From assembly GCF_007004665.1 (NCBI RefSeq), contig NZ_ML660056.1:186001-250000 (forward strand): DNA of 64,000 nucleotides, read 5' to 3'. Source of the DNA: Denitrobaculum tricleocarpae. GTDB lineage: Bacteria; Pseudomonadota; Alphaproteobacteria; Kiloniellales; Kiloniellaceae. The notes beneath the pieces were generated by a model. The model did no database searches. It saw only the letters and a list, made by a program, of their open reading frames with translations, and was not told the DNA's origin. Below are positions 1 through 64,000 of this stretch, one piece after another. A program made the position numbers and the translations under genes. How positions within the stretch are numbered: the first letter of the stretch is position 1; each line of letters begins with the position of its first letter.

Positions 1-1041
1 GTCTACGCGGCCTTCAAGTTCTTCCTCTACACGCTGCTGGGCTCCGTCCTGATGCTGCTCGCCATCATGGCGATCTACTTCCAGACCGGCACCATGGACA
101 TCGTCACGCTGATCTCAGGTGTTCAGATCCCCGGCACCATGCAGCTCTGGCTGTGGCTGGCCTTCTTTGCATCCTTCGCGGTCAAGGTCCCCATGTGGCC
201 GGTTCATACCTGGCTGCCGGACGCGCATGTCGAAGCGCCCACGGCGGGCTCGGTAATCCTGGCCGGTGTGTTGCTGAAAATGGGCGCCTACGGCTTCCTG
301 CGCTTCTCGCTGCCGATCATGCCGGAGGCCTCCGAGTACTTTACGCCGCTGGTCTACACGCTGTCTGTGATCGCGGTGATCTATACCTCCCTGGTCGCTC
401 TGGCCCAGGAGGACATGAAGAAGCTGATCGCCTATTCCTCGGTCGCGCACATGGGTTTCGTGACCATCGGCATCTTCACGATGAACCAGCAGGGCATCGA
501 GGGCGCGATCTTCCAGATGCTCTCCCACGGCATCGTCTCGGGCGCACTCTTCCTCTGTGTCGGTGTGATCTACGACCGGATGCATACGCGCGAGATCGAC
601 CGCTACGGCGGTCTCGTCGAGCGCATGCCGGCCTATTCGGTCATCTTCATCGTCTTCACCCTGGCCTCGGTGGGCCTGCCGGGAACCGGCGGTTTCGTCG
701 GCGAGTTCCTGATCCTGGTCGGGGCCTTCCAGTCCAATACCTGGGTGGCGCTTCTGGCCGCCAGCGGCATGGTTCTGGGCGCGGCCTACATGCTCTACCT
801 CTATCGCCGGGTCATCTTCGGAAGTCTGACCAAGGAGGATCTGAAGACGATCCTGGATATGAATTGGCGCGAGAAGGCGGTGTTCGCGCCGCTCGTGGTC
901 ATCGTACTTTGGATGGGAATTTACCCCGTGTCCTTCCTGGACGTGATGTCGGTCTCGGTGAGCAACCTCATCGACAATTATAACCAATCCCTGGCGGCCT
1001 CGGACGGCGTGTCCCTGGCCAGCCTCTGGTCCGGCAAATAG
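1..1041 (+). CDS. nuoM: NADH-quinone oxidoreductase subunit M (3' part)
   Basis: The reading frame is open from the first base of the window, so only the C-terminal 346 residues of a roughly 500-residue protein are present. NuoM is an antiporter-like membrane subunit of respiratory Complex I and takes part in proton translocation. The visible part contains many hydrophobic helices, the conserved stretch [20 protein letters not shown] with its charged and His residues near residue 62, and [19 protein letters not shown], the signature of the Mrp-antiporter/NuoL-M-N family. nuoN follows after 16 bp, which is the standard end of the nuo operon. Confidence 0.97.
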
Positions 1042-1057
1042 GGGCGAGGATACGGAT

Positions 1058-2503
1058 ATGATCACCGCTGATCTCATGGCTATACTGCCGGAACTCTTCC
1101 TTGTCTGCTCCGCGATCGCGCTCCTGATGCTGGGTGTATTCCGCGGCAATGACTCCACCCAACTGGTCTCCAGCCTCTCGGTTCTGGCCCTGGTGGTCAC
1201 CTTTGCCCTGATCCTGCTGCCTGCGCGGCCCGAGGGCGTTGCGTTTGGCGGCTTGCTGACGATTGACGGCTTCGGCGACTTCATGAAGCTGCTGGTTCTC
1301 ATTGGAACCGGCGTTTCGATCATTATCTCGCAGCGCTTTATCCAGCGCGAGGATATGGCCCGTTTCGAGTTCCCGGTGCTGATGCTCTTCGCCACCGTGG
1401 GCATGATGGCCATGATCTCGGCCAACGATCTGATCGCGCTTTACATGGGCCTGGAGCTGCAGAGCCTCTCGCTCTATGTGGTCGCAGCGTTCCGGCGCGA
1501 TAATCTACGCTCCAGCGAGGCCGGCCTGAAGTATTTCGTGCTGGGCGCCCTGTCGTCCGGCATGCTGCTGTACGGCAGTTCCATGATCTACGGCTTTGCC
1601 GGGACCACCAATTTCGACGGCATCGCCCGGGTCTTCGAGATCGGCGGGGCGGGTGTCTCGATCGGCCTGATCGTCGGTCTGGTCTTCCTCTGCGCGGGTC
1701 TGGCCTTCAAGGTCTCCGCTGTGCCCTTCCACATGTGGACGCCGGACGTTTACGAGGGCGCGCCGACGCCGGTGACGGCGTTCTTTGCCACCGCGCCCAA
1801 GATTGCGGCCATGGCGCTCTTCATCCGGGTGCTGATCGAGCCCTTCGGTGGGCTTTTCGACCAGTGGCAGCAGATCGTCATCGCCGTCTCGATCGGCTCG
1901 ATGGTTCTGGGGGCCTTCGCGGCGATCAACCAGAAAAACATCAAGCGCCTGATGGCCTACAGCTCTATCGGCCATATCGGTTACGCGCTGATCGGTCTGG
2001 CGAGCGGCACGGAAGCCGGTATCAGCGGGATCGCGATCTACCTGACCATCTACATCTTCATGAACCTGGGCACCTTCGCCTGCATTCTCTGCATGCGTCA
2101 GAAGGACCGGATGGTGGAGGGGATCGACGATCTGAAGGGCCTCAGCAAGACCAATCCGATGATGGCCTTGGCACTCGCGATCTTCATGTTCTCCATGGCG
2201 GGCATTCCGCCGCTCGCGGGCTTCTTCGGCAAGCTCTACATCTTCCTGGCGGCCATCGATGCCCAGCTCTATACCCTGGCGGTGATTGGTGTTCTGACCT
2301 CGGTCGTGGGCGCGTTCTATTACCTGCGCATCATCAAGCTGATGTATTTCGACGAGCCGTCTGAATCCTTCGATACGCCGATCGGCCGGGAGATGACGGC
2401 CGTTCTGGTCATCACCGGTGTCTTTACGCTGCTGTTTTTCGTCATTCCCGGCCCGGTGGTCGAGAGTGCCGGGGCCGCCGCCGCGACCCTGTTCCCGGGA
2501 TGA
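1058..2503 (+). CDS. nuoN: NADH-quinone oxidoreductase subunit N
   Basis: A complete 481-residue antiporter-like membrane subunit of Complex I, and the last gene of the nuo operon. It has about 14 hydrophobic segments, the family motif around [20 protein letters not shown] (residues 214-233), and [19 protein letters not shown] in the second half of the conserved antiporter domain. Length is normal for NuoN. The stop codon overlaps the start of birA (ATGA), so the two are probably translationally coupled. Confidence 0.97.
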
Positions 2504-3288
2504 TCTCCGGCCCGTCCGGAACCGCGCCGGCACGTCTGCCGGAATTACCGCCGGCTTTCAGTCTGATCGCGCTCGACAGCGTCGGGAGCACCAACGACGA
2601 AGCCCGCCGCCTCGCCGAGGAGGGCGCTGCCCACTGCACCATCGTATGGGCCGGGGAGCAGACCAAGGGGCGCGGCCGCCAGGGCCGCAGCTGGACCAGT
2701 CCGCGCGGCAATCTCTATCTTTCCATCGTTTTGCGGCCGGACTGCGCTCCGAGTGAGGCGGCGCAGCTTAGCTTTGTTGCCTGTGTGGCTCTGGGCGAAG
2801 CTATCTCAAGCTTGGCCGGAAGCCGCGTCGAGGTGACCTACAAGTGGCCCAATGACGTGATGTTCAACGGCAAAAAGGGTGTGGGCCTGCTGCTCGAATC
2901 AAAATCGACTCCCGCTGGACGGGTGGACTGGGTCATCGTGGGCATGGGAACCAATATAGAGCATTTCCCAGAGGATGCGCGTTACCCCGCCAGCTCGCTT
3001 CGGAAGGAAGGGGCGCCCGCGTCGCTGGTGCCTGCGACACTGCTCCAGGAACTGGCCCGCCAGCTGGAAACCTGGCTGGATGTCTGGCGCAAACGCGGCT
3101 TCGGGGATGTTCGCGCGGCCTGGAAGCAGCGGGTTCAGGGACTGGGGCGCGCGATCGAGGTGCGTCTGCCCAACGAGACCTTGACGGGTGTATTCGGGGA
3201 TTTGGATCGTAATGGCGCGCTGATCCTGACGTTCGAGGATGGCCGGACGCGAACCATTACCGCGGGGGATGTCTTTCCCCAGAGCTGA
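2500..3288 (+). CDS. birA: Biotin--[acetyl-CoA-carboxylase] ligase
   Basis: This 262-residue enzyme activates biotin with ATP and transfers it to a lysine of the biotin carboxyl carrier protein. The family features are GSTNDEARR near the N-terminus, the biotinoyl-AMP loop GRGRQGRSW (residues 55-63), KWPNDV, and KKGVGLLLE. No N-terminal helix-turn-helix domain is present, so it is the ligase-only type and not a repressor like E. coli BirA. It overlaps nuoN by 4 bp and lies between nuoN and coaX, the usual alphaproteobacterial order. Confidence 0.95.
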
Positions 3289-3351
3289 GAACGGGTCATA
3301 CAATGTACTCACGCCCGCGAAAGCCGAGAGAGGGTGGATCGGAGACGACAC

Positions 3352-4125
3352 ATGCTTCTGACAATTGATTCCGGAAACACCAACGCGGTTTTTGCCGTCT
3401 ATGATGGTGAGACACGGCGCGGCGTCTGGCGGGCCTCCAGCGATCCGCGCAGAACCGCGGATGAATATGCGGTCTGGCTGACCCAGTTGATGGCCCTGGA
3501 GGGTCTCACGCTGAAAGACATCACGGGGGCGATCATCGCCAATGTGGTGCCTGCGGCGCGCTTTAGCCTGCGCAAGCTCTGCAATCAGTATCTCGGATCG
3601 GAACCTCTGGTTATCGGCGAAGCGAACGTCGATCTGGGCATAGAGAACCGCATTGACCGACCGAAGAGTGCTGGTGCCGACCGGCTTGTGAATGCGGTCG
3701 CCGCGCACCATCTCTATGGTGGACCGGCCATCGTGATCGACTTCGGAACCGCGACAAACTTCGATATCGTCGCCGCGGACGGCGCTTACGAGGGGGGCGT
3801 GATTGCCCCCGCCGCTCAGCATTCCGTCGACGCATTGTATCGGGTTGCCGCCCAGTTACCCCGCGTTGCGATCGAACGCCCGGCCAAAGTGATCGGCAAG
3901 GATACGGTGCCGGCCATGCAGTCGGGAATCTTCTGGGGCTATGTCGGGCTGATCGAGGGGCTGGTGAAGCGGATCAAGGACGAGTACGGGCAGGAGATGA
4001 AGGTGATCGGGACCGGCGGCCTCGCGCCGATCTATGCGGCGGCGACCGATGCCATCGAACAGGTCGATCAGGACCTGACCTTGCGCGGCCTGACCCTTAT
4101 CTACCGCGAAAACCAGAGCCTATAA
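3352..4125 (+). CDS. coaX: Type III pantothenate kinase
   Basis: This 257-residue enzyme phosphorylates pantothenate in the first step of CoA synthesis. It belongs to the ASKHA fold: DSGNTN at the N-terminus binds phosphate, and GADR and DFGTATNFDIV carry the catalytic and phosphate-binding residues. The ATG at 3352 is preferred because GGAGA (3341-3345) lies 6 bp before it; a GTG at 3334 would add six basic residues with no better ribosome site. It sits in the birA-coaX-rnj cluster. Confidence 0.94.
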   Translation: MLLTIDSGNTNAVFAVYDGETRRGVWRASSDPRRTADEYAVWLTQLMALEGLTLKDITGAIIANVVPAARFSLRKLCNQYLGSEPLVIGEANVDLGIENRIDRPKSAGADRLVNAVAAHHLYGGPAIVIDFGTATNFDIVAADGAYEGGVIAPAAQHSVDALYRVAAQLPRVAIERPAKVIGKDTVPAMQSGIFWGYVGLIEGLVKRIKDEYGQEMKVIGTGGLAPIYAAATDAIEQVDQDLTLRGLTLIYRENQSL

Positions 4126-4139
4126 CCCATAGCCAATAA

Positions 4140-4181
4140 CCCAAAGCGGATGCCCCAGAACGGATGACCCAGAACGGATGA
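4140..4181 (+). repeat. Three tandem 14-bp units between coaX and rnj
   Basis: Two perfect adjacent copies of CCCAGAACGGATGA (4154-4167 and 4168-4181) are preceded by a diverged copy, CCCAAAGCGGATGC (4140-4153). The array ends 4 bp before the GTG start of rnj and occupies the place where a ribosome-binding site would be expected. It looks like slippage expansion. Each unit contains GGATGA, which might act as a weak ribosome-binding element, but that is only inference. Confidence 0.85.
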
Positions 4182-4185
4182 CTTT

Positions 4186-5880
4186 GTGCCTTTAGACAGC
4201 AAAGCGGCAAAAATGAAGGCCGACGAACTCTTCTTCCTGCCACTCGGTGGAGCGGGCGAGATCGGGATGAACCTGAACCTCTACGGCTATGGCGATCAGT
4301 GGCTGATGGTCGATCTGGGTATCACCTTCGCGGGACCCGAGTTACCCGGCGTCGATGTCCTGATGCCGGATCCGCGCTTTATCGTCGAGCGGCGCGATCA
4401 ACTGGCCGGTCTGTTGCTGACCCACGCTCACGAAGATCATATCGGTGCGGTTCCCTATCTTTGGAAGCAGCTGCAATGTCCTCTCTATGCGACGCCCTTC
4501 ACGCGCTCCATGCTGGAACGCAAGCTTAAGGAAGCGGGGCTTTTCGAGGCGGCGCCGATCACCGAGATTCCCATGTCGGGACGGGTCTCCATCGGCAAGT
4601 TCGATATTGAGCTGATTACGCTGACCCATTCGATCCCCGAGCCCAATGCGGTCGTGATCCGCACGGCGGCGGGAAACGTCCTGCACACGGGCGACTGGAA
4701 GCTCGACGACGATCCTCTGGTCGGCGACAACTTCGACGAGGCGCGTCTGAAGGCCCTGGCTGACGAAGACATCCTCGCCATGGTGTGCGATTCGACCAAC
4801 GCACTCAATGCGGAGGAAACCGGTTCTGAAAGCGAGGTCCGCGAACATCTGATGGAGCTGGTCGGCGGCCTGGAACAACGGGTTGCCATCGCCTGTTTCG
4901 CCAGCAACGTGGCCCGCTTCGAGACCATCGTGCGTGCGGCGGAAGCCCATGGACGTCGGGTTGCTCTTTTGGGCCGCTCGATGCACCGCATCCACGAGGC
5001 GGCGCGGGAGAACGGCTACATGCCGGATTTGCCGCCTTTCCTGTCGGAAAAAGATATCGATTACCTGCCGCGCAACGAGGTGCTTTTGCTCTGTACCGGC
5101 AGCCAGGGTGAGCCACGTTCAGCTCTTTGGCGGATTGCCCACGGCGATCACCGGGAGGTCCATCTGGATGAGGGTGACGCCGTGATTTTTTCTTCGCGCG
5201 TGATCCCGGGAAATGAAACCTCGATCTTTGCGCTCCAGAACACTCTGGTCAGCCGCGGGATCGATGTGATCACCGACGATGACGCCTTCATCCATGTCTC
5301 CGGACATCCCGGACGTCCTGAACTGGCCCAGATGTACCAATGGGTCCGTCCGCGCGTTGCGGTGCCGGTCCACGGCGAGCAGCGGCATTTGATGGCCCAT
5401 GCCGATCTTGCGCGTGAATGCCAGATCCCCGAGCAGATACCGGGTCAGAACGGCGCCATGATCCGCCTTGCGCCCGGTCGCGCGGAGGTGGTGGACCATG
5501 TGCCTTCCGGCCGTCTCGCGCTGGAGGGCAGCCGCCTGATCGGCACAGACAGCCTTATCCTCAAAGAACGGCAGCGCATGGCCTATAACGGCGCTATTGC
5601 GGTCACACTTGCGCTGAACGGGAAGGGGGCTCTTGCCAGCGCGCCGCTGGTGACCTTTCATGGGGTCTACGACGAGAATCTCGATGAAGACCAGATCGAC
5701 GACGTGATCGATGCTATCGAGCAGGCCTTGAAGGGGCTGCGCGCGGCCCAGCGCCGGGATGACGATGTTGTGGCGGAGGAGGTCCGGATTGCGGTGCGGC
5801 GATCGGTCAGGCGGGATCTGGAGAAGAAACCTGTTACCACTGTACATGTGGTGCGTTTGGATAGAGCGGAGAGCGATTAA
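4186..5880 (+). CDS. rnj: Ribonuclease J (metallo-beta-lactamase/beta-CASP)
   Basis: A 564-residue RNase of the MBL/beta-CASP family, with 5'-to-3' exonuclease and endonuclease activity on mRNA and rRNA precursors. The zinc-binding motif THAHEDH is at residues 79-85, LTHSIPEPNAV and HTGDWKLDDDP follow, and the beta-CASP motifs run through SQGEPRSALWRIAHGDH and HVSGHPGRPEL to VPVHGEQRH. The GTG at 4186 is the longest start; an ATG at 4213 (MKADELFFLPLGG) also fits the family, since most homologues begin close to that point. It directly abuts mce. Confidence 0.94.
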   Translation: MPLDSKAAKMKADELFFLPLGGAGEIGMNLNLYGYGDQWLMVDLGITFAGPELPGVDVLMPDPRFIVERRDQLAGLLLTHAHEDHIGAVPYLWKQLQCPLYATPFTRSMLERKLKEAGLFEAAPITEIPMSGRVSIGKFDIELITLTHSIPEPNAVVIRTAAGNVLHTGDWKLDDDPLVGDNFDEARLKALADEDILAMVCDSTNALNAEETGSESEVREHLMELVGGLEQRVAIACFASNVARFETIVRAAEAHGRRVALLGRSMHRIHEAARENGYMPDLPPFLSEKDIDYLPRNEVLLLCTGSQGEPRSALWRIAHGDHREVHLDEGDAVIFSSRVIPGNETSIFALQNTLVSRGIDVITDDDAFIHVSGHPGRPELAQMYQWVRPRVAVPVHGEQRHLMAHADLARECQIPEQIPGQNGAMIRLAPGRAEVVDHVPSGRLALEGSRLIGTDSLILKERQRMAYNGAIAVTLALNGKGALASAPLVTFHGVYDENLDEDQIDDVIDAIEQALKGLRAAQRRDDDVVAEEVRIAVRRSVRRDLEKKPVTTVHVVRLDRAESD

Positions 5881-6285
5881 ATGATTGGCAGACTGAATCA
5901 TGTGGCGATTGCCGTGCCGGATCTGGATGCGGCGGTTGCGCAATACCGGGATATGCTGGGAGGCAAGGTCTCCGAACCCCAGGCGCAGCCTGATCATGGG
6001 GTCACCGTGGTTTTTGTCGAGCTGCCCAACACCAAGATCGAGCTGCTGCATCCGCTGGGTGAAAACTCGCCGATCGCAGCCTTCCTCGAGCGCAACGCCA
6101 GCGGCGGCATTCATCACATCTGCTACGAAGTCGATGATATCTACGCGGCGCGCGACAAACTGAAAGCCGGGGGCGCACGGGTTCTCGGCGACGGCGAACC
6201 CAAGATCGGCGCGCATGACAAGCCGGTTTTGTTCTTACATCCCAAAGACTTCTGCGGGTCTTTGGTCGAGTTGGAGCAGGCGTAG
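5881..6285 (+). CDS. mce: Methylmalonyl-CoA epimerase
   Basis: A 134-residue VOC-superfamily enzyme that interconverts (R)- and (S)-methylmalonyl-CoA in propionyl-CoA metabolism. Two VOC half-modules are visible. Likely metal ligands are His7 in LNHVAIAVPDLD, the Glu of TKIELLHP, His in GGIHHICYEVDD, and Glu in LVELEQA. Its ATG immediately follows the TAA of rnj, so it is in the same transcript. A related VOC activity such as ethylmalonyl-CoA epimerase is possible. Confidence 0.92.
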   Translation: MIGRLNHVAIAVPDLDAAVAQYRDMLGGKVSEPQAQPDHGVTVVFVELPNTKIELLHPLGENSPIAAFLERNASGGIHHICYEVDDIYAARDKLKAGGARVLGDGEPKIGAHDKPVLFLHPKDFCGSLVELEQA

Positions 6286-6325
6286 ACATCCCTGCGTCGA
6301 TTATGGTGAGTTTGAGAGCGGTCCC

Positions 6326-6562
6326 ATGAATTGGTTTACCGGTATTCTGGTCTACATCATCGTCTGGTGGGTAATGCTCTTCGCGGTTCTGCCGTGGGGT
6401 GTGCGCAAGGTGGAGAACCCGGAAGAGGGGCATGAAGTCGGAGCGCCGGCTAACCCGATGCTCGGGCGCAAGGCCCTGATCACCACGGGTCTGGCTGCGG
6501 TCGTCTGGGTTGCCATTTACTTTGCACTCGAGAACAAAGTGATTCCCCTGCGGGTCGAGTAA
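6326..6562 (+). CDS. DUF1467 family small membrane protein
   Basis: This 78-residue protein has two predicted membrane helices (about residues 5-25 and 50-68) separated by a hydrophilic loop with VRKVENPEEGHEVGAPANPM. This is the DUF1467 pattern, an alphaproteobacterial family of unknown function often found between mce and proS. The ATG at 6326 is chosen because the family begins at MNWFTGILVYIIVWW. It is the last gene of the nuo-to-mce run; dispersed palindromes start 20 bp after its stop. Confidence 0.88.
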   Translation: MNWFTGILVYIIVWWVMLFAVLPWGVRKVENPEEGHEVGAPANPMLGRKALITTGLAAVVWVAIYFALENKVIPLRVE

Positions 6563-6581
6563 GTCGTTACGATTGTTACTC

Positions 6582-6645
6582 TAGAGCGCGTCATGTTTTA
6601 ACGGAAACACTCTGTGTTTTCGCTAAAACCTGTGAACCCGCTCTA
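6582..6645. repeat. Dispersed palindromic repeat, type 1
   Basis: This is an imperfect palindrome. TAGAGCG (6582-6588) pairs with CGCTCTA (6639-6645), and an inner 16-bp arm at 6595-6610 pairs with 6614-6629 with 14 of 16 matches around a TCT loop. It begins 20 bp after the DUF1467 gene, so as RNA it could protect or end that transcript. It resembles the short repeats scattered between genes in many alphaproteobacterial genomes. Confidence 0.7.
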
Positions 6646-6657
6646 CATCATAGTGTT

Positions 6658-6719
6658 AGAGCAGATTCACCGGTACGACGGATCGCCCAAGGCGATTCCA
6701 TCTAAACCGGATCTGCTCT
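6658..6719. repeat. Dispersed palindromic repeat, type 2 (copy 1)
   Basis: AGAGCAGAT (6658-6666) pairs with ATCTGCTCT (6711-6719), and an inner stem GGATCGCC / GGCGATTCC closes a short loop at 6680-6699. The core recurs at 58701-58764, where the run GGCGATTCCATCTAAAC is identical, so this is a repeat family and not a local terminator. The type 1 palindrome lies 13 bp upstream. Confidence 0.8.
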
Positions 6720-7372
6720 AGCTTGAGAAATCTGCGTCAAACCCTTGGTACAACGGTGAATTTCTGTCGTTTCCGACGGCGTTGAACTGTGCCTTCTCCG
6801 GCGAGGCACGGGCCATTTGTGAAAACGCAAAAAAATAAGGCAAGCCTCTCGATCGGAAAGGCTTGCCACGCAAAACGGCCTATATATTTTTGCCGCGAGT
6901 TTTTCACTCGCTTGGAAATTTTGTGCTCCGGGCCCCCTAAACTTGGACCGTACCGCGCGGGCGGTTTGTTTTTATAGTTGAGTTGTTTTAGAGCAACTTT
7001 TTTGCGCAGTCACTAAATTTTTCTCAGAAATCCGCCGTTTTTTCGCTGCAGTGCAACAAAAGCGTAGTCTGCGGTACCTTAATTCAACCGAGGTCTGATC
7101 CGAAAAATGGTATATAGATTAGACCGTTAACCCTAGACACAGTGGGGCTTTATGAGGTTCGCATAGCAATAAATTCCTGGGTGAGTTGTGGCTGCATATC
7201 TTTTATTCACCGGCGCCGCTCTTTTGTGCAGTGAATGGTGGAGGCGACCGGATAAACGCGGTCAGGTCCCGGCGTAGAGTCGGCATCTCCACCGCGAAAC
7301 GACCGCGAAGCAGAACCGGCTTTCGCGACAAGTTATTGTTATTTCCTTAACACGCAGGTTGTAGGCTGAAGC
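6720..7372. other. Non-coding stretch before the secreted-protein gene
   Basis: About 650 bp show no convincing gene. Parts are AT-rich (6880-7150) compared with the GC-rich neighbours. Candidate short frames here lack ribosome sites and coding character. The stretch carries a perfect 7-bp terminal stem around 7237-7293, listed separately. It could hold promoters for the downstream gene or an RNA gene. Confidence 0.6.
7237..7293. ncRNA. Possible structured RNA element (unassigned)
   Basis: GGTGGAG at 7237-7243 pairs perfectly with CTCCACC at 7287-7293. Inside, GACC (7246-7249) pairs with GGTC (7260-7263) around a 10-base loop, and a CCGG/TCGG pairing is possible further in. The shape is a small branched RNA. 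It does not match tRNA (no T arm, too short), and although GGTCAGGTCC recalls SRP RNA, the GGAA tetraloop is missing. The strand is unknown. Confidence 0.25.
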
Positions 7373-7894
7373 ATGCATTTAAAGCGACACCAGACTCATG
7401 TTCCGGGATTTTTGCGTGGCTGCCTCTTCGGTGGGTTGGCGTGCCTCGTTGGTCTCGCGTCAGATGCGGCCACTGGCGCGCAGCAGAGCAAGGACGCGGC
7501 CAGCGATCCGCAGCGCGTCACTATAGAGATCAGCGACGCAGACTGTCGGCTTCTGACACGGCATCAGCCGGACGCCGACGTGGCTTTCCAGCCCGGTGTC
7601 GATGCCCGCGGGCGCCCGGTTGCGCCTGCGGATCTGAACGGCGGCGGACAGGCTGGCTTCTCACGTCTCGAAACACCCAAGAGGATCGTCATTCCGATTG
7701 AGGTGGATCTTTTCGAGCGGTTCGGCGTGCCCGCGAATGCGGACCTCTTTAAGGCCGACGCCCAGGTTGGCCAGGTCATCTACGATGATGGAAAGCTTTT
7801 CTACAACGGACAGCGTCTGGCAGACGGCGCATCTGATGAATTGCTTCTGCTCTGCAAGAAGGCCCTGAAAGCCGAAACGGTGTCCGGGGACTGA
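7373..7894 (+). CDS. Secreted hypothetical protein
   Basis: I do not recognise this 173-residue protein. It starts with a basic stretch followed by a hydrophobic core (FLRGCLFGGLACLVGLASDA), a plausible signal peptide cleaved after about residue 36. The mature part is soluble, with no membrane segments and two Cys residues (DADCRLL and LLLCKKAL) that could form a disulfide in the periplasm. No operon partner is evident; proS begins 199 bp later. Confidence 0.7.
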   Translation: MHLKRHQTHVPGFLRGCLFGGLACLVGLASDAATGAQQSKDAASDPQRVTIEISDADCRLLTRHQPDADVAFQPGVDARGRPVAPADLNGGGQAGFSRLETPKRIVIPIEVDLFERFGVPANADLFKADAQVGQVIYDDGKLFYNGQRLADGASDELLLLCKKALKAETVSGD

Positions 7895-8093
7895 TCTCCA
7901 GCTTTGCCTTTCCGCCCGCCTCCTGGAGCGGTTTTCGGAGGCGGAGGGCCTGGTTTCGCACTCAAGCGGGCCTGCTGCCATGGACATGCCACATTCCATC
8001 CCATATACACAGAACCCAGTTTTACCCGGCCGGTTACAGTCGTTACATTTGCACGACGCATCCGGTCATATCACCTGCTCCCAAGAGGAATAG

Positions 8094-9413
8094 ATGCGTC
8101 TCTCCAATTACTTCATGCCCACGCTCAAAGAGACACCGACCGAGGCGCAGATCGTCTCGCACCGGCTGATGCTGCGCGCGGGGATGGTCCGTCAGGCCAG
8201 CGCCGGAATTTACTCCTGGCTGCCGCTTGGATTGCGGGTACTCAGAAAGATCGAACAGATCGTCCGGGAGGAACAGGACCGCGCCGGGGCTCAGGAGGTC
8301 CTGATGCCGACCATTCAGTCCGCGGACCTCTGGAGAGAATCGGGCCGTTACGACGACTACGGTAAGGAAATGCTGCGGATCGTCGATCGGCACAACCGGG
8401 ACATGCTGTACGGGCCGACCAACGAAGAGCTGATCACCGAGATCTTCCGCAATTCGGTGAAGAGCTACCGTGATCTGCCGAAGAATCTCTATCACATCCA
8501 GTGGAAATTCCGCGACGAGGTCAGGCCGCGTTTCGGGGTCATGCGCGGGCGAGAGTTCCTGATGAAGGACGCCTATTCCTTCGATCTGGATTACGACAGT
8601 GCCAAGACCTCCTACAACAAGATGTTTGTGGCCTACCTGCGCACCTACGCCCGGATGGGTCTGAAGGCGATCCCCATGGCCGCGGATACCGGACCGATCG
8701 GCGGTGACCTGAGCCACGAGTTCATTATCCTCGCCGATACCGGCGAGAGCGCGATCTTCTGCCACAACGACTATCTGGAATCCGACGTCCTGGCGAAAGA
8801 CGCCGATTACGGCGGCGATCTACAGGCGATCGTCGATTCCTGGACCAAACTCTACGCGGCGACCGACGAGAAGCACGATCAGGCGGCCTTTGAAGCGGAG
8901 GTGCCCGAAGACAAGCGGGTCGAGCGGCGCGGAATCGAGGTCGGTCACATCTTCTATTTCGGCGACAAGTATTCCAAACCCCTGGGCGCGGAGGTGGTGA
9001 CACCTGATGGCAAGCAGGCGCCGGTTCTCATGGGCTCCTACGGTATCGGTGTCTCCCGGCTTGTCGGCGGCATCATCGAGGCCAGCCACGACGAGAACGG
9101 CATCATCTGGCCCGAGTCGGTCGCGCCCTACAAGGTCGGGCTGATCAATCTGCGCGCCGGCGATGCCGACTGCGTCAATGCCTGCGACGGTGCCTACGCA
9201 AGCCTGAACGCGGCTGGCGTCGAGGTGCTCTATGATGACCGTGACCTCGGGGCGGGCGCCAAGTTCGCCGGCATGGACCTGATTGGCCTGCCATGGCAGC
9301 TCGTCATCGGGCCGCGCGGTCTGAAAAACGGAGTCGTTGAGCTGAAGAACCGCAAATCAGGTGAGCGCGAAGAGCTCACCCTCAATGCCGCCATCAACAA
9401 GCTTGCAGGCTAA
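8094..9413 (+). CDS. proS: Prolyl-tRNA synthetase, short alphaproteobacterial form
   Basis: This class II synthetase charges tRNA-Pro. At 439 residues it is much shorter than the roughly 570-residue E. coli enzyme, because the editing insertion (INS) between motifs 2 and 3 is almost absent. Motif 2 is at [23 protein letters not shown] and motif 3 at [17 protein letters not shown], with a C-terminal anticodon-binding domain. Without INS, misacylated Ala-tRNA-Pro must be cleared by a free-standing editing protein elsewhere. The lolC gene begins 4 bp after the stop. Confidence 0.95.
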
Positions 9414-9417
9414 CCAC

Positions 9418-10665
9418 ATGGTTTTTGACGCTGTCGAGCGAATGGTGGCCATGCGTTACCTGCGCGCCCGCCGTAAAGAAGGCTTTATCTCGGTCATTGC
9501 CTGGATCTCGCTGATCGGAATTGCGCTCGGTGTTGCGACCCTGATCATCGTCATGGCGGTTATGAACGGCTTCCGGCAGGAGCTGGTCAGCAACATCCTG
9601 GGTGTCGAGGGACATGTCACGGTCGTCGGCACGACCGCTCCCTTCGACAACTACGAGGAACTGACCGAGCGGCTGCGGGCCATCCCGGGCGTCGAGAGTG
9701 CGGCACCCCAGATCCAGGCGGATGTCATGCTGACGGCCGGCGGGACGGCGACGGGCGGGCGGATCCGCGGGATGTCCGGCGAAGATCTGAGGGCACGAGC
9801 TCAGATTGCCGACAATATCGTGCGCGGCTCGCTTGAGAACTTCGGCACGGACGACGGGGTCGCAATCGGCCGGGGCCTGGCCGCAAAGCTGCGCATCCGG
9901 GTCGGAGACAGGATCACCCTGGTCTCGCCCAACGGCACCGCGACGGTGATGGGAACGGTGCCGCGCTTGAAGGCCTACCGCGTCGCTGCGATCTTCGAGG
10001 TCGGCAACTACCTCTTCGACAACAGCTACATGTACGTACCGTTGGAAGCGGCGCAGCTCTTTTTCCGGATGCAGGGGCGGGCCAATGCGGTCGAGCTCTT
10101 TATCGACAATCTGGACGACCTGGATCAGATGACACCGGCTGTCCGGGCAGAGGCGGGGCCCGGTCTGCGGACCCTGGACTGGAAAAACTCCTACGGCAGC
10201 TTTTTCGACGTCATTCAGGTCGAACGCAACGTGATGTTCCTGATCCTGTCCTTGATCGTGGTCGTTGCGGCGCTGAACATTATTTCCGGACAGATCATGC
10301 TGGTGAAGGACAAGGGACGGGATATTGCCATCCTGCGCACCATGGGCGCGACGCGGGGCATGGTGCTGCGGATCTTCTTCGTCACGGGCGCGAGCATCGG
10401 CGTCGTGGGGACGGTGGCCGGGTTCGTCCTGGGGCTCTCCTTCGCCGAGAACATCGACACCATCAAGGGCTGGGTCGAACGGGTGCTGGACCGGCAGCTC
10501 TTTCCCCAGGAGTTTTACTTCCTGTCCCAGCTGCCGGCGGAAGTCGTGGCCTCCGACGTTATTCAGGTCGTGGGAATGGCGCTGGTGATCTCCTTTATCG
10601 CACCGCTGTTCCCGGCCTGGCGGGCGGCGCGCATGGATCCGGTGGAGGCGCTGCGCTATGAATGA
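9418..10665 (+). CDS. lolC: Lipoprotein-releasing system permease LolC/LolE
   Basis: A 415-residue inner-membrane permease of the LolCDE ABC transporter, which extracts lipoproteins for delivery to LolA. It has the MacB/FtsX layout: one N-terminal helix (about residues 20-45), a large periplasmic domain, then three C-terminal helices. KDKGRDIAILRTMGATRGMVLRIFF is the family coupling region. The ATG at 9418 gives the normal N-terminus FDAVERMVAMRYLRARR. Only one permease gene is present, so it probably works as a homodimer (LolF-like). It overlaps lolD by 8 bp. Confidence 0.93.
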   Translation: MVFDAVERMVAMRYLRARRKEGFISVIAWISLIGIALGVATLIIVMAVMNGFRQELVSNILGVEGHVTVVGTTAPFDNYEELTERLRAIPGVESAAPQIQADVMLTAGGTATGGRIRGMSGEDLRARAQIADNIVRGSLENFGTDDGVAIGRGLAAKLRIRVGDRITLVSPNGTATVMGTVPRLKAYRVAAIFEVGNYLFDNSYMYVPLEAAQLFFRMQGRANAVELFIDNLDDLDQMTPAVRAEAGPGLRTLDWKNSYGSFFDVIQVERNVMFLILSLIVVVAALNIISGQIMLVKDKGRDIAILRTMGATRGMVLRIFFVTGASIGVVGTVAGFVLGLSFAENIDTIKGWVERVLDRQLFPQEFYFLSQLPAEVVASDVIQVVGMALVISFIAPLFPAWRAARMDPVEALRYE

Positions 10666-11398
10666 TGCTTCCCCCAGCCAGGTTCAAACGCCAGGTAAAG
10701 CCGCCGGGACCGCGCCCGGGACCGCGAATGACCGGGGTTTGCGCCTGAATGGTGTCAATAAGACTTTCCATCAGGGCAAAAGCGACCTCAATGTGCTGCG
10801 GGATGTTTCGCTGCGCGTCGAGCCGGGTGAGTTGGTCGCTTTGGTCGGGCCTTCCGGTGCCGGCAAGTCGACGCTTCTGCATATTGCGGGGCTTTTGGAA
10901 TCTGCCGATAGCGGCGAGATCCTGGTCGATGGCGCGCCGTCATCGGCGCTGGACGATGCGGGGCGCACGACTCTGCGGCGTTCGACCATCGGCTTTGTCT
11001 ACCAGTATCATCATTTGCTGCCCGAGTTTTCCGCAGTGGAGAACATCATGCTGCCGCAGATGCTCGATGGGGTTTCCAAATCCGTCGCGCGCGAATGGGG
11101 AATGGAACTGCTCGAGATGGTGCATCTGACCAAGCGCGCGGAACACCGTCCCGGCCAGCTTTCCGGCGGTGAGCAGCAACGGGTGGCCATCGCCCGCGGT
11201 CTCGCCAACCGTCCCGCGATCTTCCTCGCGGACGAGCCGACAGGCAATCTGGACCCGGACACCGCCGAGTCGGTTTTCAAGATTCTGATCAAGCTGGTGC
11301 GGGATGCGGGCCTGGCGGCCCTGATCGCGACGCATAATCTCGAACTGGCCGCGCGCATGGACCGGACACTCCGCTTTGAGCACGGCCAGGTTTCGTAG
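10658..11398 (+). CDS. lolD: Lipoprotein-releasing system ATP-binding protein
   Basis: A 246-residue ABC ATPase that powers the LolC/E permease encoded just upstream (8-bp overlap). Walker A is GPSGAGKST (about residue 66), the Q-loop is in YQYHHLLPEFSAVENIMLPQ, the signature is LSGGEQQR, Walker B is IFLADEPTGNLD, and the switch His is in ATHNLE. The first 25 residues form a variable Ala/Gly/Pro-rich tail before the ATPase domain. Confidence 0.95.
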   Translation: MNDASPSQVQTPGKAAGTAPGTANDRGLRLNGVNKTFHQGKSDLNVLRDVSLRVEPGELVALVGPSGAGKSTLLHIAGLLESADSGEILVDGAPSSALDDAGRTTLRRSTIGFVYQYHHLLPEFSAVENIMLPQMLDGVSKSVAREWGMELLEMVHLTKRAEHRPGQLSGGEQQRVAIARGLANRPAIFLADEPTGNLDPDTAESVFKILIKLVRDAGLAALIATHNLELAARMDRTLRFEHGQVS

Positions 11399-11517
11399 AT
11401 AAAACAATTTCTTATGCAGGTTTTCCGAGGCGCGCTTGAGAGCGCTGTGGATAACCTTCGTCGCGTTCCTCGCTTGTTCCGGCTGACAGGCCGGAATGCG
11501 CGTGGAATCCTTTGCAA

Positions 11518-14500
11518 ATGTCACATTCCGATTTCGTTCATCTTCGAGTCCATTCGGCTTATTCGCTCTCCGAAGGGGCGGTCAAGGTCAAGGACCTGAT
11601 CGCGCTCTGCCAAAAGCATGAGATGCCTGCGGCGGCGATCACCGACAGCAGCAATCTTTTCGGCACGCTTGAATTTGCCTTTTCGGCCAAGGGGGCGGGC
11701 CTGCAGCCCATCATCGGCTGCCAGCTGGCGATCAGCCGCAGCGACATCGATGTGCGAACCGCGGTACGGCCGGAGCCGGATCAACTGCCGCTGCTGGTTC
11801 AGAACGAAGCCGGTTACCTGAACCTGATGAAACTGGTCTCCAAAGCTTTTCTTGAGACAGAGCCCGGGCATACCCCGCAAATCGATATGGAGAGCCTGGC
11901 CGCCCATTCGGAGGGTTTGCTAGCACTCAGCGGCGGCCCGGCAGGCGCCGTGGGACGGCTCTTGAATGCGGGCCGCAACCAGGAAGCCGAGGACGAACTG
12001 CGCCGTCTGTCGCAGATCTTCGCCGGGCGGTTCTATGTCGAGATCATGCGGCACGACCTGCCCGAAGAGCATGCCATTGAAGAGCGCCTGATTGATCTGG
12101 CTTACAGCCTCGATTTGCCCCTGGTCGCGACCAACGACGTCTTCTTCGCCGATGAGGGTATGTACCGGGCACACGATGCGCTGATCTGCATCGCCGAGGG
12201 GGCTTATGTCTCGCAGGACGAGCGCCGGCGGCTTACGGTCCAACATCGCTTCAAGAGCGCCAAGGAGATGCAGGCACTCTTTGCGGATCTGCCCGAAGCC
12301 ATTGAGAACACGCTGGTGATTGCGCGCCGCTGCTCTTATTTCCCCGACTTCGTTGCGCCGATTCTGCCGGCCTATACGACAGAGGCGGGCCGGACCGAGG
12401 CCGAGGAACTGCGCGCGCAGTCCGAGCAGGGGCTGGAAGAGCGTCTCCAGACTCAAGTCTTCACGGAAGATATGGATGACGCGGCACGCGAAGAGGTCGG
12501 CGCACAATACAGGAAGCGTTTGGATTACGAGCTCGGCGTGATCGAGCAGATGGGCTTTCCCGGCTACTTCCTGATCGTTGCCGACTTTATTCAGTGGTCC
12601 AAGGGGCAGGGGATCCCGGTCGGTCCCGGCCGTGGCTCCGGCGCGGGTTCCGTGGTGGCCTGGGCTCTGACCATTACCGATCTGGATCCTTTGCGCTGGG
12701 GGCTGCTGTTCGAGCGCTTTCTCAATCCCGAACGCGTGTCCATGCCTGACTTTGACGTGGACTTCTGTCAGGACCGGCGCGACGAGGTGATCAGGTACGT
12801 ACAGGACAAGTACGGACATGACCGTGTCGCGCAGATCATCACCTTCGGTAAGCTCCAGGCCCGCGCCGCCCTGCGCGATGTTGGACGGGTCCTGCAAATG
12901 CCCTATCCCCAGGTCGACCGGATCAGCAAGCTGGTGCCGAACAACCCGGCAAACCCGGTGACCCTGCAGGAGGCCATCGACGGGGAACCTCAACTGCGCG
13001 ACATGCGCCGCGACGACGAGACCGTGGCCCGTTTGCTGGATACGGCCCTGAAGATCGAGGGCCTCTACCGCCACGCCTCGACCCACGCCGCGGGCGTGGT
13101 GATCGGCGACCGCCCGCTGGACGAACTGGTGCCGCTCTATCGCGATCCGCGCTCGGACATGCCGGTCACCCAGTTCAATATGAAGTTCGTCGAGCAGGCC
13201 GGTTTGGTGAAGTTCGACTTTCTGGGGCTGAAAACCCTCACGGTCCTGCAGAAGGCCTGCGAGTTTATTCACCGCAATGGCGGTGAAATCGATCTCGAGA
13301 CCATCCCGCTGGATGACAAGCGCTCCTTCGACATGCTCAGCCGGGGCGATACGGTTGGCGTGTTCCAGCTGGAATCCTCGGGCATGCGGGACGTGCTCAA
13401 GCGTCTGCAGCCGGACCGTTTCGAGGACATCATCGCTGTCGTGGCGCTCTACCGCCCCGGTCCGATGGACAATATTCCGAGCTACATCCGGCGCAAACAC
13501 GGCCAGGAGGAGCCCGACTATCTTCATCCAACGCTTGAAGGCATTTTGAAAGAGACCTATGGCATCATGATCTACCAGGAACAGGTCATGCAGATCGCCC
13601 AGGTGCTCTCGGGCTATTCCCTCGGCGGCGCCGATCTGCTGCGCCGGGCCATGGGTAAGAAGATCAAGGCCGAGATGGAGGCGCAGCGGAAGATCTTCAA
13701 CGAAGGTGCGGTCAAGAACGAGGTGAACGCCGAGAAGGCCGACGAGATCTTCGATCAGGTGAACAAATTCGCCGGTTACGGCTTCAACAAGAGCCACGCC
13801 GCCGCTTACGCCCTGGTGGCCTATCAAACCGCCTATCTCAAGGCAAATTACCCGGTGGAGTTCATGGCCGCCTCCATGACCTACGATATGAACAACACCG
13901 ATAAACTCAATGTTTTCAGGCAGGAACTGAGCCGCCTTAAGATTCCGCTGCTGGCGCCGGATCTGAACCGCTCCAACGCGGACTTCAACGTCGAGATCAT
14001 GGAAGACGGCAAAAAGGCCGTGCGTTATGCCCTGGCCGCGGTCAAGAACGTCGGTGGTGCCGCCATGCAGAGCGTGGTGGCCGAGCGTGAGGCTTCCGGC
14101 GGTTTCCAGGATATCGCGGACTTCGCGAACCGGGTCGACTGCAAGGCCGTGAACAAACGGCAGATTGAAAACCTGGCCTCTGCGGGCGGTTTCGACTCAA
14201 TTCTGGCCAACCGCCAGAAGGTCTATGCCGGTGCGGACACCATTATGCGCAATGCGGTGGTCGCCGCCAGCGAACGGGAGAGCGCTCAGGTCAGCCTCTT
14301 CGGCGATGGCGCGGCTGCGGCGGTCAACGCCTTGACCCTGCCGAATGTCCCTGACTGGCCGGAGATGGAGCGCCTGAAACGCGAATTCGATGCCATAGGC
14401 TTTTATCTCTCGGCCCATCCGCTGGACGCCTACAAGAAGGTTCTGGAGCGCTTGCGGACCAGGACGGCGGTCGAGCTGATGGTTCAGGCGAAACGGCGGG

Positions 14501-14991
14501 ATTCCGGCATTCTGCGCATGGCCGGGATCGTGATCGGCAAGCAGGAGCGCGTCTCCCAGCGGGGCAACCGCTTTGCCTTCGTGTCTCTCTCCGATGCGAC
14601 CGGTGTAATTGAAATCATGCTGTTTTCCGAAATTCTTCAGGCGTCACGTGAACTCCTGGACTCTGGTGAACCGCTTCTGGTGACCGTTACCGCCGACGCG
14701 CGCGAGGGGGAAGATCCCCGCTTCATGGGCCAGGCCATACGTCTGCTCGACGAGGCTGCGGCCCAAACCGATGCGGGCTTAAAGCTTTACATGAACCACA
14801 ACAAGCCCTTGGAAAACCTGAAATCCATCCTGGAACGGGACGCGGCGCGGGGTAAGGGCCGGGTGTCTCTGGTCCTGGATCTGGACGACGGCCAGGAGCT
14901 TGAGGTCGAACTGCCCGGTGCCTATCAGATCTCTCCGCTGGTCCGACAGGCGATCAAGGCCATTCCGGGGCTGATCGTCGAGGATGTCTGA
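11518..14991 (+). CDS. dnaE: DNA polymerase III subunit alpha
   Basis: A 1157-residue replicative polymerase catalytic subunit. The order is an N-terminal PHP domain (VHLRVHSAYSLSEGAV and later motifs), a C-family polymerase domain with catalytic Asp411 and Asp413 in PDFDVDF, a tandem helix-hairpin-helix region, and an OB fold near residue 1000. The ATG at 11518 is chosen over a TTG six bases earlier. The gene stands alone 119 bp after lolD; the space between shows only AT-rich sequence. Confidence 0.97.
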   Translation: MSHSDFVHLRVHSAYSLSEGAVKVKDLIALCQKHEMPAAAITDSSNLFGTLEFAFSAKGAGLQPIIGCQLAISRSDIDVRTAVRPEPDQLPLLVQNEAGYLNLMKLVSKAFLETEPGHTPQIDMESLAAHSEGLLALSGGPAGAVGRLLNAGRNQEAEDELRRLSQIFAGRFYVEIMRHDLPEEHAIEERLIDLAYSLDLPLVATNDVFFADEGMYRAHDALICIAEGAYVSQDERRRLTVQHRFKSAKEMQALFADLPEAIENTLVIARRCSYFPDFVAPILPAYTTEAGRTEAEELRAQSEQGLEERLQTQVFTEDMDDAAREEVGAQYRKRLDYELGVIEQMGFPGYFLIVADFIQWSKGQGIPVGPGRGSGAGSVVAWALTITDLDPLRWGLLFERFLNPERVSMPDFDVDFCQDRRDEVIRYVQDKYGHDRVAQIITFGKLQARAALRDVGRVLQMPYPQVDRISKLVPNNPANPVTLQEAIDGEPQLRDMRRDDETVARLLDTALKIEGLYRHASTHAAGVVIGDRPLDELVPLYRDPRSDMPVTQFNMKFVEQAGLVKFDFLGLKTLTVLQKACEFIHRNGGEIDLETIPLDDKRSFDMLSRGDTVGVFQLESSGMRDVLKRLQPDRFEDIIAVVALYRPGPMDNIPSYIRRKHGQEEPDYLHPTLEGILKETYGIMIYQEQVMQIAQVLSGYSLGGADLLRRAMGKKIKAEMEAQRKIFNEGAVKNEVNAEKADEIFDQVNKFAGYGFNKSHAAAYALVAYQTAYLKANYPVEFMAASMTYDMNNTDKLNVFRQELSRLKIPLLAPDLNRSNADFNVEIMEDGKKAVRYALAAVKNVGGAAMQSVVAEREASGGFQDIADFANRVDCKAVNKRQIENLASAGGFDSILANRQKVYAGADTIMRNAVVAASERESAQVSLFGDGAAAAVNALTLPNVPDWPEMERLKREFDAIGFYLSAHPLDAYKKVLERLRTRTAVELMVQAKRRDSGILRMAGIVIGKQERVSQRGNRFAFVSLSDATGVIEIMLFSEILQASRELLDSGEPLLVTVTADAREGEDPRFMGQAIRLLDEAAAQTDAGLKLYMNHNKPLENLKSILERDAARGKGRVSLVLDLDDGQELEVELPGAYQISPLVRQAIKAIPGLIVEDV

Positions 14992-15064
14992 CGGGGCGTT
15001 GCTGCGGCCGTTTCAGGGCGTATTTCGGTCGGTTTTCGGGGGATCGTACACGATTGCTGATATA

Positions 15065-15328
15065 GGGCCTGTTGAGGTTCAGGATGCCGCCGGGGTTGAT
15101 CAGAGCTAAATCGAGATTAGGAGCGAGGCGGCAGAACATGTTGGGCATATTCAACAACGAGCGACGCGAACTCGCTTAAGCTCTGATCAATCCTTCCAGG
15201 ACGGGTCATATTTTATCAGCTGCCGCGTCGCGAGTGCCTTGTGTGGGACCTCCCACACGGCGCCACTCGCTCCTAACCGATGATAAAATATGACCCGCCA
15301 CGACGGCATCCTGAACCTCAACAGGCCC
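15065..15328. mobile_element. MITE-like element, copy 1 (264 bp, TA-flanked)
   Basis: A perfect 25-bp terminal inverted repeat (15065-15089 and 15304-15328, beginning GGGCCTGTTGAGG) bounds the element, and TA lies directly outside both ends. Two internal hairpins follow: 15096-15107 with 15179-15190 (12 bp), and 15202-15218 with 15281-15297 (17 bp), the latter capped by GTGTGGGA/TCCCACAC at 15241-15258. No transposase is encoded. A TA target duplication fits IS630/Tc1-mariner or some IS5-group elements. A second copy is at 26202-26466. Confidence 0.85.
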
Positions 15329-15493
15329 TAACCCGAATTTCACTTGCAATTGGCCGTCTACGGAGCTATCACCCCGCTCAACAGTAACACACACGTGGGT
15401 TTTGCGGCGGTCGGGGAGACATCCCGGTCTTCGATCTGGTGTCCGGATCATCCGGATAAACAGCCCACGGAGGTCAAACCGGAGAAAGTTTTT
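15329..15493 (+). other. rpsB upstream leader
   Basis: These 165 bp between the MITE-like element and rpsB contain no gene I can support. GGAGAAAG at 15481-15488 is the ribosome-binding site for rpsB, 5 bp before its ATG. In many bacteria S2 represses its own operon through the leader; I see no clear conserved fold here to show that. Confidence 0.5.
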
Positions 15494-16378
15494 ATGGCGC
15501 TTCCCACATTCACGATGCGTCAGCTGCTTGAAGCTGGCGTTCACTTTGGTCACACGACCCGTCGTTGGAACCCCAAGATGGCTCCGTACATCTTCGGCGA
15601 AAGAAACGGCATTCACATCATCGATCTCGAACAGACCGTTCCTTTGCTGCACCGGGGCCTTGCCTTCGTGCGCGAAGTGGTTGCCGGTGGCGGCCGGGTG
15701 CTCTTCGTCGGCACCAAGCGCCAGGCCAGCGAGCGGGTTGCCGATACCGCGAAGCGCTGTGGTCAGTATTACGTGAACCACCGCTGGCTCGGGGGCATGC
15801 TGACGAACTGGAAGACCATTTCCCTCTCGATCCGCCGTCTGCGCGACGTGGAAACCCGTCTGGTGGAAGACCAGACCGGTCTGACCAAGAAAGAGCTCCT
15901 GAACCTGACTCGTGAGCGCGACAAGCTGGAGCGCGCGCTGGGCGGCATTAAGGAAATGGGCGGCCTTCCCGACGTGATCGTCGTGATCGACACCAACAAG
16001 GAACACATCGCAATCGCTGAAGCCAACACCCTGAACATTCCGGTGGTCGGTGTCCTCGATTCGAACTCAAGCCCGGAAAACATCACCTTCCCGATCCCGG
16101 GTAACGACGATGCGATCCGTGCAATCAGCCTCTACTGCGACCTGATGGCCGAGAGCGTGCTTGATGGCATTCAGCAGGAATTGACCGCCAGCGGCACCGA
16201 TATCGGCGCCGCCGAGGACGCACCTGTCGAAACCCTGCCCGAGGCTCCTGCTGAGACCCCGGCGGCTGAAGCTGCTGCGGCAACCGAAGCGGCGCCGGCT
16301 GAAGCAGCGCCCGCTGCCGATGCTCCAGCTGCGGAAGCGGACGCAAAGGCTGAACCAGAGCAGGCCGCCCAGGCGTAA
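15494..16378 (+). CDS. rpsB: 30S ribosomal protein S2
   Basis: A 294-residue small-subunit protein. It begins [20 protein letters not shown], the family N-terminus, and carries [18 protein letters not shown] and [13 protein letters not shown]. After about residue 240 a tail rich in Ala, Pro and Glu extends some 50 residues past the usual bacterial end, as is common in alphaproteobacteria. The ATG at 15494 has a strong ribosome site, while upstream in-frame codons would add non-homologous sequence. Followed by tsf across a hairpin. Confidence 0.97.
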
Positions 16379-16401
16379 CCGCTCTGCCACCGCTAAGTTC
16401 C

Positions 16402-16430
16402 GAACGGCGGCATTAGGCCGCCGTTCTTTT
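16402..16430 (+). terminator. Terminator/attenuator between rpsB and tsf
   Basis: GAACGGCGGC (16402-16411) pairs perfectly with GCCGCCGTTC (16417-16426) around ATTAG and is followed by TTTT. This is a compact intrinsic terminator. Since tsf starts 43 bp downstream without an obvious separate promoter, it probably acts as a partial attenuator that lets some transcripts continue. Confidence 0.85.
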
Positions 16431-16473
16431 AAAACCAGTACGTTTCACACTGTTATTCGGAAAGACGATCACC

Positions 16474-17400
16474 ATGACCCAGATTACCGCAGCGCTCGTG
16501 AAAGAACTGCGCGAGTCGTCAGGCGCCGGCATGATGGACTGCAAAAAGGCTCTGACCGAGACGGGCGGCGACTTGGATGCCGCCGTCGATTGGCTTCGTA
16601 AAAAAGGTTTGGCGGCTGCTGCCAAGAAAGCCGGCCGCGTTGCCGCGGAAGGCCTTGTCGGTGTGTCCTCCCAGGGCACCAGCGGCGCTGTCGTTGAAGT
16701 CAACGCTGAGACCGACTTCGTCGCCCGCAACGATGATTTTCAGGGCTTCGTCAGCAACACGGCGACCCTCGCACTGGACGCTCAGGGTGATATGGATAAG
16801 CTGCTTTCCGCCAGCTATCCCGGCACCGGCGCGGCGCTGTCGGACCAACTGACCACCATGATCGCGACCATCGGCGAAAACATGTCGGTCCGCCGGACGG
16901 CTCAGTTCTCGGTCGAAAGCGGTGTCGTATCTTCTTATGTTCACAACCAGATCGCGCCGGGCCTCGGTAAGATCGGTGTTCTGGTCGCCCTCGAATCCAG
17001 CGGCGACGCCGACAAGCTGGCCGCCCTCGGCAAACAGCTGGCCATGCATGTTGCGGCGGCCCATCCGACGGCTCTCGACAAGGATGACGTCGATGCTTCG
17101 TCCCTGGATCGTGAGCGCGAGGTGCTGAGCGAGCAGGCTCGTGCCAGCGGCAAGCCGGAAGAGATCATCGCCAAGATGGTTGAAGGCCGCCTGCGGAAGT
17201 ACTACGAGGAAGTTTGCCTCCTCGAGCAGACCTACGTGATCGATGGTGAGACCAAAGTCCGTAAGGTCATTGAGACTGCAGGAAATGACGTTGGCGCTCC
17301 GGTCAAGCTGACTGGATTCGCCCGCTTCCAGCTCGGTGAAGGCATCGAGAAGGAAGAGAGTGACTTCGCAGCCGAGGTTGCCGCAACACTGGGCAGCTGA
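16474..17400 (+). CDS. tsf: Elongation factor Ts
   Basis: This 308-residue factor recycles EF-Tu by exchanging GDP for GTP. The N-terminal UBA-like domain ([20 protein letters not shown]) and the EF-Tu contact motif [11 protein letters not shown] are both present, followed by the core domain and the coiled-coil region. Length is normal. It is in the order rpsB-tsf-pyrH-frr. Confidence 0.97.
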
Positions 17401-17434
17401 TCTGCAAGCTTCGGGTTCTGCCCGCAGACATAAA

Positions 17435-17468
17435 CCGGAGGCCGGCCTTATTTTCAGCCGGCCTCCGG
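17435..17468 (+). terminator. Strong stem-loop after tsf
   Basis: CCGGAGGCCGGC (17435-17446) pairs perfectly over 12 bp with GCCGGCCTCCGG (17457-17468) around a 10-base loop. No T-run follows, so termination would depend on the stem alone or on Rho. Its place 34 bp past the tsf stop supports an end-of-transcript role. Confidence 0.6.
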
Positions 17469-17768
17469 GGGCAACCGCGCGAACAGGGGCGATTGACAGC
17501 TTCACGGCGCTTCTCACGAGAGCGCCAGGATGCGGACCAGGCATCGAGTAGGTTTCGCGAAGGGTGGTTGTTTCGGTTATGATGCGCCGCATTGCCGATT
17601 CGCCGCCCCAGAATGGACGTATTCACCCTGTCAATTCACCTCGCGCAGGGCGCCGTACCGCATCGCTAGGCAAGTGTCTGTACCGCCAGACTCAAACTAT
17701 CGGCTCTCACGCCGGTAAGAGATTTACAACAGGGGAAAGAAGAATCCCCGATCCGATAAGGAGATCCC
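17469..17768 (+). other. Intergenic region upstream of pyrH
   Basis: These 300 bp probably carry the promoter of the pyrH-frr-uppS-cdsA-dxr run. TTGACA occurs near 17492, but no good -10 lies at the right distance, so I do not call a promoter. The ribosome-binding site of pyrH, AAGGAGAT, is at 17758-17765. Confidence 0.4.
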
Positions 17769-18497
17769 ATGGCCGACAGTCCGAAATACAAGCGTGTGAT
17801 GCTTAAAGTTTCGGGAGAGGCCCTGATGGGCTCGCGCGAGTACGGCTTGGACCCCGAGACCGTGCAGCAGATTGCCGGTGACGTCCGTGACGTCAGCAGG
17901 ATGGGCGTTGAAGTCTGTCTCGTGGTCGGGGGCGGGAACATCTTCCGTGGGCTTGCAGGCGCCGCGGCCGGTATGGAGCGATCGACCGCAGATTACATGG
18001 GAATGCTGGCGACGGTCATTAATGCGCTGGCCCTGCAGAACGCGCTGGAGAAGCTCGACGTGGACACCCGGGTGCTCTCGGCGATCCCCATGGCGACGGT
18101 CGCGGAACCTTACATTCGCCGGCGGGCCGTGCGGCATATGGAAAAGGGGCGGGTGGTCATTTTCGGTGCGGGAACCGGCAATCCCTTCTTCACGACCGAT
18201 ACCGCCGCCGCATTGCGCGCTTCCGAGATGAACTGCGACATTTTGCTCAAGGGCACCAAGGTTGACGGCGTCTACGATGCCGATCCGGTCAGTGTTCCGG
18301 ATGCCAAGCGTTATGACTGCTTGACCTATATGCAGGTTCTGACTCAGGATTTGGGGGTCATGGATCATTCCGCCATTTCGCTGGCGCGGGAGAATTCCAT
18401 TCCGATTGCCGTTTTCTCGATTTACCAGCAGGGAGCATTTGCGGATGTTCTTCGAGGGAACGGCAGATACACCATCGTTCAGCATGATTGTGCATAG
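17769..18497 (+). CDS. pyrH: UMP kinase
   Basis: A 242-residue amino-acid-kinase-fold enzyme that phosphorylates UMP to UDP. It begins with [14 protein letters not shown], has [10 protein letters not shown], the bacterial PyrH segment [16 protein letters not shown], and [17 protein letters not shown], and ends with the uridylate-kinase lid motif region. A clear AAGGAGAT site precedes the ATG by 3 bp. frr follows after 13 bp. Confidence 0.97.
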
Positions 18498-18510
18498 TGA
18501 GGTATAAGCC

Positions 18511-19071
18511 GTGTCACAGGATCCAGATCTAAGCGACATCAAACGACGCATGGACGGTGCGCTGGACGCACTTCGCAAGGAATTCGGAGGGCTTCGCACG
18601 GGGAGAGCGTCCGCGGGACTGCTTGAGCCGGTCATGGTCGAGGCCTACGGATCTCAGATGCCCATCACCCAGGTGGGTACGATTGGCGTGCCGGAGGCGC
18701 GGATGCTGACCGTGCAGGTCTGGGACCGCTCCATGGTCGGTGCGGTCGAGAAAGCCATCCGCGAGTCGGGCCTGGGCCTCAATCCCTCGCCTGACGGCCA
18801 ACTCGTACGTGTGCCGATTCCGCCCTTGTCGGAAGAACGCCGGATGGAATTGGGCAAGGTTGCAGGCAAGTATGCCGAGCAGGGCCGGGTTGCGATCCGG
18901 AACGTCCGGCGCGACGGCATGGAAATGCTGAAGAAAATGGAAAAGGATGGCGAGATCTCGAAGGACGAGCACCACCTTTGGAACGAGGAAATACAGGCGC
19001 TGACCGATCAGCACATCAAGCTGGTCGATGAGACGCTCGCGCAAAAGGAAGAAGAAATCCTGCAGGTATAG
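18511..19071 (+). CDS. frr: Ribosome recycling factor
   Basis: This 186-residue protein splits post-termination ribosomes together with EF-G. Conserved segments are [31 protein letters not shown] and [23 protein letters not shown], which form domain II and the three-helix bundle. The start codon is GTG. The length is normal, and pyrH-frr-uppS is the standard order. Confidence 0.96.
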
Positions 19072-19128
19072 GGCCTGTCGAGAAAAAGGTTTCGAAACAG
19101 GTCATCTCGGGGGTCCAGGCACTTTTCC

Positions 19129-19863
19129 ATGGATACGCTTCAGTCATTTTCGGGCGAAAAGCCGACGCATATTGCCGTCATCATGGATGGCAATGGCCGT
19201 TGGGCCAACGCGCGCGGACTTCCCCGCACAGCGGGGCACCGCCAGGGGGCCGAATCGGTCCGGCGCACCGTGAAAGCCACTATGAAGCTGGGAATTCCCT
19301 ACCTGACGCTCTACGGCTTTTCTTCGGAAAACTGGAGCCGCCCCATGGCGGAGGTGGAAGACCTGATGGGCTTGCTCCGCCGGTACCTGCGCAGCGAACT
19401 TGCGAAATTCCATGAGAACGGAATCCGGCTGCAGGTCATCGGACAGCGTGAGAGGCTGCCGGACGACATCGTCCGTCTGATCGAAGATGCAGAGGCGACC
19501 ACCCGGGATAACGAAAACCTGAACCTGGTGATGGCGCTGAGCTACGGCGGGCGCCAGGATATCACTGCGGCGGCCCGCCGCGCGGCGCAGGCTGTCGCGG
19601 CAGGTGAGTTTGCGGCGGAAGACTTGGACGAAGCGCGGCTCGGTTCATACCTCTGGACCGATGGTATTCCCGATCCGGATCTGCTGATCCGGACTTCGGG
19701 AGAGCAACGGATCAGCAATTTTCTGCTGTGGCAATCGGCCTACACCGAATTGGTTTTTGTCGAGAAACTCTGGCCGGATTTTGGCGAGGACGATCTCGCC
19801 GATGCGATCCGGGAGTATCAACGGCGTGATCGGCGTTTTGGTGCAGCAGCTGACTCTGGATAA
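19129..19863 (+). CDS. uppS: Isoprenyl (undecaprenyl) diphosphate synthase
   Basis: A 244-residue cis-prenyltransferase that makes the C55 lipid carrier for peptidoglycan and O-antigen. The family motifs are VIMDGNGRWANARGLPRTAGH (catalytic Asp and the P-loop), TLYGFSSENWSRP, NLVMALSYGGRQDI, and PDLLIRTSGEQRISNFLLWQ. Its stop is 1 bp from the cdsA start. Confidence 0.96.
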   Translation: MDTLQSFSGEKPTHIAVIMDGNGRWANARGLPRTAGHRQGAESVRRTVKATMKLGIPYLTLYGFSSENWSRPMAEVEDLMGLLRRYLRSELAKFHENGIRLQVIGQRERLPDDIVRLIEDAEATTRDNENLNLVMALSYGGRQDITAAARRAAQAVAAGEFAAEDLDEARLGSYLWTDGIPDPDLLIRTSGEQRISNFLLWQSAYTELVFVEKLWPDFGEDDLADAIREYQRRDRRFGAAADSG

Positions 19864-19864
19864 T

Positions 19865-20683
19865 ATGAGCCCCCTGATGCAGCGGGTCCTCACGGCTGTC
19901 GTCCTGGCGCCGCCGGTGCTGCTTGCGCTCTACTTCGGCACACCCTACAGCGACCTCTTGATTCTGCTCGCGGCTGGTGTTGCGGCCTGGGAATGGTCCC
20001 GGCTTTGCAACCGCGGAACGCTCGATGTCACGGCGGGATTGGTGATCGGCGCCGTTCTGGCAGCGGTCCTGGCCGCGGAATTGGGTCTCTATTCGGTCTC
20101 GGCCTGGGTCGTCGTGGTCGGGGCTATGGCGACGGCTGTCCTGGCCAGCAACAGGCAGCATGAGTCGGTCGCCTGGATGGTTGGCGGCGTCATTTATCTC
20201 TCCTGGACCTTTATTTCCTTTGTCTGGCTCAGTCAGCCGGAGATTTTCGGTTACCAGGGGATCTTCTGGCTTCTTTTCGTGGTTTGGGCGACGGATATCG
20301 GTGCTTATGCCGCGGGCCGCAGTATCGGCGGACCGAAGCTCGCGCCCCGTTTCAGCCCGAATAAAACCTGGTCCGGCCTGATCGGCGGCGCGCTGGCTGC
20401 GGTCGCAATCAGCCTGGCGGTCGGGGCCTGGGTCTTTTCGGGCGGTGATCCGGCCTATTTGGGGCCGCCCTGGGGGTATTTGGTCATGGCGGGCGTTGTT
20501 CTCGCTGTGGTTGCTCAGATGGGAGATCTCTTCGAATCCCGTTTGAAGCGGCAGTTCGATGCCAAAGACTCGAGCCGCATCATTCCCGGTCACGGCGGGG
20601 TGCTCGACCGGATTGATGGTCTTCTGGCCGCAAGCCTGGCCTGCGCGGCCGCTGTGTGGCTGGGTCAGCGGATGGGATTGTAG
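19865..20683 (+). CDS. cdsA: Phosphatidate cytidylyltransferase
   Basis: A 272-residue polytopic membrane enzyme that makes CDP-diacylglycerol from phosphatidate and CTP. It has seven or eight hydrophobic helices and the signature that spans SPNKTWSGLIGG and the C-terminal HGGVLDRIDGLLAA, with the metal-binding Asp. The ATG at 19865, one base after the uppS stop, gives the usual N-terminus MSPLMQRVLTAVV; earlier in-frame starts lie inside uppS. Confidence 0.94.
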   Translation: MSPLMQRVLTAVVLAPPVLLALYFGTPYSDLLILLAAGVAAWEWSRLCNRGTLDVTAGLVIGAVLAAVLAAELGLYSVSAWVVVVGAMATAVLASNRQHESVAWMVGGVIYLSWTFISFVWLSQPEIFGYQGIFWLLFVVWATDIGAYAAGRSIGGPKLAPRFSPNKTWSGLIGGALAAVAISLAVGAWVFSGGDPAYLGPPWGYLVMAGVVLAVVAQMGDLFESRLKRQFDAKDSSRIIPGHGGVLDRIDGLLAASLACAAAVWLGQRMGL

Positions 20684-20722
20684 TATGTTGTGCGCGCAAA
20701 GCGTCACCACGCGAGGGCAGCT

Positions 20723-21928
20723 ATGACAGCGTCACGGGCTTCATCGGAGGCGACACCGCGAGCCGTAACCGCAAAGCGTAAGGTTTCCGTGTTGGGATCA
20801 ACGGGATCGGTCGGTCAAAGCACCCTTGACCTGATTGAGCGCAATCCTGAGAGTTTTGAAGTCGTTGCCCTGACCGCGAACGGCAACGCCGAGGCTTTGG
20901 CCGCGCAGGCGTGCAAACTCGACGCAAAGCTGGCGGTTGTTGCTGACGAGGCCGCTTACGGCAGCCTGAAAGCGGCGCTCTCGGGCAGCGGGATTGAAGC
21001 CGCCGCGGGGCGGGACGCACTGATTGCAGCGGCTGAAGTTCCGGCCGACTGGATTATGGCGGCCATCGTCGGCGCAGCGGGCATGGAGCCGACCCTCGCC
21101 GCGATCCGCCAGGGCGTCGCCGTGGGTCTGGCAAACAAGGAGACGCTGGTCTGTGCCGGGGCGTTGATCACTCAGGAGATCAGGACCAGCGGCACGACGC
21201 TCCTGCCGGTCGATTCGGAACATAACGCGATTTTCCAGGTTCTGGACGCCGAGCGGCGCGATGGGGTGGAACGCCTGGTCCTGACGGCGTCGGGCGGGCC
21301 CTTCAGGTCTTTTTCCAAGGCACAGATGGCTGCGGTCACCCCGGCTCAGGCACTGAATCATCCGAATTGGGACATGGGTGCCAAAATCTCGATCGATTCG
21401 GCGACCATGATGAATAAGGGCCTCGAGCTGATTGAGGCCGTGCATCTCTTTGATATGCCCGAGTCGCGTGTTGATATTCTGGTGCACCCTCAATCGGTGA
21501 TCCACTCCATGGTTTCTTATGTCGATGGGTCGGTTCTGGCGCAGCTTGGGGTGCCGGATATGCGTACGCCCATCGCATACACCCTGGCCTGGCCCGACCG
21601 GATGCCGGCACCGGTCGATCGGCTTGATTTGGCAAAAATCGCCGAGCTTTCTTTCGAAGCGCCGGATTCGGAGCGTTTTCCCGCGCTGCGTCTCGCGCGT
21701 GAGGCCTTGCGGATCGGGGGTGACGCCCCCACTATCTTAAATGCTGCCAATGAGATAGCGGTTGCCAGTTTCCTGAAAAATGCCATCGGGTTTCTGGAGA
21801 TTGCAGAGATTGTCGAGGAAACGCTGACGGGATTGCCGAACGGCAGATTAACCTCGCTTGAAGATGTGGTCGCTGCGGATAACGCAGCGCGCCGTTACGC
21901 TCTTGGTTTGGTGGAACAGGCCGCTTAG
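20723..21928 (+). CDS. dxr: 1-deoxy-D-xylulose 5-phosphate reductoisomerase
   Basis: A 401-residue NADPH enzyme that converts DXP to MEP in the isoprenoid pathway supplying UppS. The cofactor loop GSTGSVGQSTLDL, the substrate and metal region DSEHNAIFQ, the flexible loop SASGGPF and MNKGLELIEA are all present. The ATG at 20723 has GAGG 6 bp upstream; a GTG at 20690 would add 11 residues and overlap less plausible sequence. Confidence 0.95.
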   Translation: MTASRASSEATPRAVTAKRKVSVLGSTGSVGQSTLDLIERNPESFEVVALTANGNAEALAAQACKLDAKLAVVADEAAYGSLKAALSGSGIEAAAGRDALIAAAEVPADWIMAAIVGAAGMEPTLAAIRQGVAVGLANKETLVCAGALITQEIRTSGTTLLPVDSEHNAIFQVLDAERRDGVERLVLTASGGPFRSFSKAQMAAVTPAQALNHPNWDMGAKISIDSATMMNKGLELIEAVHLFDMPESRVDILVHPQSVIHSMVSYVDGSVLAQLGVPDMRTPIAYTLAWPDRMPAPVDRLDLAKIAELSFEAPDSERFPALRLAREALRIGGDAPTILNAANEIAVASFLKNAIGFLEIAEIVEETLTGLPNGRLTSLEDVVAADNAARRYALGLVEQAA

Positions 21929-22170
21929 GGCTTTTTGAGGATCAAGGCGGCCTGCGCGAAGGTAACCTGAACTTCGGGAAGTGTTGGGATCCGGACACGA
22001 TCCGGTGAACCTGACGACCGTAATAAGGTCGAAAGACCTGGGTATTAAACTGCTGTGTCCGGGCAGGCCGGAGAGGCTGCAAATGTCGGTGCTCGGCAGA
22101 CACAGGTCTTTTCATGCGTACGGTTATTTCGCGGACACGGGTATGTATTGGTTAATTCGGACGGAACAGT
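21929..22170 (+). other. dxr-rseP intergenic region with hairpins
   Basis: Two clear stem-loops lie in these 242 bp: AGGTC-GAAA-GACCT (22026-22039, a GNRA-like loop) and CTGTGTC (22053-22059) pairing with GACACAG (22099-22105) with further GC pairing inside. Neither has a T-run, so they look more like a structured leader for rseP than a terminator. I cannot assign a known riboswitch class. Confidence 0.4.
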
Positions 22171-23271
22171 ATGGACTTCCTTAATGTGTTAACGGGGACC
22201 GTGGTCCCATTTCTGATTGTTCTGACCGTGCTCGTGTTCGTGCATGAGATGGGCCACTATCTGATCGCCCGTAAAAACGGCGTCCGTGTCGAGGTTTTTT
22301 CGATCGGATTTGGCCCCGAGGTATTCGGTTGGACTGACCGGGTGGATACCCGGTGGAAATTCAGCCTGATCCCGCTCGGCGGTTACGTGAAGATGTTCGG
22401 CGATGCCGACGCCGCCAGCCGCCCGTCCGACGCGCCGATGACGGAAGAGGAGCGGGCCGTCTCCTTTCAGTCGAAACGCCTCGGCCAGCGCGCCTGGATC
22501 GTTGCCGGTGGTCCTCTGGCCAACTTTGTCCTGGCGATCGTGATATTTGCCGGTCTCTTCACTTTTGTCGGGCAGCCCTTTTCGCCTGCTACGGTTGGCG
22601 AGGTGATTGCCGATTCGGCCGCATCAGAGGCTGGTTTCCTGCCCGGAGACCGCATTGTCCGGGTCGATGGAGATGAAATCGAGCGCTTCGAGGAACTGCA
22701 GACGATTGTCCAGCTCAGCGCCGGCAGCGCACTCGCCATTGATGTGTTGCGCGACGGAGCCGAAGTCGCACTCCAGGTGACACCCCGGCCCGCCATGAGC
22801 AATGGCGTTGGCGGCGAGCAGCAGGTTTGGCGCCTTGGAATCAGCAGGAGTGGGGCTGAATACAAGAAACACGATCCTTTGACGGCAGTCTGGCGTGCGA
22901 CCCTTGAAACCTACAACGTAACGGCCAACACCCTGAAGGCCGTCGGCCAGATGATTACCGGCGATCGCAGCTCGAAGGAACTCGGCGGCCCATTGCGAAT
23001 CGCGCAGATGTCGGGGGAGGTGGCCGAGTTCGGTATCATCTCGCTTTTGTCTCTTGTTGCGATTCTCTCGGTAAACCTGGGTTTGATTAATCTCTTTCCG
23101 ATTCCCATGCTGGATGGCGGACATCTCGTGTTTTACGCGATTGAAGCCTTGCGCGGACGACCATTGGGTGAGCGCGCGCAAGAATACGGTTTCCGTATTG
23201 GTCTTGCTCTGGTATTGAGCTTAATGGTCTTTGCCACATGGAACGATCTCGATCACTTTGGGTTGTTTTAA
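22171..23271 (+). CDS. rseP: Site-2 protease RseP family metalloprotease
   Basis: This 366-residue intramembrane zinc protease acts in envelope-stress signalling by cleaving anti-sigma factors and signal-peptide remnants. The zinc motif HEMGH is at residues 25-29 in the first membrane helix, and the third ligand is in NLFPIPMLDGGH near the C-terminus. A single PDZ domain (about residues 125-205, ADSAASEAGFLPGDRI) lies between, where E. coli RseP has two. It sits directly upstream of bamA. Confidence 0.95.
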   Translation: MDFLNVLTGTVVPFLIVLTVLVFVHEMGHYLIARKNGVRVEVFSIGFGPEVFGWTDRVDTRWKFSLIPLGGYVKMFGDADAASRPSDAPMTEEERAVSFQSKRLGQRAWIVAGGPLANFVLAIVIFAGLFTFVGQPFSPATVGEVIADSAASEAGFLPGDRIVRVDGDEIERFEELQTIVQLSAGSALAIDVLRDGAEVALQVTPRPAMSNGVGGEQQVWRLGISRSGAEYKKHDPLTAVWRATLETYNVTANTLKAVGQMITGDRSSKELGGPLRIAQMSGEVAEFGIISLLSLVAILSVNLGLINLFPIPMLDGGHLVFYAIEALRGRPLGERAQEYGFRIGLALVLSLMVFATWNDLDHFGLF

Positions 23272-23330
23272 GGCATTGGGTCACATAGATCGATTTTTCA
23301 CCTAAGTAAGGTGCTCGGGGGTTTTAGAAC

Positions 23331-25619
23331 GTGATTCGTGTGCCATGTGTGGCCTTGCTGTTGGGGCTGTGGCTTTGTTTGAGTACCGGGGCCGCGGTGA
23401 ATCCGGCCACAGCGCAGGATTTGATGTCCGGAGGGCGTATCGAAGAGATACGGGTTGAAGGCAGCCAGCGCATCGAACCCGAGACCGTACGTTCGTACAT
23501 GCGGGTCAATCCCGGTGATGAATTCGAACCGATTGCGCTGGATAGATCCCTCAAGAGTATTTTCGCCACGGGCCTTTTTGCGGATGTGACGCTGCGGCGC
23601 GAGGGCGACGCGCTGATCGTTAATGTAGTTGAGAATCCGATCATCAACCGCATCGCTTTCGAAGGCAACGACCGCCTCGACAACGAAGTGCTTGAAACCG
23701 AAGTGACCTTGCGGCCTCGCGTAGTGTTCACGCGGACGAAGGTTCAGAATGACGCCCAGCGCATCCTCGAACTTTACCGGCGCTCTGGTCGTTTTGCCGC
23801 GACAGTCGATCCAAAGGTTATCCAACTGCCGCAAAACCGGGTCGATCTGGTGTTCGAGATCAGCGAAGGCGAATTGACCGGAATTAATGCAATCAATTTC
23901 ATCGGGAACCGCGAATTTTCCGATGGCAGATTGCGTGAGGAGATTGCGACAAGCGAATCGGCCTTTTACAGAATCCTGAGTACCACAGACACCTATGACC
24001 CCGACCGTTTGACCTTCGACAGGGAGTTGCTCAGGCGCTTCTACCTGAGTGAAGGCTATGCCGATTTCAGGGTGAACTCGGTCGTTGCGGAGCTGGCGCC
24101 TGACCGGGAAGGTTTCATCATTACCTTTACCGTGGTCGAGGGAGAGCAATACGACTTCGGTGAGATCGATGTGCAGACAACCCTGCGGAATCTGGATCCC
24201 GAACAGGTGCGCGATGCGCTTCTGACCGAAGAAGGCGACACCTATGACGCCAGTGCGGTCGAGGACACGGTTTCAAACCTGACCGATGCGGTGGGGAATC
24301 TGGGTTACGCCTTTGTCGATATCCGCCCCAATACGGATCGCGATCCGGAAAACCGGACTATTGATATCCTTTACGATATTCAGGAAGGCCCGAAAGTCTT
24401 CGTCGAGCGGATCGACATCGAGGGCAACACACGAACGCTCGATAAGGTGATCCGCCGCGAGTTTCGTCTCGTCGAGGGCGATGCCTTCAACAGTACGAAG
24501 TTGCGCCGCTCGCGCCGCCGGATACAGCGCCTGGGCTTCTTCCAGACCGTCACGGTCGACAACCAACCCGGCAGCACACCTGACAAGACCGTCATCAACG
24601 TCAACGTCGAGGAGCAATCGACCGGCGATATCAGCTTTGGTGCCGGTTTCTCCACCCAGTCTGGGCCTCTGGCGAGTGTTGGTATCCGCGAGCGTAACCT
24701 ACTGGGGCGCGGACAGGATCTCCGCTTTAACGTCTCTATCGCAGGCAGTGGTTCTCAGGCGGATGTCAGCTTTACCGAGCCCTACTTCCTGGATCGCGAA
24801 CTGGCTGCCGGTTTTGACATCTTCCGAGTCACCACTGAGGACGATGCCCGTGCCTTCGATGAGGAACGTCTCGGTTTCTCGCTTCGTGGCGGCTATGCCT
24901 TGACCGAGGATATTCGGCACGTTGTCCGCTACACGCTTGAAGACACTGAAATCTCGGATGTCGACGATGACGCTGCCATTCAGATCAGAAGCGAGGAAGG
25001 CAAGTCGCTGCGTTCGAGCATCGGTAACGATTTTACCTTTGATACGAGGGACTCGCAGTTCGATACCCGAGAGGGCGAAATTGTCCGATTGCGGACGACT
25101 GTTGCCGGCTTGGGTGGCGACCGGAATTTCTTCAAAGCCACGCTTGGTGGTGGTTACTACTACACGGTGGCCGACGACTGGACCTTCAGTACGCGCGGTG
25201 AAGTCGGCCAGATTGTCGGCCTCGGGGAAGATACCCGTATCGCCGACCGCTTCTTTGTCGGCGGATCCCGGCCGCGTGGTTTCGAAATCGGCGGCATCAG
25301 TCCCCGTGATCGCGCCAGCGACGATGCTCTCGGCGCGAACAGTTTCTACTCCGGCACTCTGGAAATGACCTTCCCTCTGGGGCTGCCTGAGGAGTTCGAT
25401 ATCCGCGGGCGGCTCTTTACCGACATGGGCGCGTCATTTGGTATAGACGGTTCGGATGCAGGGGTAGATGATAGTTCCAGCCCTCGTGTTACGGTCGGCA
25501 CGGGTGTGTCGTGGAATTCTCCATTTGGTCCTATCGTCGTTGATCTCGGCTTCGCCGTGGTTAAGGAAGACTTCGACGAGACGGAGATTCTCAACTTTAG
25601 CTTTGGAACGAGCTTTTAA
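23331..25619 (+). CDS. bamA: Outer membrane protein assembly factor BamA
   Basis: The 762-residue core of the BAM complex, which folds beta-barrel proteins into the outer membrane. An N-terminal signal peptide ends after PATAQ (about residue 31), followed by five POTRA domains (starting IEEIRVEGSQRIEPETVRSY) and a C-terminal Omp85 barrel with the conserved VGGSRPRGFEIGG loop. The last residue is Phe, the usual barrel C-terminus. The start is GTG. Gene order rseP-bamA-skp-lpxD is conserved. Confidence 0.97.
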   Translation: MIRVPCVALLLGLWLCLSTGAAVNPATAQDLMSGGRIEEIRVEGSQRIEPETVRSYMRVNPGDEFEPIALDRSLKSIFATGLFADVTLRREGDALIVNVVENPIINRIAFEGNDRLDNEVLETEVTLRPRVVFTRTKVQNDAQRILELYRRSGRFAATVDPKVIQLPQNRVDLVFEISEGELTGINAINFIGNREFSDGRLREEIATSESAFYRILSTTDTYDPDRLTFDRELLRRFYLSEGYADFRVNSVVAELAPDREGFIITFTVVEGEQYDFGEIDVQTTLRNLDPEQVRDALLTEEGDTYDASAVEDTVSNLTDAVGNLGYAFVDIRPNTDRDPENRTIDILYDIQEGPKVFVERIDIEGNTRTLDKVIRREFRLVEGDAFNSTKLRRSRRRIQRLGFFQTVTVDNQPGSTPDKTVINVNVEEQSTGDISFGAGFSTQSGPLASVGIRERNLLGRGQDLRFNVSIAGSGSQADVSFTEPYFLDRELAAGFDIFRVTTEDDARAFDEERLGFSLRGGYALTEDIRHVVRYTLEDTEISDVDDDAAIQIRSEEGKSLRSSIGNDFTFDTRDSQFDTREGEIVRLRTTVAGLGGDRNFFKATLGGGYYYTVADDWTFSTRGEVGQIVGLGEDTRIADRFFVGGSRPRGFEIGGISPRDRASDDALGANSFYSGTLEMTFPLGLPEEFDIRGRLFTDMGASFGIDGSDAGVDDSSSPRVTVGTGVSWNSPFGPIVVDLGFAVVKEDFDETEILNFSFGTSF

Positions 25620-25623
25620 TCTG

Positions 25624-26202
25624 ATGATCCTGCAAGTAACCGCTTGTGCAGCGCAGCTGTTGCGGCTCGCAATGGTCGTTGGTTTCCTCGTGATGCCCTC
25701 ACTTGCGTCAGCGCAGGATGAAACTACGAAACCTGCGATCATCGGTGTACTGGATACCCAGAAGGTTCTGCGCGACTCGATCGCCATGCGCAGCCTCTCG
25801 CAACAGATCGAAGCGCGCCGCAACAGCTTTCAGGAAGAGTTGCGCAAACAGGAGGACGCCCTGCGCGCCGCCGATCAGGAGTTGGCCCGTCAGCGCTCCA
25901 TCCTGTCACCCGAAGCCTTCGCCGAAAAGCGCAGTCAGCTCGAGCAGCAGGTGTCCTCCCTTCAGCGCCAGGTCCAAACGCGCAGGAAGGAACTCGACCG
26001 GGTATACGGCGAGGCGGTGAAACAGGTGCAAGGCGCTTTGGTTTCGATCGCTCAGAAAATTGCATCGGAGCGGCAACTGGATCTGGTTCTGCCGAAGACG
26101 GCCGTCGTTCTGGTCCGCAACGATATGGAAATTACCGATGAGGTGGTAAAACGCCTCAATGAGACCTTGACGGAAGTCACCGTTCCTTCGGTTCAGAATT
26201 AG
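25624..26202 (+). CDS. skp: OmpH/Skp family periplasmic chaperone
   Basis: This 192-residue chaperone escorts unfolded outer-membrane proteins to BamA. A signal peptide ends at PSLASAQ (about residue 31), followed by IGVLDTQKVLRDSIAMRSL and a long charged coiled-coil (residues 65-130), typical of Skp tentacles. The ATG at 25624 is 4 bp after the bamA stop. Oddly, the last base of its TAG stop is the first base of a MITE-like element; without it the stop would read TAA. Confidence 0.92.
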   Translation: MILQVTACAAQLLRLAMVVGFLVMPSLASAQDETTKPAIIGVLDTQKVLRDSIAMRSLSQQIEARRNSFQEELRKQEDALRAADQELARQRSILSPEAFAEKRSQLEQQVSSLQRQVQTRRKELDRVYGEAVKQVQGALVSIAQKIASERQLDLVLPKTAVVLVRNDMEITDEVVKRLNETLTEVTVPSVQN

Positions 26203-26466
26203 GGTGTGTCGCCAATTACGCCGCCGCACTGGTTGGGTCGCAATTGCGCGAGATTAAGAGCGAGAACGCAAAACATGTTGGGCATATTCAAGGATGAGCG
26301 ACGCGAGCTTGCGCAATTACTGCCCAATCCCTCTGGGACGGGGCGTTGTTTGCCATCGGCGTCGTCGCAGGCACCCTGTGTGGGACCAGCCACACGGCGC
26401 CACCCGCTCTTAACCGATGGGAAAATTCGACCCCAGCGCGATGATGTCCTAATTGGCAACAAACCC
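26202..26466. mobile_element. MITE-like element, copy 2 (265 bp, TA-flanked)
   Basis: The terminal inverted repeat is imperfect (16 of the first 19 positions), beginning GGGTGTGTCGCCAATTA. TA lies outside both ends (26200-26201 and 26467-26468). The first internal hairpin, 26233-26249 with 26311-26327, matches at 14 of 17 positions. The loop stretch ACATGTTGGGCATATTCAA and the segment from GTGTGGGACC to TAACCGATG closely match copy 1, while the stems differ. No transposase. It separates skp from lpxD. Confidence 0.82.
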
Positions 26467-26477
26467 TAAGGCGTAGC

Positions 26478-27515
26478 ATGGCAGATCCCCGCTTTTTTAC
26501 CGTCGCGGGTCCTTTCACCCTCGAAGAGCTGGCGAATATCGCCAGCGCTGAGATATCCGGAACGGCGGATCCAAAAACAGTTTTCACAGACGTCGCGCCG
26601 CTCGATACGGCTGGCGCTCACGATGTTACATTCCTGAATAACAGAAGCTATGTCGGTCAGTTCGAGAAAACTGCGGCCGGCGCCTGCATCGTGGATCCCC
26701 GCTTTGCGTCCAAGGCTCCTGAGGGGCTGGCGTTACTGCTCACTGATAAACCGCACCGCGCCTACGCAAGGGTGGCGCAGGCCTTTTACCCGCAAGCCGA
26801 AGCGGTTGCCAGGATCCACCCTTCGGCAGTTGTCGACGCTAGCGCGGTCATTGGAGATGGCTGCGAAATCTCACCTGGTGTGGTGGTTGGGCCCGCTGTG
26901 GAGATCGGCCGGAACTGCCGGCTCGAAGCCAATGTGGTGATCGAAGCGGGCGTCGTGATCGGTGACAACTCTGTGATTGGCGCAAATGCGTCTCTCAGCC
27001 ACTCGATTCTGGGCAAGAATTGCAAGATTCATCCGGGTGTGCGAATCGGGACGCGTGGATTTGGGTTTGCTATGGAACCCGAAGGCTATGAAGATGTGCC
27101 GCAACTTGGCCGTGTTATTTTGGGGGATGATGTCGAAATCGGCGCGAATTCGACGATTGACCGGGGAGCGGGGCCGGATACGGTCATAGGCACAGGCACG
27201 AAGATTGATAATCTGGTGCAAATCGGGCACAACGTGAAGCTTGGGCGTCAGTGCGTACTGGTGGCTCAGGCCGGCATGGCCGGAAGTTCGGAGTTAGAGG
27301 ATTTCGTCGTGATCGCGGCGGGGTCCGGCGTGAATGGCCATACGAAAGTCGGAAAGGGCGCTCAGGTCGCCGGTAAGTCCGCAGTGATGAGGGATGTGCC
27401 GGCGGGGGATACGGTCGGTGGTATCCCCGCCATCCCGCTGAAGGATTACTTCCGCCTCGTGACGATGTGGCAGCGCCAGCTAAAAGAAAAAAGGCCAAAG
27501 AGGGAAGGTCAATGA
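26478..27515 (+). CDS. lpxD: UDP-3-O-acylglucosamine N-acyltransferase
   Basis: A 345-residue acyltransferase for the third step of lipid A synthesis: it adds an N-acyl chain from acyl-ACP. It has an N-terminal substrate-binding domain, then a left-handed beta-helix of hexapeptide repeats (about residues 110-300), with the catalytic His in [12 protein letters not shown], and a C-terminal helix that binds ACP. It overlaps fabZ by 4 bp. Confidence 0.96.
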
Positions 27516-27982
27516 GTGAGCTTGAAGTGGCCCGGTCCGAGGTGAGATCAGCTGACATTATGCGGATCATGGAACTGATACCGCACCGCTATCCATTCCT
27601 GCTGATCGATCGCGTTGAAGATATCATCGTCGGTGAGAGCGCGGTTGGCGTTAAGAACGTCACGATCAACGAGCAGTTCTTTCAGGGGCATTTTCCGCGA
27701 CAGCCGGTGATGCCGGGCGTTTTGATTGTAGAGGCCATGGCGCAGACAGCGGCCGTCCTGGTGGTCGAGACGCTGGACGGTGAAGCCGCGGGCAAGCTGG
27801 TGTATTTCATGACCATCGATTCGGCACGCTTCCGGAAACCTGTAACACCTGGTGCCACGATCAAAATTCATGTCAGCAAGGACCGCAATCGCGGCGCTGT
27901 TTGGAAGTTCCGGGGCGAGGCCCGTGTTGACGGCGCTCTGGTGGCCGAAGCGAAGTTCTCCGCCATGATTATGGACGATTGA
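27512..27982 (+). CDS. fabZ: 3-hydroxyacyl-ACP dehydratase FabZ
   Basis: A 156-residue hot-dog-fold enzyme that dehydrates 3-hydroxyacyl-ACP in fatty-acid elongation and competes with LpxA/LpxD for the same substrate. The active-site His is in [14 protein letters not shown] and the Glu in [12 protein letters not shown]. The ATG at 27512 overlaps the lpxD stop, with GGGAAGG in front. Confidence 0.96.
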
Positions 27983-28773
27983 TGCCTGACGTTCATTCTT
28001 CCGCGGTGGTCGCACCCGAGGCGACACTGGCCGAATCGGTCAAAGTCGGTCCCTTCTGCGTGGTCGGACCCAACGTCAGGCTCGACGAAGACGCCGTGCT
28101 TCACAGCCATGTCGTTGTGGAAGGACACACGACGATCGGCGCGCGTACGCAGGTTTATCCTTTTGCCTCCATCGGTCATCCGCCGCAGGATCTTAAGTTC
28201 GGCGGTGAAACCACGACCGTATCGATCGGGACGGACACGGTCATTCGGGAGCATGTCACGATCAATCCGGGGACAAAGGGCGGACGTCAGGAAACCGTCG
28301 TCGGCAATCACTGCATGCTGATGGTCGGGGCTCACGTTGCCCATGACTGCGTGGTCGGCGACCGGGTCATTCTGGTGAACAACGCGACATTGGGCGGGCA
28401 CGTCGTCATCGGCGAGAATACCATCGTAGGCGGCCTCGCTGCGATCCATCAGTTCGTCCGTATTGGGCGGGATGTCATGATCGGCGGCATGTCGGGTGTT
28501 GAAAACGATGTGATTCCATATGCCATGGTGATGGGCGAACGGGCCAGCCTGAATGGCTTGAATCTGGTCGGCATGAAGCGGCGCGGGCACGAAAGGCGTA
28601 ACATCGTGGCGCTCCAGGACGCTTACAAGAAGCTCTTTTTGGATCCGGGCAACTTTGCCGACCGGTTGGAGGAGATGCAGGCCGGAGACAGTGAGAGCGA
28701 TACGGTTCGCGACGTTCTGACCTTCATACAAGGTGAGTCGTCGCGCGGACTTTTGCATCCTAAGAAAAAGTAG
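27982..28773 (+). CDS. lpxA: UDP-N-acetylglucosamine acyltransferase
   Basis: A 263-residue beta-helix enzyme that catalyses the first step of lipid A synthesis. Hexapeptide repeats fill residues 1-180, the catalytic His is in CMLMVGAHVAHDC, and QFVRIGRDVMIGGMSGVENDV is conserved, followed by the helical C-terminal domain. The ATG shares its A with the fabZ TGA stop; the alternative TTG one codon earlier is less likely. Confidence 0.95.
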   Translation: MPDVHSSAVVAPEATLAESVKVGPFCVVGPNVRLDEDAVLHSHVVVEGHTTIGARTQVYPFASIGHPPQDLKFGGETTTVSIGTDTVIREHVTINPGTKGGRQETVVGNHCMLMVGAHVAHDCVVGDRVILVNNATLGGHVVIGENTIVGGLAAIHQFVRIGRDVMIGGMSGVENDVIPYAMVMGERASLNGLNLVGMKRRGHERRNIVALQDAYKKLFLDPGNFADRLEEMQAGDSESDTVRDVLTFIQGESSRGLLHPKKK

Positions 28774-28777
28774 CGGC

Positions 28778-29599
28778 ATGGGACCCAAGCTCGGCATCTT
28801 GGCTGGCTCGGGCGAGCTGCCGGTCCGCCTTCGCGATCATTGCCTGATGCAGGGCCGAGACGTCTTCATAATTGCATTCAACGGACATACGGACCCAAGT
28901 ATCGTTGAAGGTGTCGAGCACTTCTGGACACGTCTGGGCAGCGCCTACTCCGCGATCAAAGTCCTTCGGGATGCCGGGGTCGGCGAGTTGGTGATGGCCG
29001 GCGGGATACAGCGCCCCACACTCAAGGATCTCCGGCCCGATTTTCAGACGCTGAAGTTCATGACCAAGATTGGATCCGTCGGTCTGGGCGACGACGGTAT
29101 GCTGACAGCCATTATCAATTACCTTGAGAATGAGGGGTTTCAGGTTGTCGGGGCGGATGACGTTCTGGGCGATATCCTCGCCAGAGACGGCGTCTATGGG
29201 CGGGTCGAGCCTGATGCGGAGGCCTGGGCGGATATTGACCGCGGCATCGGGGTTGCGCGTGCGCTTGGAGCCCAGGACGTCGGGCAATCCGTGATCGTTC
29301 AGCAGGGTTTTATCCTGGGGGTCGAGGCGGTCGAGGGAACGGATGCACTCATCAAGCGCTGCGCCGAGCTCAAGCACAGCGGCGCCGGTGGCGTTCTGGT
29401 CAAGGTCAAGAAGCCGCAGCAGGAACGGCGGGCGGATTTACCCACAATCGGCCCCGTTACGGTTCGCACTGCGGCGGAAAGCGGGTTACGTGGCATCGCC
29501 GTGGAGGCGGGAGGCGCGCTGATCGTCGATCGGGACGCCGTGCAGGCGACGGCCGATGCCGCGGGTATCTTCGTCATCGGGATTGAGGTCCCGCAATGA
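28778..29599 (+). CDS. lpxI: UDP-2,3-diacylglucosamine diphosphatase LpxI
   Basis: A 273-residue DUF1009-family enzyme that cleaves UDP-2,3-diacylglucosamine to lipid X. It replaces the unrelated LpxH in most alphaproteobacteria. Features are LGILAGSGELPVRL at the N-terminus, the conserved DDGMLTAIINYLENEGF, and QGFILGVEAVEGTDALI and AVEAGGALIVDRD in the C-terminal domain. It lies between lpxA and lpxB, overlapping lpxB by 4 bp. Confidence 0.95.
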   Translation: MGPKLGILAGSGELPVRLRDHCLMQGRDVFIIAFNGHTDPSIVEGVEHFWTRLGSAYSAIKVLRDAGVGELVMAGGIQRPTLKDLRPDFQTLKFMTKIGSVGLGDDGMLTAIINYLENEGFQVVGADDVLGDILARDGVYGRVEPDAEAWADIDRGIGVARALGAQDVGQSVIVQQGFILGVEAVEGTDALIKRCAELKHSGAGGVLVKVKKPQQERRADLPTIGPVTVRTAAESGLRGIAVEAGGALIVDRDAVQATADAAGIFVIGIEVPQ

Positions 29600-30918
29600 C
29601 GCCGGCCCGCCAGTCCGCGAGCGAAGCGGACGCCGGCCCGGGTGCCGTCTCTCTTAACGGCACAGGCGTGCCGGAGACTGCCGAAGAAGGCCCCCTGATT
29701 TTTCTGATTGCAGGTGAGCCCTCGGGAGATCTGCTGGGCGCACGTTTGATGACCGCGCTTGAAGAGCTGACCGGCGGAAAGGTTAGGTTCGCAGGCGTCG
29801 GAGGTCCGGGCATGGCGGCGCACGGCCTGAAAACGCTTTTCCCGATCAGCGAGCTGGCAATCATGGGGATCTTCGAAACCGTCCCCCATCTGTTCAGCAT
29901 ATACCGGCGGATCAAGCAGACCCGCGCCGAGATTCTGCGTCAGCGTCCCGCCGCTCTGGTGACCATCGACGCGCCGAGTTTTACGCTTCAGGTCGCGAAG
30001 GGACTAAGAGGGCAGGGCATTCCCCTGATCCACTACGTGGCGCCACAGGTCTGGGCCTGGAAGGCCTGGCGCGCGAAAGAACTGGCACAGTACCTGGACC
30101 TGCTGCTGGTGCTGCTTCCCTTCGAGCCCCCCTATTTCGAGAAGTACGGCCTGAACACCAAGTTCGTCGGTCATCCCGCAGTGGAAGGCCGCGCGGAAGG
30201 CCGCGCGGAAGGCGAAGAGCCGGCCTCTGCTTCGAATCCGTCAGCGAATTCACTGGCCGGACGGGACGAGCGCAACCGGGATTTTCGCGAACGCCACGGC
30301 ATAGCTGAGCAGGCGCGCCTGATCTGTGTGCTTCCGGGCAGCCGAAAGGGTGAAGTTTCACGCTTATGCAAAGTCTTCGGTGAGGGCCTGGAGCGAATGT
30401 CGGGGGAAATCCCAAACCTGCATGCGGTCGTCCCCACCGTCGCCAACGTCGCGGATTTTGTCCGCGCGGAGACCGGCAAATGGCCTGTCCCTGCGACGGT
30501 GATTGAGGGCGCAGACGAGAAACACGATGCCTTCGAGGCCTGCGAGGCGGCTCTGGCGGCCTCAGGCACGATCGCGGTGGAGTTGGCGGTTGCCGGTTTG
30601 CCGACGGTGATCGGTTACCGTGTCAATCCTCTCACAGCCTGGTTGGCAAGCCACATCCTGAAGATCAAGTTTGTCAGCCTCCCCAATCTCCTGCTGGGGC
30701 GTCTGGTGGTTCCGGAACTCCTGCAGCACTACATGACGCCTGAAACAATCGTCTCTAAGCTTTCGCCTCTGATGGCGGAGGGCGCGGCCCGTCAAAAGCA
30801 ACTCGGTGATTTCACCGAGGTGGTCAAGCTCTTGACCCCGCACGAAGAGCGTCCCAGCATGGTTGCAGCCCGCCAGATCCTTTCCCAAATAGAACACACA
30901 CCAGCAACAGACCGCTAA
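29596..30918 (+). CDS. lpxB: Lipid-A-disaccharide synthase
   Basis: A 440-residue GT19 glycosyltransferase that joins lipid X and UDP-diacylglucosamine. IAGEPSGDLLGA, HYVAPQVWAWK and LPGSRKGEV are family motifs. Two things are unusual: a 30-residue Ala/Gly/Ser-rich N-terminal extension, and an insert at about residues 197-220 made by a tandem 12-bp duplication (30184-30195 and 30196-30207) giving EGRAEGRAEGEE. The insert falls in a loop between the two Rossmann domains. Confidence 0.95.
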   Translation: MTPARQSASEADAGPGAVSLNGTGVPETAEEGPLIFLIAGEPSGDLLGARLMTALEELTGGKVRFAGVGGPGMAAHGLKTLFPISELAIMGIFETVPHLFSIYRRIKQTRAEILRQRPAALVTIDAPSFTLQVAKGLRGQGIPLIHYVAPQVWAWKAWRAKELAQYLDLLLVLLPFEPPYFEKYGLNTKFVGHPAVEGRAEGRAEGEEPASASNPSANSLAGRDERNRDFRERHGIAEQARLICVLPGSRKGEVSRLCKVFGEGLERMSGEIPNLHAVVPTVANVADFVRAETGKWPVPATVIEGADEKHDAFEACEAALAASGTIAVELAVAGLPTVIGYRVNPLTAWLASHILKIKFVSLPNLLLGRLVVPELLQHYMTPETIVSKLSPLMAEGAARQKQLGDFTEVVKLLTPHEERPSMVAARQILSQIEHTPATDR

Positions 30919-30949
30919 GCGAAGCGCTCGAAAAAGGGGAGAACCCGCA

Positions 30950-31348
30950 ATGTCGGAAAACTTCAAGTTTCTACATACGATGATCCGCGTGAAGGATTTG
31001 GACAAATCGATCGATTTCTACACCCGGCACCTCGGTATGAAACTGATCCGCAAGAACGACTATCCGAGCGGCGAATTCACACTCGCTTTCGTCGGCTATG
31101 GCGATGAGACCGACAACACGGTGATCGAGCTGACCCACAACTGGGGGCAGGAAGAACCCTATGATCTGGGCGATGCATTCGGTCACCTGGCGCTCGGTGT
31201 GCCGGATATCTACGGAACCTGTGAAGCGCTCGGAAAGGAGGGCGTGAGCATTCCCCGCCCGCCCGGGCCCATGAAACACGGCGGCAGCGTGATCGCCTTT
31301 ATCGAAGATCCGGACGGCTACAAAATCGAGCTGATTGAGCGCAAGTAA
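30950..31348 (+). CDS. gloA: Lactoylglutathione lyase (glyoxalase I)
   Basis: A 132-residue VOC enzyme that converts the methylglyoxal-glutathione hemithioacetal to S-lactoylglutathione. The four metal ligands are visible: His in FLHTMIRVKDLD, Glu in VIELTHNWG, His in FGHLALGV, and Glu in YKIELIERK. GGAG precedes the ATG by 8 bp. It converges on gltA across a shared terminator. Confidence 0.95.
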   Translation: MSENFKFLHTMIRVKDLDKSIDFYTRHLGMKLIRKNDYPSGEFTLAFVGYGDETDNTVIELTHNWGQEEPYDLGDAFGHLALGVPDIYGTCEALGKEGVSIPRPPGPMKHGGSVIAFIEDPDGYKIELIERK

Positions 31349-31360
31349 AGAAGTCCGGCA

Positions 31361-31382
31361 GAGGCCCAAAAGAGGCCCAAAA
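31361..31382 (+). repeat. Tandem 11-bp duplication after gloA
   Basis: GAGGCCCAAAA occurs twice in direct succession (31361-31371 and 31372-31382), 12 bp after the gloA stop. It precedes the terminator stem and has no evident function. Confidence 0.8.
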
Positions 31383-31396
31383 GTGACAAAGAAAAA

Positions 31397-31428
31397 GGGC
31401 GCTGGTCGAGACACCAGCGCCCTTTTTT
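31397..31428. terminator. Bidirectional terminator between gloA and gltA
   Basis: GGGCGCTGGT (31397-31406) pairs perfectly with ACCAGCGCCC (31413-31422). A run of six T follows on the + strand and five A precede, so both converging genes, gloA and gltA, meet a stem plus U-run. Confidence 0.92.
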
Positions 31429-31446
31429 CATGCTTGGCAAAAGAGA

Positions 31447-32754
31447 CTACCGGTCTTTCAACTCGGTGTAGCTGCGCGCGGTGTGGCCCGTGTAGAGCTG
31501 CCGCGGGCGGCTGATCTTCTGGTTTGGATCTTCAATCATTTCCTTCCACTGCGCGACCCAGCCGACCGTGCGGGCCAGGGCGAAGAGCACGGTGAACATG
31601 GAGGTCGGGAAGTTCATCGCTTTCAGGATGATACCTGAATAGAAGTCGACGTTCGGGAAAAGCTTCTTCTCAGCGAAGTAAGGATCGCTCAGAGCCAGCT
31701 TCTCAAGTTCCATAGCCAGTTCCAGCAGCGGATCCTCGACCCCGAGTTCCGCGAGAACTTCATGACAGGAGGTCCGCATGACCGCAGCGCGCGGATCGTA
31801 GTTCTTGTAGACCCGGTGGCCGAAGCCCATCAGGCGGAAGGGATCGTCCTTATTCTTCGCGCGTTCGATGAACTCGGGGATCCGGTCCTTGTGGCCGATT
31901 TCCTGCAGCATCTTCAGAACGGCTTCGTTCGCACCACCATGCGCCGGCCCCCAGAGAGAGGCGATACCCGCAGCGATACAGGCGAAGGGATTGGCACCGC
32001 TGGAACCGGCGATCCGGACCGTCGAGGTTGAGGCGTTCTGCTCGTGATCGGCATGGAGGATGAAGATGCGATCCATCGCGCGCGCGAGCACCGGATTGAC
32101 GACATAGTCTTCAGCCGGGACCGAGAAGGTCATCTGCAGGAAGTTTTCGGCGTAGTTCAGATTGTTCCGCGGATATACGAAGGGCTGACCGACCGAGTAC
32201 TTATAGGCGTTGGCGGCGATGGTCGGCATTTTCGCGATCAGGCGGTGCGAGGCGACCATACGCTGGTGCGGATCGCTGATATCGGTCGAATCGTGATAGA
32301 ACGCGGACATGGCACCGACCACACCCACCATGATCGCCATCGGGTGCGAGTCCCGCCGGAAACCACGGAAGAAGTTCATCATCTGCTCATGAAGCATAGT
32401 GTGGTAAGTAATTGATCTTTCGAAGTTCTCCTTTTCGGAGCCATTCGGAAGCTCTCCATGAAGCAGCAGATAGCAGACCTCCATGAAGTCGCTTTTCTCG
32501 GCCAGTTCCTCGATGGAATAGCCCCGGTGCATCAGGATGCCTTCTTCACCGTCGATGTAGGTGATTTTCGACTCGCAGCTGCCGGTCGAGGTAAAGCCCG
32601 GATCGTAGGTGAAGCAATCCGTTTGAGCGTAGAGCTTCCTTACGTCGATGACGGATGGCCCTGTCGTTCCTTCAAGCAGCGGCAAGTCCCAGGATTCGTT
32701 GCTGCTTTTGTCCGTCAGGGTGAAGCCTTTAGAGTTTGCTTTCGCGTCTGTCAT
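31447..32754 (-). CDS. gltA: Citrate synthase
   Basis: A 435-residue type II citrate synthase, the entry enzyme of the TCA cycle. The catalytic His is in [18 protein letters not shown] and the second in [13 protein letters not shown], with the Asp in the MIEDPN region. The start at 32754 is preferred because AAGGGAAG lies 6-8 bp before it, although an in-frame ATG exists at 32778. A promoter is visible upstream. Confidence 0.95.
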
Positions 32755-32797
32755 CGCATCTTCCCTTCTACGTCGCATTCATCTTAATTTGTGCGGG

Positions 32798-32826
32798 AGC
32801 ATAGTTTCTGAATGCTTATCAATCAA
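32798..32826 (-). promoter_or_regulatory. Likely sigma-70 promoter of gltA
   Basis: On the minus strand TTGATT (32826-32821) and TATGCT (32803-32798) are separated by exactly 17 bp in an AT-rich stretch 44 bp before the gltA start. Each box matches the consensus at 4 of 6 positions. Confidence 0.45.
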
Positions 32827-32866
32827 TTACCGTTGTGCTGCATTGCAAAAGAAAACGGTTAACCCC

Positions 32867-34279
32867 CTATAACACATCGGAAATTCGAGCCAGGCATTCC
32901 TCTTTCCCAAGGATCGACATTACCTCGAATATGCCCGGAGAGACGTTGGAGCCGGTGATCGAAGCCCGTAAAGGCTGAGCCACATTGCCCAGCTTCAGCT
33001 CGGCCGATTCGGCGAAGTCGCGAACCGCCGCTTCGATCGTGCTTTCATCCCAGCTTTCCAGGGCTTCCAGGGCGGGTTTCACCGCCGCGAGGCGGGCGAC
33101 AGCCTCCTCTGAGAGAATCTTTTGCGCCTTCGGATTGAAGGTGAGGGGCCGCTGGTTCGTATAGACCCTTGCAGACTCAACCAGTTCATTGAGGGTTTTC
33201 GCGCGGAGCTTGAGGCCGTCAATCCCCAGACCCAGGCGCTCAACCGCGGATTCATCAGGCGTTTGCCCATCTTCGCTGGCCATGCGCTCACAGACCAGCC
33301 TGGTGAGGCGCGCGCCCTCCGCTTCTCTCAGATAGACCCCGTTGAGATTCTCAAGTTTGGCAAAATCGAATCGGGATGCCGATTTGCCGACTCCGTCCAG
33401 ATCGAACCATTCGATGGCCTGGGCGATCGAAATAATTTCGTCATCGCCGTGGCCCCAGCCCAGCCTGAGCAGGTAGTTGCATAATGCCTCGGGCAGGTAA
33501 CCCATGTCCCGATAGGCTTCTACCCCAAGCGCACCGTGACGTTTCGAGAGTTTCGCGCCGTCAGGGCCGTGAATGAGCGGAATATGCGCAAAGGCCGGCA
33601 CATCCCAGCCGAAGGCCCGATAGAGCTGGTATTGCCGAAAGGCGTTGGTCAGGTGATCGTCGCCGCGAATCACATGGGTGACGCCCATGTCGTGATCATC
33701 GACCACGACCGAGAGCATGTAGGTGGGCGTCCCGTCCGCGCGCAGAAGAACCATGTCATCCAGCTGGTCGTTGCCGACGGTCACTTCGCCCTGGACCAGG
33801 TCGTTGATGACCGTGCTACCCTCTTGGGGCATCTTGATGCGCACGACCGGATCTATGCCGTCCGGCGCCTCCGAGGGGTCGCGGTCGCGCCAGCGCCCGT
33901 CATAGCGTACCGGGCGTCCCTCCGCGCGGGCCGCCTGACGCATGGCGTCGAGCTCCTCCGGGCTGCAGTAGCAATGATAAGCCTTACCCTGGGCCAGCAG
34001 TTCACGGGCGAGGGCCGCATGACGTTCCGCGCCCTTGGACTGGTAGAACACGTCCCCATCCCAATCGAGGCCCAGCCAATCCAGCCCGTCAAGAATCGCT
34101 TCGATCGCTTCGTCGGTGGAGCGTTTTCGGTCGGTATCTTCGATCCTGAGGCGGTAGCTGCCGCCATGGTGTTTTGCAAACAGCCAATTGAAGAGCGCGG
34201 TTCGTGCACCGCCGATGTGCAGGAACCCTGTAGGTGAAGGTGCAAAGCGGGTAACGACCCGCGAAGCGGTTTCGGGCAT
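32867..34279 (-). CDS. gltX: Glutamyl-tRNA synthetase
   Basis: A 470-residue class I synthetase. The HIGH-type motif is [21 protein letters not shown] at the N-terminus and the KMSKS-type motif is [11 protein letters not shown]. Alphaproteobacteria often carry two GltX paralogues that divide Glu-tRNA(Glu) and Glu-tRNA(Gln) charging; which of the two this is cannot be told here. The neighbouring gltA and comEC are its usual partners. Confidence 0.95.
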
Positions 34280-34528
34280 GGTCTTTGTCCAAAAGAGTGT
34301 TTTGAGTGAGTCCGCCCTGTGTGTCCAAGGCGAGAGAACGGCTCTTTAGCACATCAAATGCGCTGCTGCCATGCCAAGGAAAGGGCGCAGGCAGAGATCT
34401 GCAGCATTTTTGCGGATGATTTGGGTTCTGGAGCTTGTGCGGCCGAGCGGCTATAGCTCTGGTTTCTGCTTTGCCCGCAGGCCGTCGGGCCGGATGCAGC
34501 AGACGGTCTTTGTCCTGGATGAGGTGTT

Positions 34529-35464
34529 ATGACACGCGTTTTTTGCTTCGGTGGGGCGCATATCGACCGCACGGCACGCTGCAAGGCCGCGTTTGTCCCG
34601 GGGGCCTCCAACCCGGTGGCCGTGGAGACGACGCTCGGCGGCGCCGCTCTGAATACTGCATTCAATCTCAAGCGTTTCGGGCACGACGTTTATCTGATTT
34701 CGACGGTCGGAGACGATTCGGAGGGCGCCCGGGTGGCGGGCGCTCTGTCGGCTTTGGAGCTCTCCTGCGAGGGGCTGATCCACCGGCGGGGCCAGGCAAG
34801 CGCCAATTACACCGCCATCCTTGAGAAGACGGGGGATCTTGTGGCGGGTCTGGCGGATATGGCCATCTACGACGGGCTCACCTCTGCCGAGCTTCTGAAA
34901 GCGGTGGAGGAAATAAGCGTATCCCCGCCGCTTTCCGGTGATTTCGCGTTCCTGGACGCCAACCTTCCAGCTGGCGTTCTTGAGGATCTGACCAGCCACT
35001 ACAGTTCACAAGGCCTGCGACTTGCAGCCGCGGCGATTTCGCCCGCGAAAGTAGGGCGGTTATCTAGTGCATTAAAAAACATCAATCTTCTGTTTTGTAA
35101 TCAGGCGGAACTTGCGGCGCTGAGCGATGTTCATCTAGAGGATGAGGCCGCGCTCCGCCATGCCGGCGCCAGTCTCAGCGCGGAACAGGGCATCTCCATA
35201 CTGATGACCCGTGGGGCGAACGGACTTCTTCACTTCGACCAGGGAGAAATCACCGCCTATCCCGCGCACCCGGCGAAGGTGGTCGATGTAAACGGTGCGG
35301 GAGATGCCTTCGCGGCGGGCTGCCTTCACGCCCTGATGCTGGGCGTGCAGATTCCGGACGCGATAACGTTCGGGCAGGCCACGGCCTGCCTGACGCTTGA
35401 AACAAAGAGCTCAACGGCAAGTGGGCTGACCGCTGCGTTGGTTTCGGAGCGTCTTGGCCGCTGA
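34529..35464 (+). CDS. PfkB-family carbohydrate/nucleoside kinase
   Basis: A 311-residue ribokinase-fold kinase. The N-terminal GGAALNTAFNLKRFG matches the first PfkB signature and VNGAGDAFAAGCLHAL the second, with the catalytic Asp. The closest family I can suggest is pseudouridine kinase, but no psuG glycosidase lies beside it, so the substrate is unassigned. It is divergent from gltX, with 249 bp between them in which I see no clear element. Confidence 0.8.
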   Translation: MTRVFCFGGAHIDRTARCKAAFVPGASNPVAVETTLGGAALNTAFNLKRFGHDVYLISTVGDDSEGARVAGALSALELSCEGLIHRRGQASANYTAILEKTGDLVAGLADMAIYDGLTSAELLKAVEEISVSPPLSGDFAFLDANLPAGVLEDLTSHYSSQGLRLAAAAISPAKVGRLSSALKNINLLFCNQAELAALSDVHLEDEAALRHAGASLSAEQGISILMTRGANGLLHFDQGEITAYPAHPAKVVDVNGAGDAFAAGCLHALMLGVQIPDAITFGQATACLTLETKSSTASGLTAALVSERLGR

Positions 35465-35604
35465 AGCCAACATCTGGACAGACTTAGTCGATGTGCCACC
35501 AGATACGGCGGTTTTCCCTAGGATGTCTCTATCGCCGCCTGTCGCGGAATAAGGTCTTATTGCGCCATTTGGTTGTTCTTCGGCCCGTTTCCTGCTTTCG
35601 TGAG

Positions 35605-37824
35605 ATGGAAATGGGGAACGGCGTGGCTGAAACCGGGATAAGGGACAGGGCGGGATGGCGTTGGGTGCGCGGCGCGGCGGCTGGTCTTCTGCCGTCCTCC
35701 CTCCACTTGCCGGGAGAGCTTAACTGGAGCGCACCAAGTGTCTGGTTTCACGCGGAAAGAGACCGTTGGGCGCTTTGGCTTCCGGTGATTTTCGGGGTGG
35801 GAATCGGTCTTTACTTTGCGCTTCCGGTTGAACCCTCGCCGTGGGCCGGGCTCACTCTGCTGATTTTGACATCCAGTGCTTTGGCGCTCACCTATCGCGG
35901 ACAAAGCGCACGCCTGCAATCCTGCAGGCTGATGAGTCTGCTGCTTGTCTTTGCGGCCCTGGGGTTCGGCATGGCGCAGCTTCGGACGCTCAACCTTAAT
36001 GCGCCGATCCTGGAACGCTCGACCGGACCGACGGAGGTCCGTGGGCGGATCGTAACGGTCGAACCCCGCAAACGCGGCGAGCGTCTCGTTCTCGAAATGC
36101 CTGAGATCCGCGGGATTCCGGCCGAACAGACGCCCGAGCGAATTCGTGTGACACTCGCCACAGGGGCGCAAGGGCTCTATCCGGGCGATTGGGTGCGGGG
36201 CAGGGCGAAGCTCGGCCCGCCGCCCGAACCGGCGGCGCCTGGTGCCTATGATTTCGCCCGTGCCGCTTATTTCAAGCGGCTCGGCGCGGTTGGTTTTGCC
36301 TATGGACGCTTCGAGCTTTTGCCCAGAGAGGCTTCACAAGCCCTTGTTTCGGATCAAGTCCGGCAGTCCTGGGAAATCTGGTGGGCTGATCTCCGTCATC
36401 GCCTCTCCGAGCGGATTGTCACCGCATTGCCTGGTGATGCAGGGGCCGTTGCGGCGGCATTGATGACCGGCGAGCGCGGACGGATACCGGAAAGCCAGCT
36501 GCAGGCGCTGCGGGATGCCGGTTTGGCGCATCTGCTGGCGATTTCAGGATTGCACATCGGTTTGGTTGCTGCCGGTCTCTTCTTCGGTTTACGGGGGATT
36601 CTGGCCCTTATCCCGGCGCTGGCCCTCAATTACCCGATCAAGAAATGGGCGGCCCTTGTCGCGCTCCCCGGGGCTTTTGCCTATCTCATGCTGGTCGGCG
36701 CCACCATACCGGCCCAGCGGGCCTTCCTCATGACCGGCCTGATGCTGTTGGCTGTCTTGCTCGACCGCCGCGCGCTTTCCATGCGTCTGGTCGCCTGGGC
36801 GGCCATGGCGACGCTTCTTCTGGCGCCTGAAAGTCTGCTGTCCGTGAGCTTCCAGATGTCCTTTGCCGCCGTTACGGTGATGATCGCGGCCTATGAGGGG
36901 CGGCGCGGTTTCTTTGCCTCCGGCGGACGAGACTTCTGGAGTCTTGGCAGTCTTTGGCGCTACGGCCTTGGAATCGCCCTGACTTCGGGCTTGGCCACGG
37001 TCGCGACGGCGCCCTACGCCGTGTTTCACTTCAACCATCTCGCACTTTACGGCGTGTTTGCCAATGTGATCGCGGTGCCAATTACGGCCCTTTGGATCAT
37101 GCCCTGGGCGATCGTGGCGTTCCTGCTGATGCCGTTCGGGCTGGAGGCCTTTCCCCTGTGGTTCATGGGGCTGGGCATTGACGGCGTGGTCGCCACGGCG
37201 ACGACGGTATCCGCCTGGCCGGCTGCCGCTTTGAAGATCCCGGCCATGCCGGTCTGGGGCCTGATTGCCGCGTCGCTTGGCGGCCTTTGGCTCGCGATCT
37301 GGACCGGTCGTTGGCGATATCTCGGGGTTGTTCCGCTCGCTGCTTCAATCGTCTCGGTCATGCTCTGGAGGCCACCGGACATTCTGATCAGCGCCGACGC
37401 CCGTCTTGCAGCCGTGCGGCTCAGCGACGGATCCCTGTGGCGCTCCAATGCGGCCGTCAACCGTTTCGCAGCTGAAATCTGGTCTCGGCGGGCCGGCCTG
37501 GATCCCGCGGCGAAGAGCCGTGGAAATCCACTTGGGCAACCAAACTGCGACCCGATGGGCTGTATCGTGGAGCTGAAGGGCAGAAAAGTTGCGCTCGCCT
37601 GGGCCGCCGGCGCTCTGGCCGAAGACTGCGCGCTCGTCGATATCATGATCAGCCGCGTCCCGATCAGGCGTGCTTGCGCGTTTCCTGAAGAGGTCATAGA
37701 CCGTTTCGATCTCTGGCGGAACGGCGCTCACGCCCTCTGGATCACCGGGGACGACATTCAGATCAAATCCGTTGCGCAGACCCGTGGCAAAAGACCCTGG
37801 GTTCTCCTTCGCGGTGAGCCCTAG
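35605..37824 (+). CDS. comEC: ComEC/Rec2 family DNA-uptake membrane protein
   Basis: A membrane protein of about 739 residues from the chosen start. A DUF4131 segment with helices is followed by an OB-like periplasmic part (EVRGRIVTVEPRKRGERLVL) and the Competence domain (DAGLAHLLAISGLHIGLVAAG and later helices). The C-terminal metallo-beta-lactamase domain of classical ComEC is missing; instead about 110 soluble residues remain. The start is uncertain: an ATG at 35491 is in frame but its leader looks non-homologous, and GTG 35623 has a good ribosome site. Confidence 0.85.
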   Translation: MEMGNGVAETGIRDRAGWRWVRGAAAGLLPSSLHLPGELNWSAPSVWFHAERDRWALWLPVIFGVGIGLYFALPVEPSPWAGLTLLILTSSALALTYRGQSARLQSCRLMSLLLVFAALGFGMAQLRTLNLNAPILERSTGPTEVRGRIVTVEPRKRGERLVLEMPEIRGIPAEQTPERIRVTLATGAQGLYPGDWVRGRAKLGPPPEPAAPGAYDFARAAYFKRLGAVGFAYGRFELLPREASQALVSDQVRQSWEIWWADLRHRLSERIVTALPGDAGAVAAALMTGERGRIPESQLQALRDAGLAHLLAISGLHIGLVAAGLFFGLRGILALIPALALNYPIKKWAALVALPGAFAYLMLVGATIPAQRAFLMTGLMLLAVLLDRRALSMRLVAWAAMATLLLAPESLLSVSFQMSFAAVTVMIAAYEGRRGFFASGGRDFWSLGSLWRYGLGIALTSGLATVATAPYAVFHFNHLALYGVFANVIAVPITALWIMPWAIVAFLLMPFGLEAFPLWFMGLGIDGVVATATTVSAWPAAALKIPAMPVWGLIAASLGGLWLAIWTGRWRYLGVVPLAASIVSVMLWRPPDILISADARLAAVRLSDGSLWRSNAAVNRFAAEIWSRRAGLDPAAKSRGNPLGQPNCDPMGCIVELKGRKVALAWAAGALAEDCALVDIMISRVPIRRACAFPEEVIDRFDLWRNGAHALWITGDDIQIKSVAQTRGKRPWVLLRGEP

Positions 37825-37826
37825 GT

Positions 37827-38117
37827 GTATAGTCCCACGGTGTGGTGGTATCACATTGAAGACCATCGATAAGGAAGCACTATGGGACAGGTACTACACG
37901 GCAGCGCCACTACGACTCATGCTGTCCGAGCTGCGATACAGCGATCGAAAGCTTCGGTCCAAGAGCTGAGCGAGCACTACGGCATCAACCCTAAGACGGT
38001 GCGGAAGTGGCGCAAGCGATCTTCTGTGGAGGATGGGCCGATGGGGCCGAAGGAGCGGGGCGGAAGCGGCGCGCGCGACATCCCCCCGCTTACTCTTCTT
38101 GGCGCTCCGGCAGTAAG
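37827..38117 (+). mobile_element. IS481-family insertion sequence remnant
   Basis: Between the comEC stop and lexA lies a fragment with the 5' end of an IS481-type transposase gene and about 55 bp of sequence before it. The rest of the element is gone. The left boundary is estimated from where comEC ends; the right is where the lexA-derived duplication begins. Confidence 0.65.
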
Positions 38118-38124
38118 TCAGTAG
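37882..38124 (+). pseudogene. Truncated IS481-family transposase
   Basis: Only the N-terminal helix-turn-helix survives. MGQVLHGSATTTHAVRAAIQ and LSEHYGINPKTVRKWRKR are the typical IS481 start and recognition helix. After about residue 58 (PMGPKE) the sequence departs from the family and stops at residue 80, so the DDE catalytic domain is lost. It cannot transpose by itself. Confidence 0.8.
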
Positions 38125-38148
38125 CGCCGCAAATCAGTAGCGCCGCAA
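38118..38148. repeat. Tandem duplication of the lexA 3' end
   Basis: TCAGTAGCGCCGCAA occurs at 38118-38132 and again at 38134-38148, a 16-bp period. The second copy contains the actual lexA stop codon and last codons; the first is a copy beside the IS remnant. It may be left over from the insertion or deletion event. Confidence 0.75.
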
Positions 38149-38841
38149 CAGCCCGACAAGCCGGCCTTGGATCTTAATGCGCTCCGGCGGGAAAATCCTG
38201 GTTTCGTAGTTTTTGTTGGCCGGTTCCAGGGCGATGGCGCCGGATTTGCGGCGTAAACGCTTCAAGGTGGCTTCTTCGTCATCCACCAGAGCGACCACGA
38301 CCGCGCCGTTTTCCGCGGACTCCGTGCGCTCAATGATCACTGTATCGCCGTCGAGAATGCCCGCATCGACCATCGAGTCGCCGTCCACCTCAAGCGCGTA
38401 GTGCTCACCATGGCCAAGGATGGTCGAAGGGACATCGACGTAGGTCGAATAGTCGCGCAGGGCTTCGATCGGTGTACCCGCCGCGATCCGCCCGTAGAGC
38501 GGCAGTTGCAGGGCCTCGGAATCGGTGGGATCGGGTGGCGGCGCGTTGCTGGGAGAAATCCCCGAAAAGCGGCCCTCGATAACGCTGGGCGTAAATCCGC
38601 CGCTCGCCTGAGGCTGCTTTTCAAGATCTTCCGGCAGGCGAAGTATTTCTATGGCTCTGGCACGGTGGGCAAGCCGTCTTATGAAGCCCCGTTCTTCCAG
38701 CGCGGTGATCAGGCGATGAATACCTGACTTGGATTTCAGGTCCAGCGCCTCTTTCATTTCATCGAACGACGGCGATACACCGTGCTGCGAGAGGTGCTCG
38801 TGAACGAAAATAAGGAGTTGGTGCTGCTTCTTTGTCAGCAT
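38134..38841 (-). CDS. lexA: SOS repressor LexA
   Basis: A 235-residue repressor of the DNA-damage response. The winged helix-turn-helix is at residues 1-65 ([20 protein letters not shown] and [15 protein letters not shown]). The self-cleavage site Ala-Gly is in [11 protein letters not shown], the catalytic Ser in [11 protein letters not shown], and the Lys in [10 protein letters not shown]. RecA-stimulated cleavage frees the regulon. A direct-repeat SOS box lies 176 bp upstream of the start, so autoregulation is expected. Confidence 0.95.
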
Positions 38842-39016
38842 GCGAAGTTTCTCCGTGAAAGTGACCTACGAGTGCATGCCCCGTTCGATTGTATCCTCCG
38901 GCCTGTTCGAACGCGTTTTGCTCTGCAAACGCGGCTTCGAATCTGCCCTGGAATACATCTGCTCAAATGAACGCGACAGGCACTAAATGTAGAACAAAAC
39001 AAAAACGTCACCACAT

Positions 39017-39031
39017 GTTCTAGTTTAGTTC
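39017..39031 (-). promoter_or_regulatory. LexA-binding SOS box
   Basis: GTTC-TAGTTTA-GTTC is a perfect match to the alphaproteobacterial LexA operator GTTC-N7-GTTC, a direct repeat unlike the palindrome of E. coli. It lies between moeA and lexA. The distance to the lexA start implies a leader of roughly 150 bases or more. A second, weaker GAAC-N7-AAAC lies about 25 bp nearer to lexA. Confidence 0.8.
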
Positions 39032-39137
39032 ACGTTTTCGGTCAAGCCTTCTGTGGATAAAAACGCGCAATGCGGGAAGAGTTCGCAAAATGTACCTCGT
39101 TTTTGAGATAGAGTCTCAAAAACAACGCCCGGTAATT

Positions 39138-40352
39138 CTAAACCCCGGAGAACTTTCCACTCAACGGTAGAATGTCCACAGCTGTGCCTTTTGTCAGCGC
39201 CGGATCGTTCGGTTTGCGCACAATAAGGCAATCCGCCCGCGCCAGGGTTGCCAGCATTGAACTGTCCTGACGGCCGAAAGCGGTCGCAACGCGTCTGCCC
39301 TGGTCATCCAGGCTGAGTTTTGAGCGCAGATAGTCCTGCCGGTGATCGTTCGGCGGGAGGTCGGCACCCAGGACTGCGCTTTCCAGCGCGAGGGCGTCCT
39401 CCTGGATACCAAGCAACTCATCAAGCGCTGTCCGGACAAAGAGGACTGCGCAAACCAGGCTGGAAACCGGGTTACCGGGCAGGCCGAGCATGGGGGTACC
39501 CGCGATCTTGCCGAAGATCAGCGGTTTTCCCGGCCGCATCGCGATTTTCCAGAAATCGACTTCCAGACCGCTGTCGACCAGACCGGTTCGGACCAGATCG
39601 TGATCGCCGACGGAGGCACCGCCCGAGGTAATGAGCAGGTCGGCGCCCTTCGCACCTTCGGCCATGGCGGCCAGCTTGTCCTGCTGGTCCGGGGCGATGC
39701 CAAGATTGATGGGCTCTCCGCCGCAGGCCCTGACGAAGGCGGCGAGGGACAAGCCGTTGGAGCTGATGATCTGGTTCGGACCCTTCGGATCGCCGGGCAT
39801 GACGACCTCGTCGCCGGTTGCCAGGATCGCGACCCGGGGCTGGCGCCGCACGTTGAGCCAGGGCAGGTTCATTGAAGCGGCAAAGCCGATGTCGCGCGCC
39901 GTGAGCCGCCGCCCGGCTTCGAGGCCGACATCGCCCGAACGAAAATCGAGACCGGCAGGGCGCACGTAGTGGCCTTTGGCCGGGGTGCTTTTGACCGTGA
40001 CCCTGTCGCCGTCGGCCTCGGTGTCTTCCTGGATGACGATCGTGTCGCTGCCGCGCGGCAAGGGGGCGCCGGTAAAGATTCTGGCCGTCTGCCCCGGCTT
40101 GACCTCGTCTTCGTAGGAAGCACCGGCCGGGACGCGCGCAACGATTTCCAGCGTGACCGGGGCGGAGGTTACGTCTTCGGCGCGTACGGCGTAGCCATCC
40201 ATGGCCGACACGTCGTGCGGCGGCTGGGTCACGCGGGAGACCGCGTCTCCGGCCAGAACCCGCCCCAGCGCTTCGGCAACGCTGACGCTCTCAGCGGGCA
40301 GGGGGGCAAAAGCCGCGCGGACCCGCGCGAGCGCTTCTTCGACCGATAGCAT
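39138..40352 (-). CDS. moeA: Molybdopterin molybdenumtransferase
   Basis: A 404-residue enzyme that inserts molybdate into adenylylated molybdopterin. It shows the MoeA pattern: an N-terminal domain with AMDGYAVRAEDV, then GAPLPRGSDTIVIQE, the MoCF-binding domain with TSGGASVGDHDLVR, and the C-terminal barrel after LPGNPVSS. The ATG overlaps the moaC stop by one base (TGATG), so the pair is coupled. Confidence 0.95.
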   Translation of the reverse strand: MLSVEEALARVRAAFAPLPAESVSVAEALGRVLAGDAVSRVTQPPHDVSAMDGYAVRAEDVTSAPVTLEIVARVPAGASYEDEVKPGQTARIFTGAPLPRGSDTIVIQEDTEADGDRVTVKSTPAKGHYVRPAGLDFRSGDVGLEAGRRLTARDIGFAASMNLPWLNVRRQPRVAILATGDEVVMPGDPKGPNQIISSNGLSLAAFVRACGGEPINLGIAPDQQDKLAAMAEGAKGADLLITSGGASVGDHDLVRTGLVDSGLEVDFWKIAMRPGKPLIFGKIAGTPMLGLPGNPVSSLVCAVLFVRTALDELLGIQEDALALESAVLGADLPPNDHRQDYLRSKLSLDDQGRRVATAFGRQDSSMLATLARADCLIVRKPNDPALTKGTAVDILPLSGKFSGV

Positions 40353-40828
40353 CAAATTCCCTCGTAGATACCTGATTTGCCGCCAGACTTATGCAACAGG
40401 CGGACTTCCGTAATGCGCATGCCCCGATCGACCGCTTTACACATGTCGTAGACTGTCAGGCAGGCGACGGAGACGGCGGTCAGCGCTTCCATTTCAACAC
40501 CGGTCTGCCCGGAGACCTTGCAGCGCGCCGTGACGTCGACCGCCGAGCGCGCCGTATCCAGGCTGAGTTCCAGCTTTACCGAGGTCAGCATGAGGGGGTG
40601 GCAGAGCGGGATGAGATCGGCGGTCCGCTTGGCTCCCATGATCCCCGCCAGTTGGGCGACCGTCAGGACATCGCCTTTCTTGACGCTGCCCTCGGCAATC
40701 AGCTCAAGGGTTTCGGGCTGCATAACCACCGAGCCCTTGGCCACGGCGATCCGTTCGGTGGTCTCCTTTTCGGAGACATCGACCATAACGGCGTTTCCCT
40801 CCGCATCGAAATGCGTGAATTCGGACAC
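40352..40828 (-). CDS. moaC: Cyclic pyranopterin monophosphate synthase
   Basis: A 158-residue enzyme that acts with MoaA to make cPMP in molybdenum cofactor synthesis. The conserved active-site segments are [15 protein letters not shown] and [28 protein letters not shown], including the catalytic Lys and His. Its place between trpC and moeA is conserved in alphaproteobacteria. Confidence 0.96.
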
Positions 40829-40843
40829 TCTTTCCTCCGGTCT

Positions 40844-41686
40844 TCAGGTGCTGCTTGAGCTTAACGGCTGTGTTTCGTTATCCAACGGCGCAGTTTGCTG
40901 TGCCAGAAGGGCAGCTGTTGCGGCGATCACGTCGTCCTGCCGCATCAGGGACTCGCCGATCAGGAAGGTGGTCGCGCCGACCTTCGCCATTCGGGCCAGG
41001 TCCTCCGGGGCGTAGAGGCCGCTCTCGGCAATCAGCAGCTTGCCCGCCGGGACGCGCGCGGCAAGGCTTTCGGTGGTTGCCAGGTCGATTTCAAGGGTCT
41101 TGAGGTTCCGGTTGTTGACCCCGAGCAGCGGCGATTTCAACGCCAGAGCCCGTTCCAGTTCCTCGGCGTTGTGCACCTCCACCAGGACATCCATGCCCAG
41201 ATCGAGCGCCGTGGCTTCCAGTTCAGCCGCCTGAGCATCGCTGAGCGCCGCCATGATCAGTAACACGCAGTCGGCCTCGAGCGCCCGGGATTCCACGATC
41301 TGATAAGGATCCAGCATGAAATCCTTGCGCAACACCGGCAGGGACACCGCGGCGCGGGCGGCCTGCAGATAGCTGTCGTGCCCCTGGAAATAGGGTTCGT
41401 CCGTTAGGATCGAAAGGCAGGTCGCACCGCCCGCCGCGTAGGCTCGCGCCAGTTGGGGCGGGTCGAAATCGGCCCGGATCAATCCCTTGCTGGGCGAGGC
41501 TTTCTTGATCTCGCAGATCAGGCCGTAGCGGCCGGCTCGCGCACGGCTCTCCAGCGCGCGCGCAAAGCCCCGGACCGGGTCTGCCGTTTGCGCCGCGGCT
41601 TCCAGGGCCGTGAGAGGTGTCTGCTGCTTGCGGGCCGCGACAAAGGCCAGTTTGTCGTCGCAGATGCGTTGCAGGACATCGCTCAT
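40844..41686 (-). CDS. trpC: Indole-3-glycerol phosphate synthase
   Basis: A 280-residue TIM-barrel enzyme that closes the indole ring in tryptophan synthesis. [49 protein letters not shown] and [15 protein letters not shown] are the family motifs with the catalytic Lys and Glu residues. It overlaps trpD by 4 bp and is not fused to trpF. Confidence 0.96.
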
Positions 41687-42720
41687 GCGCTTGATCCCGG
41701 ATTGGTCATCTCGACCAGATCGATCAGGACCTTCCTGGCCGCGCCGCTGTCGATGGCTTCCGCGGCCATCTCGGCGCCTTCCTTCAGGTCCCGGGCCTTA
41801 CCGCCCACGATCAGTGCGCCCGCCGAGCCCAGCAGCACGGCATCGCGGAAGGGACTGGCTTCCCCGTCCAGCAGCGCCCAGAGAGCCGCTGCATTCTGTT
41901 CCGCATCGCCGCCCAGCAGTCCCTCGATCGTGCCGCGCTTTAAGCCGGCGTCTTCAGGCGTGACCTCGAAGGTCTTGATTTCGCCGTCTTTTAGCTCCGC
42001 CACGCGGGACGGACCGGTGGTCGAGAGTTCATCCAGGCCGTCGGCTCCGTGAACGATCCAGGCGCGTTCGTGTCCAAGGCTTTTCAATACCTTAGCCAGT
42101 GGTTCAACCCATTCCGGCGCGAAAACGCCCATGATCTGGCGCTTAATGCCCGCCGGATTGGATAGGGGCCCCATCAGGTTGAAGATGGTGCGGGTGCCGA
42201 GCTCGACCCGTGTCGGGCCGACGTGGCGCACAGCGGAATGGTGACGCGGTGCCATCAGGAAGCAGGTGCCGATCTCCTTCAGGGCCTTTTCCATGATCGA
42301 AACTTCGGCGTCGATGTTCACACCAAGGGCCATCAAAACGTCGGCGGCGCCGCTCTTGGAAGAGAGCGCCCTGTTGCCGTGCTTCGCCACCGGAACACCA
42401 CATGCTGCGACCACGAAGGACGAAGCCGTCGATATGTTGAGGGTTCCCTTGGCATCGCCGCCGGTGCCGCAGGTGTCGATGGCGTCTTCCGGGCCCTCAA
42501 CGGTCAGCATCTTGGCGCGCATGGCCCGCACTGCCCCGGTCAGTTCCTCGACCGTCTCGCCGCGGACCCTGAGGGCCATCAGGAAGCCGCCCATCTGTGA
42601 CGGCGTGGCGTTGCCCGACATCATGATGCCGAATGCGGTTTCCGACTCCAGTGTTGAGAGTGGCCGGCCGGTCGCCACCTGGGCGATCAGGCCTTTGAGA
42701 TCATTCATGTCGCCGCTCAT
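41683..42720 (-). CDS. trpD: Anthranilate phosphoribosyltransferase
   Basis: A 345-residue enzyme that attaches phosphoribose to anthranilate. The PRPP loop [18 protein letters not shown] and [21 protein letters not shown] are diagnostic. GGGGAGA lies 6 bp before the ATG at 42720. It stands 31 bp after trpG in a trpG-trpD-trpC unit. Confidence 0.96.
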
Positions 42721-42751
42721 CGGCGTTCTCCCCCTGCTTCAGCAGCCTTGG

Positions 42752-43330
42752 TCATGCCGCTGATTTCGTTATCTTTAAAAAGTTGTCCAGCAGCGCGTGA
42801 CCTTCCTCCGAAGCGATGCTCTCGGGGTGGAACTGGACACCGTGCAGCGGCAGATTTTTGTGGCGCAAGCCCATGATCACACCGTCTTCCGTGCGCGCGG
42901 TGATCTCCAGACAATCCGGAATGCTCTCGGGTGCCAGGGTCAGGGAATGATAGCGCGTCGCGGTCAGGGGCGAGGGAAGGCCGGCGAAAACGCTGCCGCC
43001 TTCATGACTGACCGGGCTCAGCTTGCCGTGCATGGGCTCGGGCGCGCGGACCACCTCGGCGCCATAGGCCTGCCCGATGGCCTGGTGACCCAGGCAGACC
43101 CCCAGGATCGGGTAGTCTCCCCCGGCTTTTTCGATAAGCTCCAGACAGATACCGGCGCGGTCCGGGTCGCAGGGGCCCGGTGAAATCACGATTCCCTCTG
43201 GCTTGAGCGCCAGGGCTTCCTCGGCCGTCATGCTGTCGTTTCGCCAGACCTCTACCTGTGCGCCGAGTTCGCCGAGGAAGTGATAGAGGTTGTAGGTGAA
43301 ACTGTCGTAATTATCGATGAGTAACAGCAT
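42752..43330 (-). CDS. trpG: Anthranilate synthase glutaminase component
   Basis: A 192-residue class I glutamine amidotransferase that feeds ammonia to TrpE. The nucleophile Cys is in [12 protein letters not shown], and the His-Glu pair is in [13 protein letters not shown]. It could also serve PabA in folate synthesis. Its partner trpE is not adjacent: it begins about 17 kb away, beyond a block of accessory genes. Confidence 0.95.
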
Positions 43331-43631
43331 TTCAATGACTTATCTGGGTCTTTTCCGAAGATGACGCAGGGCCCATGACGCGCCCCGGGCCGTTATAGCA
43401 GGTTGCGAATGGCCGCGAAAGCGAGGCCGCGCATCGCAGATATGCGCTTCGTAACTGCCAATTGCGAGGCATTTCAGACGCTTGAGGCCGCCCCGTCGAT
43501 TTACCCGAGTTGCGGAGCGACCAAAAGCTTAAAGGATCGGCAGGATCTGTTGCGTATTGTGGTAAACGTGGCAGGATGCGCGCCTTCATGCGCCGCCTGA
43601 TGCGCGCCGCCCTGAAAGGCGGGACCTCGGA
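43331..43631. other. Divergent intergenic region trpG / deacetylase
   Basis: These 301 bp must hold promoters for both flanking genes. No trp leader peptide (a run of Trp codons) or attenuator stem is visible on the trpG side, and no clear -35/-10 pair stands out. The left boundary of the 16-kb accessory block lies here. Confidence 0.5.
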
Positions 43632-44990
43632 TTGGAAAGTGAAAGCCTGACGGTGGCTGGGAAAGCGAAAAAAAAGCAGGAGAAACAGCGAGCGTCAGGG
43701 CCTAGAGCCCTGTCCTGGCTTAAGATTTTGCTGCCTGCCCTGGCGCTGCCGGTCGTGGTGATCGGCGGGCTCTATGCCGGTGTGGTCCTGCTGGACGAGG
43801 CCGCAGAGCCGCCGGAACCGGAGGTTTCTCCGGCTGCTCCCGAGTCGCCGACCGAGTCTGCAGCGTCAAGTACGGCCGAACCGCAAACCGCTCTTGTGCC
43901 GCGGCCGCAGCGACCGGTCGAACCGCTCGATATGGACAAGCTGCGCATTACCGACACGGTCGTCAGCGACACGCGGGTCGAGATAGAAAAGCTTCCAGGT
44001 AACAGTCAATTAGACAGCGTTCCTCAAGAAAAAACTGCGGGGCCTGAAGTTGTCCAGACAAGTGAGCCGGATAAGGTTCCGTCACCTGTGGCTGGGCCTG
44101 AAACGCCCCCTGAACCACAGACCGAAATCGCCGCTATTGAAAGTCCTGCAACGTTACAGAACCCGGTAAAACCCGAAACCTCCGAAAACCAGGGTCAAGC
44201 GCAAGTTATCCCACCGTTATGGCTTAGAAATGCCACAGCCCCGAGAGCGAACCGGGGGCAACCCATGATCGCCGTGGTCATCGACGACATTGGCCCCAAT
44301 CTCCGCAACGCCCGCCGCTCGGTCACCTTGCCTGCGCCCCTGACGCTCGCCTTTCTGCCCTACGCCAATCATCTCGAGGATCTGACCACAAAGGCAAGCC
44401 AGGCCGGCCACGAACTCATGGTCCATATGCCCATGGAGCCGAAAGAGAGCAGCCAGAACCCCGGCGAAAACGCCCTGCTGACAGAATTGGGCCCCGAGGA
44501 GCTGAAGCGGCGCATCCGATGGAACCTGGAGCGCTTCTCCGGATACGTCGGGGTGAACAATCACATGGGCAGCAAATTCACCGGATCCGGGCCCGGCATG
44601 CGCCTGGTGATGAGTGAGCTCTCCAAGCGCGGCCTGCTGTTCCTGGATTCGCGCACAAATGCCCAGAGCCAGGCGGAGCAGGCGGCGGCGCTGTTCCGGG
44701 TGCCCTTTGCCCAGCGCGATATCTTCATCGACAACGACCACACGAATCCCGACGCGATCCGCGCCCAGCTCGCCAAGCTTGAGGAGCAGGCGCGCAGCCG
44801 CGGTTATGCTGTCGGCATCAGCCATCCCCATGACAAGACGCTCGAGGTCCTGGCCGAGTGGCTGCCCGAGGCCCGCAAACGCGGCTTTGCCCTGGTACCG
44901 ATCTCGGAGATCGTGAAACAGCGTCTGCAGCTTGCCCGGGCGGGCGCAGCGCAGGACCCAAATGCCGGGAGCAAGAGTGGCCAGCCCTGA
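43632..44990 (+). CDS. Divergent polysaccharide deacetylase family protein
   Basis: A 452-residue envelope protein of the YibQ-like divergent polysaccharide deacetylase family. A single membrane helix (about residues 29-55) anchors it; a Pro/Glu/Thr-rich linker (60-195) leads to the periplasmic domain. There, IAVVIDDIGPN, LPYANHLEDLTTKA, HMPMEPKE and NNHMGSKFT are the family motifs with the metal-binding Asp/His. The substrate is not known. The start is a TTG; GTG at 43653 is an alternative. Confidence 0.85.
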   Translation: MESESLTVAGKAKKKQEKQRASGPRALSWLKILLPALALPVVVIGGLYAGVVLLDEAAEPPEPEVSPAAPESPTESAASSTAEPQTALVPRPQRPVEPLDMDKLRITDTVVSDTRVEIEKLPGNSQLDSVPQEKTAGPEVVQTSEPDKVPSPVAGPETPPEPQTEIAAIESPATLQNPVKPETSENQGQAQVIPPLWLRNATAPRANRGQPMIAVVIDDIGPNLRNARRSVTLPAPLTLAFLPYANHLEDLTTKASQAGHELMVHMPMEPKESSQNPGENALLTELGPEELKRRIRWNLERFSGYVGVNNHMGSKFTGSGPGMRLVMSELSKRGLLFLDSRTNAQSQAEQAAALFRVPFAQRDIFIDNDHTNPDAIRAQLAKLEEQARSRGYAVGISHPHDKTLEVLAEWLPEARKRGFALVPISEIVKQRLQLARAGAAQDPNAGSKSGQP

Positions 44991-45684
44991 ACTCCAAGGT
45001 CCTGAATTGGACGCCCGTGAATCGGATAGCTCTGACCCGGATGCCGGTTTGCGCCAGCGGCTCCATGACATCCTCCGCGCAGACCGGCAGATCTGGTCCG
45101 CGCTTCAAGTGGCGCGCAGCCTCGACCTACCCGATTGCTTCATCGCCAGCGGGGCGATCTACCAGACGGTCTGGAATGCTTTGAGCGGAAGGGCCTCGGG
45201 TTACGGCCTCAAGGATATCGATCTGATCTACTTCGACGGCGGCGATCTGAGCTGGGAGGCTGAGGACCGGGTGATCGCGCGCAGCAACGCCGCGTTCGCC
45301 CTGTCGGATGTACGCATCCCGGTGGAGACCCGCAATCAGGCACGCGTACACCTGTGGTATCAGAAGCGTTTCGGTTCGCCCTATGCGCCGCTCCGCAGTG
45401 CGGCGGAGAGCCTGACACGCTACGCCGCCACGACTCACGCGGTCGCGGTCCGGCTGGAGGAGAATGGCGTGCTGACCATCGAAGCTCCCTTCGGCCTGGA
45501 GGATGTCTTCAGCATGACCCTGCGGCCCAACCCGAAGCTCGATAACAAGGGCACCTACGACGAGAAGGCGGCGCGCTGCCGGGATCTCTGGCCGCAGGTC
45601 AAGGTCATTCCCTGGCCAGAACGTCACCGCACGGCTTGCGAACCTCAGTCCTCGTCCTCCTCGTCCTCATCCTCCAGCCAATAG
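44962..45684 (+). CDS. DUF925-type nucleotidyltransferase family protein
   Basis: About 240 residues matching the nucleotidyltransferase-like DUF925 family (CFIASGAIYQTVWNAL, GLKDIDLIYFDG). Function is unknown. It overlaps the deacetylase gene by 29 bp. Its C-terminus is a run of ten Ser residues, an effect of sharing its last 40 bp with the acidic tail of the convergent yciB gene. The ATG at 44962 has AGGAC about 7 bp before it; an ATG at 44932 is also in frame. Confidence 0.8.
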   Translation: MPGARVASPELQGPELDARESDSSDPDAGLRQRLHDILRADRQIWSALQVARSLDLPDCFIASGAIYQTVWNALSGRASGYGLKDIDLIYFDGGDLSWEAEDRVIARSNAAFALSDVRIPVETRNQARVHLWYQKRFGSPYAPLRSAAESLTRYAATTHAVAVRLEENGVLTIEAPFGLEDVFSMTLRPNPKLDNKGTYDEKAARCRDLWPQVKVIPWPERHRTACEPQSSSSSSSSSSQ

Positions 45685-46223
45685 TACTCCGCGAGCAGGC
45701 GCGTGATCAGGATATAGCCGAGGATCGCAAACGGGGTCAGGACGGTTCTGAAGATCACCCAGTGATCCGTTTCCAGCGTCCGCCAGACCACTTCGTTCAG
45801 CCCCGCCAAGCTGAGCGCCAATGCGATCCAGGAGAGGGTCAGGACCCGCCAGCCTTCTTCCGTGAGCTGGATATGCCCGCCGAACGTCTGCACCAGGAAG
45901 CTGGGCCTGAAGAGGAGGCCGACGCCGAGGGCCGCCGCAAAGAGACAGTTGCCGACGGTCGGTTTGATCTTGATGAAAATTTCTTCCTGGAAAACCAGGC
46001 TTGCGCCGCCCAGCAGCAGCACCATAGCCAGGGTCACGACCGCGAGGACAGGAACCTTGCGGTCCAGGACGACTCCGGTGCCCACCACGACCAGGCTGGT
46101 GAGCATGACCGCCGCTGTCGCGGCCATGAGGCCCCAGCCGAAGTTCACGACGAAGAAAACCAGCGCGGGACAGATTTCGAGCAGCAGGGATCTGTTCAGA
46201 TAACGTTCGGCAAAGCTCATCAT
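45645..46223 (-). CDS. yciB: Inner membrane septation protein IspZ/YciB
   Basis: A 192-residue protein with five membrane helices, of the YciB/IspZ family (EICPALVFFVVNFGWGL, KIKPTVGNCLFAAALGVGLL, WRTLETDHWVIFRT). The family is linked to cell-envelope integrity and septation. The C-terminus ends in an acidic run, EDEDEEDED, encoded by the same repeats that give Ser codons on the opposite strand. Confidence 0.92.
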   Translation of the reverse strand: MMSFAERYLNRSLLLEICPALVFFVVNFGWGLMAATAAVMLTSLVVVGTGVVLDRKVPVLAVVTLAMVLLLGGASLVFQEEIFIKIKPTVGNCLFAAALGVGLLFRPSFLVQTFGGHIQLTEEGWRVLTLSWIALALSLAGLNEVVWRTLETDHWVIFRTVLTPFAILGYILITRLLAEYYWLEDEDEEDED

Positions 46224-46290
46224 GGGTTCTGGATCGTTACAGGTGGCCGGAAGCTAGAGGCGGGAGGCGGGAGATGACTGTGGGTAGAAC

Positions 46291-46641
46291 TTAAGCGCTC
46301 GGGCCGTCTGCTGGAAGCCCCTCCGCCCAGCGGATCGCCCAGGCGCCGAAGGGCTCGAGCAGGGTGAAGAGTTCCCGGCCCGTTGCCGTGAGCTCATAGC
46401 CGCTGTCACCCCGTGCGAGCACGCCACTTTCCTTCAGTTCCTTCAGGCGTTTGTTCAGCACCGTTGGCGACACGCTTTCACAGCTTTCCTGAAGCTGCCG
46501 GAAGGTCATCGGGCCGTTCGACAGCTGCCAGATCACACCGAGCGCCCAGCTACGGCCGAGCAGGTCGAAGAGGGCCATGATGGGTTTTCCGCTCTTGGAG
46601 CCGCGCACGGGCGCGCCGGGCCGGGGAATAGAGGACGGCAT
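46291..46641 (-). CDS. HxlR-family transcriptional regulator
   Basis: A 116-residue winged-helix regulator. FDLLGRSWALGVIWQLSNGPMTF is the HxlR start and SPTVLNKRLKELKESGVLAR the recognition helix and wing. Members sense reactive aldehydes or redox state, often without an obvious ligand domain. It is divergent from the EamA transporter, with two operators between them, so it most likely represses that gene and itself. Confidence 0.9.
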   Translation of the reverse strand: MPSSIPRPGAPVRGSKSGKPIMALFDLLGRSWALGVIWQLSNGPMTFRQLQESCESVSPTVLNKRLKELKESGVLARGDSGYELTATGRELFTLLEPFGAWAIRWAEGLPADGPSA

Positions 46642-46656
46642 GAGAGATCTCCTCTT

Positions 46657-46698
46657 GCTACTTTTTATGTAGCGAGTTATTGCTACTCTTTACGTAGC
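46657..46698. promoter_or_regulatory. Two GCTAC-N7-GTAGC operators
   Basis: GCTAC-TTTTTAT-GTAGC (46657-46673) and GCTAC-TCTTTAC-GTAGC (46682-46698) are inverted repeats with a 25-bp centre-to-centre distance. Both lie in the 76-bp space between the divergent HxlR regulator and EamA transporter, and are probably the regulator's binding sites. Confidence 0.75.
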
Positions 46699-46717
46699 GG
46701 TTTTTCAGGAAGCTGTC

Positions 46718-47608
46718 ATGCTGATTCTGCCTGCCTTTGCAGCCCTCGCGGCCTCGTTCGGCTGGGCGACGGGCATCGTGCTGGCGCAGCGGCCCGCGCG
46801 GATGATCGGTGCCTTTGAGTTCACTCGCATTCAGTTGATCGCCTGCGCGGCCATCCTGAGCGTGATCTGCTCGCTGTTGGGATATTGGCCGACGGTGGCG
46901 TGGAGCCATTGGCCCGCTTTCACTGTCAGCATTTGTTTCGGTATCCTCCTGGGCAATCTCGCCATGATCGAGTGCCTGCGCCGCGGTGGACCCCGGCGCA
47001 CGGAATTGCTGCTGTCGCTCAAAGCTCCGATCGTCGCGGTCCTGGCGTTTCTCTGGCTTGGCGAAACGCCTTCGATCCTGGACCTGGCCGGGGCCGGGGT
47101 AGCGCTTTGCGGTGTCTGTCTCGCGATCTTCTTCGGCGGGAATGAAGCCTCTGAGAGTGACGAGATCCGGGGATCCATGACTAGTGTTGTCCTGCTTGGA
47201 GTTGCGGCGACTGCCTTCCAGGGCTTCGGCTTCCTGATCATGAAGCCCGCCATGCTGGCCGGGACCGAGCCTTTGGCGGCCTCGGCCATCCGCCTGCTGG
47301 GGGCGGCCTTCGTGATCTCGTTGCTTGCGCTCTGGCCCGCGCGGGTCTTCCGGTCGCAGGCACGCATGACACCGGCTTTGCTGGGCCGAACCATCCTGCC
47401 GGGCTTTATCGGCTACGGGATTTCCTCGTCGCTGCTGCTCTACGCCTTCGCCATGACCGATGCAGGCGTCGCGGCGGTCCTGGGCTCGCTCTCTCCCGTG
47501 CTGGTCCTGCCGATCCTCTGGATGAAGGAAGGGCAGGCGCCGAGGCCGCAGGCCCTCGTGGGTGCCGTGCTCGCGGTCTCAGGAACGGCGTTTATCCTCT
47601 TGTTTTAG
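46718..47608 (+). CDS. EamA/DMT-family transporter
   Basis: A 296-residue protein with ten predicted membrane helices in two EamA repeats (residues 4-137 and 155-294). The drug/metabolite transporter superfamily exports metabolites or toxic compounds; the substrate is not known. Repression by the adjacent HxlR protein suggests induction by some stress compound. Its stop overlaps the convergent dioxygenase gene by 4 bp. Confidence 0.88.
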   Translation: MLILPAFAALAASFGWATGIVLAQRPARMIGAFEFTRIQLIACAAILSVICSLLGYWPTVAWSHWPAFTVSICFGILLGNLAMIECLRRGGPRRTELLLSLKAPIVAVLAFLWLGETPSILDLAGAGVALCGVCLAIFFGGNEASESDEIRGSMTSVVLLGVAATAFQGFGFLIMKPAMLAGTEPLAASAIRLLGAAFVISLLALWPARVFRSQARMTPALLGRTILPGFIGYGISSSLLLYAFAMTDAGVAAVLGSLSPVLVLPILWMKEGQAPRPQALVGAVLAVSGTAFILLF

Positions 47609-48798
47609 CGGCTTTGCTGGCGTTTCGCCTGCCGGACCAGAGCCTCTCGGAACGCATCCTCGGTCCAGTGGGCCGCCAAGGCCCTGTGGAAGAGCGCCTG
47701 CTGGGTTTCCGGCGCGAGGCCGTCCAGCGGCGGGTCGAGGTCGAGGTTGGTCGGGAAGGAGTAACCCTCGGCGGAGGCGGCGATGACGGCTTGGAGCCGG
47801 GCGGGGGAGAGCCTGCCGGTCTCCAGGAGTGATAAGAGAACGGGATAGAGCCGCTCGCACATGCCCTGGCGATCGATCGTCTCCATGGCGCGGCCGAAGG
47901 CGGAGGAGATCTGGAGCAGGTTGGCCATACGCTGCACATCGCTGCTGCTATTCGCACCGGCCGCGTGGAAGAGGGCCGGATTGAAGAAAAAGGCATCGCC
48001 CTTCGAGAGAGGTAACTGAACGCAATGCGCCTCGAAGTGTGCGCGGAAATCGGGCCTGCGCCAGGCGGTGTAACCGGCGGCATAGCGCTGGGAGAAGGGC
48101 AGGAGCTTGGTCGGACCGCTCTCTACGGGCATGTCGCAGTGTGCGATGCCGCCCTGCAGGGTCAGGGTGGGGGAGAGCAGGTGGACATGGGCTGGATAGA
48201 GCCTGGAGACCTCGTTGGTCTGGAAGCCCAGGTGGTAATCCCGGTGCGCTTCCTGCGCCGCCGCGCCGGGGCGCACCAGATTGACCTGCGCCGTCATCTG
48301 GTAACCGGGGCCGAGCCAGGCTTCGCAGACGGCATCCACGGCGGGGCTCGAGAAATAGAGCGCAAAGACGTCCGGCGCCTGCTCACAGAGTTTCTGGAGT
48401 GCGTTCCAGATCCGGTCGTTGTTGCCGGCCGTCGCAAAGTGGTCGGCGCCGCCGCCCTTGGCCTGCTTTTCCGCCGCGATAATGCGGTTGAAGATTTGCG
48501 TCGCGGCATCGATGCAGGCGGTGTCTGCGTAAGCGTTCTTAAGCACCAGAACGCCGGAGCCGTCTCCGAGCACCTGCGCCCATTCGGCCATGAGGGCCCG
48601 GCGGGCGTCCGGGCTGTTCAGCGCCGGACCGAGAGCGGATAGATCGTAAAGGGGAATACTCGCCTTAATAGCCGAGGCATGAGGAACCTGCTTGGCGTTC
48701 AGCGAGGCCGACGTGATCGCGACGAATTCCGCCAGATCACAGTCGTCGGCGTCAAAATAGGCGGCAGCCTGCGGTATCTCTGTTGCCATGACGGGCAT
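47605..48798 (-). CDS. Phytanoyl-CoA dioxygenase family protein
   Basis: A 397-residue Fe(II)/2-oxoglutarate-dependent oxygenase-like protein. The iron ligands fit HRDYH (His and Asp) in AAQEAHRDYHLGFQ and the distal His in PALFHAAGANSS, with a 2-oxoglutarate-binding Arg in DVQRMANLLQ. The substrate is unknown; relatives act on fatty acids, small alkaloids or compatible solutes. An alternative ATG lies three codons in (48789). Confidence 0.85.
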   Translation of the reverse strand: MPVMATEIPQAAAYFDADDCDLAEFVAITSASLNAKQVPHASAIKASIPLYDLSALGPALNSPDARRALMAEWAQVLGDGSGVLVLKNAYADTACIDAATQIFNRIIAAEKQAKGGGADHFATAGNNDRIWNALQKLCEQAPDVFALYFSSPAVDAVCEAWLGPGYQMTAQVNLVRPGAAAQEAHRDYHLGFQTNEVSRLYPAHVHLLSPTLTLQGGIAHCDMPVESGPTKLLPFSQRYAAGYTAWRRPDFRAHFEAHCVQLPLSKGDAFFFNPALFHAAGANSSSDVQRMANLLQISSAFGRAMETIDRQGMCERLYPVLLSLLETGRLSPARLQAVIAASAEGYSFPTNLDLDPPLDGLAPETQQALFHRALAAHWTEDAFREALVRQAKRQQSR

Positions 48799-48921
48799 TC
48801 TGATCCCGTTTCTGACGAAAATCTATCAGGAAACAGGCTGCTGATCGCGACGTTTCACGGGCGCCGCGATCATTCTGTAACCTGTGACCGCTCGCTTCGA
48901 GCGAGGCCGCAGACCACGCGG

Positions 48922-49428
48922 TCAAGTCTCGGCCAGCGCATCTGCCGGAATGGGGCAGTTGGTGCAGACGCGATTATCGCACAGGCGACAGAGCGTGCGT
49001 CGGTCGTCGGCGGTCGTCTCCATTGAAGACAGCATCTTGTGCAGCAGTGTCGCGAGGGTCTCCTGCTCCAGAGCGGTCAGCGGGGTCAGCAGGGGCCGGA
49101 TGGCGGCGAGGCGTCCCTTCAGGAGATCCTCGCGTCGAGCCATGCCCCGTTCGCTGAGGTAAAGCGCGATCGTCCGTTTATCCCGCCCCTTGCGGCGCTC
49201 GACGAGGCCATCGGCAACGAGCCGGTCGACGAGGCGCACGCAACCCGGGTGGGACAAGCCGAGAATGTGCCGCAGCTGATCGTTGGAGGGGCCGGAGCCG
49301 TATCCGATGACAACCAGTGCCGCAGGGGTTTCACCGCCGTGACGAAGGATGTCACGCGCCGCGTCTCCGATGCGGTCGGCGACAGCGAGCCCGACGACAC
49401 CGAGCAAATTGGCGGTACGGTCAATCAT
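48922..49428 (-). CDS. MarR-family transcriptional regulator with Cys cluster
   Basis: A 168-residue MarR winged-helix protein (DQLRHILGLSHPGCVRLVDRLV is the recognition region, followed by the wing at ERRKGRDKRTIALYL). After the dimerisation helices it ends with CRLCDNRVCTNC, a CX2CX4CX2C cluster that could bind zinc or sense oxidants. The ATG at 49428 lies within about 8 bp of the predicted -10, so the mRNA may be leaderless. An in-frame ATG at 49488 would lie inside the upstream operator. Confidence 0.88.
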   Translation of the reverse strand: MIDRTANLLGVVGLAVADRIGDAARDILRHGGETPAALVVIGYGSGPSNDQLRHILGLSHPGCVRLVDRLVADGLVERRKGRDKRTIALYLSERGMARREDLLKGRLAAIRPLLTPLTALEQETLATLLHKMLSSMETTADDRRTLCRLCDNRVCTNCPIPADALAET

Positions 49429-49435
49429 AAATGCG

Positions 49436-49464
49436 AGTTTATGTGCGGTGCGCACGAATTTCAA
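49436..49464 (-). promoter_or_regulatory. marR promoter with operator in the spacer
   Basis: On the minus strand, TTGAAA (49464-49459) and TAAACT (49441-49436) are 17 bp apart. The operator ATGTGCG-GTG-CGCACGA (49441-49457) fills the spacer almost exactly, which is the expected arrangement for autorepression. Transcription would start close to the ATG at 49428. Confidence 0.6.
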
Positions 49465-49473
49465 CTTGACAAT

Positions 49474-49490
49474 ATGTGCGCACCGCACAT
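49474..49490 (+). promoter_or_regulatory. Perfect MarR-type operator at the DUF3237 promoter
   Basis: ATGTGCG-CAC-CGCACAT is a perfect dyad. Just before it TTGACA (49466-49471) is a consensus -35 on the + strand with a weak CATGAT -10 at 49488-49493. Together with the site at 49441, a 15-bp perfect inverted repeat (49441-49455 with 49476-49490) arises. Confidence 0.75.
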
Positions 49491-49592
49491 GATTGTTGAA
49501 ATGGCGTAGCAGCGGCCTCGTTGCAGAGCCACGGGGCGGCGGGCGCCAGCCCGAAATGAGTGTGTGAGTGTGACCGTTGCGGAGGGCAGTTC

Positions 49593-50207
49593 ATGGCAGA
49601 TGCGAGACGTAGAAGTATGTTTGTCGGCGCGGGACTTTATGCGGCAAGCGCGCTTTTGGGGCGCGGCAATGCTCATACCCTGGACCCGGGCTCCGGTGGC
49701 CTTTCACTCGATGCCGCGGGCTGGGATGCGGACAGCCCTCCCGAGTTGGAGTTCTTGTTTGAGGCGCGGGTCCAGCTTCACCTTCCGCCGATGGACGTAG
49801 GCCCGACACCCGAAGGAAATCGCCTCATCTTCCTCGTAAAGGGCGGCACGTTCGAAGGCCCCCACCTTCGCGGACGCGTCGTGCCGGACGCAGGGGCGGA
49901 CTGGGTGCGCGTCCGGCCAGATGGAACGGGCGTCCTCGATGTGCGTTTCTCCCTGGAGACGCACGACAACGCGTTGCTTTACGTCCACTGGCAAGGGCGG
50001 TTCTGGTCGGGGCCGGAAGATGCCGAATATGCGACCGATCTCGAAAAACCGGACGATCCGGCAGGCGCATGGCGCTACTACTTCCGCGCGGCACCGCAAT
50101 TCGAAACCGGCGATCCCCGCTATGCATGGCTCAATAACATCATCGCCGTGACCAAGTCCCGAACGGGCGATGGCGGTCCCATCCATCGCGTTTTTGCTGT
50201 GAAGTAG
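49593..50207 (+). CDS. DUF3237 family protein with N-terminal export signal
   Basis: About 204 residues. The N-terminus ADARRRSMFVGAGLYAASAL resembles a twin-arginine or hydrophobic export signal. The rest is a DUF3237 domain (LEFLFEARVQLHLPPMDVG, LFLVKGGTFEGPHLRGRVVPDAGADWVRV), a beta-barrel family of unknown function. GGAGGG lies 6 bp before the ATG. It is divergent from marR across shared operators, so it is a likely target of that regulator. Confidence 0.8.
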   Translation: MADARRRSMFVGAGLYAASALLGRGNAHTLDPGSGGLSLDAAGWDADSPPELEFLFEARVQLHLPPMDVGPTPEGNRLIFLVKGGTFEGPHLRGRVVPDAGADWVRVRPDGTGVLDVRFSLETHDNALLYVHWQGRFWSGPEDAEYATDLEKPDDPAGAWRYYFRAAPQFETGDPRYAWLNNIIAVTKSRTGDGGPIHRVFAVK

Positions 50208-50346
50208 GACGCCCCAGTTTGCTGCGTTGATCGTGCTCCGCGCTTGCCCCGGCTGCCCAAAATGGCTCGCATGAAGGCGTAAACGACGGCAAAATCGAGG
50301 ACTGATATGTATCGAAATCGCCGGATGGCTTAGGCAGGGAAGCTCA

Positions 50347-51000
50347 ATGTCGCCGGGCAGGCTGCATCTCGTTCATCTGAAGAGATTTCAGAAACAGCAA
50401 TTCGGTTGGTGTACAAGCATGCATGACGCTCGAACCATGGTGCGATACGCGCTCTTTCCGACTCCGCTCGGCGACTGCGGCATTGCCTGGCGCAATGACA
50501 GGGTCGTCGCAACGCGTCTTCAGGACAAAAGCCCCGCTGACACCATCCACCGTCTGGCCGCGCGGACAGGCGGGACGAGGGGCGAGCCGCCGATCGCAAT
50601 TCGTCGCGCCATTGCGTCGATGACCGCTCTGCTCGCGGGTGAACGGACGGATCTCACCCACATTCTCTGCGACTTTGGTGGGATCGATGGGTTTGCGGCT
50701 CAAGTCTATAGCGCAACGCGCGCGATCCCGGCCGGCGAGACAGCGACCTACGGCGCCATCGCGTCGCAACTCGGCGACAAACGGCTTGCCCGTAACGTCG
50801 GACAGGCTCTTGGCCAAAACCCCTTGCCGATCATCGTGCCGTGCCATCGTGTCATCGGCGTGGGCGGCAGGTTGACAGGCTTTTCGGCGGCTGGCGGCGT
50901 CGCGACGAAGCTCAAGATGCTCGAGGTTGAAGGTGCGCAGCTTGGCAGCGCGCCGAGGCTGTTCGATGACCTCCCGCTGGCGGCAAAGGCGCCAAGGTGA
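50347..51000 (+). CDS. ogt: Methylated-DNA--protein-cysteine methyltransferase family
   Basis: A 217-residue protein with the alkylguanine transferase C-terminal domain: the HTH region PAGETATYGAIASQLGDKRLARNVGQALGQNPLPI and the active-site PCHRV (Cys acceptor), then GRLTGFSAAGG. It would transfer alkyl groups from O6-methylguanine to itself. The start at 50347 has AGGGAAG 5 bp before it; ATGs at 50419 or 50437 match the family start better. Confidence 0.88.
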   Translation: MSPGRLHLVHLKRFQKQQFGWCTSMHDARTMVRYALFPTPLGDCGIAWRNDRVVATRLQDKSPADTIHRLAARTGGTRGEPPIAIRRAIASMTALLAGERTDLTHILCDFGGIDGFAAQVYSATRAIPAGETATYGAIASQLGDKRLARNVGQALGQNPLPIIVPCHRVIGVGGRLTGFSAAGGVATKLKMLEVEGAQLGSAPRLFDDLPLAAKAPR

Positions 51001-51090
51001 CGCTCTCCGACCTTCGCCCAGTTGTGACAGTGCGCCGAACTGCCTCGCGTTGCGGCGCTATCTTGTCCGGCGAGGCCCGCGCGGAGAGCG

Positions 51091-51672
51091 TTACAGGGTC
51101 AAGGTCACCACCCACTTGTGCTTGCCGATCTTCCGTGAGCGCTCGAAGCCGAGACGCTCGAAGGTCGAGAGCGTTCCGTTGAAGAGGAATGCCGGCGAAG
51201 CCTTTCGGCCCTCGATATCTTCCGGGTATCCCTCGATGCGCCCGCCGCCCAGCTTCCTGATCTGCCCGATCGCACCCTCTAGCGCGGCGGACGCAACGCC
51301 GGTGCCGCGATGGCCCTTGCCGGAAAAGAAGCAAGTTATCCGCCAGTCGGGGAGCGCCGGATCGGTCGCCAGATAGGCGCGCTGATTATGGATTCGCGGA
51401 AGCTCGTCCGGCGATCCGAACTGACACCAGCCGACGCAATCCTGACCATGAAAGACCAGCGAGGCATGCGCCCGTCCTTCCCGGACGCGGCATTCCTTCG
51501 CCGTGCGTTTTTCCGCCGGGGAGCCGCTCGAACCTTCGTCCTTGCCATGATACCACATGCACCAGCAGCCGCCCCAGACGCCGTTGTTGGCTTCGACCAG
51601 ACGTGCGAAGTCCGGCCAGGTATCCGCATCGAGTGCTCTCGCTTCATATTTTAGTGCAGGTTTTCCAGGCAT
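51091..51672 (-). CDS. GNAT-family N-acetyltransferase
   Basis: A 193-residue acetyltransferase with WGGCWCMWYHGKDEG near the N-terminus (a Cys/Trp-rich motif common in one GNAT subgroup), ITCFFSGKGHRGTGVASAALEGAI as the acetyl-CoA-binding motif A, and a C-terminal ERLGFERSRKIG. The substrate is unknown. A perfect copy of the marR-type operator lies 12 bp upstream of the start, so it probably belongs to the same regulon as the DUF3237 gene. Confidence 0.85.
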   Translation of the reverse strand: MPGKPALKYEARALDADTWPDFARLVEANNGVWGGCWCMWYHGKDEGSSGSPAEKRTAKECRVREGRAHASLVFHGQDCVGWCQFGSPDELPRIHNQRAYLATDPALPDWRITCFFSGKGHRGTGVASAALEGAIGQIRKLGGGRIEGYPEDIEGRKASPAFLFNGTLSTFERLGFERSRKIGKHKWVVTLTL

Positions 51673-51683
51673 CAGTTATAGTT

Positions 51684-51700
51684 ATGTGCGCGACGCACAT
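51684..51700 (-). promoter_or_regulatory. Third MarR-type operator, upstream of the GNAT gene
   Basis: ATGTGCG-CGA-CGCACAT is a perfect dyad with the same half-sites as those beside marR. On the minus strand a -35-like TTGACG (51708-51703) lies just upstream of it and the GNAT start (51672) 12 bp downstream, so binding would block transcription. Confidence 0.75.
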
Positions 51701-51743
51701 TTCGTCAAGCTGAAAGTCCTGCGCGTCCTACGTCGCGACGGCC

Positions 51744-52331
51744 TTATCGGGAGCGGCGCCGCGCAACGCCGGCGAGGCCGATCAACCCTAGGCCCATGAG
51801 CGCCAGTGTGCCGGGTTCAGGCACAGCCACCGTAGTGGTTCTGCGGGTTGCCGTCAGGGTCGACTCCTCGATGGGGATCGTCGTGCTGCGGGGATCGAGT
51901 ACACCATCGATACAGAAGCCTTGAAGTAAGTTACCGCTGACAAAGCCAAATCCCGGCATTGGGCAATCCGCTCCTTGGCGACTGGTGTTCCAGAGTTGTC
52001 CGCCGCGACTTTCAGAAGGTCCGCCGACGACGAACGCCTCAAAAAAAGAGTCGAAATTGAAATTCAGCGTGCCGAAGAGACCATCGGCAAGATTGACGCT
52101 TCCGAATGATTTGCCATTCAGGAAGCCCTCGAAGGAAAAGGTTAGAAGATCGCCCGCATTTTTGATGCGTTTCCGGGGGTTGCCGTCGTCGAAGCTGAAT
52201 TCCCCGGTCATGCTGTAGCCGTTCTCGCCGGTCCAGCTGATATCGTAACTGATCGGAACGGCCTTGGCGGGCAGTGAGAAGAGCAAAGCCGTGAGCGCAA
52301 TTGCCGCTGCGGCGCAGTGAGTGAGTTTCAT
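51744..52331 (-). CDS. PEP-CTERM sorting-signal protein
   Basis: A 195-residue exported protein. A signal peptide (MKLTHCAAAAIALTALLFSL, cut near AKA) is followed by a beta-rich region of unknown function (SYDISWTGENGYSMTGEFSF) and a C-terminal VPEPGTLALMGLGLIGLAG with ARRRSR, the tripartite PEP-CTERM signal recognised by exosortase. No exosortase or EPS genes are in the window. Confidence 0.88.
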   Translation of the reverse strand: MKLTHCAAAAIALTALLFSLPAKAVPISYDISWTGENGYSMTGEFSFDDGNPRKRIKNAGDLLTFSFEGFLNGKSFGSVNLADGLFGTLNFNFDSFFEAFVVGGPSESRGGQLWNTSRQGADCPMPGFGFVSGNLLQGFCIDGVLDPRSTTIPIEESTLTATRRTTTVAVPEPGTLALMGLGLIGLAGVARRRSR

Positions 52332-52826
52332 TTTGAGTCCCCCAATTCATACTCAGATTTCACGAGACGGATGGTGTCCTGCCTGCGCGACGGCTGACCT
52401 GCTTACCCGGGTGTCAGGTTTGCTGGGATGTCACGCCAGCGCCCAGGCTCCGCCGAACTGGAGAAGAGGCTTAGGAGAAAGCCTGAGGGATTGATAGCTG
52501 CGCACCGCACTTTGTCCAATACGTGCTCAATTTTGTCCGAAATGCGCGCAAGTCGACCCAAAACGGAGCTACGAAATCAGCGTCCGCGGCGGCGTTTGCG
52601 GGAGAGGCGGCAGAAGAGAGAGTCGTGATCGCGCCCAACCTGGCAGGCTTCAAGCCGGCCCGGCGGACCTCAAGGAAGCAACGGCCGCATCAGATGAGTC
52701 GGACTAAATCAGGTCTGTCCCAAGACGCTCGAAATGCATTTTTGATTTTCCTGAAGCAGAGATCTGCTGCTCAACTCAGAGTAAGCAAGTTTAATCGTTT
52801 TTTATGGATAACAGCGTAAAACCACA
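52332..52826. other. Intergenic region before the PAS_5-like gene
   Basis: About 495 bp with no gene I can support. AGGCTT/AAGCCT at 52469-52484 form a small hairpin. A partial match to the MarR-type operator, TGCG-CAC-CGCAC, is at 52499-52510. Short reading frames in both directions here lack ribosome sites. Confidence 0.5.
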
Positions 52827-53393
52827 GTGAGAAAAACACTCGTTTTCTTTGTTGATTTTGAAGAACAGATAGTGCGCGAACCAGAGTTACACATGCTGAA
52901 TCAGCCTCTGCATGCGATTAAGAAGTCCTCGCTCGGACCCGTCATCGCTCAGTCCTCACAATTCATTTCGCCTTTAATCGATGAAGCCTTCAATCATTGG
53001 CACGACCATAGAGGCGCGGACCATCTTCCGCGGCTCGCTCATCTCGTTTCCGAGCCTCCACCGGATTTTTGGCCTCACACGATCGTTTTGGATATTGTCG
53101 ATGACGACTATCTTGCGCGCTACGTCGGGCTGAAGTCCGCTCAAACCTACGGCGACGTAAGCGACAGTTACCTCTCGGAGCTTCCGTCGCCGCTGAAAGA
53201 GCGGGTCGCTGACTTGCTTGATACCTGCGCAGGGAAACAGGCGCCCATCTACGCGTTCTGGCCGAGAAGCGCTGTCAGGGGACAACCCTTTATCGGTGTG
53301 GAAGTCCTTTGCCTTCCCTGGTCAAAATCCGGCGACAGCCTCGATCATATGACCCTTGTAAACGTGAACGCCTACGGGAGCGCAATGATCTAG
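52827..53393 (+). CDS. PAS_5-like domain protein
   Basis: A 188-residue soluble protein with a GTG start. WHDHRGADHLPRLAHLVSEPPPDFWPHTIVLDIVDDDYLARYVGLK and the end EVLCLPWSKSGDSLDHMTLVNV follow the alphaproteobacterial PAS_5 (DUF1150-like neighbour) pattern of a stand-alone sensory PAS domain without an output domain. The match is by pattern only. No signal peptide. It lies alone between the PEP-CTERM gene and a repeat region. Confidence 0.6.
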   Translation: MRKTLVFFVDFEEQIVREPELHMLNQPLHAIKKSSLGPVIAQSSQFISPLIDEAFNHWHDHRGADHLPRLAHLVSEPPPDFWPHTIVLDIVDDDYLARYVGLKSAQTYGDVSDSYLSELPSPLKERVADLLDTCAGKQAPIYAFWPRSAVRGQPFIGVEVLCLPWSKSGDSLDHMTLVNVNAYGSAMI

Positions 53394-53421
53394 CGAATGG
53401 CTAGAAACAGCATGCGTCCTG

Positions 53422-53451
53422 TTATCGCGCGACCCCTTATCGCGCGACCCC
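53422..53451. repeat. Tandem 15-bp duplication
   Basis: TTATCGCGCGACCCC occurs twice without a gap (53422-53436 and 53437-53451), 29 bp after the PAS_5-like gene. No function is evident. Confidence 0.85.
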
Positions 53452-53489
53452 GTGCGTCCACCGATCCTGAACCGCGATAGAGCCGCCGC

Positions 53490-53684
53490 TCAGATCCGTT
53501 TGTGGCCGAAAGCCTGCATGGCTTTGTCGCGGTGCTGCAGCTCTTCTTTCCTGGATTCAACGGCATCAACCATGCGCAGCTTGCCGGTCCGGTCCCGGAC
53601 CCGTTTGAAGCGTTTCAGCTCTTTATCCTGCGCCTTCAGTTTGCTGCGCTCGCGCCCCGCCAGTCTTTGAAGATCTCCGGTCAT
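53490..53684 (-). CDS. Small basic hypothetical protein
   Basis: A possible 64-residue protein, very rich in Lys and Arg with a heptad-like helical pattern (KLKAQDKELKRFKRVRDR). I do not recognise it. GGGAGC lies about 9 bp before the ATG, which is the main support. It may equally be a chance frame. Confidence 0.35.
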   Translation of the reverse strand: MTGDLQRLAGRERSKLKAQDKELKRFKRVRDRTGKLRMVDAVESRKEELQHRDKAMQAFGHKRI

Positions 53685-53795
53685 CGGTCATGCTCCCAGA
53701 ATGGTTGCTCCATTTCCATAAAATACAGTCTACAGTAAGTGGCGTCAGATGCCTTGAGGCAAATCAAGGCCGGACAGGCGAGCTTGCCTCGCTCT

Positions 53796-53969
53796 GCAAC
53801 GATACTGTGCTGGTCATCTACAACGTTTCAGACATGAAGATCTGTAAGGTTTCAAGTTTGTCCGATCGTTGGAATCAAGGGATTCGTATCGTTTCAAGAC
53901 TATTCATTCTGCTACGTTACATATCGCGTAAATCGTGACGTTGCAGAACCAACCCCAGCCCGGTTGCAG
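53796..53969. repeat. 24-bp-period palindromic motif array 1
   Basis: Cores resembling GTAACGTTACAG begin at 53796, 53820, 53844, 53868 (weak), 53886, 53911, 53935 and 53958 (weak), so most steps are 23-25 bp. Good examples are ACAACGTTTCAG, GTAAGGTTTCAA and GTGACGTTGCAG. The core is a dyad and the 12 bp between cores vary. It lies upstream of the exported hydrolase gene, and array 2 lies downstream of the following acetyltransferase gene. Confidence 0.7.
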
Positions 53970-54124
53970 ATCGGGCGGCATTCCTGCCGTCTTCAATTGC
54001 ATCATTGCCAATTCCCGGGCAGGGGGCTGATCTGCTATAGCTCTCACGCCCGACAACCAACAGGCGCCATCAAAACCATGCCTTCATTCCTTTGCCCGCG
54101 CGCCTTCCTTCTGGCCGCCGCCCG

Positions 54125-55729
54125 GTGAGTTTCTCCTCCGGACCTTCCGGCCGGCGGCGCCTGCGCCGAGGTTCCTGGCTTCCCGCCATCCTGTCGGCCC
54201 TGCTGCTGATCGCCGGGTTCGCCAGCTATGTCGCCTTTTACAGTGCGGCGCCCACGGAGCCGGGCTTTCATGCGCAGGCCTGCTGGTTTGATACGGATAT
54301 CGTCGGCGATGCGGACTGCGGCACGCTTGTGGTCCGCGAAAACCGGCAAAGGCCGGACAGCCGCACGATCGGCCTGCCGATCGTTATTCTGAGAGCCCAG
54401 GGCGAAGAGGCGGAGAGGGGGCGGACGCGCGAGCCGATATTCTACCTCACCGGCGGTCCAGGAGACCGCTTTCCTTTCTCCAGCCAGCAGGACATGGATT
54501 CCTGGTCGCTCTGGCGCAAGGATTTTCCGCCCGAGCACGACCTCATCCTGGTCGGTCCGCGCGGCACGGGCAGGCATGCGGTAGACTTCGGCTGTCCCGA
54601 AATGCGCAAAGCGGCGATCAGCGCCGGGGCGCATAGGCCGGGCGAACCGCCGCCGGACAGCCGCGCGCTCGCGGTCGAAGCCGTCACCGCCTGCGCCCGG
54701 CGTTTGCAGTCCGAGGGCGTGGATCTGACGGCTTACAACAGCCGTGAAAGTGCCGCCGATATTGCCGAACTGCGTCAGGCGCTGGAAATCGAAACCGCAG
54801 TGCTTTACGGCGTTTCCTACGGGACGCGCTGGGCGCTGAGCATTCTGAGATACCATCCGGAGGGCATCGCGGCGGCTATTTTGGACGGTTTGGTGCCGCC
54901 CGAAGCCGCTGAAGGCCTGGAGGTCGCCGCCTTTTACCGTGAGAGTCTGCAGCAGGTCTTCGATGACTGTGCCGCGCACAGCGTTTGCCGGCATCAGTTC
55001 GGGGATGTCGAGCGGCGGTACGAGCGCCTGCGCGAAGGGCTGAAGGCGCGCCCGCTCAAACTTCCGCTCGAGAATTATCTCGATGGGGATGAACTGAGCG
55101 CTCTGGGGGACGCGGAGGGGCGCAGTATCAGCTTTGACGACACCTGGTTCGGCTGGCTGCTGTTCGACGCCATTATGGACCGGGATGTGCCGTTTCTGAT
55201 TCCGCTCCTGATCGATGACCTGGAACAGAAACGTTTTGCTACCCTGAACGCGCGCCTGCGCGAGAGCCTGCTGCTGATACTCGAATCCCAGGCCTACAAT
55301 TCCTGGGCCATCTATCTTTCCCATATCTGCCGCGATGAAGCCGCGTTCGAGACGCCCGAGGCTGTGGCCGCCGCAGCGCGGACGGCGGGTGACCTTGCCT
55401 TCATGGTCGAGGACTATGCGCCCAATTACCTCTGCGCCCTCTGGCCGTCCGGAAAAGCCGATCCGGTGGAAAACCAGCCGGTCAGGAGCGCTGTCCCCAC
55501 CTTGCTGCTGTCGGGCCGTTTCGATCCTCTGACTCCACCGGCTCTGGCCCAAAGGGCCGCCGCGCATCTCTCCAACAGCTACCTCTATACCCTGGCGGAG
55601 AAGGGTCATGGGGCGCTCTATGACAACGCCTGTGCCCAGCATCTGGTCCGAAGCTTTCTGAGAAGCTTTAAGCGCCCGACGCAAACCCGCTGCGAACCAC
55701 AAGATCTGGCGGTATCCGCCGGAAACTGA
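54125..55729 (+). CDS. Membrane-anchored alpha/beta hydrolase (TAP-like peptidase)
   Basis: About 534 residues: a basic N-terminus, one membrane helix (SWLPAILSALLLIAGFASYV), then an alpha/beta hydrolase resembling tripeptidyl aminopeptidases. The nucleophile Ser is in YGVSYGTRWAL, the acid in LSGRFDPLTPP and the His in EKGHGALYD; YLTGGPGDRFP forms the oxyanion region. The start is uncertain: GTG at 54125 overlaps the stop of a 16-codon leader frame (54078-54128), and a TTG lies at 54092. Confidence 0.85.
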   Translation: MSFSSGPSGRRRLRRGSWLPAILSALLLIAGFASYVAFYSAAPTEPGFHAQACWFDTDIVGDADCGTLVVRENRQRPDSRTIGLPIVILRAQGEEAERGRTREPIFYLTGGPGDRFPFSSQQDMDSWSLWRKDFPPEHDLILVGPRGTGRHAVDFGCPEMRKAAISAGAHRPGEPPPDSRALAVEAVTACARRLQSEGVDLTAYNSRESAADIAELRQALEIETAVLYGVSYGTRWALSILRYHPEGIAAAILDGLVPPEAAEGLEVAAFYRESLQQVFDDCAAHSVCRHQFGDVERRYERLREGLKARPLKLPLENYLDGDELSALGDAEGRSISFDDTWFGWLLFDAIMDRDVPFLIPLLIDDLEQKRFATLNARLRESLLLILESQAYNSWAIYLSHICRDEAAFETPEAVAAAARTAGDLAFMVEDYAPNYLCALWPSGKADPVENQPVRSAVPTLLLSGRFDPLTPPALAQRAAAHLSNSYLYTLAEKGHGALYDNACAQHLVRSFLRSFKRPTQTRCEPQDLAVSAGN

Positions 55730-55815
55730 GGCTATATACGGAACGTACGGGGGATAGCTGACGCTTACGAGTGATAGCTGAGAGCCGGCGCGTACGAGGA
55801 AAGGCGAGAGAGGCG

Positions 55816-56571
55816 ATGTCATTGGAAATCCGGCCGCTGTCCGAACGCGAACGGCTCCTGGTCCTGGATTGGCTGGAACGGGAAGAGGCGGCGCCGGACA
55901 GGGAATTCGCCGCGCAAAAAGACGCTCTTGCACGCGCAGAGGATGCCGGTGAGCTCTGGGGGCTCTTCGAAGACGCGGATCCGGTTGCCTTTCTGGCCGG
56001 CGGACTGCGCAAGGACGGGTTTTTGAGGGTGCGGGCCGATCGCCGGCGGCGGGGGTATGGCCGCAGGCTGGTCCGGCATCGGATCGACGCGCTGCGTGCC
56101 GATGACAGCTGCTGTCTGCTGGACATCCTATGCGAACCGGCGGACTCCATTCCCTTCTGGCGGAAGATGGGTTTTACCCTTTATGGCGGGTCCTGCGCCT
56201 TCAAACGCCTGGAGCGGCGCTTTGAGGTGCCCAGGGGCGCCGAAGCCATCGCTGTCAGGATCCGAAGCTTTCCTGATTTCGTCCTGCGGACGGGCGAGCT
56301 GGTGGAACCGCTCGACTCGTTCCGGCCGGATGCTGTGATTCTCCCCGGCGGCAATATCCAGCTGGCGGAACGGGTGATTTTTTTCGCCGGGCCGCTCAAC
56401 CGCCGCTACGACCTTGTGGTCATGATCGAGGTCGGCGGGCGGACTCTGCTGTTCGACCGGGTGAGCAGCGACGCCGCCTACGCGGTGGGAGTCAGCGAGG
56501 ATGGACAGGCGAACCACTTTCTGGACCGGATCAACGACCCGCCTCTGACCGAGATTCCTTCCCGGCGCTGA
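55816..56571 (+). CDS. GNAT-family N-acetyltransferase with C-terminal extension
   Basis: A 251-residue protein. Its first 140 residues form a GNAT domain (RADRRRRGYGRRLVRHRIDAL is motif A and PFWRKMGFTLYGG motif B). The remaining 110 residues (VEPLDSFRPDAVILPGGNIQ onward) are a separate domain that I do not recognise. The ATG at 55816 has GAGAGAGG just before it. It follows the hydrolase gene by 86 bp and is followed by the motif array. Confidence 0.75.
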   Translation: MSLEIRPLSERERLLVLDWLEREEAAPDREFAAQKDALARAEDAGELWGLFEDADPVAFLAGGLRKDGFLRVRADRRRRGYGRRLVRHRIDALRADDSCCLLDILCEPADSIPFWRKMGFTLYGGSCAFKRLERRFEVPRGAEAIAVRIRSFPDFVLRTGELVEPLDSFRPDAVILPGGNIQLAERVIFFAGPLNRRYDLVVMIEVGGRTLLFDRVSSDAAYAVGVSEDGQANHFLDRINDPPLTEIPSRR

Positions 56572-56621
56572 TGCCGAGTGATCAGCGTAGGGGAATGGCC
56601 AGTGTAGGGGGGTGGCAAGCT

Positions 56622-56891
56622 GTAACCTTTCAGATATGAGAATTCGTGACGTTACAGCGCCGCCGGTCGGTAACCTTGCCGGCCGGTCGACCTGTGACAT
56701 TGCTGTTCGCGGTCTCTCGAGCGTTTCAGCCCTATCGTAACGTTACAGAAGGGTGGAGCCGTAACGTTACAGGCACAAAAGGCTGAAAGGTTACAGATCG
56801 CGCTCTTCGTATCGATGCAAGTGGCTGAACAGCAACGTTTCAGCTGGTTCGGACTGCCGTCGCGAAGGATAGAAAAGTTGAAAGGTGACAG
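56622..56891. repeat. 24-bp-period palindromic motif array 2
   Basis: Twelve-base cores start at 56622, 56646, 56670, 56694, 56718, 56737, 56761, 56785, 56809 (weak), 56832, 56856 (weak) and 56880. All steps are 24 bp except one of 19 and one of 23. Two copies are exactly GTAACGTTACAG (56737 and 56761). The first core extended to 14 bp, CTGTAACCTTTCAG, is the exact reverse complement of the one at 56783-56796. The intervening 12 bp vary. It fills the space between two convergent genes. Confidence 0.85.
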
Positions 56892-56916
56892 CTTTGCGCC
56901 GGTCCGTTGGCGCCTA

Positions 56917-57561
56917 TCAGGTGACCGGTTCGACGCAGGTGTATTCACGCTGGTTGTTGTTTTCACCGGCGCCTTCCTTGATGTCATTGCCTGTATCGAT
57001 CTTCATCTTGAATTTGGCTTCTCCATCTTTCCAGGCGCCCTTTGAAAGCGGAAACTTCACGGTGCCCACAGCACCGGCCGCAAGCGGACCGAGCGGCTTG
57101 TTAACGGTCGAAGTGGTGGTCGGGCTCGTGCGCATCGTAACGCTGACAAAGCTGTTTCGGACCGGCTTGAGACCCTTGTTCCGGACGCCGACGACCACTT
57201 CACTGGCGAGGGCTGTGCTGCCTTGTTTGCCGCAGTAACCGGTCTTGGGCGCGCCCGGAAGCGGACCGCTCGGATAAGGCATGTGGAAGACCAGGTCCGG
57301 AAGAATTTCGATCACAGAGTTTCCCGGAGCTTTATTGCTGTTAGGTCCCCCATGCGGTTTGGGCTTGGTCGGCTTACCGAGTTTTCCGGATCGGGCCGGT
57401 CTACCGGGCTCCGCGGAGCCTCTGCCCTGTGACCCCACGTTCACGTGTGGCTTGGTGCGTTCGAACGTTTCTTTCGCGGCTTCCGCGGGCAGGGAATGAG
57501 TGAGTGCCGCGACCGAAACCACTCCGGCAACCATCAAGCATAACATATTGATTTTAATCAT
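56917..57561 (-). CDS. Secreted CARDB-like protein
   Basis: A 214-residue exported protein. A signal peptide (INMLCLMVAGVVSVAALTHS, cut near AEA) leads into a Pro/Gly/Lys-rich linker (40-85) and a C-terminal beta-sandwich resembling CARDB or other adhesion modules (EVVVGVRNKGLKPVRNSFVSVTMR, LGPLAAGAVGTVKFPL). Two Cys (YCGKQG and YTCVEP) may pair. The start at 57561 is used because the signal peptide begins there. Confidence 0.75.
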   Translation of the reverse strand: MIKINMLCLMVAGVVSVAALTHSLPAEAAKETFERTKPHVNVGSQGRGSAEPGRPARSGKLGKPTKPKPHGGPNSNKAPGNSVIEILPDLVFHMPYPSGPLPGAPKTGYCGKQGSTALASEVVVGVRNKGLKPVRNSFVSVTMRTSPTTTSTVNKPLGPLAAGAVGTVKFPLSKGAWKDGEAKFKMKIDTGNDIKEGAGENNNQREYTCVEPVT

Positions 57562-57841
57562 ATAACTTAACCTCTTTATCTGCTTTATCGCTGGGCGCCG
57601 CTTTCCTTGGAACCGGTGGATTTCACGTGAAAGACCACCGTTTCTCATCGCTTGAGACGCGCTTCTTCAGAGAAAGGTTCAAAAGAAATGCCGGACAGGT
57701 CAGAATGGAGAGGGCAGAATGAAGAGGGGTGTGACGCCGCGGAGGCTCTGAACCCGGTCAGCGCTCTGTATCGTTACAGTGTTCTATCCGCTGGCAAACA
57801 GCAGGGTCTGGCTCAACGAACGCTTACAGATCGGTCGAGTG
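57562..57841. other. Divergent region with isolated motif copies
   Basis: Between the CARDB-like gene and ppk2, single cores of the 24-bp-array motif occur: GTGACGCCGCGG (57731), CTGTATCGTTACAG (57766-57779, a near-perfect dyad) and GAACGCTTACAG (57818). They are not evenly spaced. They lie just upstream of the PPK2 start and could act as operators. Confidence 0.5.
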
Positions 57842-58645
57842 ATGTCGAAAAACGGAAAGCACCACAAGGCAAAGCGTCTCGCAAAGATCGAAATGGACCG
57901 CGAACTGGGACGTGACGCTTACGAGGCGCGTCTGGAGAAGCTGCAAACCAAGCTGCGGCGGATCCAGCAGGCTTACCTTCACAGCGGCGATAGCGCGGTG
58001 ATTGCCTTTGAGGGCTGGGACGCGGCGGGCAAGGGCGGCACGATCCGGCGCATGTCCGCGGTGCTCGATCCGCGCGGCTTCAAGGTCTGGCCGATTGCCG
58101 CCCCCAAGCCCCATGATCTGGAGCGGCACTATCTCTCGCGCTTTTGGGAACGCCTGCCGGCGCGCGGCGGCCTCGCGGTTTTCGACCGGACCTGGTACGG
58201 GCGGGTCCTGGTGGAGCGCGTCGAGGGCTTTGCGGCCCACAAGGAATGGAAGCGGGCCTATGACGAGATCAATGACTTCGAGCGCCTGATGATCGATAAC
58301 GGCACGCGCCTCGTGAAGCTCTTCATGCACATCACGCCCGATGTGCAGTTGCAACGTTTCGAGGCCCGTCTGCAGGATCCCATGAAGCGCTGGAAACTCA
58401 GTATTGAGGATTTTCGTAACCGGGAAAGCCGTCCGGCTTACGAAAAGGCCATCGATCAGATGTTCGAACGGACCTCCACCGACCAGGCGCCCTGGCATGT
58501 GATCCCGGCAAACGACAAGAAATATGCGCGGATCTCGGCCATGGAGATCATTTCGGATCACCTCGCCAAGGGTGTCGACCTCAGGCCGCGTCCGCTGGAC
58601 GACCGGGTTCGTGAGGAGGCCGAGCGAATTTTCGGGCTCTACTGA
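57842..58645 (+). CDS. ppk2: Polyphosphate kinase 2 family protein
   Basis: A 267-residue PPK2 enzyme, which transfers phosphate between polyphosphate and nucleotides. Walker A is FEGWDAAGKGGTIRRM (about residue 58), with DRTWYGRVLVERVEGF as Walker B and lid region, and HITPDVQLQRFEAR. At this length it is a single-domain form. ATG 57842 is favoured; an earlier start would read through the motif copy. Confidence 0.92.
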   Translation: MSKNGKHHKAKRLAKIEMDRELGRDAYEARLEKLQTKLRRIQQAYLHSGDSAVIAFEGWDAAGKGGTIRRMSAVLDPRGFKVWPIAAPKPHDLERHYLSRFWERLPARGGLAVFDRTWYGRVLVERVEGFAAHKEWKRAYDEINDFERLMIDNGTRLVKLFMHITPDVQLQRFEARLQDPMKRWKLSIEDFRNRESRPAYEKAIDQMFERTSTDQAPWHVIPANDKKYARISAMEIISDHLAKGVDLRPRPLDDRVREEAERIFGLY

Positions 58646-58700
58646 TTAGGACGGTGATCAGGGCGGGCCTTGCCTGGACTCCGCTCTAAATTTTACTGCT

Positions 58701-58764
58701 GGATCAGATTCACAAGGTTGATAGATCGCCTTCGGCGATTCCATCTAAACTTGACCAGATCTAG
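58701..58764. repeat. Dispersed palindromic repeat, type 2 (copy 2)
   Basis: GGATCAGATT at the left pairs with the region ending CAGATCTAG on the right, and AGATCGCC-TTC-GGCGATT forms the inner hairpin (58733-58750). The core matches the copy at 6658-6719. It overlaps the stop codon of the GFA gene, whose TAG lies in the last bases. Confidence 0.8.
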
Positions 58765-59153
58765 TCCTCACGGCGGCCCGGGGTATCACGATCTCGCTCG
58801 TAGCGCTGTTTTAGCGGAAAGGGCGGCAACCAGGACTCTCGGCGGATTGTCCAGCTTTCGTAGGTCGGCATCAGCTGATCGGGCGCGTCCAGGCTGCCAA
58901 GGTTCACTTCGATTTCATCGTCACTGCGCGCGAACACCGACGAACCGCAATGCGGACAGAACGTGCGTCCTTTGTAGGCGCGGGTTTCGCCGGTGATTGT
59001 CACGGCATCCTCAGGGAAAATCGCGGAGGCGTGAAAGAGGGCGCCGTGATGCTTGCGGCAGTCCAGGCAGTGACAAAGACCCACCCGATAGGGCCGTCCC
59101 GACGCCTCAATCCGGACCTTGCCGCACTGACAGCCGCCGGTGAACCGCTCCAT
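58761..59153 (-). CDS. GFA-family (Mss4-like) zinc protein
   Basis: A 130-residue protein of the glutathione-dependent formaldehyde-activating enzyme family. The zinc ligands are CQCGKVR, CHCLDCRKHHG, and CPHCGSSVFAR. Most relatives have no proven GFA activity, so the substrate is not assigned. Its stop codon lies inside a dispersed palindrome. Confidence 0.9.
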   Translation of the reverse strand: MERFTGGCQCGKVRIEASGRPYRVGLCHCLDCRKHHGALFHASAIFPEDAVTITGETRAYKGRTFCPHCGSSVFARSDDEIEVNLGSLDAPDQLMPTYESWTIRRESWLPPFPLKQRYERDRDTPGRRED

Positions 59154-59208
59154 GCCGCGCTTCCTTTCTCAATCGTCCGTGAATTGCCTGGAAATCAGAT
59201 ATTCCGAG

Positions 59209-60735
59209 TCAGATGTTCGACTTCTGGGAGGCGAACCTGACGGCTTCCTCCGCCGCGCGCACCAGGGCGCGGGCTTTGTTGCGGCACTCCTGGTACTCGC
59301 CTTCGGGAAGACTGTCGGCAACCACGCCGCCACCGGCCTGGATGTAAATCCTGTCGTCCTTGAGCACGGCGGTGCGCAGGGCGATGCAGGTATCCATGGT
59401 CCCGGTCGCGCCGAAATAGCCCACGGCCCCGGCATAGATCCCGCGCCGGTCCGGTTCCAGCTCATCGATGATCTCCATGGCGCGGACCTTGGGAGCGCCT
59501 GAGACCGTGCCTGCCGGAAAGCCGGCGTAGAGCGCCTGCATGGCGTCGTATTTCTCGTCGAGTTCCCCGTCCACGTTGGACACGATGTGCATGACGTGGC
59601 TGTAGAGCTCGACCAGCATCTTCTCGGTGACCTTGACCGAGCCGACCTTGGCGACCCGTCCCACATCGTTGCGACCCAGATCCAGCAGCATCAGGTGCTC
59701 GGCCAGTTCCTTGGGATCCGACAGCAGGTCCGCTGCCAGTTCCTTGTCTTCCTGAGGCGTGGCGCCGCGCTTGCGGGTGCCCGCGATCGGGCGGATCGTG
59801 ACCTTGCCGTCGCGCAGGCGCACCAGGATCTCCGGACTGGAGCCGACAATCGAGAATTCGCCGAGGTTTAGATAGAAGAGGAACGGCGAGGGGTTGATGC
59901 GGCGCAGCGCCCGGTAGAAAGCGAAGGGCGGTAGCTCAAAGGGGATCGAAAAGCGCTGGGACAGCACGACCTGAAAGGCGTCGCCGGCCAGGATGTACTC
60001 CTTGGCCTTCTCGACCATGGCATGGAATTCGGCCTGGGTAACGTTGGAGTCCGGTTCAGGCAGGACCGTGTCGCCCATGTAGACGTCGCGGCCGCGCGGC
60101 ACCGGCTGTTCGAAGTCGCTGACCACGGCCGCCAGCCGGGAATAAGCCGCCTCGTAGGCGTCGCGGGTGGATAACTCCTGGCCGGGCCAGACCGGGGTCA
60201 CCACCGTCACCTGGTCCTCGACCCGGTCGAAGATCGCAATCACGGTCGGGCGAATGAACATGCCGTCCGGGACCCCCAGGAAATCCGGATTCTGGTCCGG
60301 CAGATGCTCCATCAGGCGCACGGTCTCGTAACCCAGATAACCAATGACCGCAGACGCCATGGGCGGCAATCCCTGGGGCAGATCAATCCGGCTTTCGGCG
60401 ATCAGGCCACGCAGGCTGTCTAGCGCGTCGCCCTCAAGCGGCGTGAAATTCTCGAGATCCTGCAGGGCGTTCCGGTTGATTTCGGACTGATTGCCCCGGC
60501 AGCGCCAGATCACGTCGGGTTTGAAGCCGAGAAAGGAGTAGCGGCCGATATTGGTGCCGCCCTCGACCGATTCGAAAAGCACGGAGTTGGGCTGGCCCTC
60601 TGCAAGCTTCAGAAAGGCGGAAACCGGCGTCTCCAGATCGGCGATCAGGGTCGTCCATACAACCTGGGCTTTCCCGCTCTCGTAGAGCCTGGCAAAGCCG
60701 TCGTAGTCCAACCCCGTTGGATCCTGCGTACCCAT
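59209..60735 (-). CDS. trpE: Anthranilate synthase component I
   Basis: A 508-residue chorismate-binding enzyme that makes anthranilate with TrpG. The Trp feedback site is around VLFESVEGGTNIGRYSFLG near residue 50; the catalytic core carries SSPEILVRLRDGKVTIRPIAGT, GRNDVGRVA and GYFGATGTMDTCIALRTAV. It follows ppiD by 20 bp and is cut off from trpG by the accessory block. Confidence 0.96.
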   Translation of the reverse strand: MGTQDPTGLDYDGFARLYESGKAQVVWTTLIADLETPVSAFLKLAEGQPNSVLFESVEGGTNIGRYSFLGFKPDVIWRCRGNQSEINRNALQDLENFTPLEGDALDSLRGLIAESRIDLPQGLPPMASAVIGYLGYETVRLMEHLPDQNPDFLGVPDGMFIRPTVIAIFDRVEDQVTVVTPVWPGQELSTRDAYEAAYSRLAAVVSDFEQPVPRGRDVYMGDTVLPEPDSNVTQAEFHAMVEKAKEYILAGDAFQVVLSQRFSIPFELPPFAFYRALRRINPSPFLFYLNLGEFSIVGSSPEILVRLRDGKVTIRPIAGTRKRGATPQEDKELAADLLSDPKELAEHLMLLDLGRNDVGRVAKVGSVKVTEKMLVELYSHVMHIVSNVDGELDEKYDAMQALYAGFPAGTVSGAPKVRAMEIIDELEPDRRGIYAGAVGYFGATGTMDTCIALRTAVLKDDRIYIQAGGGVVADSLPEGEYQECRNKARALVRAAEEAVRFASQKSNI

Positions 60736-60755
60736 GACCTTAGATACCCGTAGCC

Positions 60756-62660
60756 CTAAAACTGAGACAGGACGGTGTCGAGGTTCTGATGATTGATTTC
60801 GACTCTGTAAGATTCGTTCAGGGTGTCGGTAAACTGGGTCACCAAATCGCCCTGAATCCGATTGACCAGATTGGACTGCAGCGCCGCGATCGCCGTATCT
60901 GCTTCCGCATCGGGCGCCGCGGTAATGTTGGAAAGGCGCGCGACCATGATGCCCTCGGCATCCTCGACCACATCAGCCTTGCCTTCTTCCAGCTCGAAAA
61001 GCTTGCTGGGCAGATCGAGCGGAATGCCAGGTGTCGGCGTGGTGTTGAAACGCCGCATTGCCGGTGTGGCCGTTGGTATCAGTCCGGCCTCCTGCGCCAG
61101 AGCCGCAAAATCTCCGCCGTTGTTCACGGCCTCGACCAGGACCTGCGCCTGCTCCGTCAAAAGACGAGCCCGCTCGGCAGCTTCCCAGCCGGCGATGACA
61201 TCCGCGCGTACTTCATCCAGCGGTTTGGCGGCTGCGGGGATGTCCTCGTGTACCCGGACAACGAAGTAGCCGCCCTGTGCGGTTTCCGTGAGCAGGCTCT
61301 CATCGCCGATTTCTGTGGAGAAGGCGGTGTTGATGAAGGTCCTGTCATTGGGCAGGGCTTCGATCGTCTCGCCGTTTTCGTCGCTGCCGCTGCGGTCGAC
61401 CCGATCGAAGCGCTCGATCTTCAGGCCGAGGGACGCCGCCGCTTCTTCCAGGGTCGCGCCGCCCGCCATGGTATCGTCAAGCGCGTTCGCCAGTTCGATG
61501 GCGGTGTCGGTTGCGAGGGTCAACTGCAAGGTCGCGCGCAGATCTTCGACCACCTCCTCAAAGGGGGAGACGCTTCCCTCCTGGATCTCGGAGACTTGTG
61601 CCAAGTGCCATCCAAGCGGACTTTCCACGGCCTCTGAAACACCGCCTTCTTCAGCCGCGAAGGCGCCTTCGGCCAGGGCCGGAAGCTGATCCGCCAACTC
61701 CGCGCGGGAGATCAGACCCAGGGAGACGGGCGCGCCCACACCGGCTTCCGCCGCCACCGCGGCAAAGTCGCGGCCTTCACGAATTTTGGCCAGCGCGTCA
61801 TTGGCGGCTTCCTGATTGGGAAAAAGCACCTGGGAGACATTCCGGCGTTCCGGGACCGAGTAGGCGTCAATCCGCAACTCGTATTCCTCACGCAGCCGTT
61901 CATCGGCGACCGCGACTTCGTCGGTGAGGGCGGCGGGGTCGATTTGGAGGACGCTCAGGCTGCGGAATGCGGGCGCCAGAAAGTCGCCGCTATTCTGGTC
62001 GTAGTATGTCCTGATCTGTTCGTCGGTCGGTGCGGGTAAATCCGTGATGCTGTCGTTGCGGAAGACAACCGTGTCCGCCGTGCGTGTTTCCGCGCTGTAG
62101 CGATAGAGTGCCTCCGCCATGGCGCGCGGCATGGTCACCGCGCCGGAAATCGCGTTGACGACCTGCTGGCGCTGGATATCGCCGGTCAAACCCTGCAAAA
62201 AGGCCTCTTCGCTCAAGCCACTGTTTAGAAGGGCATTTTGGAACGCAAAGCTGTCGAACCTTCCGGTCGCCTGATCCTGGAAAGCAGGGAGAGACCTGAT
62301 TTGCTCGAGGAGTTGATCAGTGGTCACCACAAGACCCAGATCGTTCGCGTGCTGCTCGAAGAGGGCGCGGGTGGTGAGGCGGTCCATGACCTGCTGTACA
62401 ACGCCGAAGGCCTGCGCCTGCTCGATGTCCAGGCGTCCGCCAAACTGCGGCGCGAGCCGGGCCAGTTCCTGCCGGAGATTCCGGCTGAATTCCTGCTGGC
62501 CGATTGCAACCTTGCCGACCTGCGCGACGGAGTAGGTATGCTGCGGACCCTGAAAAATATCGCCGATGCCCCAGACGCCGAAACTCAGGATCAGCAGCGC
62601 GAAAAGACAAAAGGTGACGAACTTCTTGATTGGGTTGATTTTCTTGTCGGCCAAGGCCAT
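60756..62660 (-). CDS. ppiD: Peptidylprolyl isomerase PpiD/SurA type
   Basis: A 634-residue periplasmic chaperone anchored by one N-terminal helix (about residues 12-35, FVTFCLFALLILSFGVWGIGD). A SurA_N-like domain follows, then a parvulin domain (VSQVLFPNQEAANDALAKIR, LGLISRAELADQLPALAEGAF, SPLGWHLAQV). It helps folding of exported proteins near the Sec translocon. The ATG at 62660 is the usual start; longer in-frame extensions lack homology. Confidence 0.93.
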   Translation of the reverse strand: MALADKKINPIKKFVTFCLFALLILSFGVWGIGDIFQGPQHTYSVAQVGKVAIGQQEFSRNLRQELARLAPQFGGRLDIEQAQAFGVVQQVMDRLTTRALFEQHANDLGLVVTTDQLLEQIRSLPAFQDQATGRFDSFAFQNALLNSGLSEEAFLQGLTGDIQRQQVVNAISGAVTMPRAMAEALYRYSAETRTADTVVFRNDSITDLPAPTDEQIRTYYDQNSGDFLAPAFRSLSVLQIDPAALTDEVAVADERLREEYELRIDAYSVPERRNVSQVLFPNQEAANDALAKIREGRDFAAVAAEAGVGAPVSLGLISRAELADQLPALAEGAFAAEEGGVSEAVESPLGWHLAQVSEIQEGSVSPFEEVVEDLRATLQLTLATDTAIELANALDDTMAGGATLEEAAASLGLKIERFDRVDRSGSDENGETIEALPNDRTFINTAFSTEIGDESLLTETAQGGYFVVRVHEDIPAAAKPLDEVRADVIAGWEAAERARLLTEQAQVLVEAVNNGGDFAALAQEAGLIPTATPAMRRFNTTPTPGIPLDLPSKLFELEEGKADVVEDAEGIMVARLSNITAAPDAEADTAIAALQSNLVNRIQGDLVTQFTDTLNESYRVEINHQNLDTVLSQF

Positions 62661-62924
62661 GGCTAATCCCTGTTTACGGCAGTGGGTGTCCGGCATCGGA
62701 TCCGCGATGTATCCGCAGGCTCGTCCCAGCAAATAAAGTGCGCGGCATATTAGGTACCGCCCGGGGTGCGGGCAATACGCAATTGCGTGCAAACATGGCC
62801 GTGCGCGGCCTGAAGAGTTGGCCTGGAGAGTTGGATTGGCACGGCCGCCATGCTAGGTAATCGCAAAACACGCCAGAATCCGGCTGTTTAAGTTCGAACT
62901 ACCCCTCATATGGAGAGATTGGCC
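62661..62924. other. Divergent intergenic region ppiD / tpiA
   Basis: These 264 bp must carry two promoters. I see no clear boxes or stems. GGAGAGA at 62912-62918 is the tpiA ribosome site. Confidence 0.5.
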
Positions 62925-63698
62925 ATGCGGCGCAAGTTGATTGCCGGGAACTGGAAAATGAATGGTTTGCGTGCCGGCGGGATCGCCCTGGCGGGCGACC
63001 TGGCGGGAAAGTGTAAGGCCGAGGCGCCAAATTGCGATTTCCTGGTTTGCCCGCCCGCTCACCTGCTGATCAGCGTTGCCGAAGCGATCGCGGGCAGCGG
63101 CGTCGCGCTCGGCGGCCAGGATTGCCACACCGCGGCGTCAGGGGCGCACACCGGGGACATGAGCGCGGAAATGCTGGCCGACGCCGGTTGCGGCTTTGTC
63201 ATCCTGGGCCACTCGGAACGCCGCGCTGATCATGGCGAAAGCAGCAGCCTCGTTCGGGCGAAGGCCGCCGCGGCCGAGCGGGCCGGTCTGACGGCCATTG
63301 TCTGTGTCGGGGAAACCGCCGATGAACGCGAGGCGGGCAAGGCGCTTGAGGTGATCGAAAGCCAGGTTCGTGAGTCCCTGCCCGAAACTGCGCCCGAAAC
63401 TGCGCCCGAAGCAGCAGGGGCGTCGCTGGTGGTGGCTTATGAGCCGGTCTGGGCCATCGGAACCGGTCTGACCGCGACTCCGTCGGATGTTGCGGAGGTC
63501 CATGCTCATATCCGTAAGCTCCTGGTCGAGCTCTATGGTAACGATACAGGCAGCGCGATTCGCATCCTCTACGGCGGGTCGGTAAAACCTGGAAATGCGG
63601 CGGAATTGATGGCTGTCGGGGACGTTGACGGAGCGCTGGTCGGCGGAGCCAGCCTGAAGCTCGACGATTTTTGGGCGATTGGACGCAGTTGCCCCTAG
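62925..63698 (+). CDS. tpiA: Triosephosphate isomerase
   Basis: A 257-residue glycolytic TIM barrel. Catalytic residues are Lys in [10 protein letters not shown], His in LGHSERR and Glu in [11 protein letters not shown], with YGGSVKPGN at the phosphate site. A 12-bp tandem duplication (63381-63392 and 63393-63404) creates [11 protein letters not shown] at about residues 153-163, just before the catalytic Glu. ATG 62925 has GGAGAGA 6 bp upstream; ATG 62910 is less likely. Confidence 0.96.
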
Positions 63699-63947
63699 CC
63701 ATCGGGCTCTCAAAGAGCTAAATACCCAGCGTTCCTGACCGGCTGGTGGCCGAGCTTCCGCGCGCCTCAAGCCTTGCTGGGATAAAAGATGTGTAGCGGC
63801 GCCCCAAGCGGCGCAGTCCTGCCAGAGAAACCGCAAGGGATTGTTCGGATCGCCTTGCCGCTTTGAAACGGCAGTTCTGCGTAGTTTTTTGTTGGGTGCA
63901 TGCCGAGATATGGTCCGCAACGGACCGAATACTGAAAGACTGATTCG
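63699..63947 (+). other. tpiA-secG intergenic region
   Basis: TGCCG (63856-63860) and CGGCA (63869-63873) form a weak 5-bp stem, and six T occur 11 bases later (63885-63890). This may be a poor terminator for tpiA. Otherwise no gene or element is apparent in the 249 bp. Confidence 0.4.
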
Positions 63948-64000
63948 ATGGAAAATGTTTTTTTGGTGATCCATTTGCTGTTGGCGCTGGCGATGATCGG
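63948..64000 (+). CDS. secG: Preprotein translocase subunit SecG (5' end)
   Basis: The window ends inside this gene. The 17 visible codons begin MENVFLVIHLLLALAMIG, the first membrane helix of SecG, a small subunit of the SecYEG channel. The tpiA-secG order is conserved in alphaproteobacteria. Confidence 0.8.
   Translation, partial: MENVFLVIHLLLALAMI

Follow-up and report, generated by a model that had tools for sequence, protein, structure and literature searches.

Two arrays of LacI-type operator motifs on a 24-bp step in Denitrobaculum tricleocarpae: candidate cooperative binding sites for a repressor–dioxygenase fusion

Introduction

Regulators of sugar metabolism in the LacI family (LacI, PurR and CcpA type) usually act through one to three operators per promoter. 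Plasmid centromeres such as sopC carry ten or so evenly spaced tandem sites for ParB or ParR. In datA and other DnaA-box clusters, as available summaries describe them, sites for one protein are gathered away from its main target. Engineered operator arrays (FROS) are the artificial counterpart: in the accessible part of the source, many operators of one regulator stand side by side (PMC5543585).

The locus described here combines features of these systems. It lies in a window of 64,000 nucleotides (the whole stretch of DNA that was analysed) of Denitrobaculum tricleocarpae and contains two arrays of a short palindromic motif, called A and B. Like LacI-, PurR- and CcpA-type operators, the motif is a short dyad with paired copies near regulator and transporter genes; unlike them, the arrays consist of ten and six copies spaced on a 24-bp lattice at a distance from the regulator gene. 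Even spacing is shared with sopC, but the motif matches a LacI operator and no near exact parS is present. Compared with datA, as far as those summaries go, the arrays differ in their LacI-type dyads, their strict step and their number. Unlike FROS, judged by the same accessible part, they are natural and kept across species. Titles and abstract openings searched for LacI arrays, DUF1479 and Kiloniellaceae describe no such array or fusion.

Architecture of the arrays

Array B occupies positions 56620–56891 and holds ten supported sites of the 14-bp dyad CTGTAACGTTACAG; like all dyad features below, its parts are given without a strand. The left cluster (56620–56705) consists of four 14-mers, at 56620, 56644, 56668 and 56692, with steps of 24, 24 and 24 bp. 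An inter-cluster gap (56706–56734) follows, across which the site-to-site step is 43 bp. The right cluster (56735–56843) has five sites, at 56735, 56759, 56783, 56807 and 56830 (steps 24, 24, 24, 23). One outlying last site (56878–56891) stands 48 bp further on, a distance that is 76 bp in a related genome, G002. In a model built from the arrays themselves, each of the ten sites scores at least 7.8. This model is circular, and significance was therefore taken from a second model trained on operators elsewhere.

The array stands where the original prediction placed it, and site matches and autocorrelation agree on this. The autocorrelation proposed with that prediction was run over 56610–56900 and reveals the 24-bp periodicity: among lags 5–60, the top lags are 48 (z 3.1) and 24 (z 2.9). 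The count and the step pattern need revision. About twelve cores had been claimed, of which ten registers hold a site. The register at 56716, in the gap, scores 1.6 and its counterparts in G002 and in a second relative, G003, score −18.7 and −9.2 (array model), so it is not conserved; 56854 scores −22.7 and is no site. Steps of 24 bp with one of 19 and one of 23 had been described. The 24-bp steps and the 23 are present, but the 19 depends on 56716; the true step at that point is 43 bp and is kept in three species. With the non-conserved 19-bp site dropped and the conserved central step of 43 bp in its place, the arrays are each seen to be bipartite.

The second array, A, was absent from the original prediction. 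It spans 53794–53946 and has six sites: three in a left cluster (53794–53855; sites 53794, 53818 and 53842) and three in a right cluster (53884–53946; sites 53884, 53909 and 53933). The step between its clusters is 42 bp in D. tricleocarpae and G002 and 67 bp in G003.

The motif and its frequency

The motif is commoner in the window than in shuffled sequence, which bears out a check set with the original prediction. Allowing up to three mismatches, CTGWAACNTTWCAG matches 63 times on the two strands together; 100 shuffles gave 20.9 ± 5.6 matches, with 37 as the highest count. The operator-only model gives a sharper measure. It was trained solely on sites at LacI genes elsewhere in the genome and in relatives, 22 in all. 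Left out of it were the G003 LacI-gene site L121:1118, which has a CC centre, a degenerate pair in G011, and all G002 sites, which are near-identical to those of D. tricleocarpae; the loci of G016, G018 and G020 were found later and are not among the 22. This model yields 18 window matches scoring at least 12, whereas 30 first-order simulations averaged 0.5 and none exceeded 2. Fourteen of the 18 are array sites, namely all six in array A and eight of the ten in array B, where 56692 reaches 8.0 and 56668 reaches 4.5. The remaining four lie at 44146, 46229, 57766 and 63536, and the first 43 kb of the window contain none of the 18. Among matches scoring at least 8, neighbour steps of up to 60 bp are 24 (seven times), 23, 25, 42, 43, 48 and 48.

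Array sites tend to be weaker than the operators on which the model was trained. They score 4.5–21.6, lower than the seven LacI-gene operators at 16.8–31.5. The dyad centre is CG in every one of the 22 modelled operators and in ten of the 16 array sites; the other six sites have CC/GG (56620, 56668, 56783, 56878 and 53842) or CA (56692). In the array model, the counterparts of 56692 in G002 and G003 reach 12.2 and 15.2.

Across the whole genome (6.44 Mb, 34 contigs), 18 sites are found with up to two mismatches, against 14 for a reversed control pattern, and clusters occur only at a LacI-family gene on contig C3 and around the arrays on C5. This distribution does not support a genome-wide nucleoid protein. 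Single sites in the wider region around the arrays were also considered as a cluster. Because several of these sites sit within long ORFs, one of which we take from its sequence to be dihydrolipoamide dehydrogenase-like, they were not counted.

The LacI-family regulator and its dioxygenase fusion

The genome's other motif cluster, C3:293974–294765, is flanked on one side by a divergently oriented LacI-family gene and on the other by a sugar-type ABC transporter (SBP_bac_1 plus two permeases); NCBIfam matches for these transporter and LacI proteins are all below cut-offs. The array sites share their dyad with this regulator's promoter, two of the 16 scoring below 12 in the operator-only model. 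Judged by this likeness, the array motif is the predicted operator of the LacI-family regulator encoded on C3. Nine genomes (D. tricleocarpae, here G000, with G001, G002, G003, G008, G012, G016, G018 and G020) carry upstream of the corresponding LacI gene an operator pair 137–143 bp apart that consists of CTGTAACGTTACAG or close variants, and G011 has a degenerate pair. Operator-like sites in the LacI–transporter intergenic region number seven, seven and ten in G000, G002 and G003 (L119, L120, L121), and LacI-gene operators number two each in G001, G008 and G012. Counts for G016, G018 and G020 are partial because their loci reach a few hundred bases upstream of LacI. In this family, the residue pair before TVSR in the helix–turn–helix (HTH) sets operator specificity. 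The pair is VT in the C3 LacI, and none of the other 13 LacI HTHs shares it.

The regulator has an unusual form. G000:C3:294805–297300 (L006:9806–12301) is a single open frame that encodes a complete LacI-family repressor followed by a C-terminal DUF1479/Gig2-like dioxygenase. Its dioxygenase part gives matches to solved structures of DUF1479/YbiU and GIG2, and the HxD region is preserved. The fusion, LacI-DUF1479, occurs in G000, G002 and G003, with open frames of 842–850 aa. LacI and dioxygenase are separate adjacent ORFs, the dioxygenase just downstream, in G001, G008, G016 and G018; in G012 and G020 separateness is judged from the lengths of the LacI ORFs (394 and 386 aa) and from the separate frame that the domain occupies. 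Among 387 genomes drawn from the class, the domain was matched in five, four of them over the cut-off, and the long fused frame appears only in G000. No genome outside the three fused ones was found to carry the arrays. All three belong to a single clade, in which fusion and arrays may each have had a single origin, and the association between them could be fortuitous.

Conservation among relatives

Searches returned three other genomes of the genus (G001, G002 and G003; four in all with G000). Both arrays occupy the same gene context in G000, G002 and G003, and G001 has neither. The spacing conservation expected by the original prediction thus holds in two relatives and has no array to act on in the third. 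In array B, the steps 24, 24, 24, 43, 24, 24, 24 are identical in the three species. Its left cluster has equivalents with the same steps at G002 L080:15525–15610 and G003 L082:18977–19062, and its right cluster retains all five registers in G002 and the first four in G003. Array A has steps of 24, 24, 42, 25, 24 in G000 and G002 and of 24, 24, 67, 24, 24 in G003; equivalents of its left cluster, again with the same steps, are at G002 L080:12695–12756 and G003 L082:15539–15600. A site-specific variant, GTGACGTTACAG, is kept at the second array B register in all three species.

The sequence between sites changes. In array B, 100 of 140 site letters are identical between G000 and G002 (ten registers, counted with the non-site 56716 and without 56878), against 25 of 84 spacer letters. 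In array A the figures are 84 of 98 register letters, which take in one register position that is no site, and 28 of 55 spacer letters. Sites and steps are thus preserved while spacers change, which fits candidate protein-binding sites held at a set distance, as originally proposed.

Wider searches used a strict pair pattern. With one mismatch it matched eight of 143 genomes, with matches inside arrays only in G000 and G002; its reversed control also matched 10 genomes. The pattern missed the arrays of G003, so its negatives are weak, and the absence of arrays in G012, G016, G018 and G020 is judged solely by it. In genome_contigs (84,980 species), the pair pattern returned 42 stretches, and the sole array among them by profile is G002's own contig.

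Gene neighbourhood

Array A lies on the upstream side of a small conserved basic ORF of 64 aa (53490–53684, minus strand; no Pfam match). Between the arrays are a gene for a TAP-like alpha/beta hydrolase (54092–55729, plus) and one for a GNAT acetyltransferase (55771–56571, plus; its true start may be 55816). Array B is followed by a CARDB-domain gene (56917–57648, minus) and the polyphosphate kinase 2 (PPK2) gene (57839–58645, plus). In G000 and G002 the genes flanking array B converge on it, and about 0.9 kb that includes CARDB separates it from PPK2. No match to CARDB was found in G003, where array B is directly upstream of PPK2 in the order small ORF, array A, putative 173-aa minus-strand ORF, hydrolase, GNAT, array B, two sites, PPK2. 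G001 has the small ORF (minus) next to PPK2 (plus), with no array, hydrolase or GNAT in between.

Single sites accompany PPK2. One strong site upstream of it (57766–57779) is identical in G002, where further sites lie 42–68 bp beyond the counterpart, and G003 has the two sites named above. In G000 and G002, where CARDB separates array B from PPK2, sites persist near PPK2. Since the two are adjacent in G003 and sites stay near PPK2 in the other species, array B is best read as a putative upstream region of PPK2. Array A is best read, likewise from its position, as a putative upstream region of the small ORF and/or the hydrolase–GNAT genes. No sigma-70-like promoter was found at 53380–58000, where 1.1 is expected in shuffles. 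At G002 L080:16709–16790, extra tandem sites about 13 bp apart precede PPK2; G000 has a single site there.

Other identities considered

Of the binders guessed at originally (a regulator, a partition protein or a nucleoid protein), the regulator fits, because the motif matches the predicted operator of a LacI-family regulator; the other two are not supported. Exact parS, TGTTTCACGTGAAACA, occurs only on contig C4 (two copies). The best parS on the arrays' own contig has one mismatch and is about 80 kb away (C5:323240), and a parS-like stretch beside array B (57619–57634), near the start of the CARDB gene, has three. A plasmid origin was rejected: matches fall at four places in three plasmid records, cover 10–14% of the query and have E 0.9. 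One of these weak matches lies under a gene annotated ‘stability/partitioning determinant’. A phage origin and a structured RNA were likewise rejected, there being no phage match and no Rfam match.

The unit was rightly called too short for CRISPR, since the dyads are variable 14-mers and the tandem and direct repeats reported for the window include no array of near-identical units of at least 20 bp separated by unique spacers of like length. A coding repeat was rejected as well: 43 bp is not divisible by 3, so that step breaks the frame; there is also no single open frame through all units, and array B spacers are near random. Among IMG/VR viral contigs, 36 stretches (L191–L226) were returned, 22 with a chain of at least three sites. 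Twenty of the 22 chains were rejected as like arrays, since they read as GNVT-like coding repeats in an open frame. Two viral stretches, L205 (12-bp steps) and L219 (steps 21 and 24), are not GNVT-like coding repeats.

Proposed function

The favoured interpretation, to which a probability of about 0.52 is given, is that arrays A and B would be cooperative multi-operator arrays of LacI-DUF1479 that regulate neighbouring genes. Each 14-bp dyad would serve as one dimer operator. Neighbouring dimers would sit 24 bp apart, or about 2.3 helical turns, in two blocks with a kept offset (four and five in B, three and three in A, plus the one B outlier). Cooperative binding would then build a long nucleoprotein assembly upstream of PPK2 at array B, with a similar assembly at array A upstream of the small ORF and/or the hydrolase–GNAT genes, and the named genes would respond sharply to the regulator's ligand. 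From sequence we infer that LacI binds the arrays, that it does so cooperatively and that it controls the named genes; the role is inferred more than the binder.

Cooperative regulation has to be weighed against a simpler use of the same sites. The arrays might act as a titration sink, soaking up LacI-DUF1479 and setting the free repressor at the transporter promoter, in which case the neighbours need not be regulated. The number of sites (16 over both arrays) would suit such a role, as would their scores, most of which are below those of the LacI-gene operators, and the convergent genes that flank array B in two of three species. Moreover, arrays are seen only in genomes that encode regulator and enzyme as a single protein, whose level may then be fixed by the need for the enzyme. 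A sink requires no exact 24-bp phase, yet the steps were kept while the spacers changed, and in G003 array B adjoins PPK2, with two more sites near the PPK2 start. Such strict spacing favours contact between adjacent dimers, and so cooperative regulation over a mere sink, which is considered unlikely. It is rather improbable that a different protein, another regulator or other protein with the same dyad, binds the arrays. Such a binder would be in keeping with G001, which has the LacI gene and its operators without an array, and with the six of 16 array sites that lack the CG centre; against it, a model trained on operators alone detects the arrays, and the VT residue pair is shared by none of the other 13 LacI HTHs, the comparison being within the LacI family.

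An architectural role is given slightly less credence still. LacI bound to A and B would bridge them and loop out the 2.7-kb hydrolase–GNAT segment, which the arrays flank, or would form a 139-bp loop inside each array. Site pairs 138–139 bp apart do occur in both arrays in all three species, close to the 137–143 bp of the LacI-gene pair. However, a 24-bp lattice with a 43-bp gap yields such a pair by chance about 30% of the time (a rough estimate), and G003 has the extra putative ORF between array A and the hydrolase. More speculatively, and with as little confidence as is placed in a different binder, the repressor–dioxygenase fusion might polymerise as a filament on co-evolved 24-bp arrays, so that the enzyme would be stored or switched on DNA.

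If LacI-DUF1479 occupies the arrays, they would make up a multi-operator lattice, both natural and selected, for a LacI-type regulator. They would provide a test case for spacing phase giving cooperativity and would show the fate of a regulon once its repressor joins an enzyme; fused and unfused relatives offer a ready comparison.

Divergence of the spacers

The spacers first looked hypervariable because four-fold sites in four nearby genes are 0.79–0.88 identical between G000 and G002 (CARDB, 0.67), and the C3 intergenic region has 0.86 identity. A control weakened the idea that the array B spacers are fast-evolving or hypermutated. Four convergent intergenic regions were compared in this genome pair; one is 0.95 identical and three are poorly alignable, namely the array B region (0.55), comEC/lexA (0.40) and PPK2/58761 (0.46). 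Near-random array B spacers may thus be ordinary for G000 and G002. The two other poorly alignable regions shrank, from 309 to 217 bp and from 115 to 48 bp, and the array B region went from 348 to 382 bp, the change lying outside the first ten registers. What is distinctive about array B, on this comparison, is the survival of sites and steps amid diverged DNA. A 24-bp rhythm kept while the surrounding DNA changes suggests a regulator that must align at a set distance.

Array A, which does not lie between convergent genes, falls outside this control. Its flanks are 0.82–0.83 identical between G000 and G002, and its spacers, identical at 28 of 55 letters, are more diverged than these, with a binomial probability of 3.5e-6 against 0.79. 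Shuffling of spacers between positions or strands was rejected: no cross-match is better than 8 of 10, a value found at the same register and surpassed by shuffles (up to 9).

Other differences between the two genomes were seen in the window. The two poorly alignable convergent regions without an array (37825–38133 and 58646–58760) are flanked by blocks about 91–94% identical. G002 carries about 4.5 kb absent from G000 at window positions 48850–48913. At 26203–26477, the window has 275 bp where G002 has 8 bp, and 26249–26433 matches elsewhere in G002 at 77%, perhaps as a dispersed repeat.
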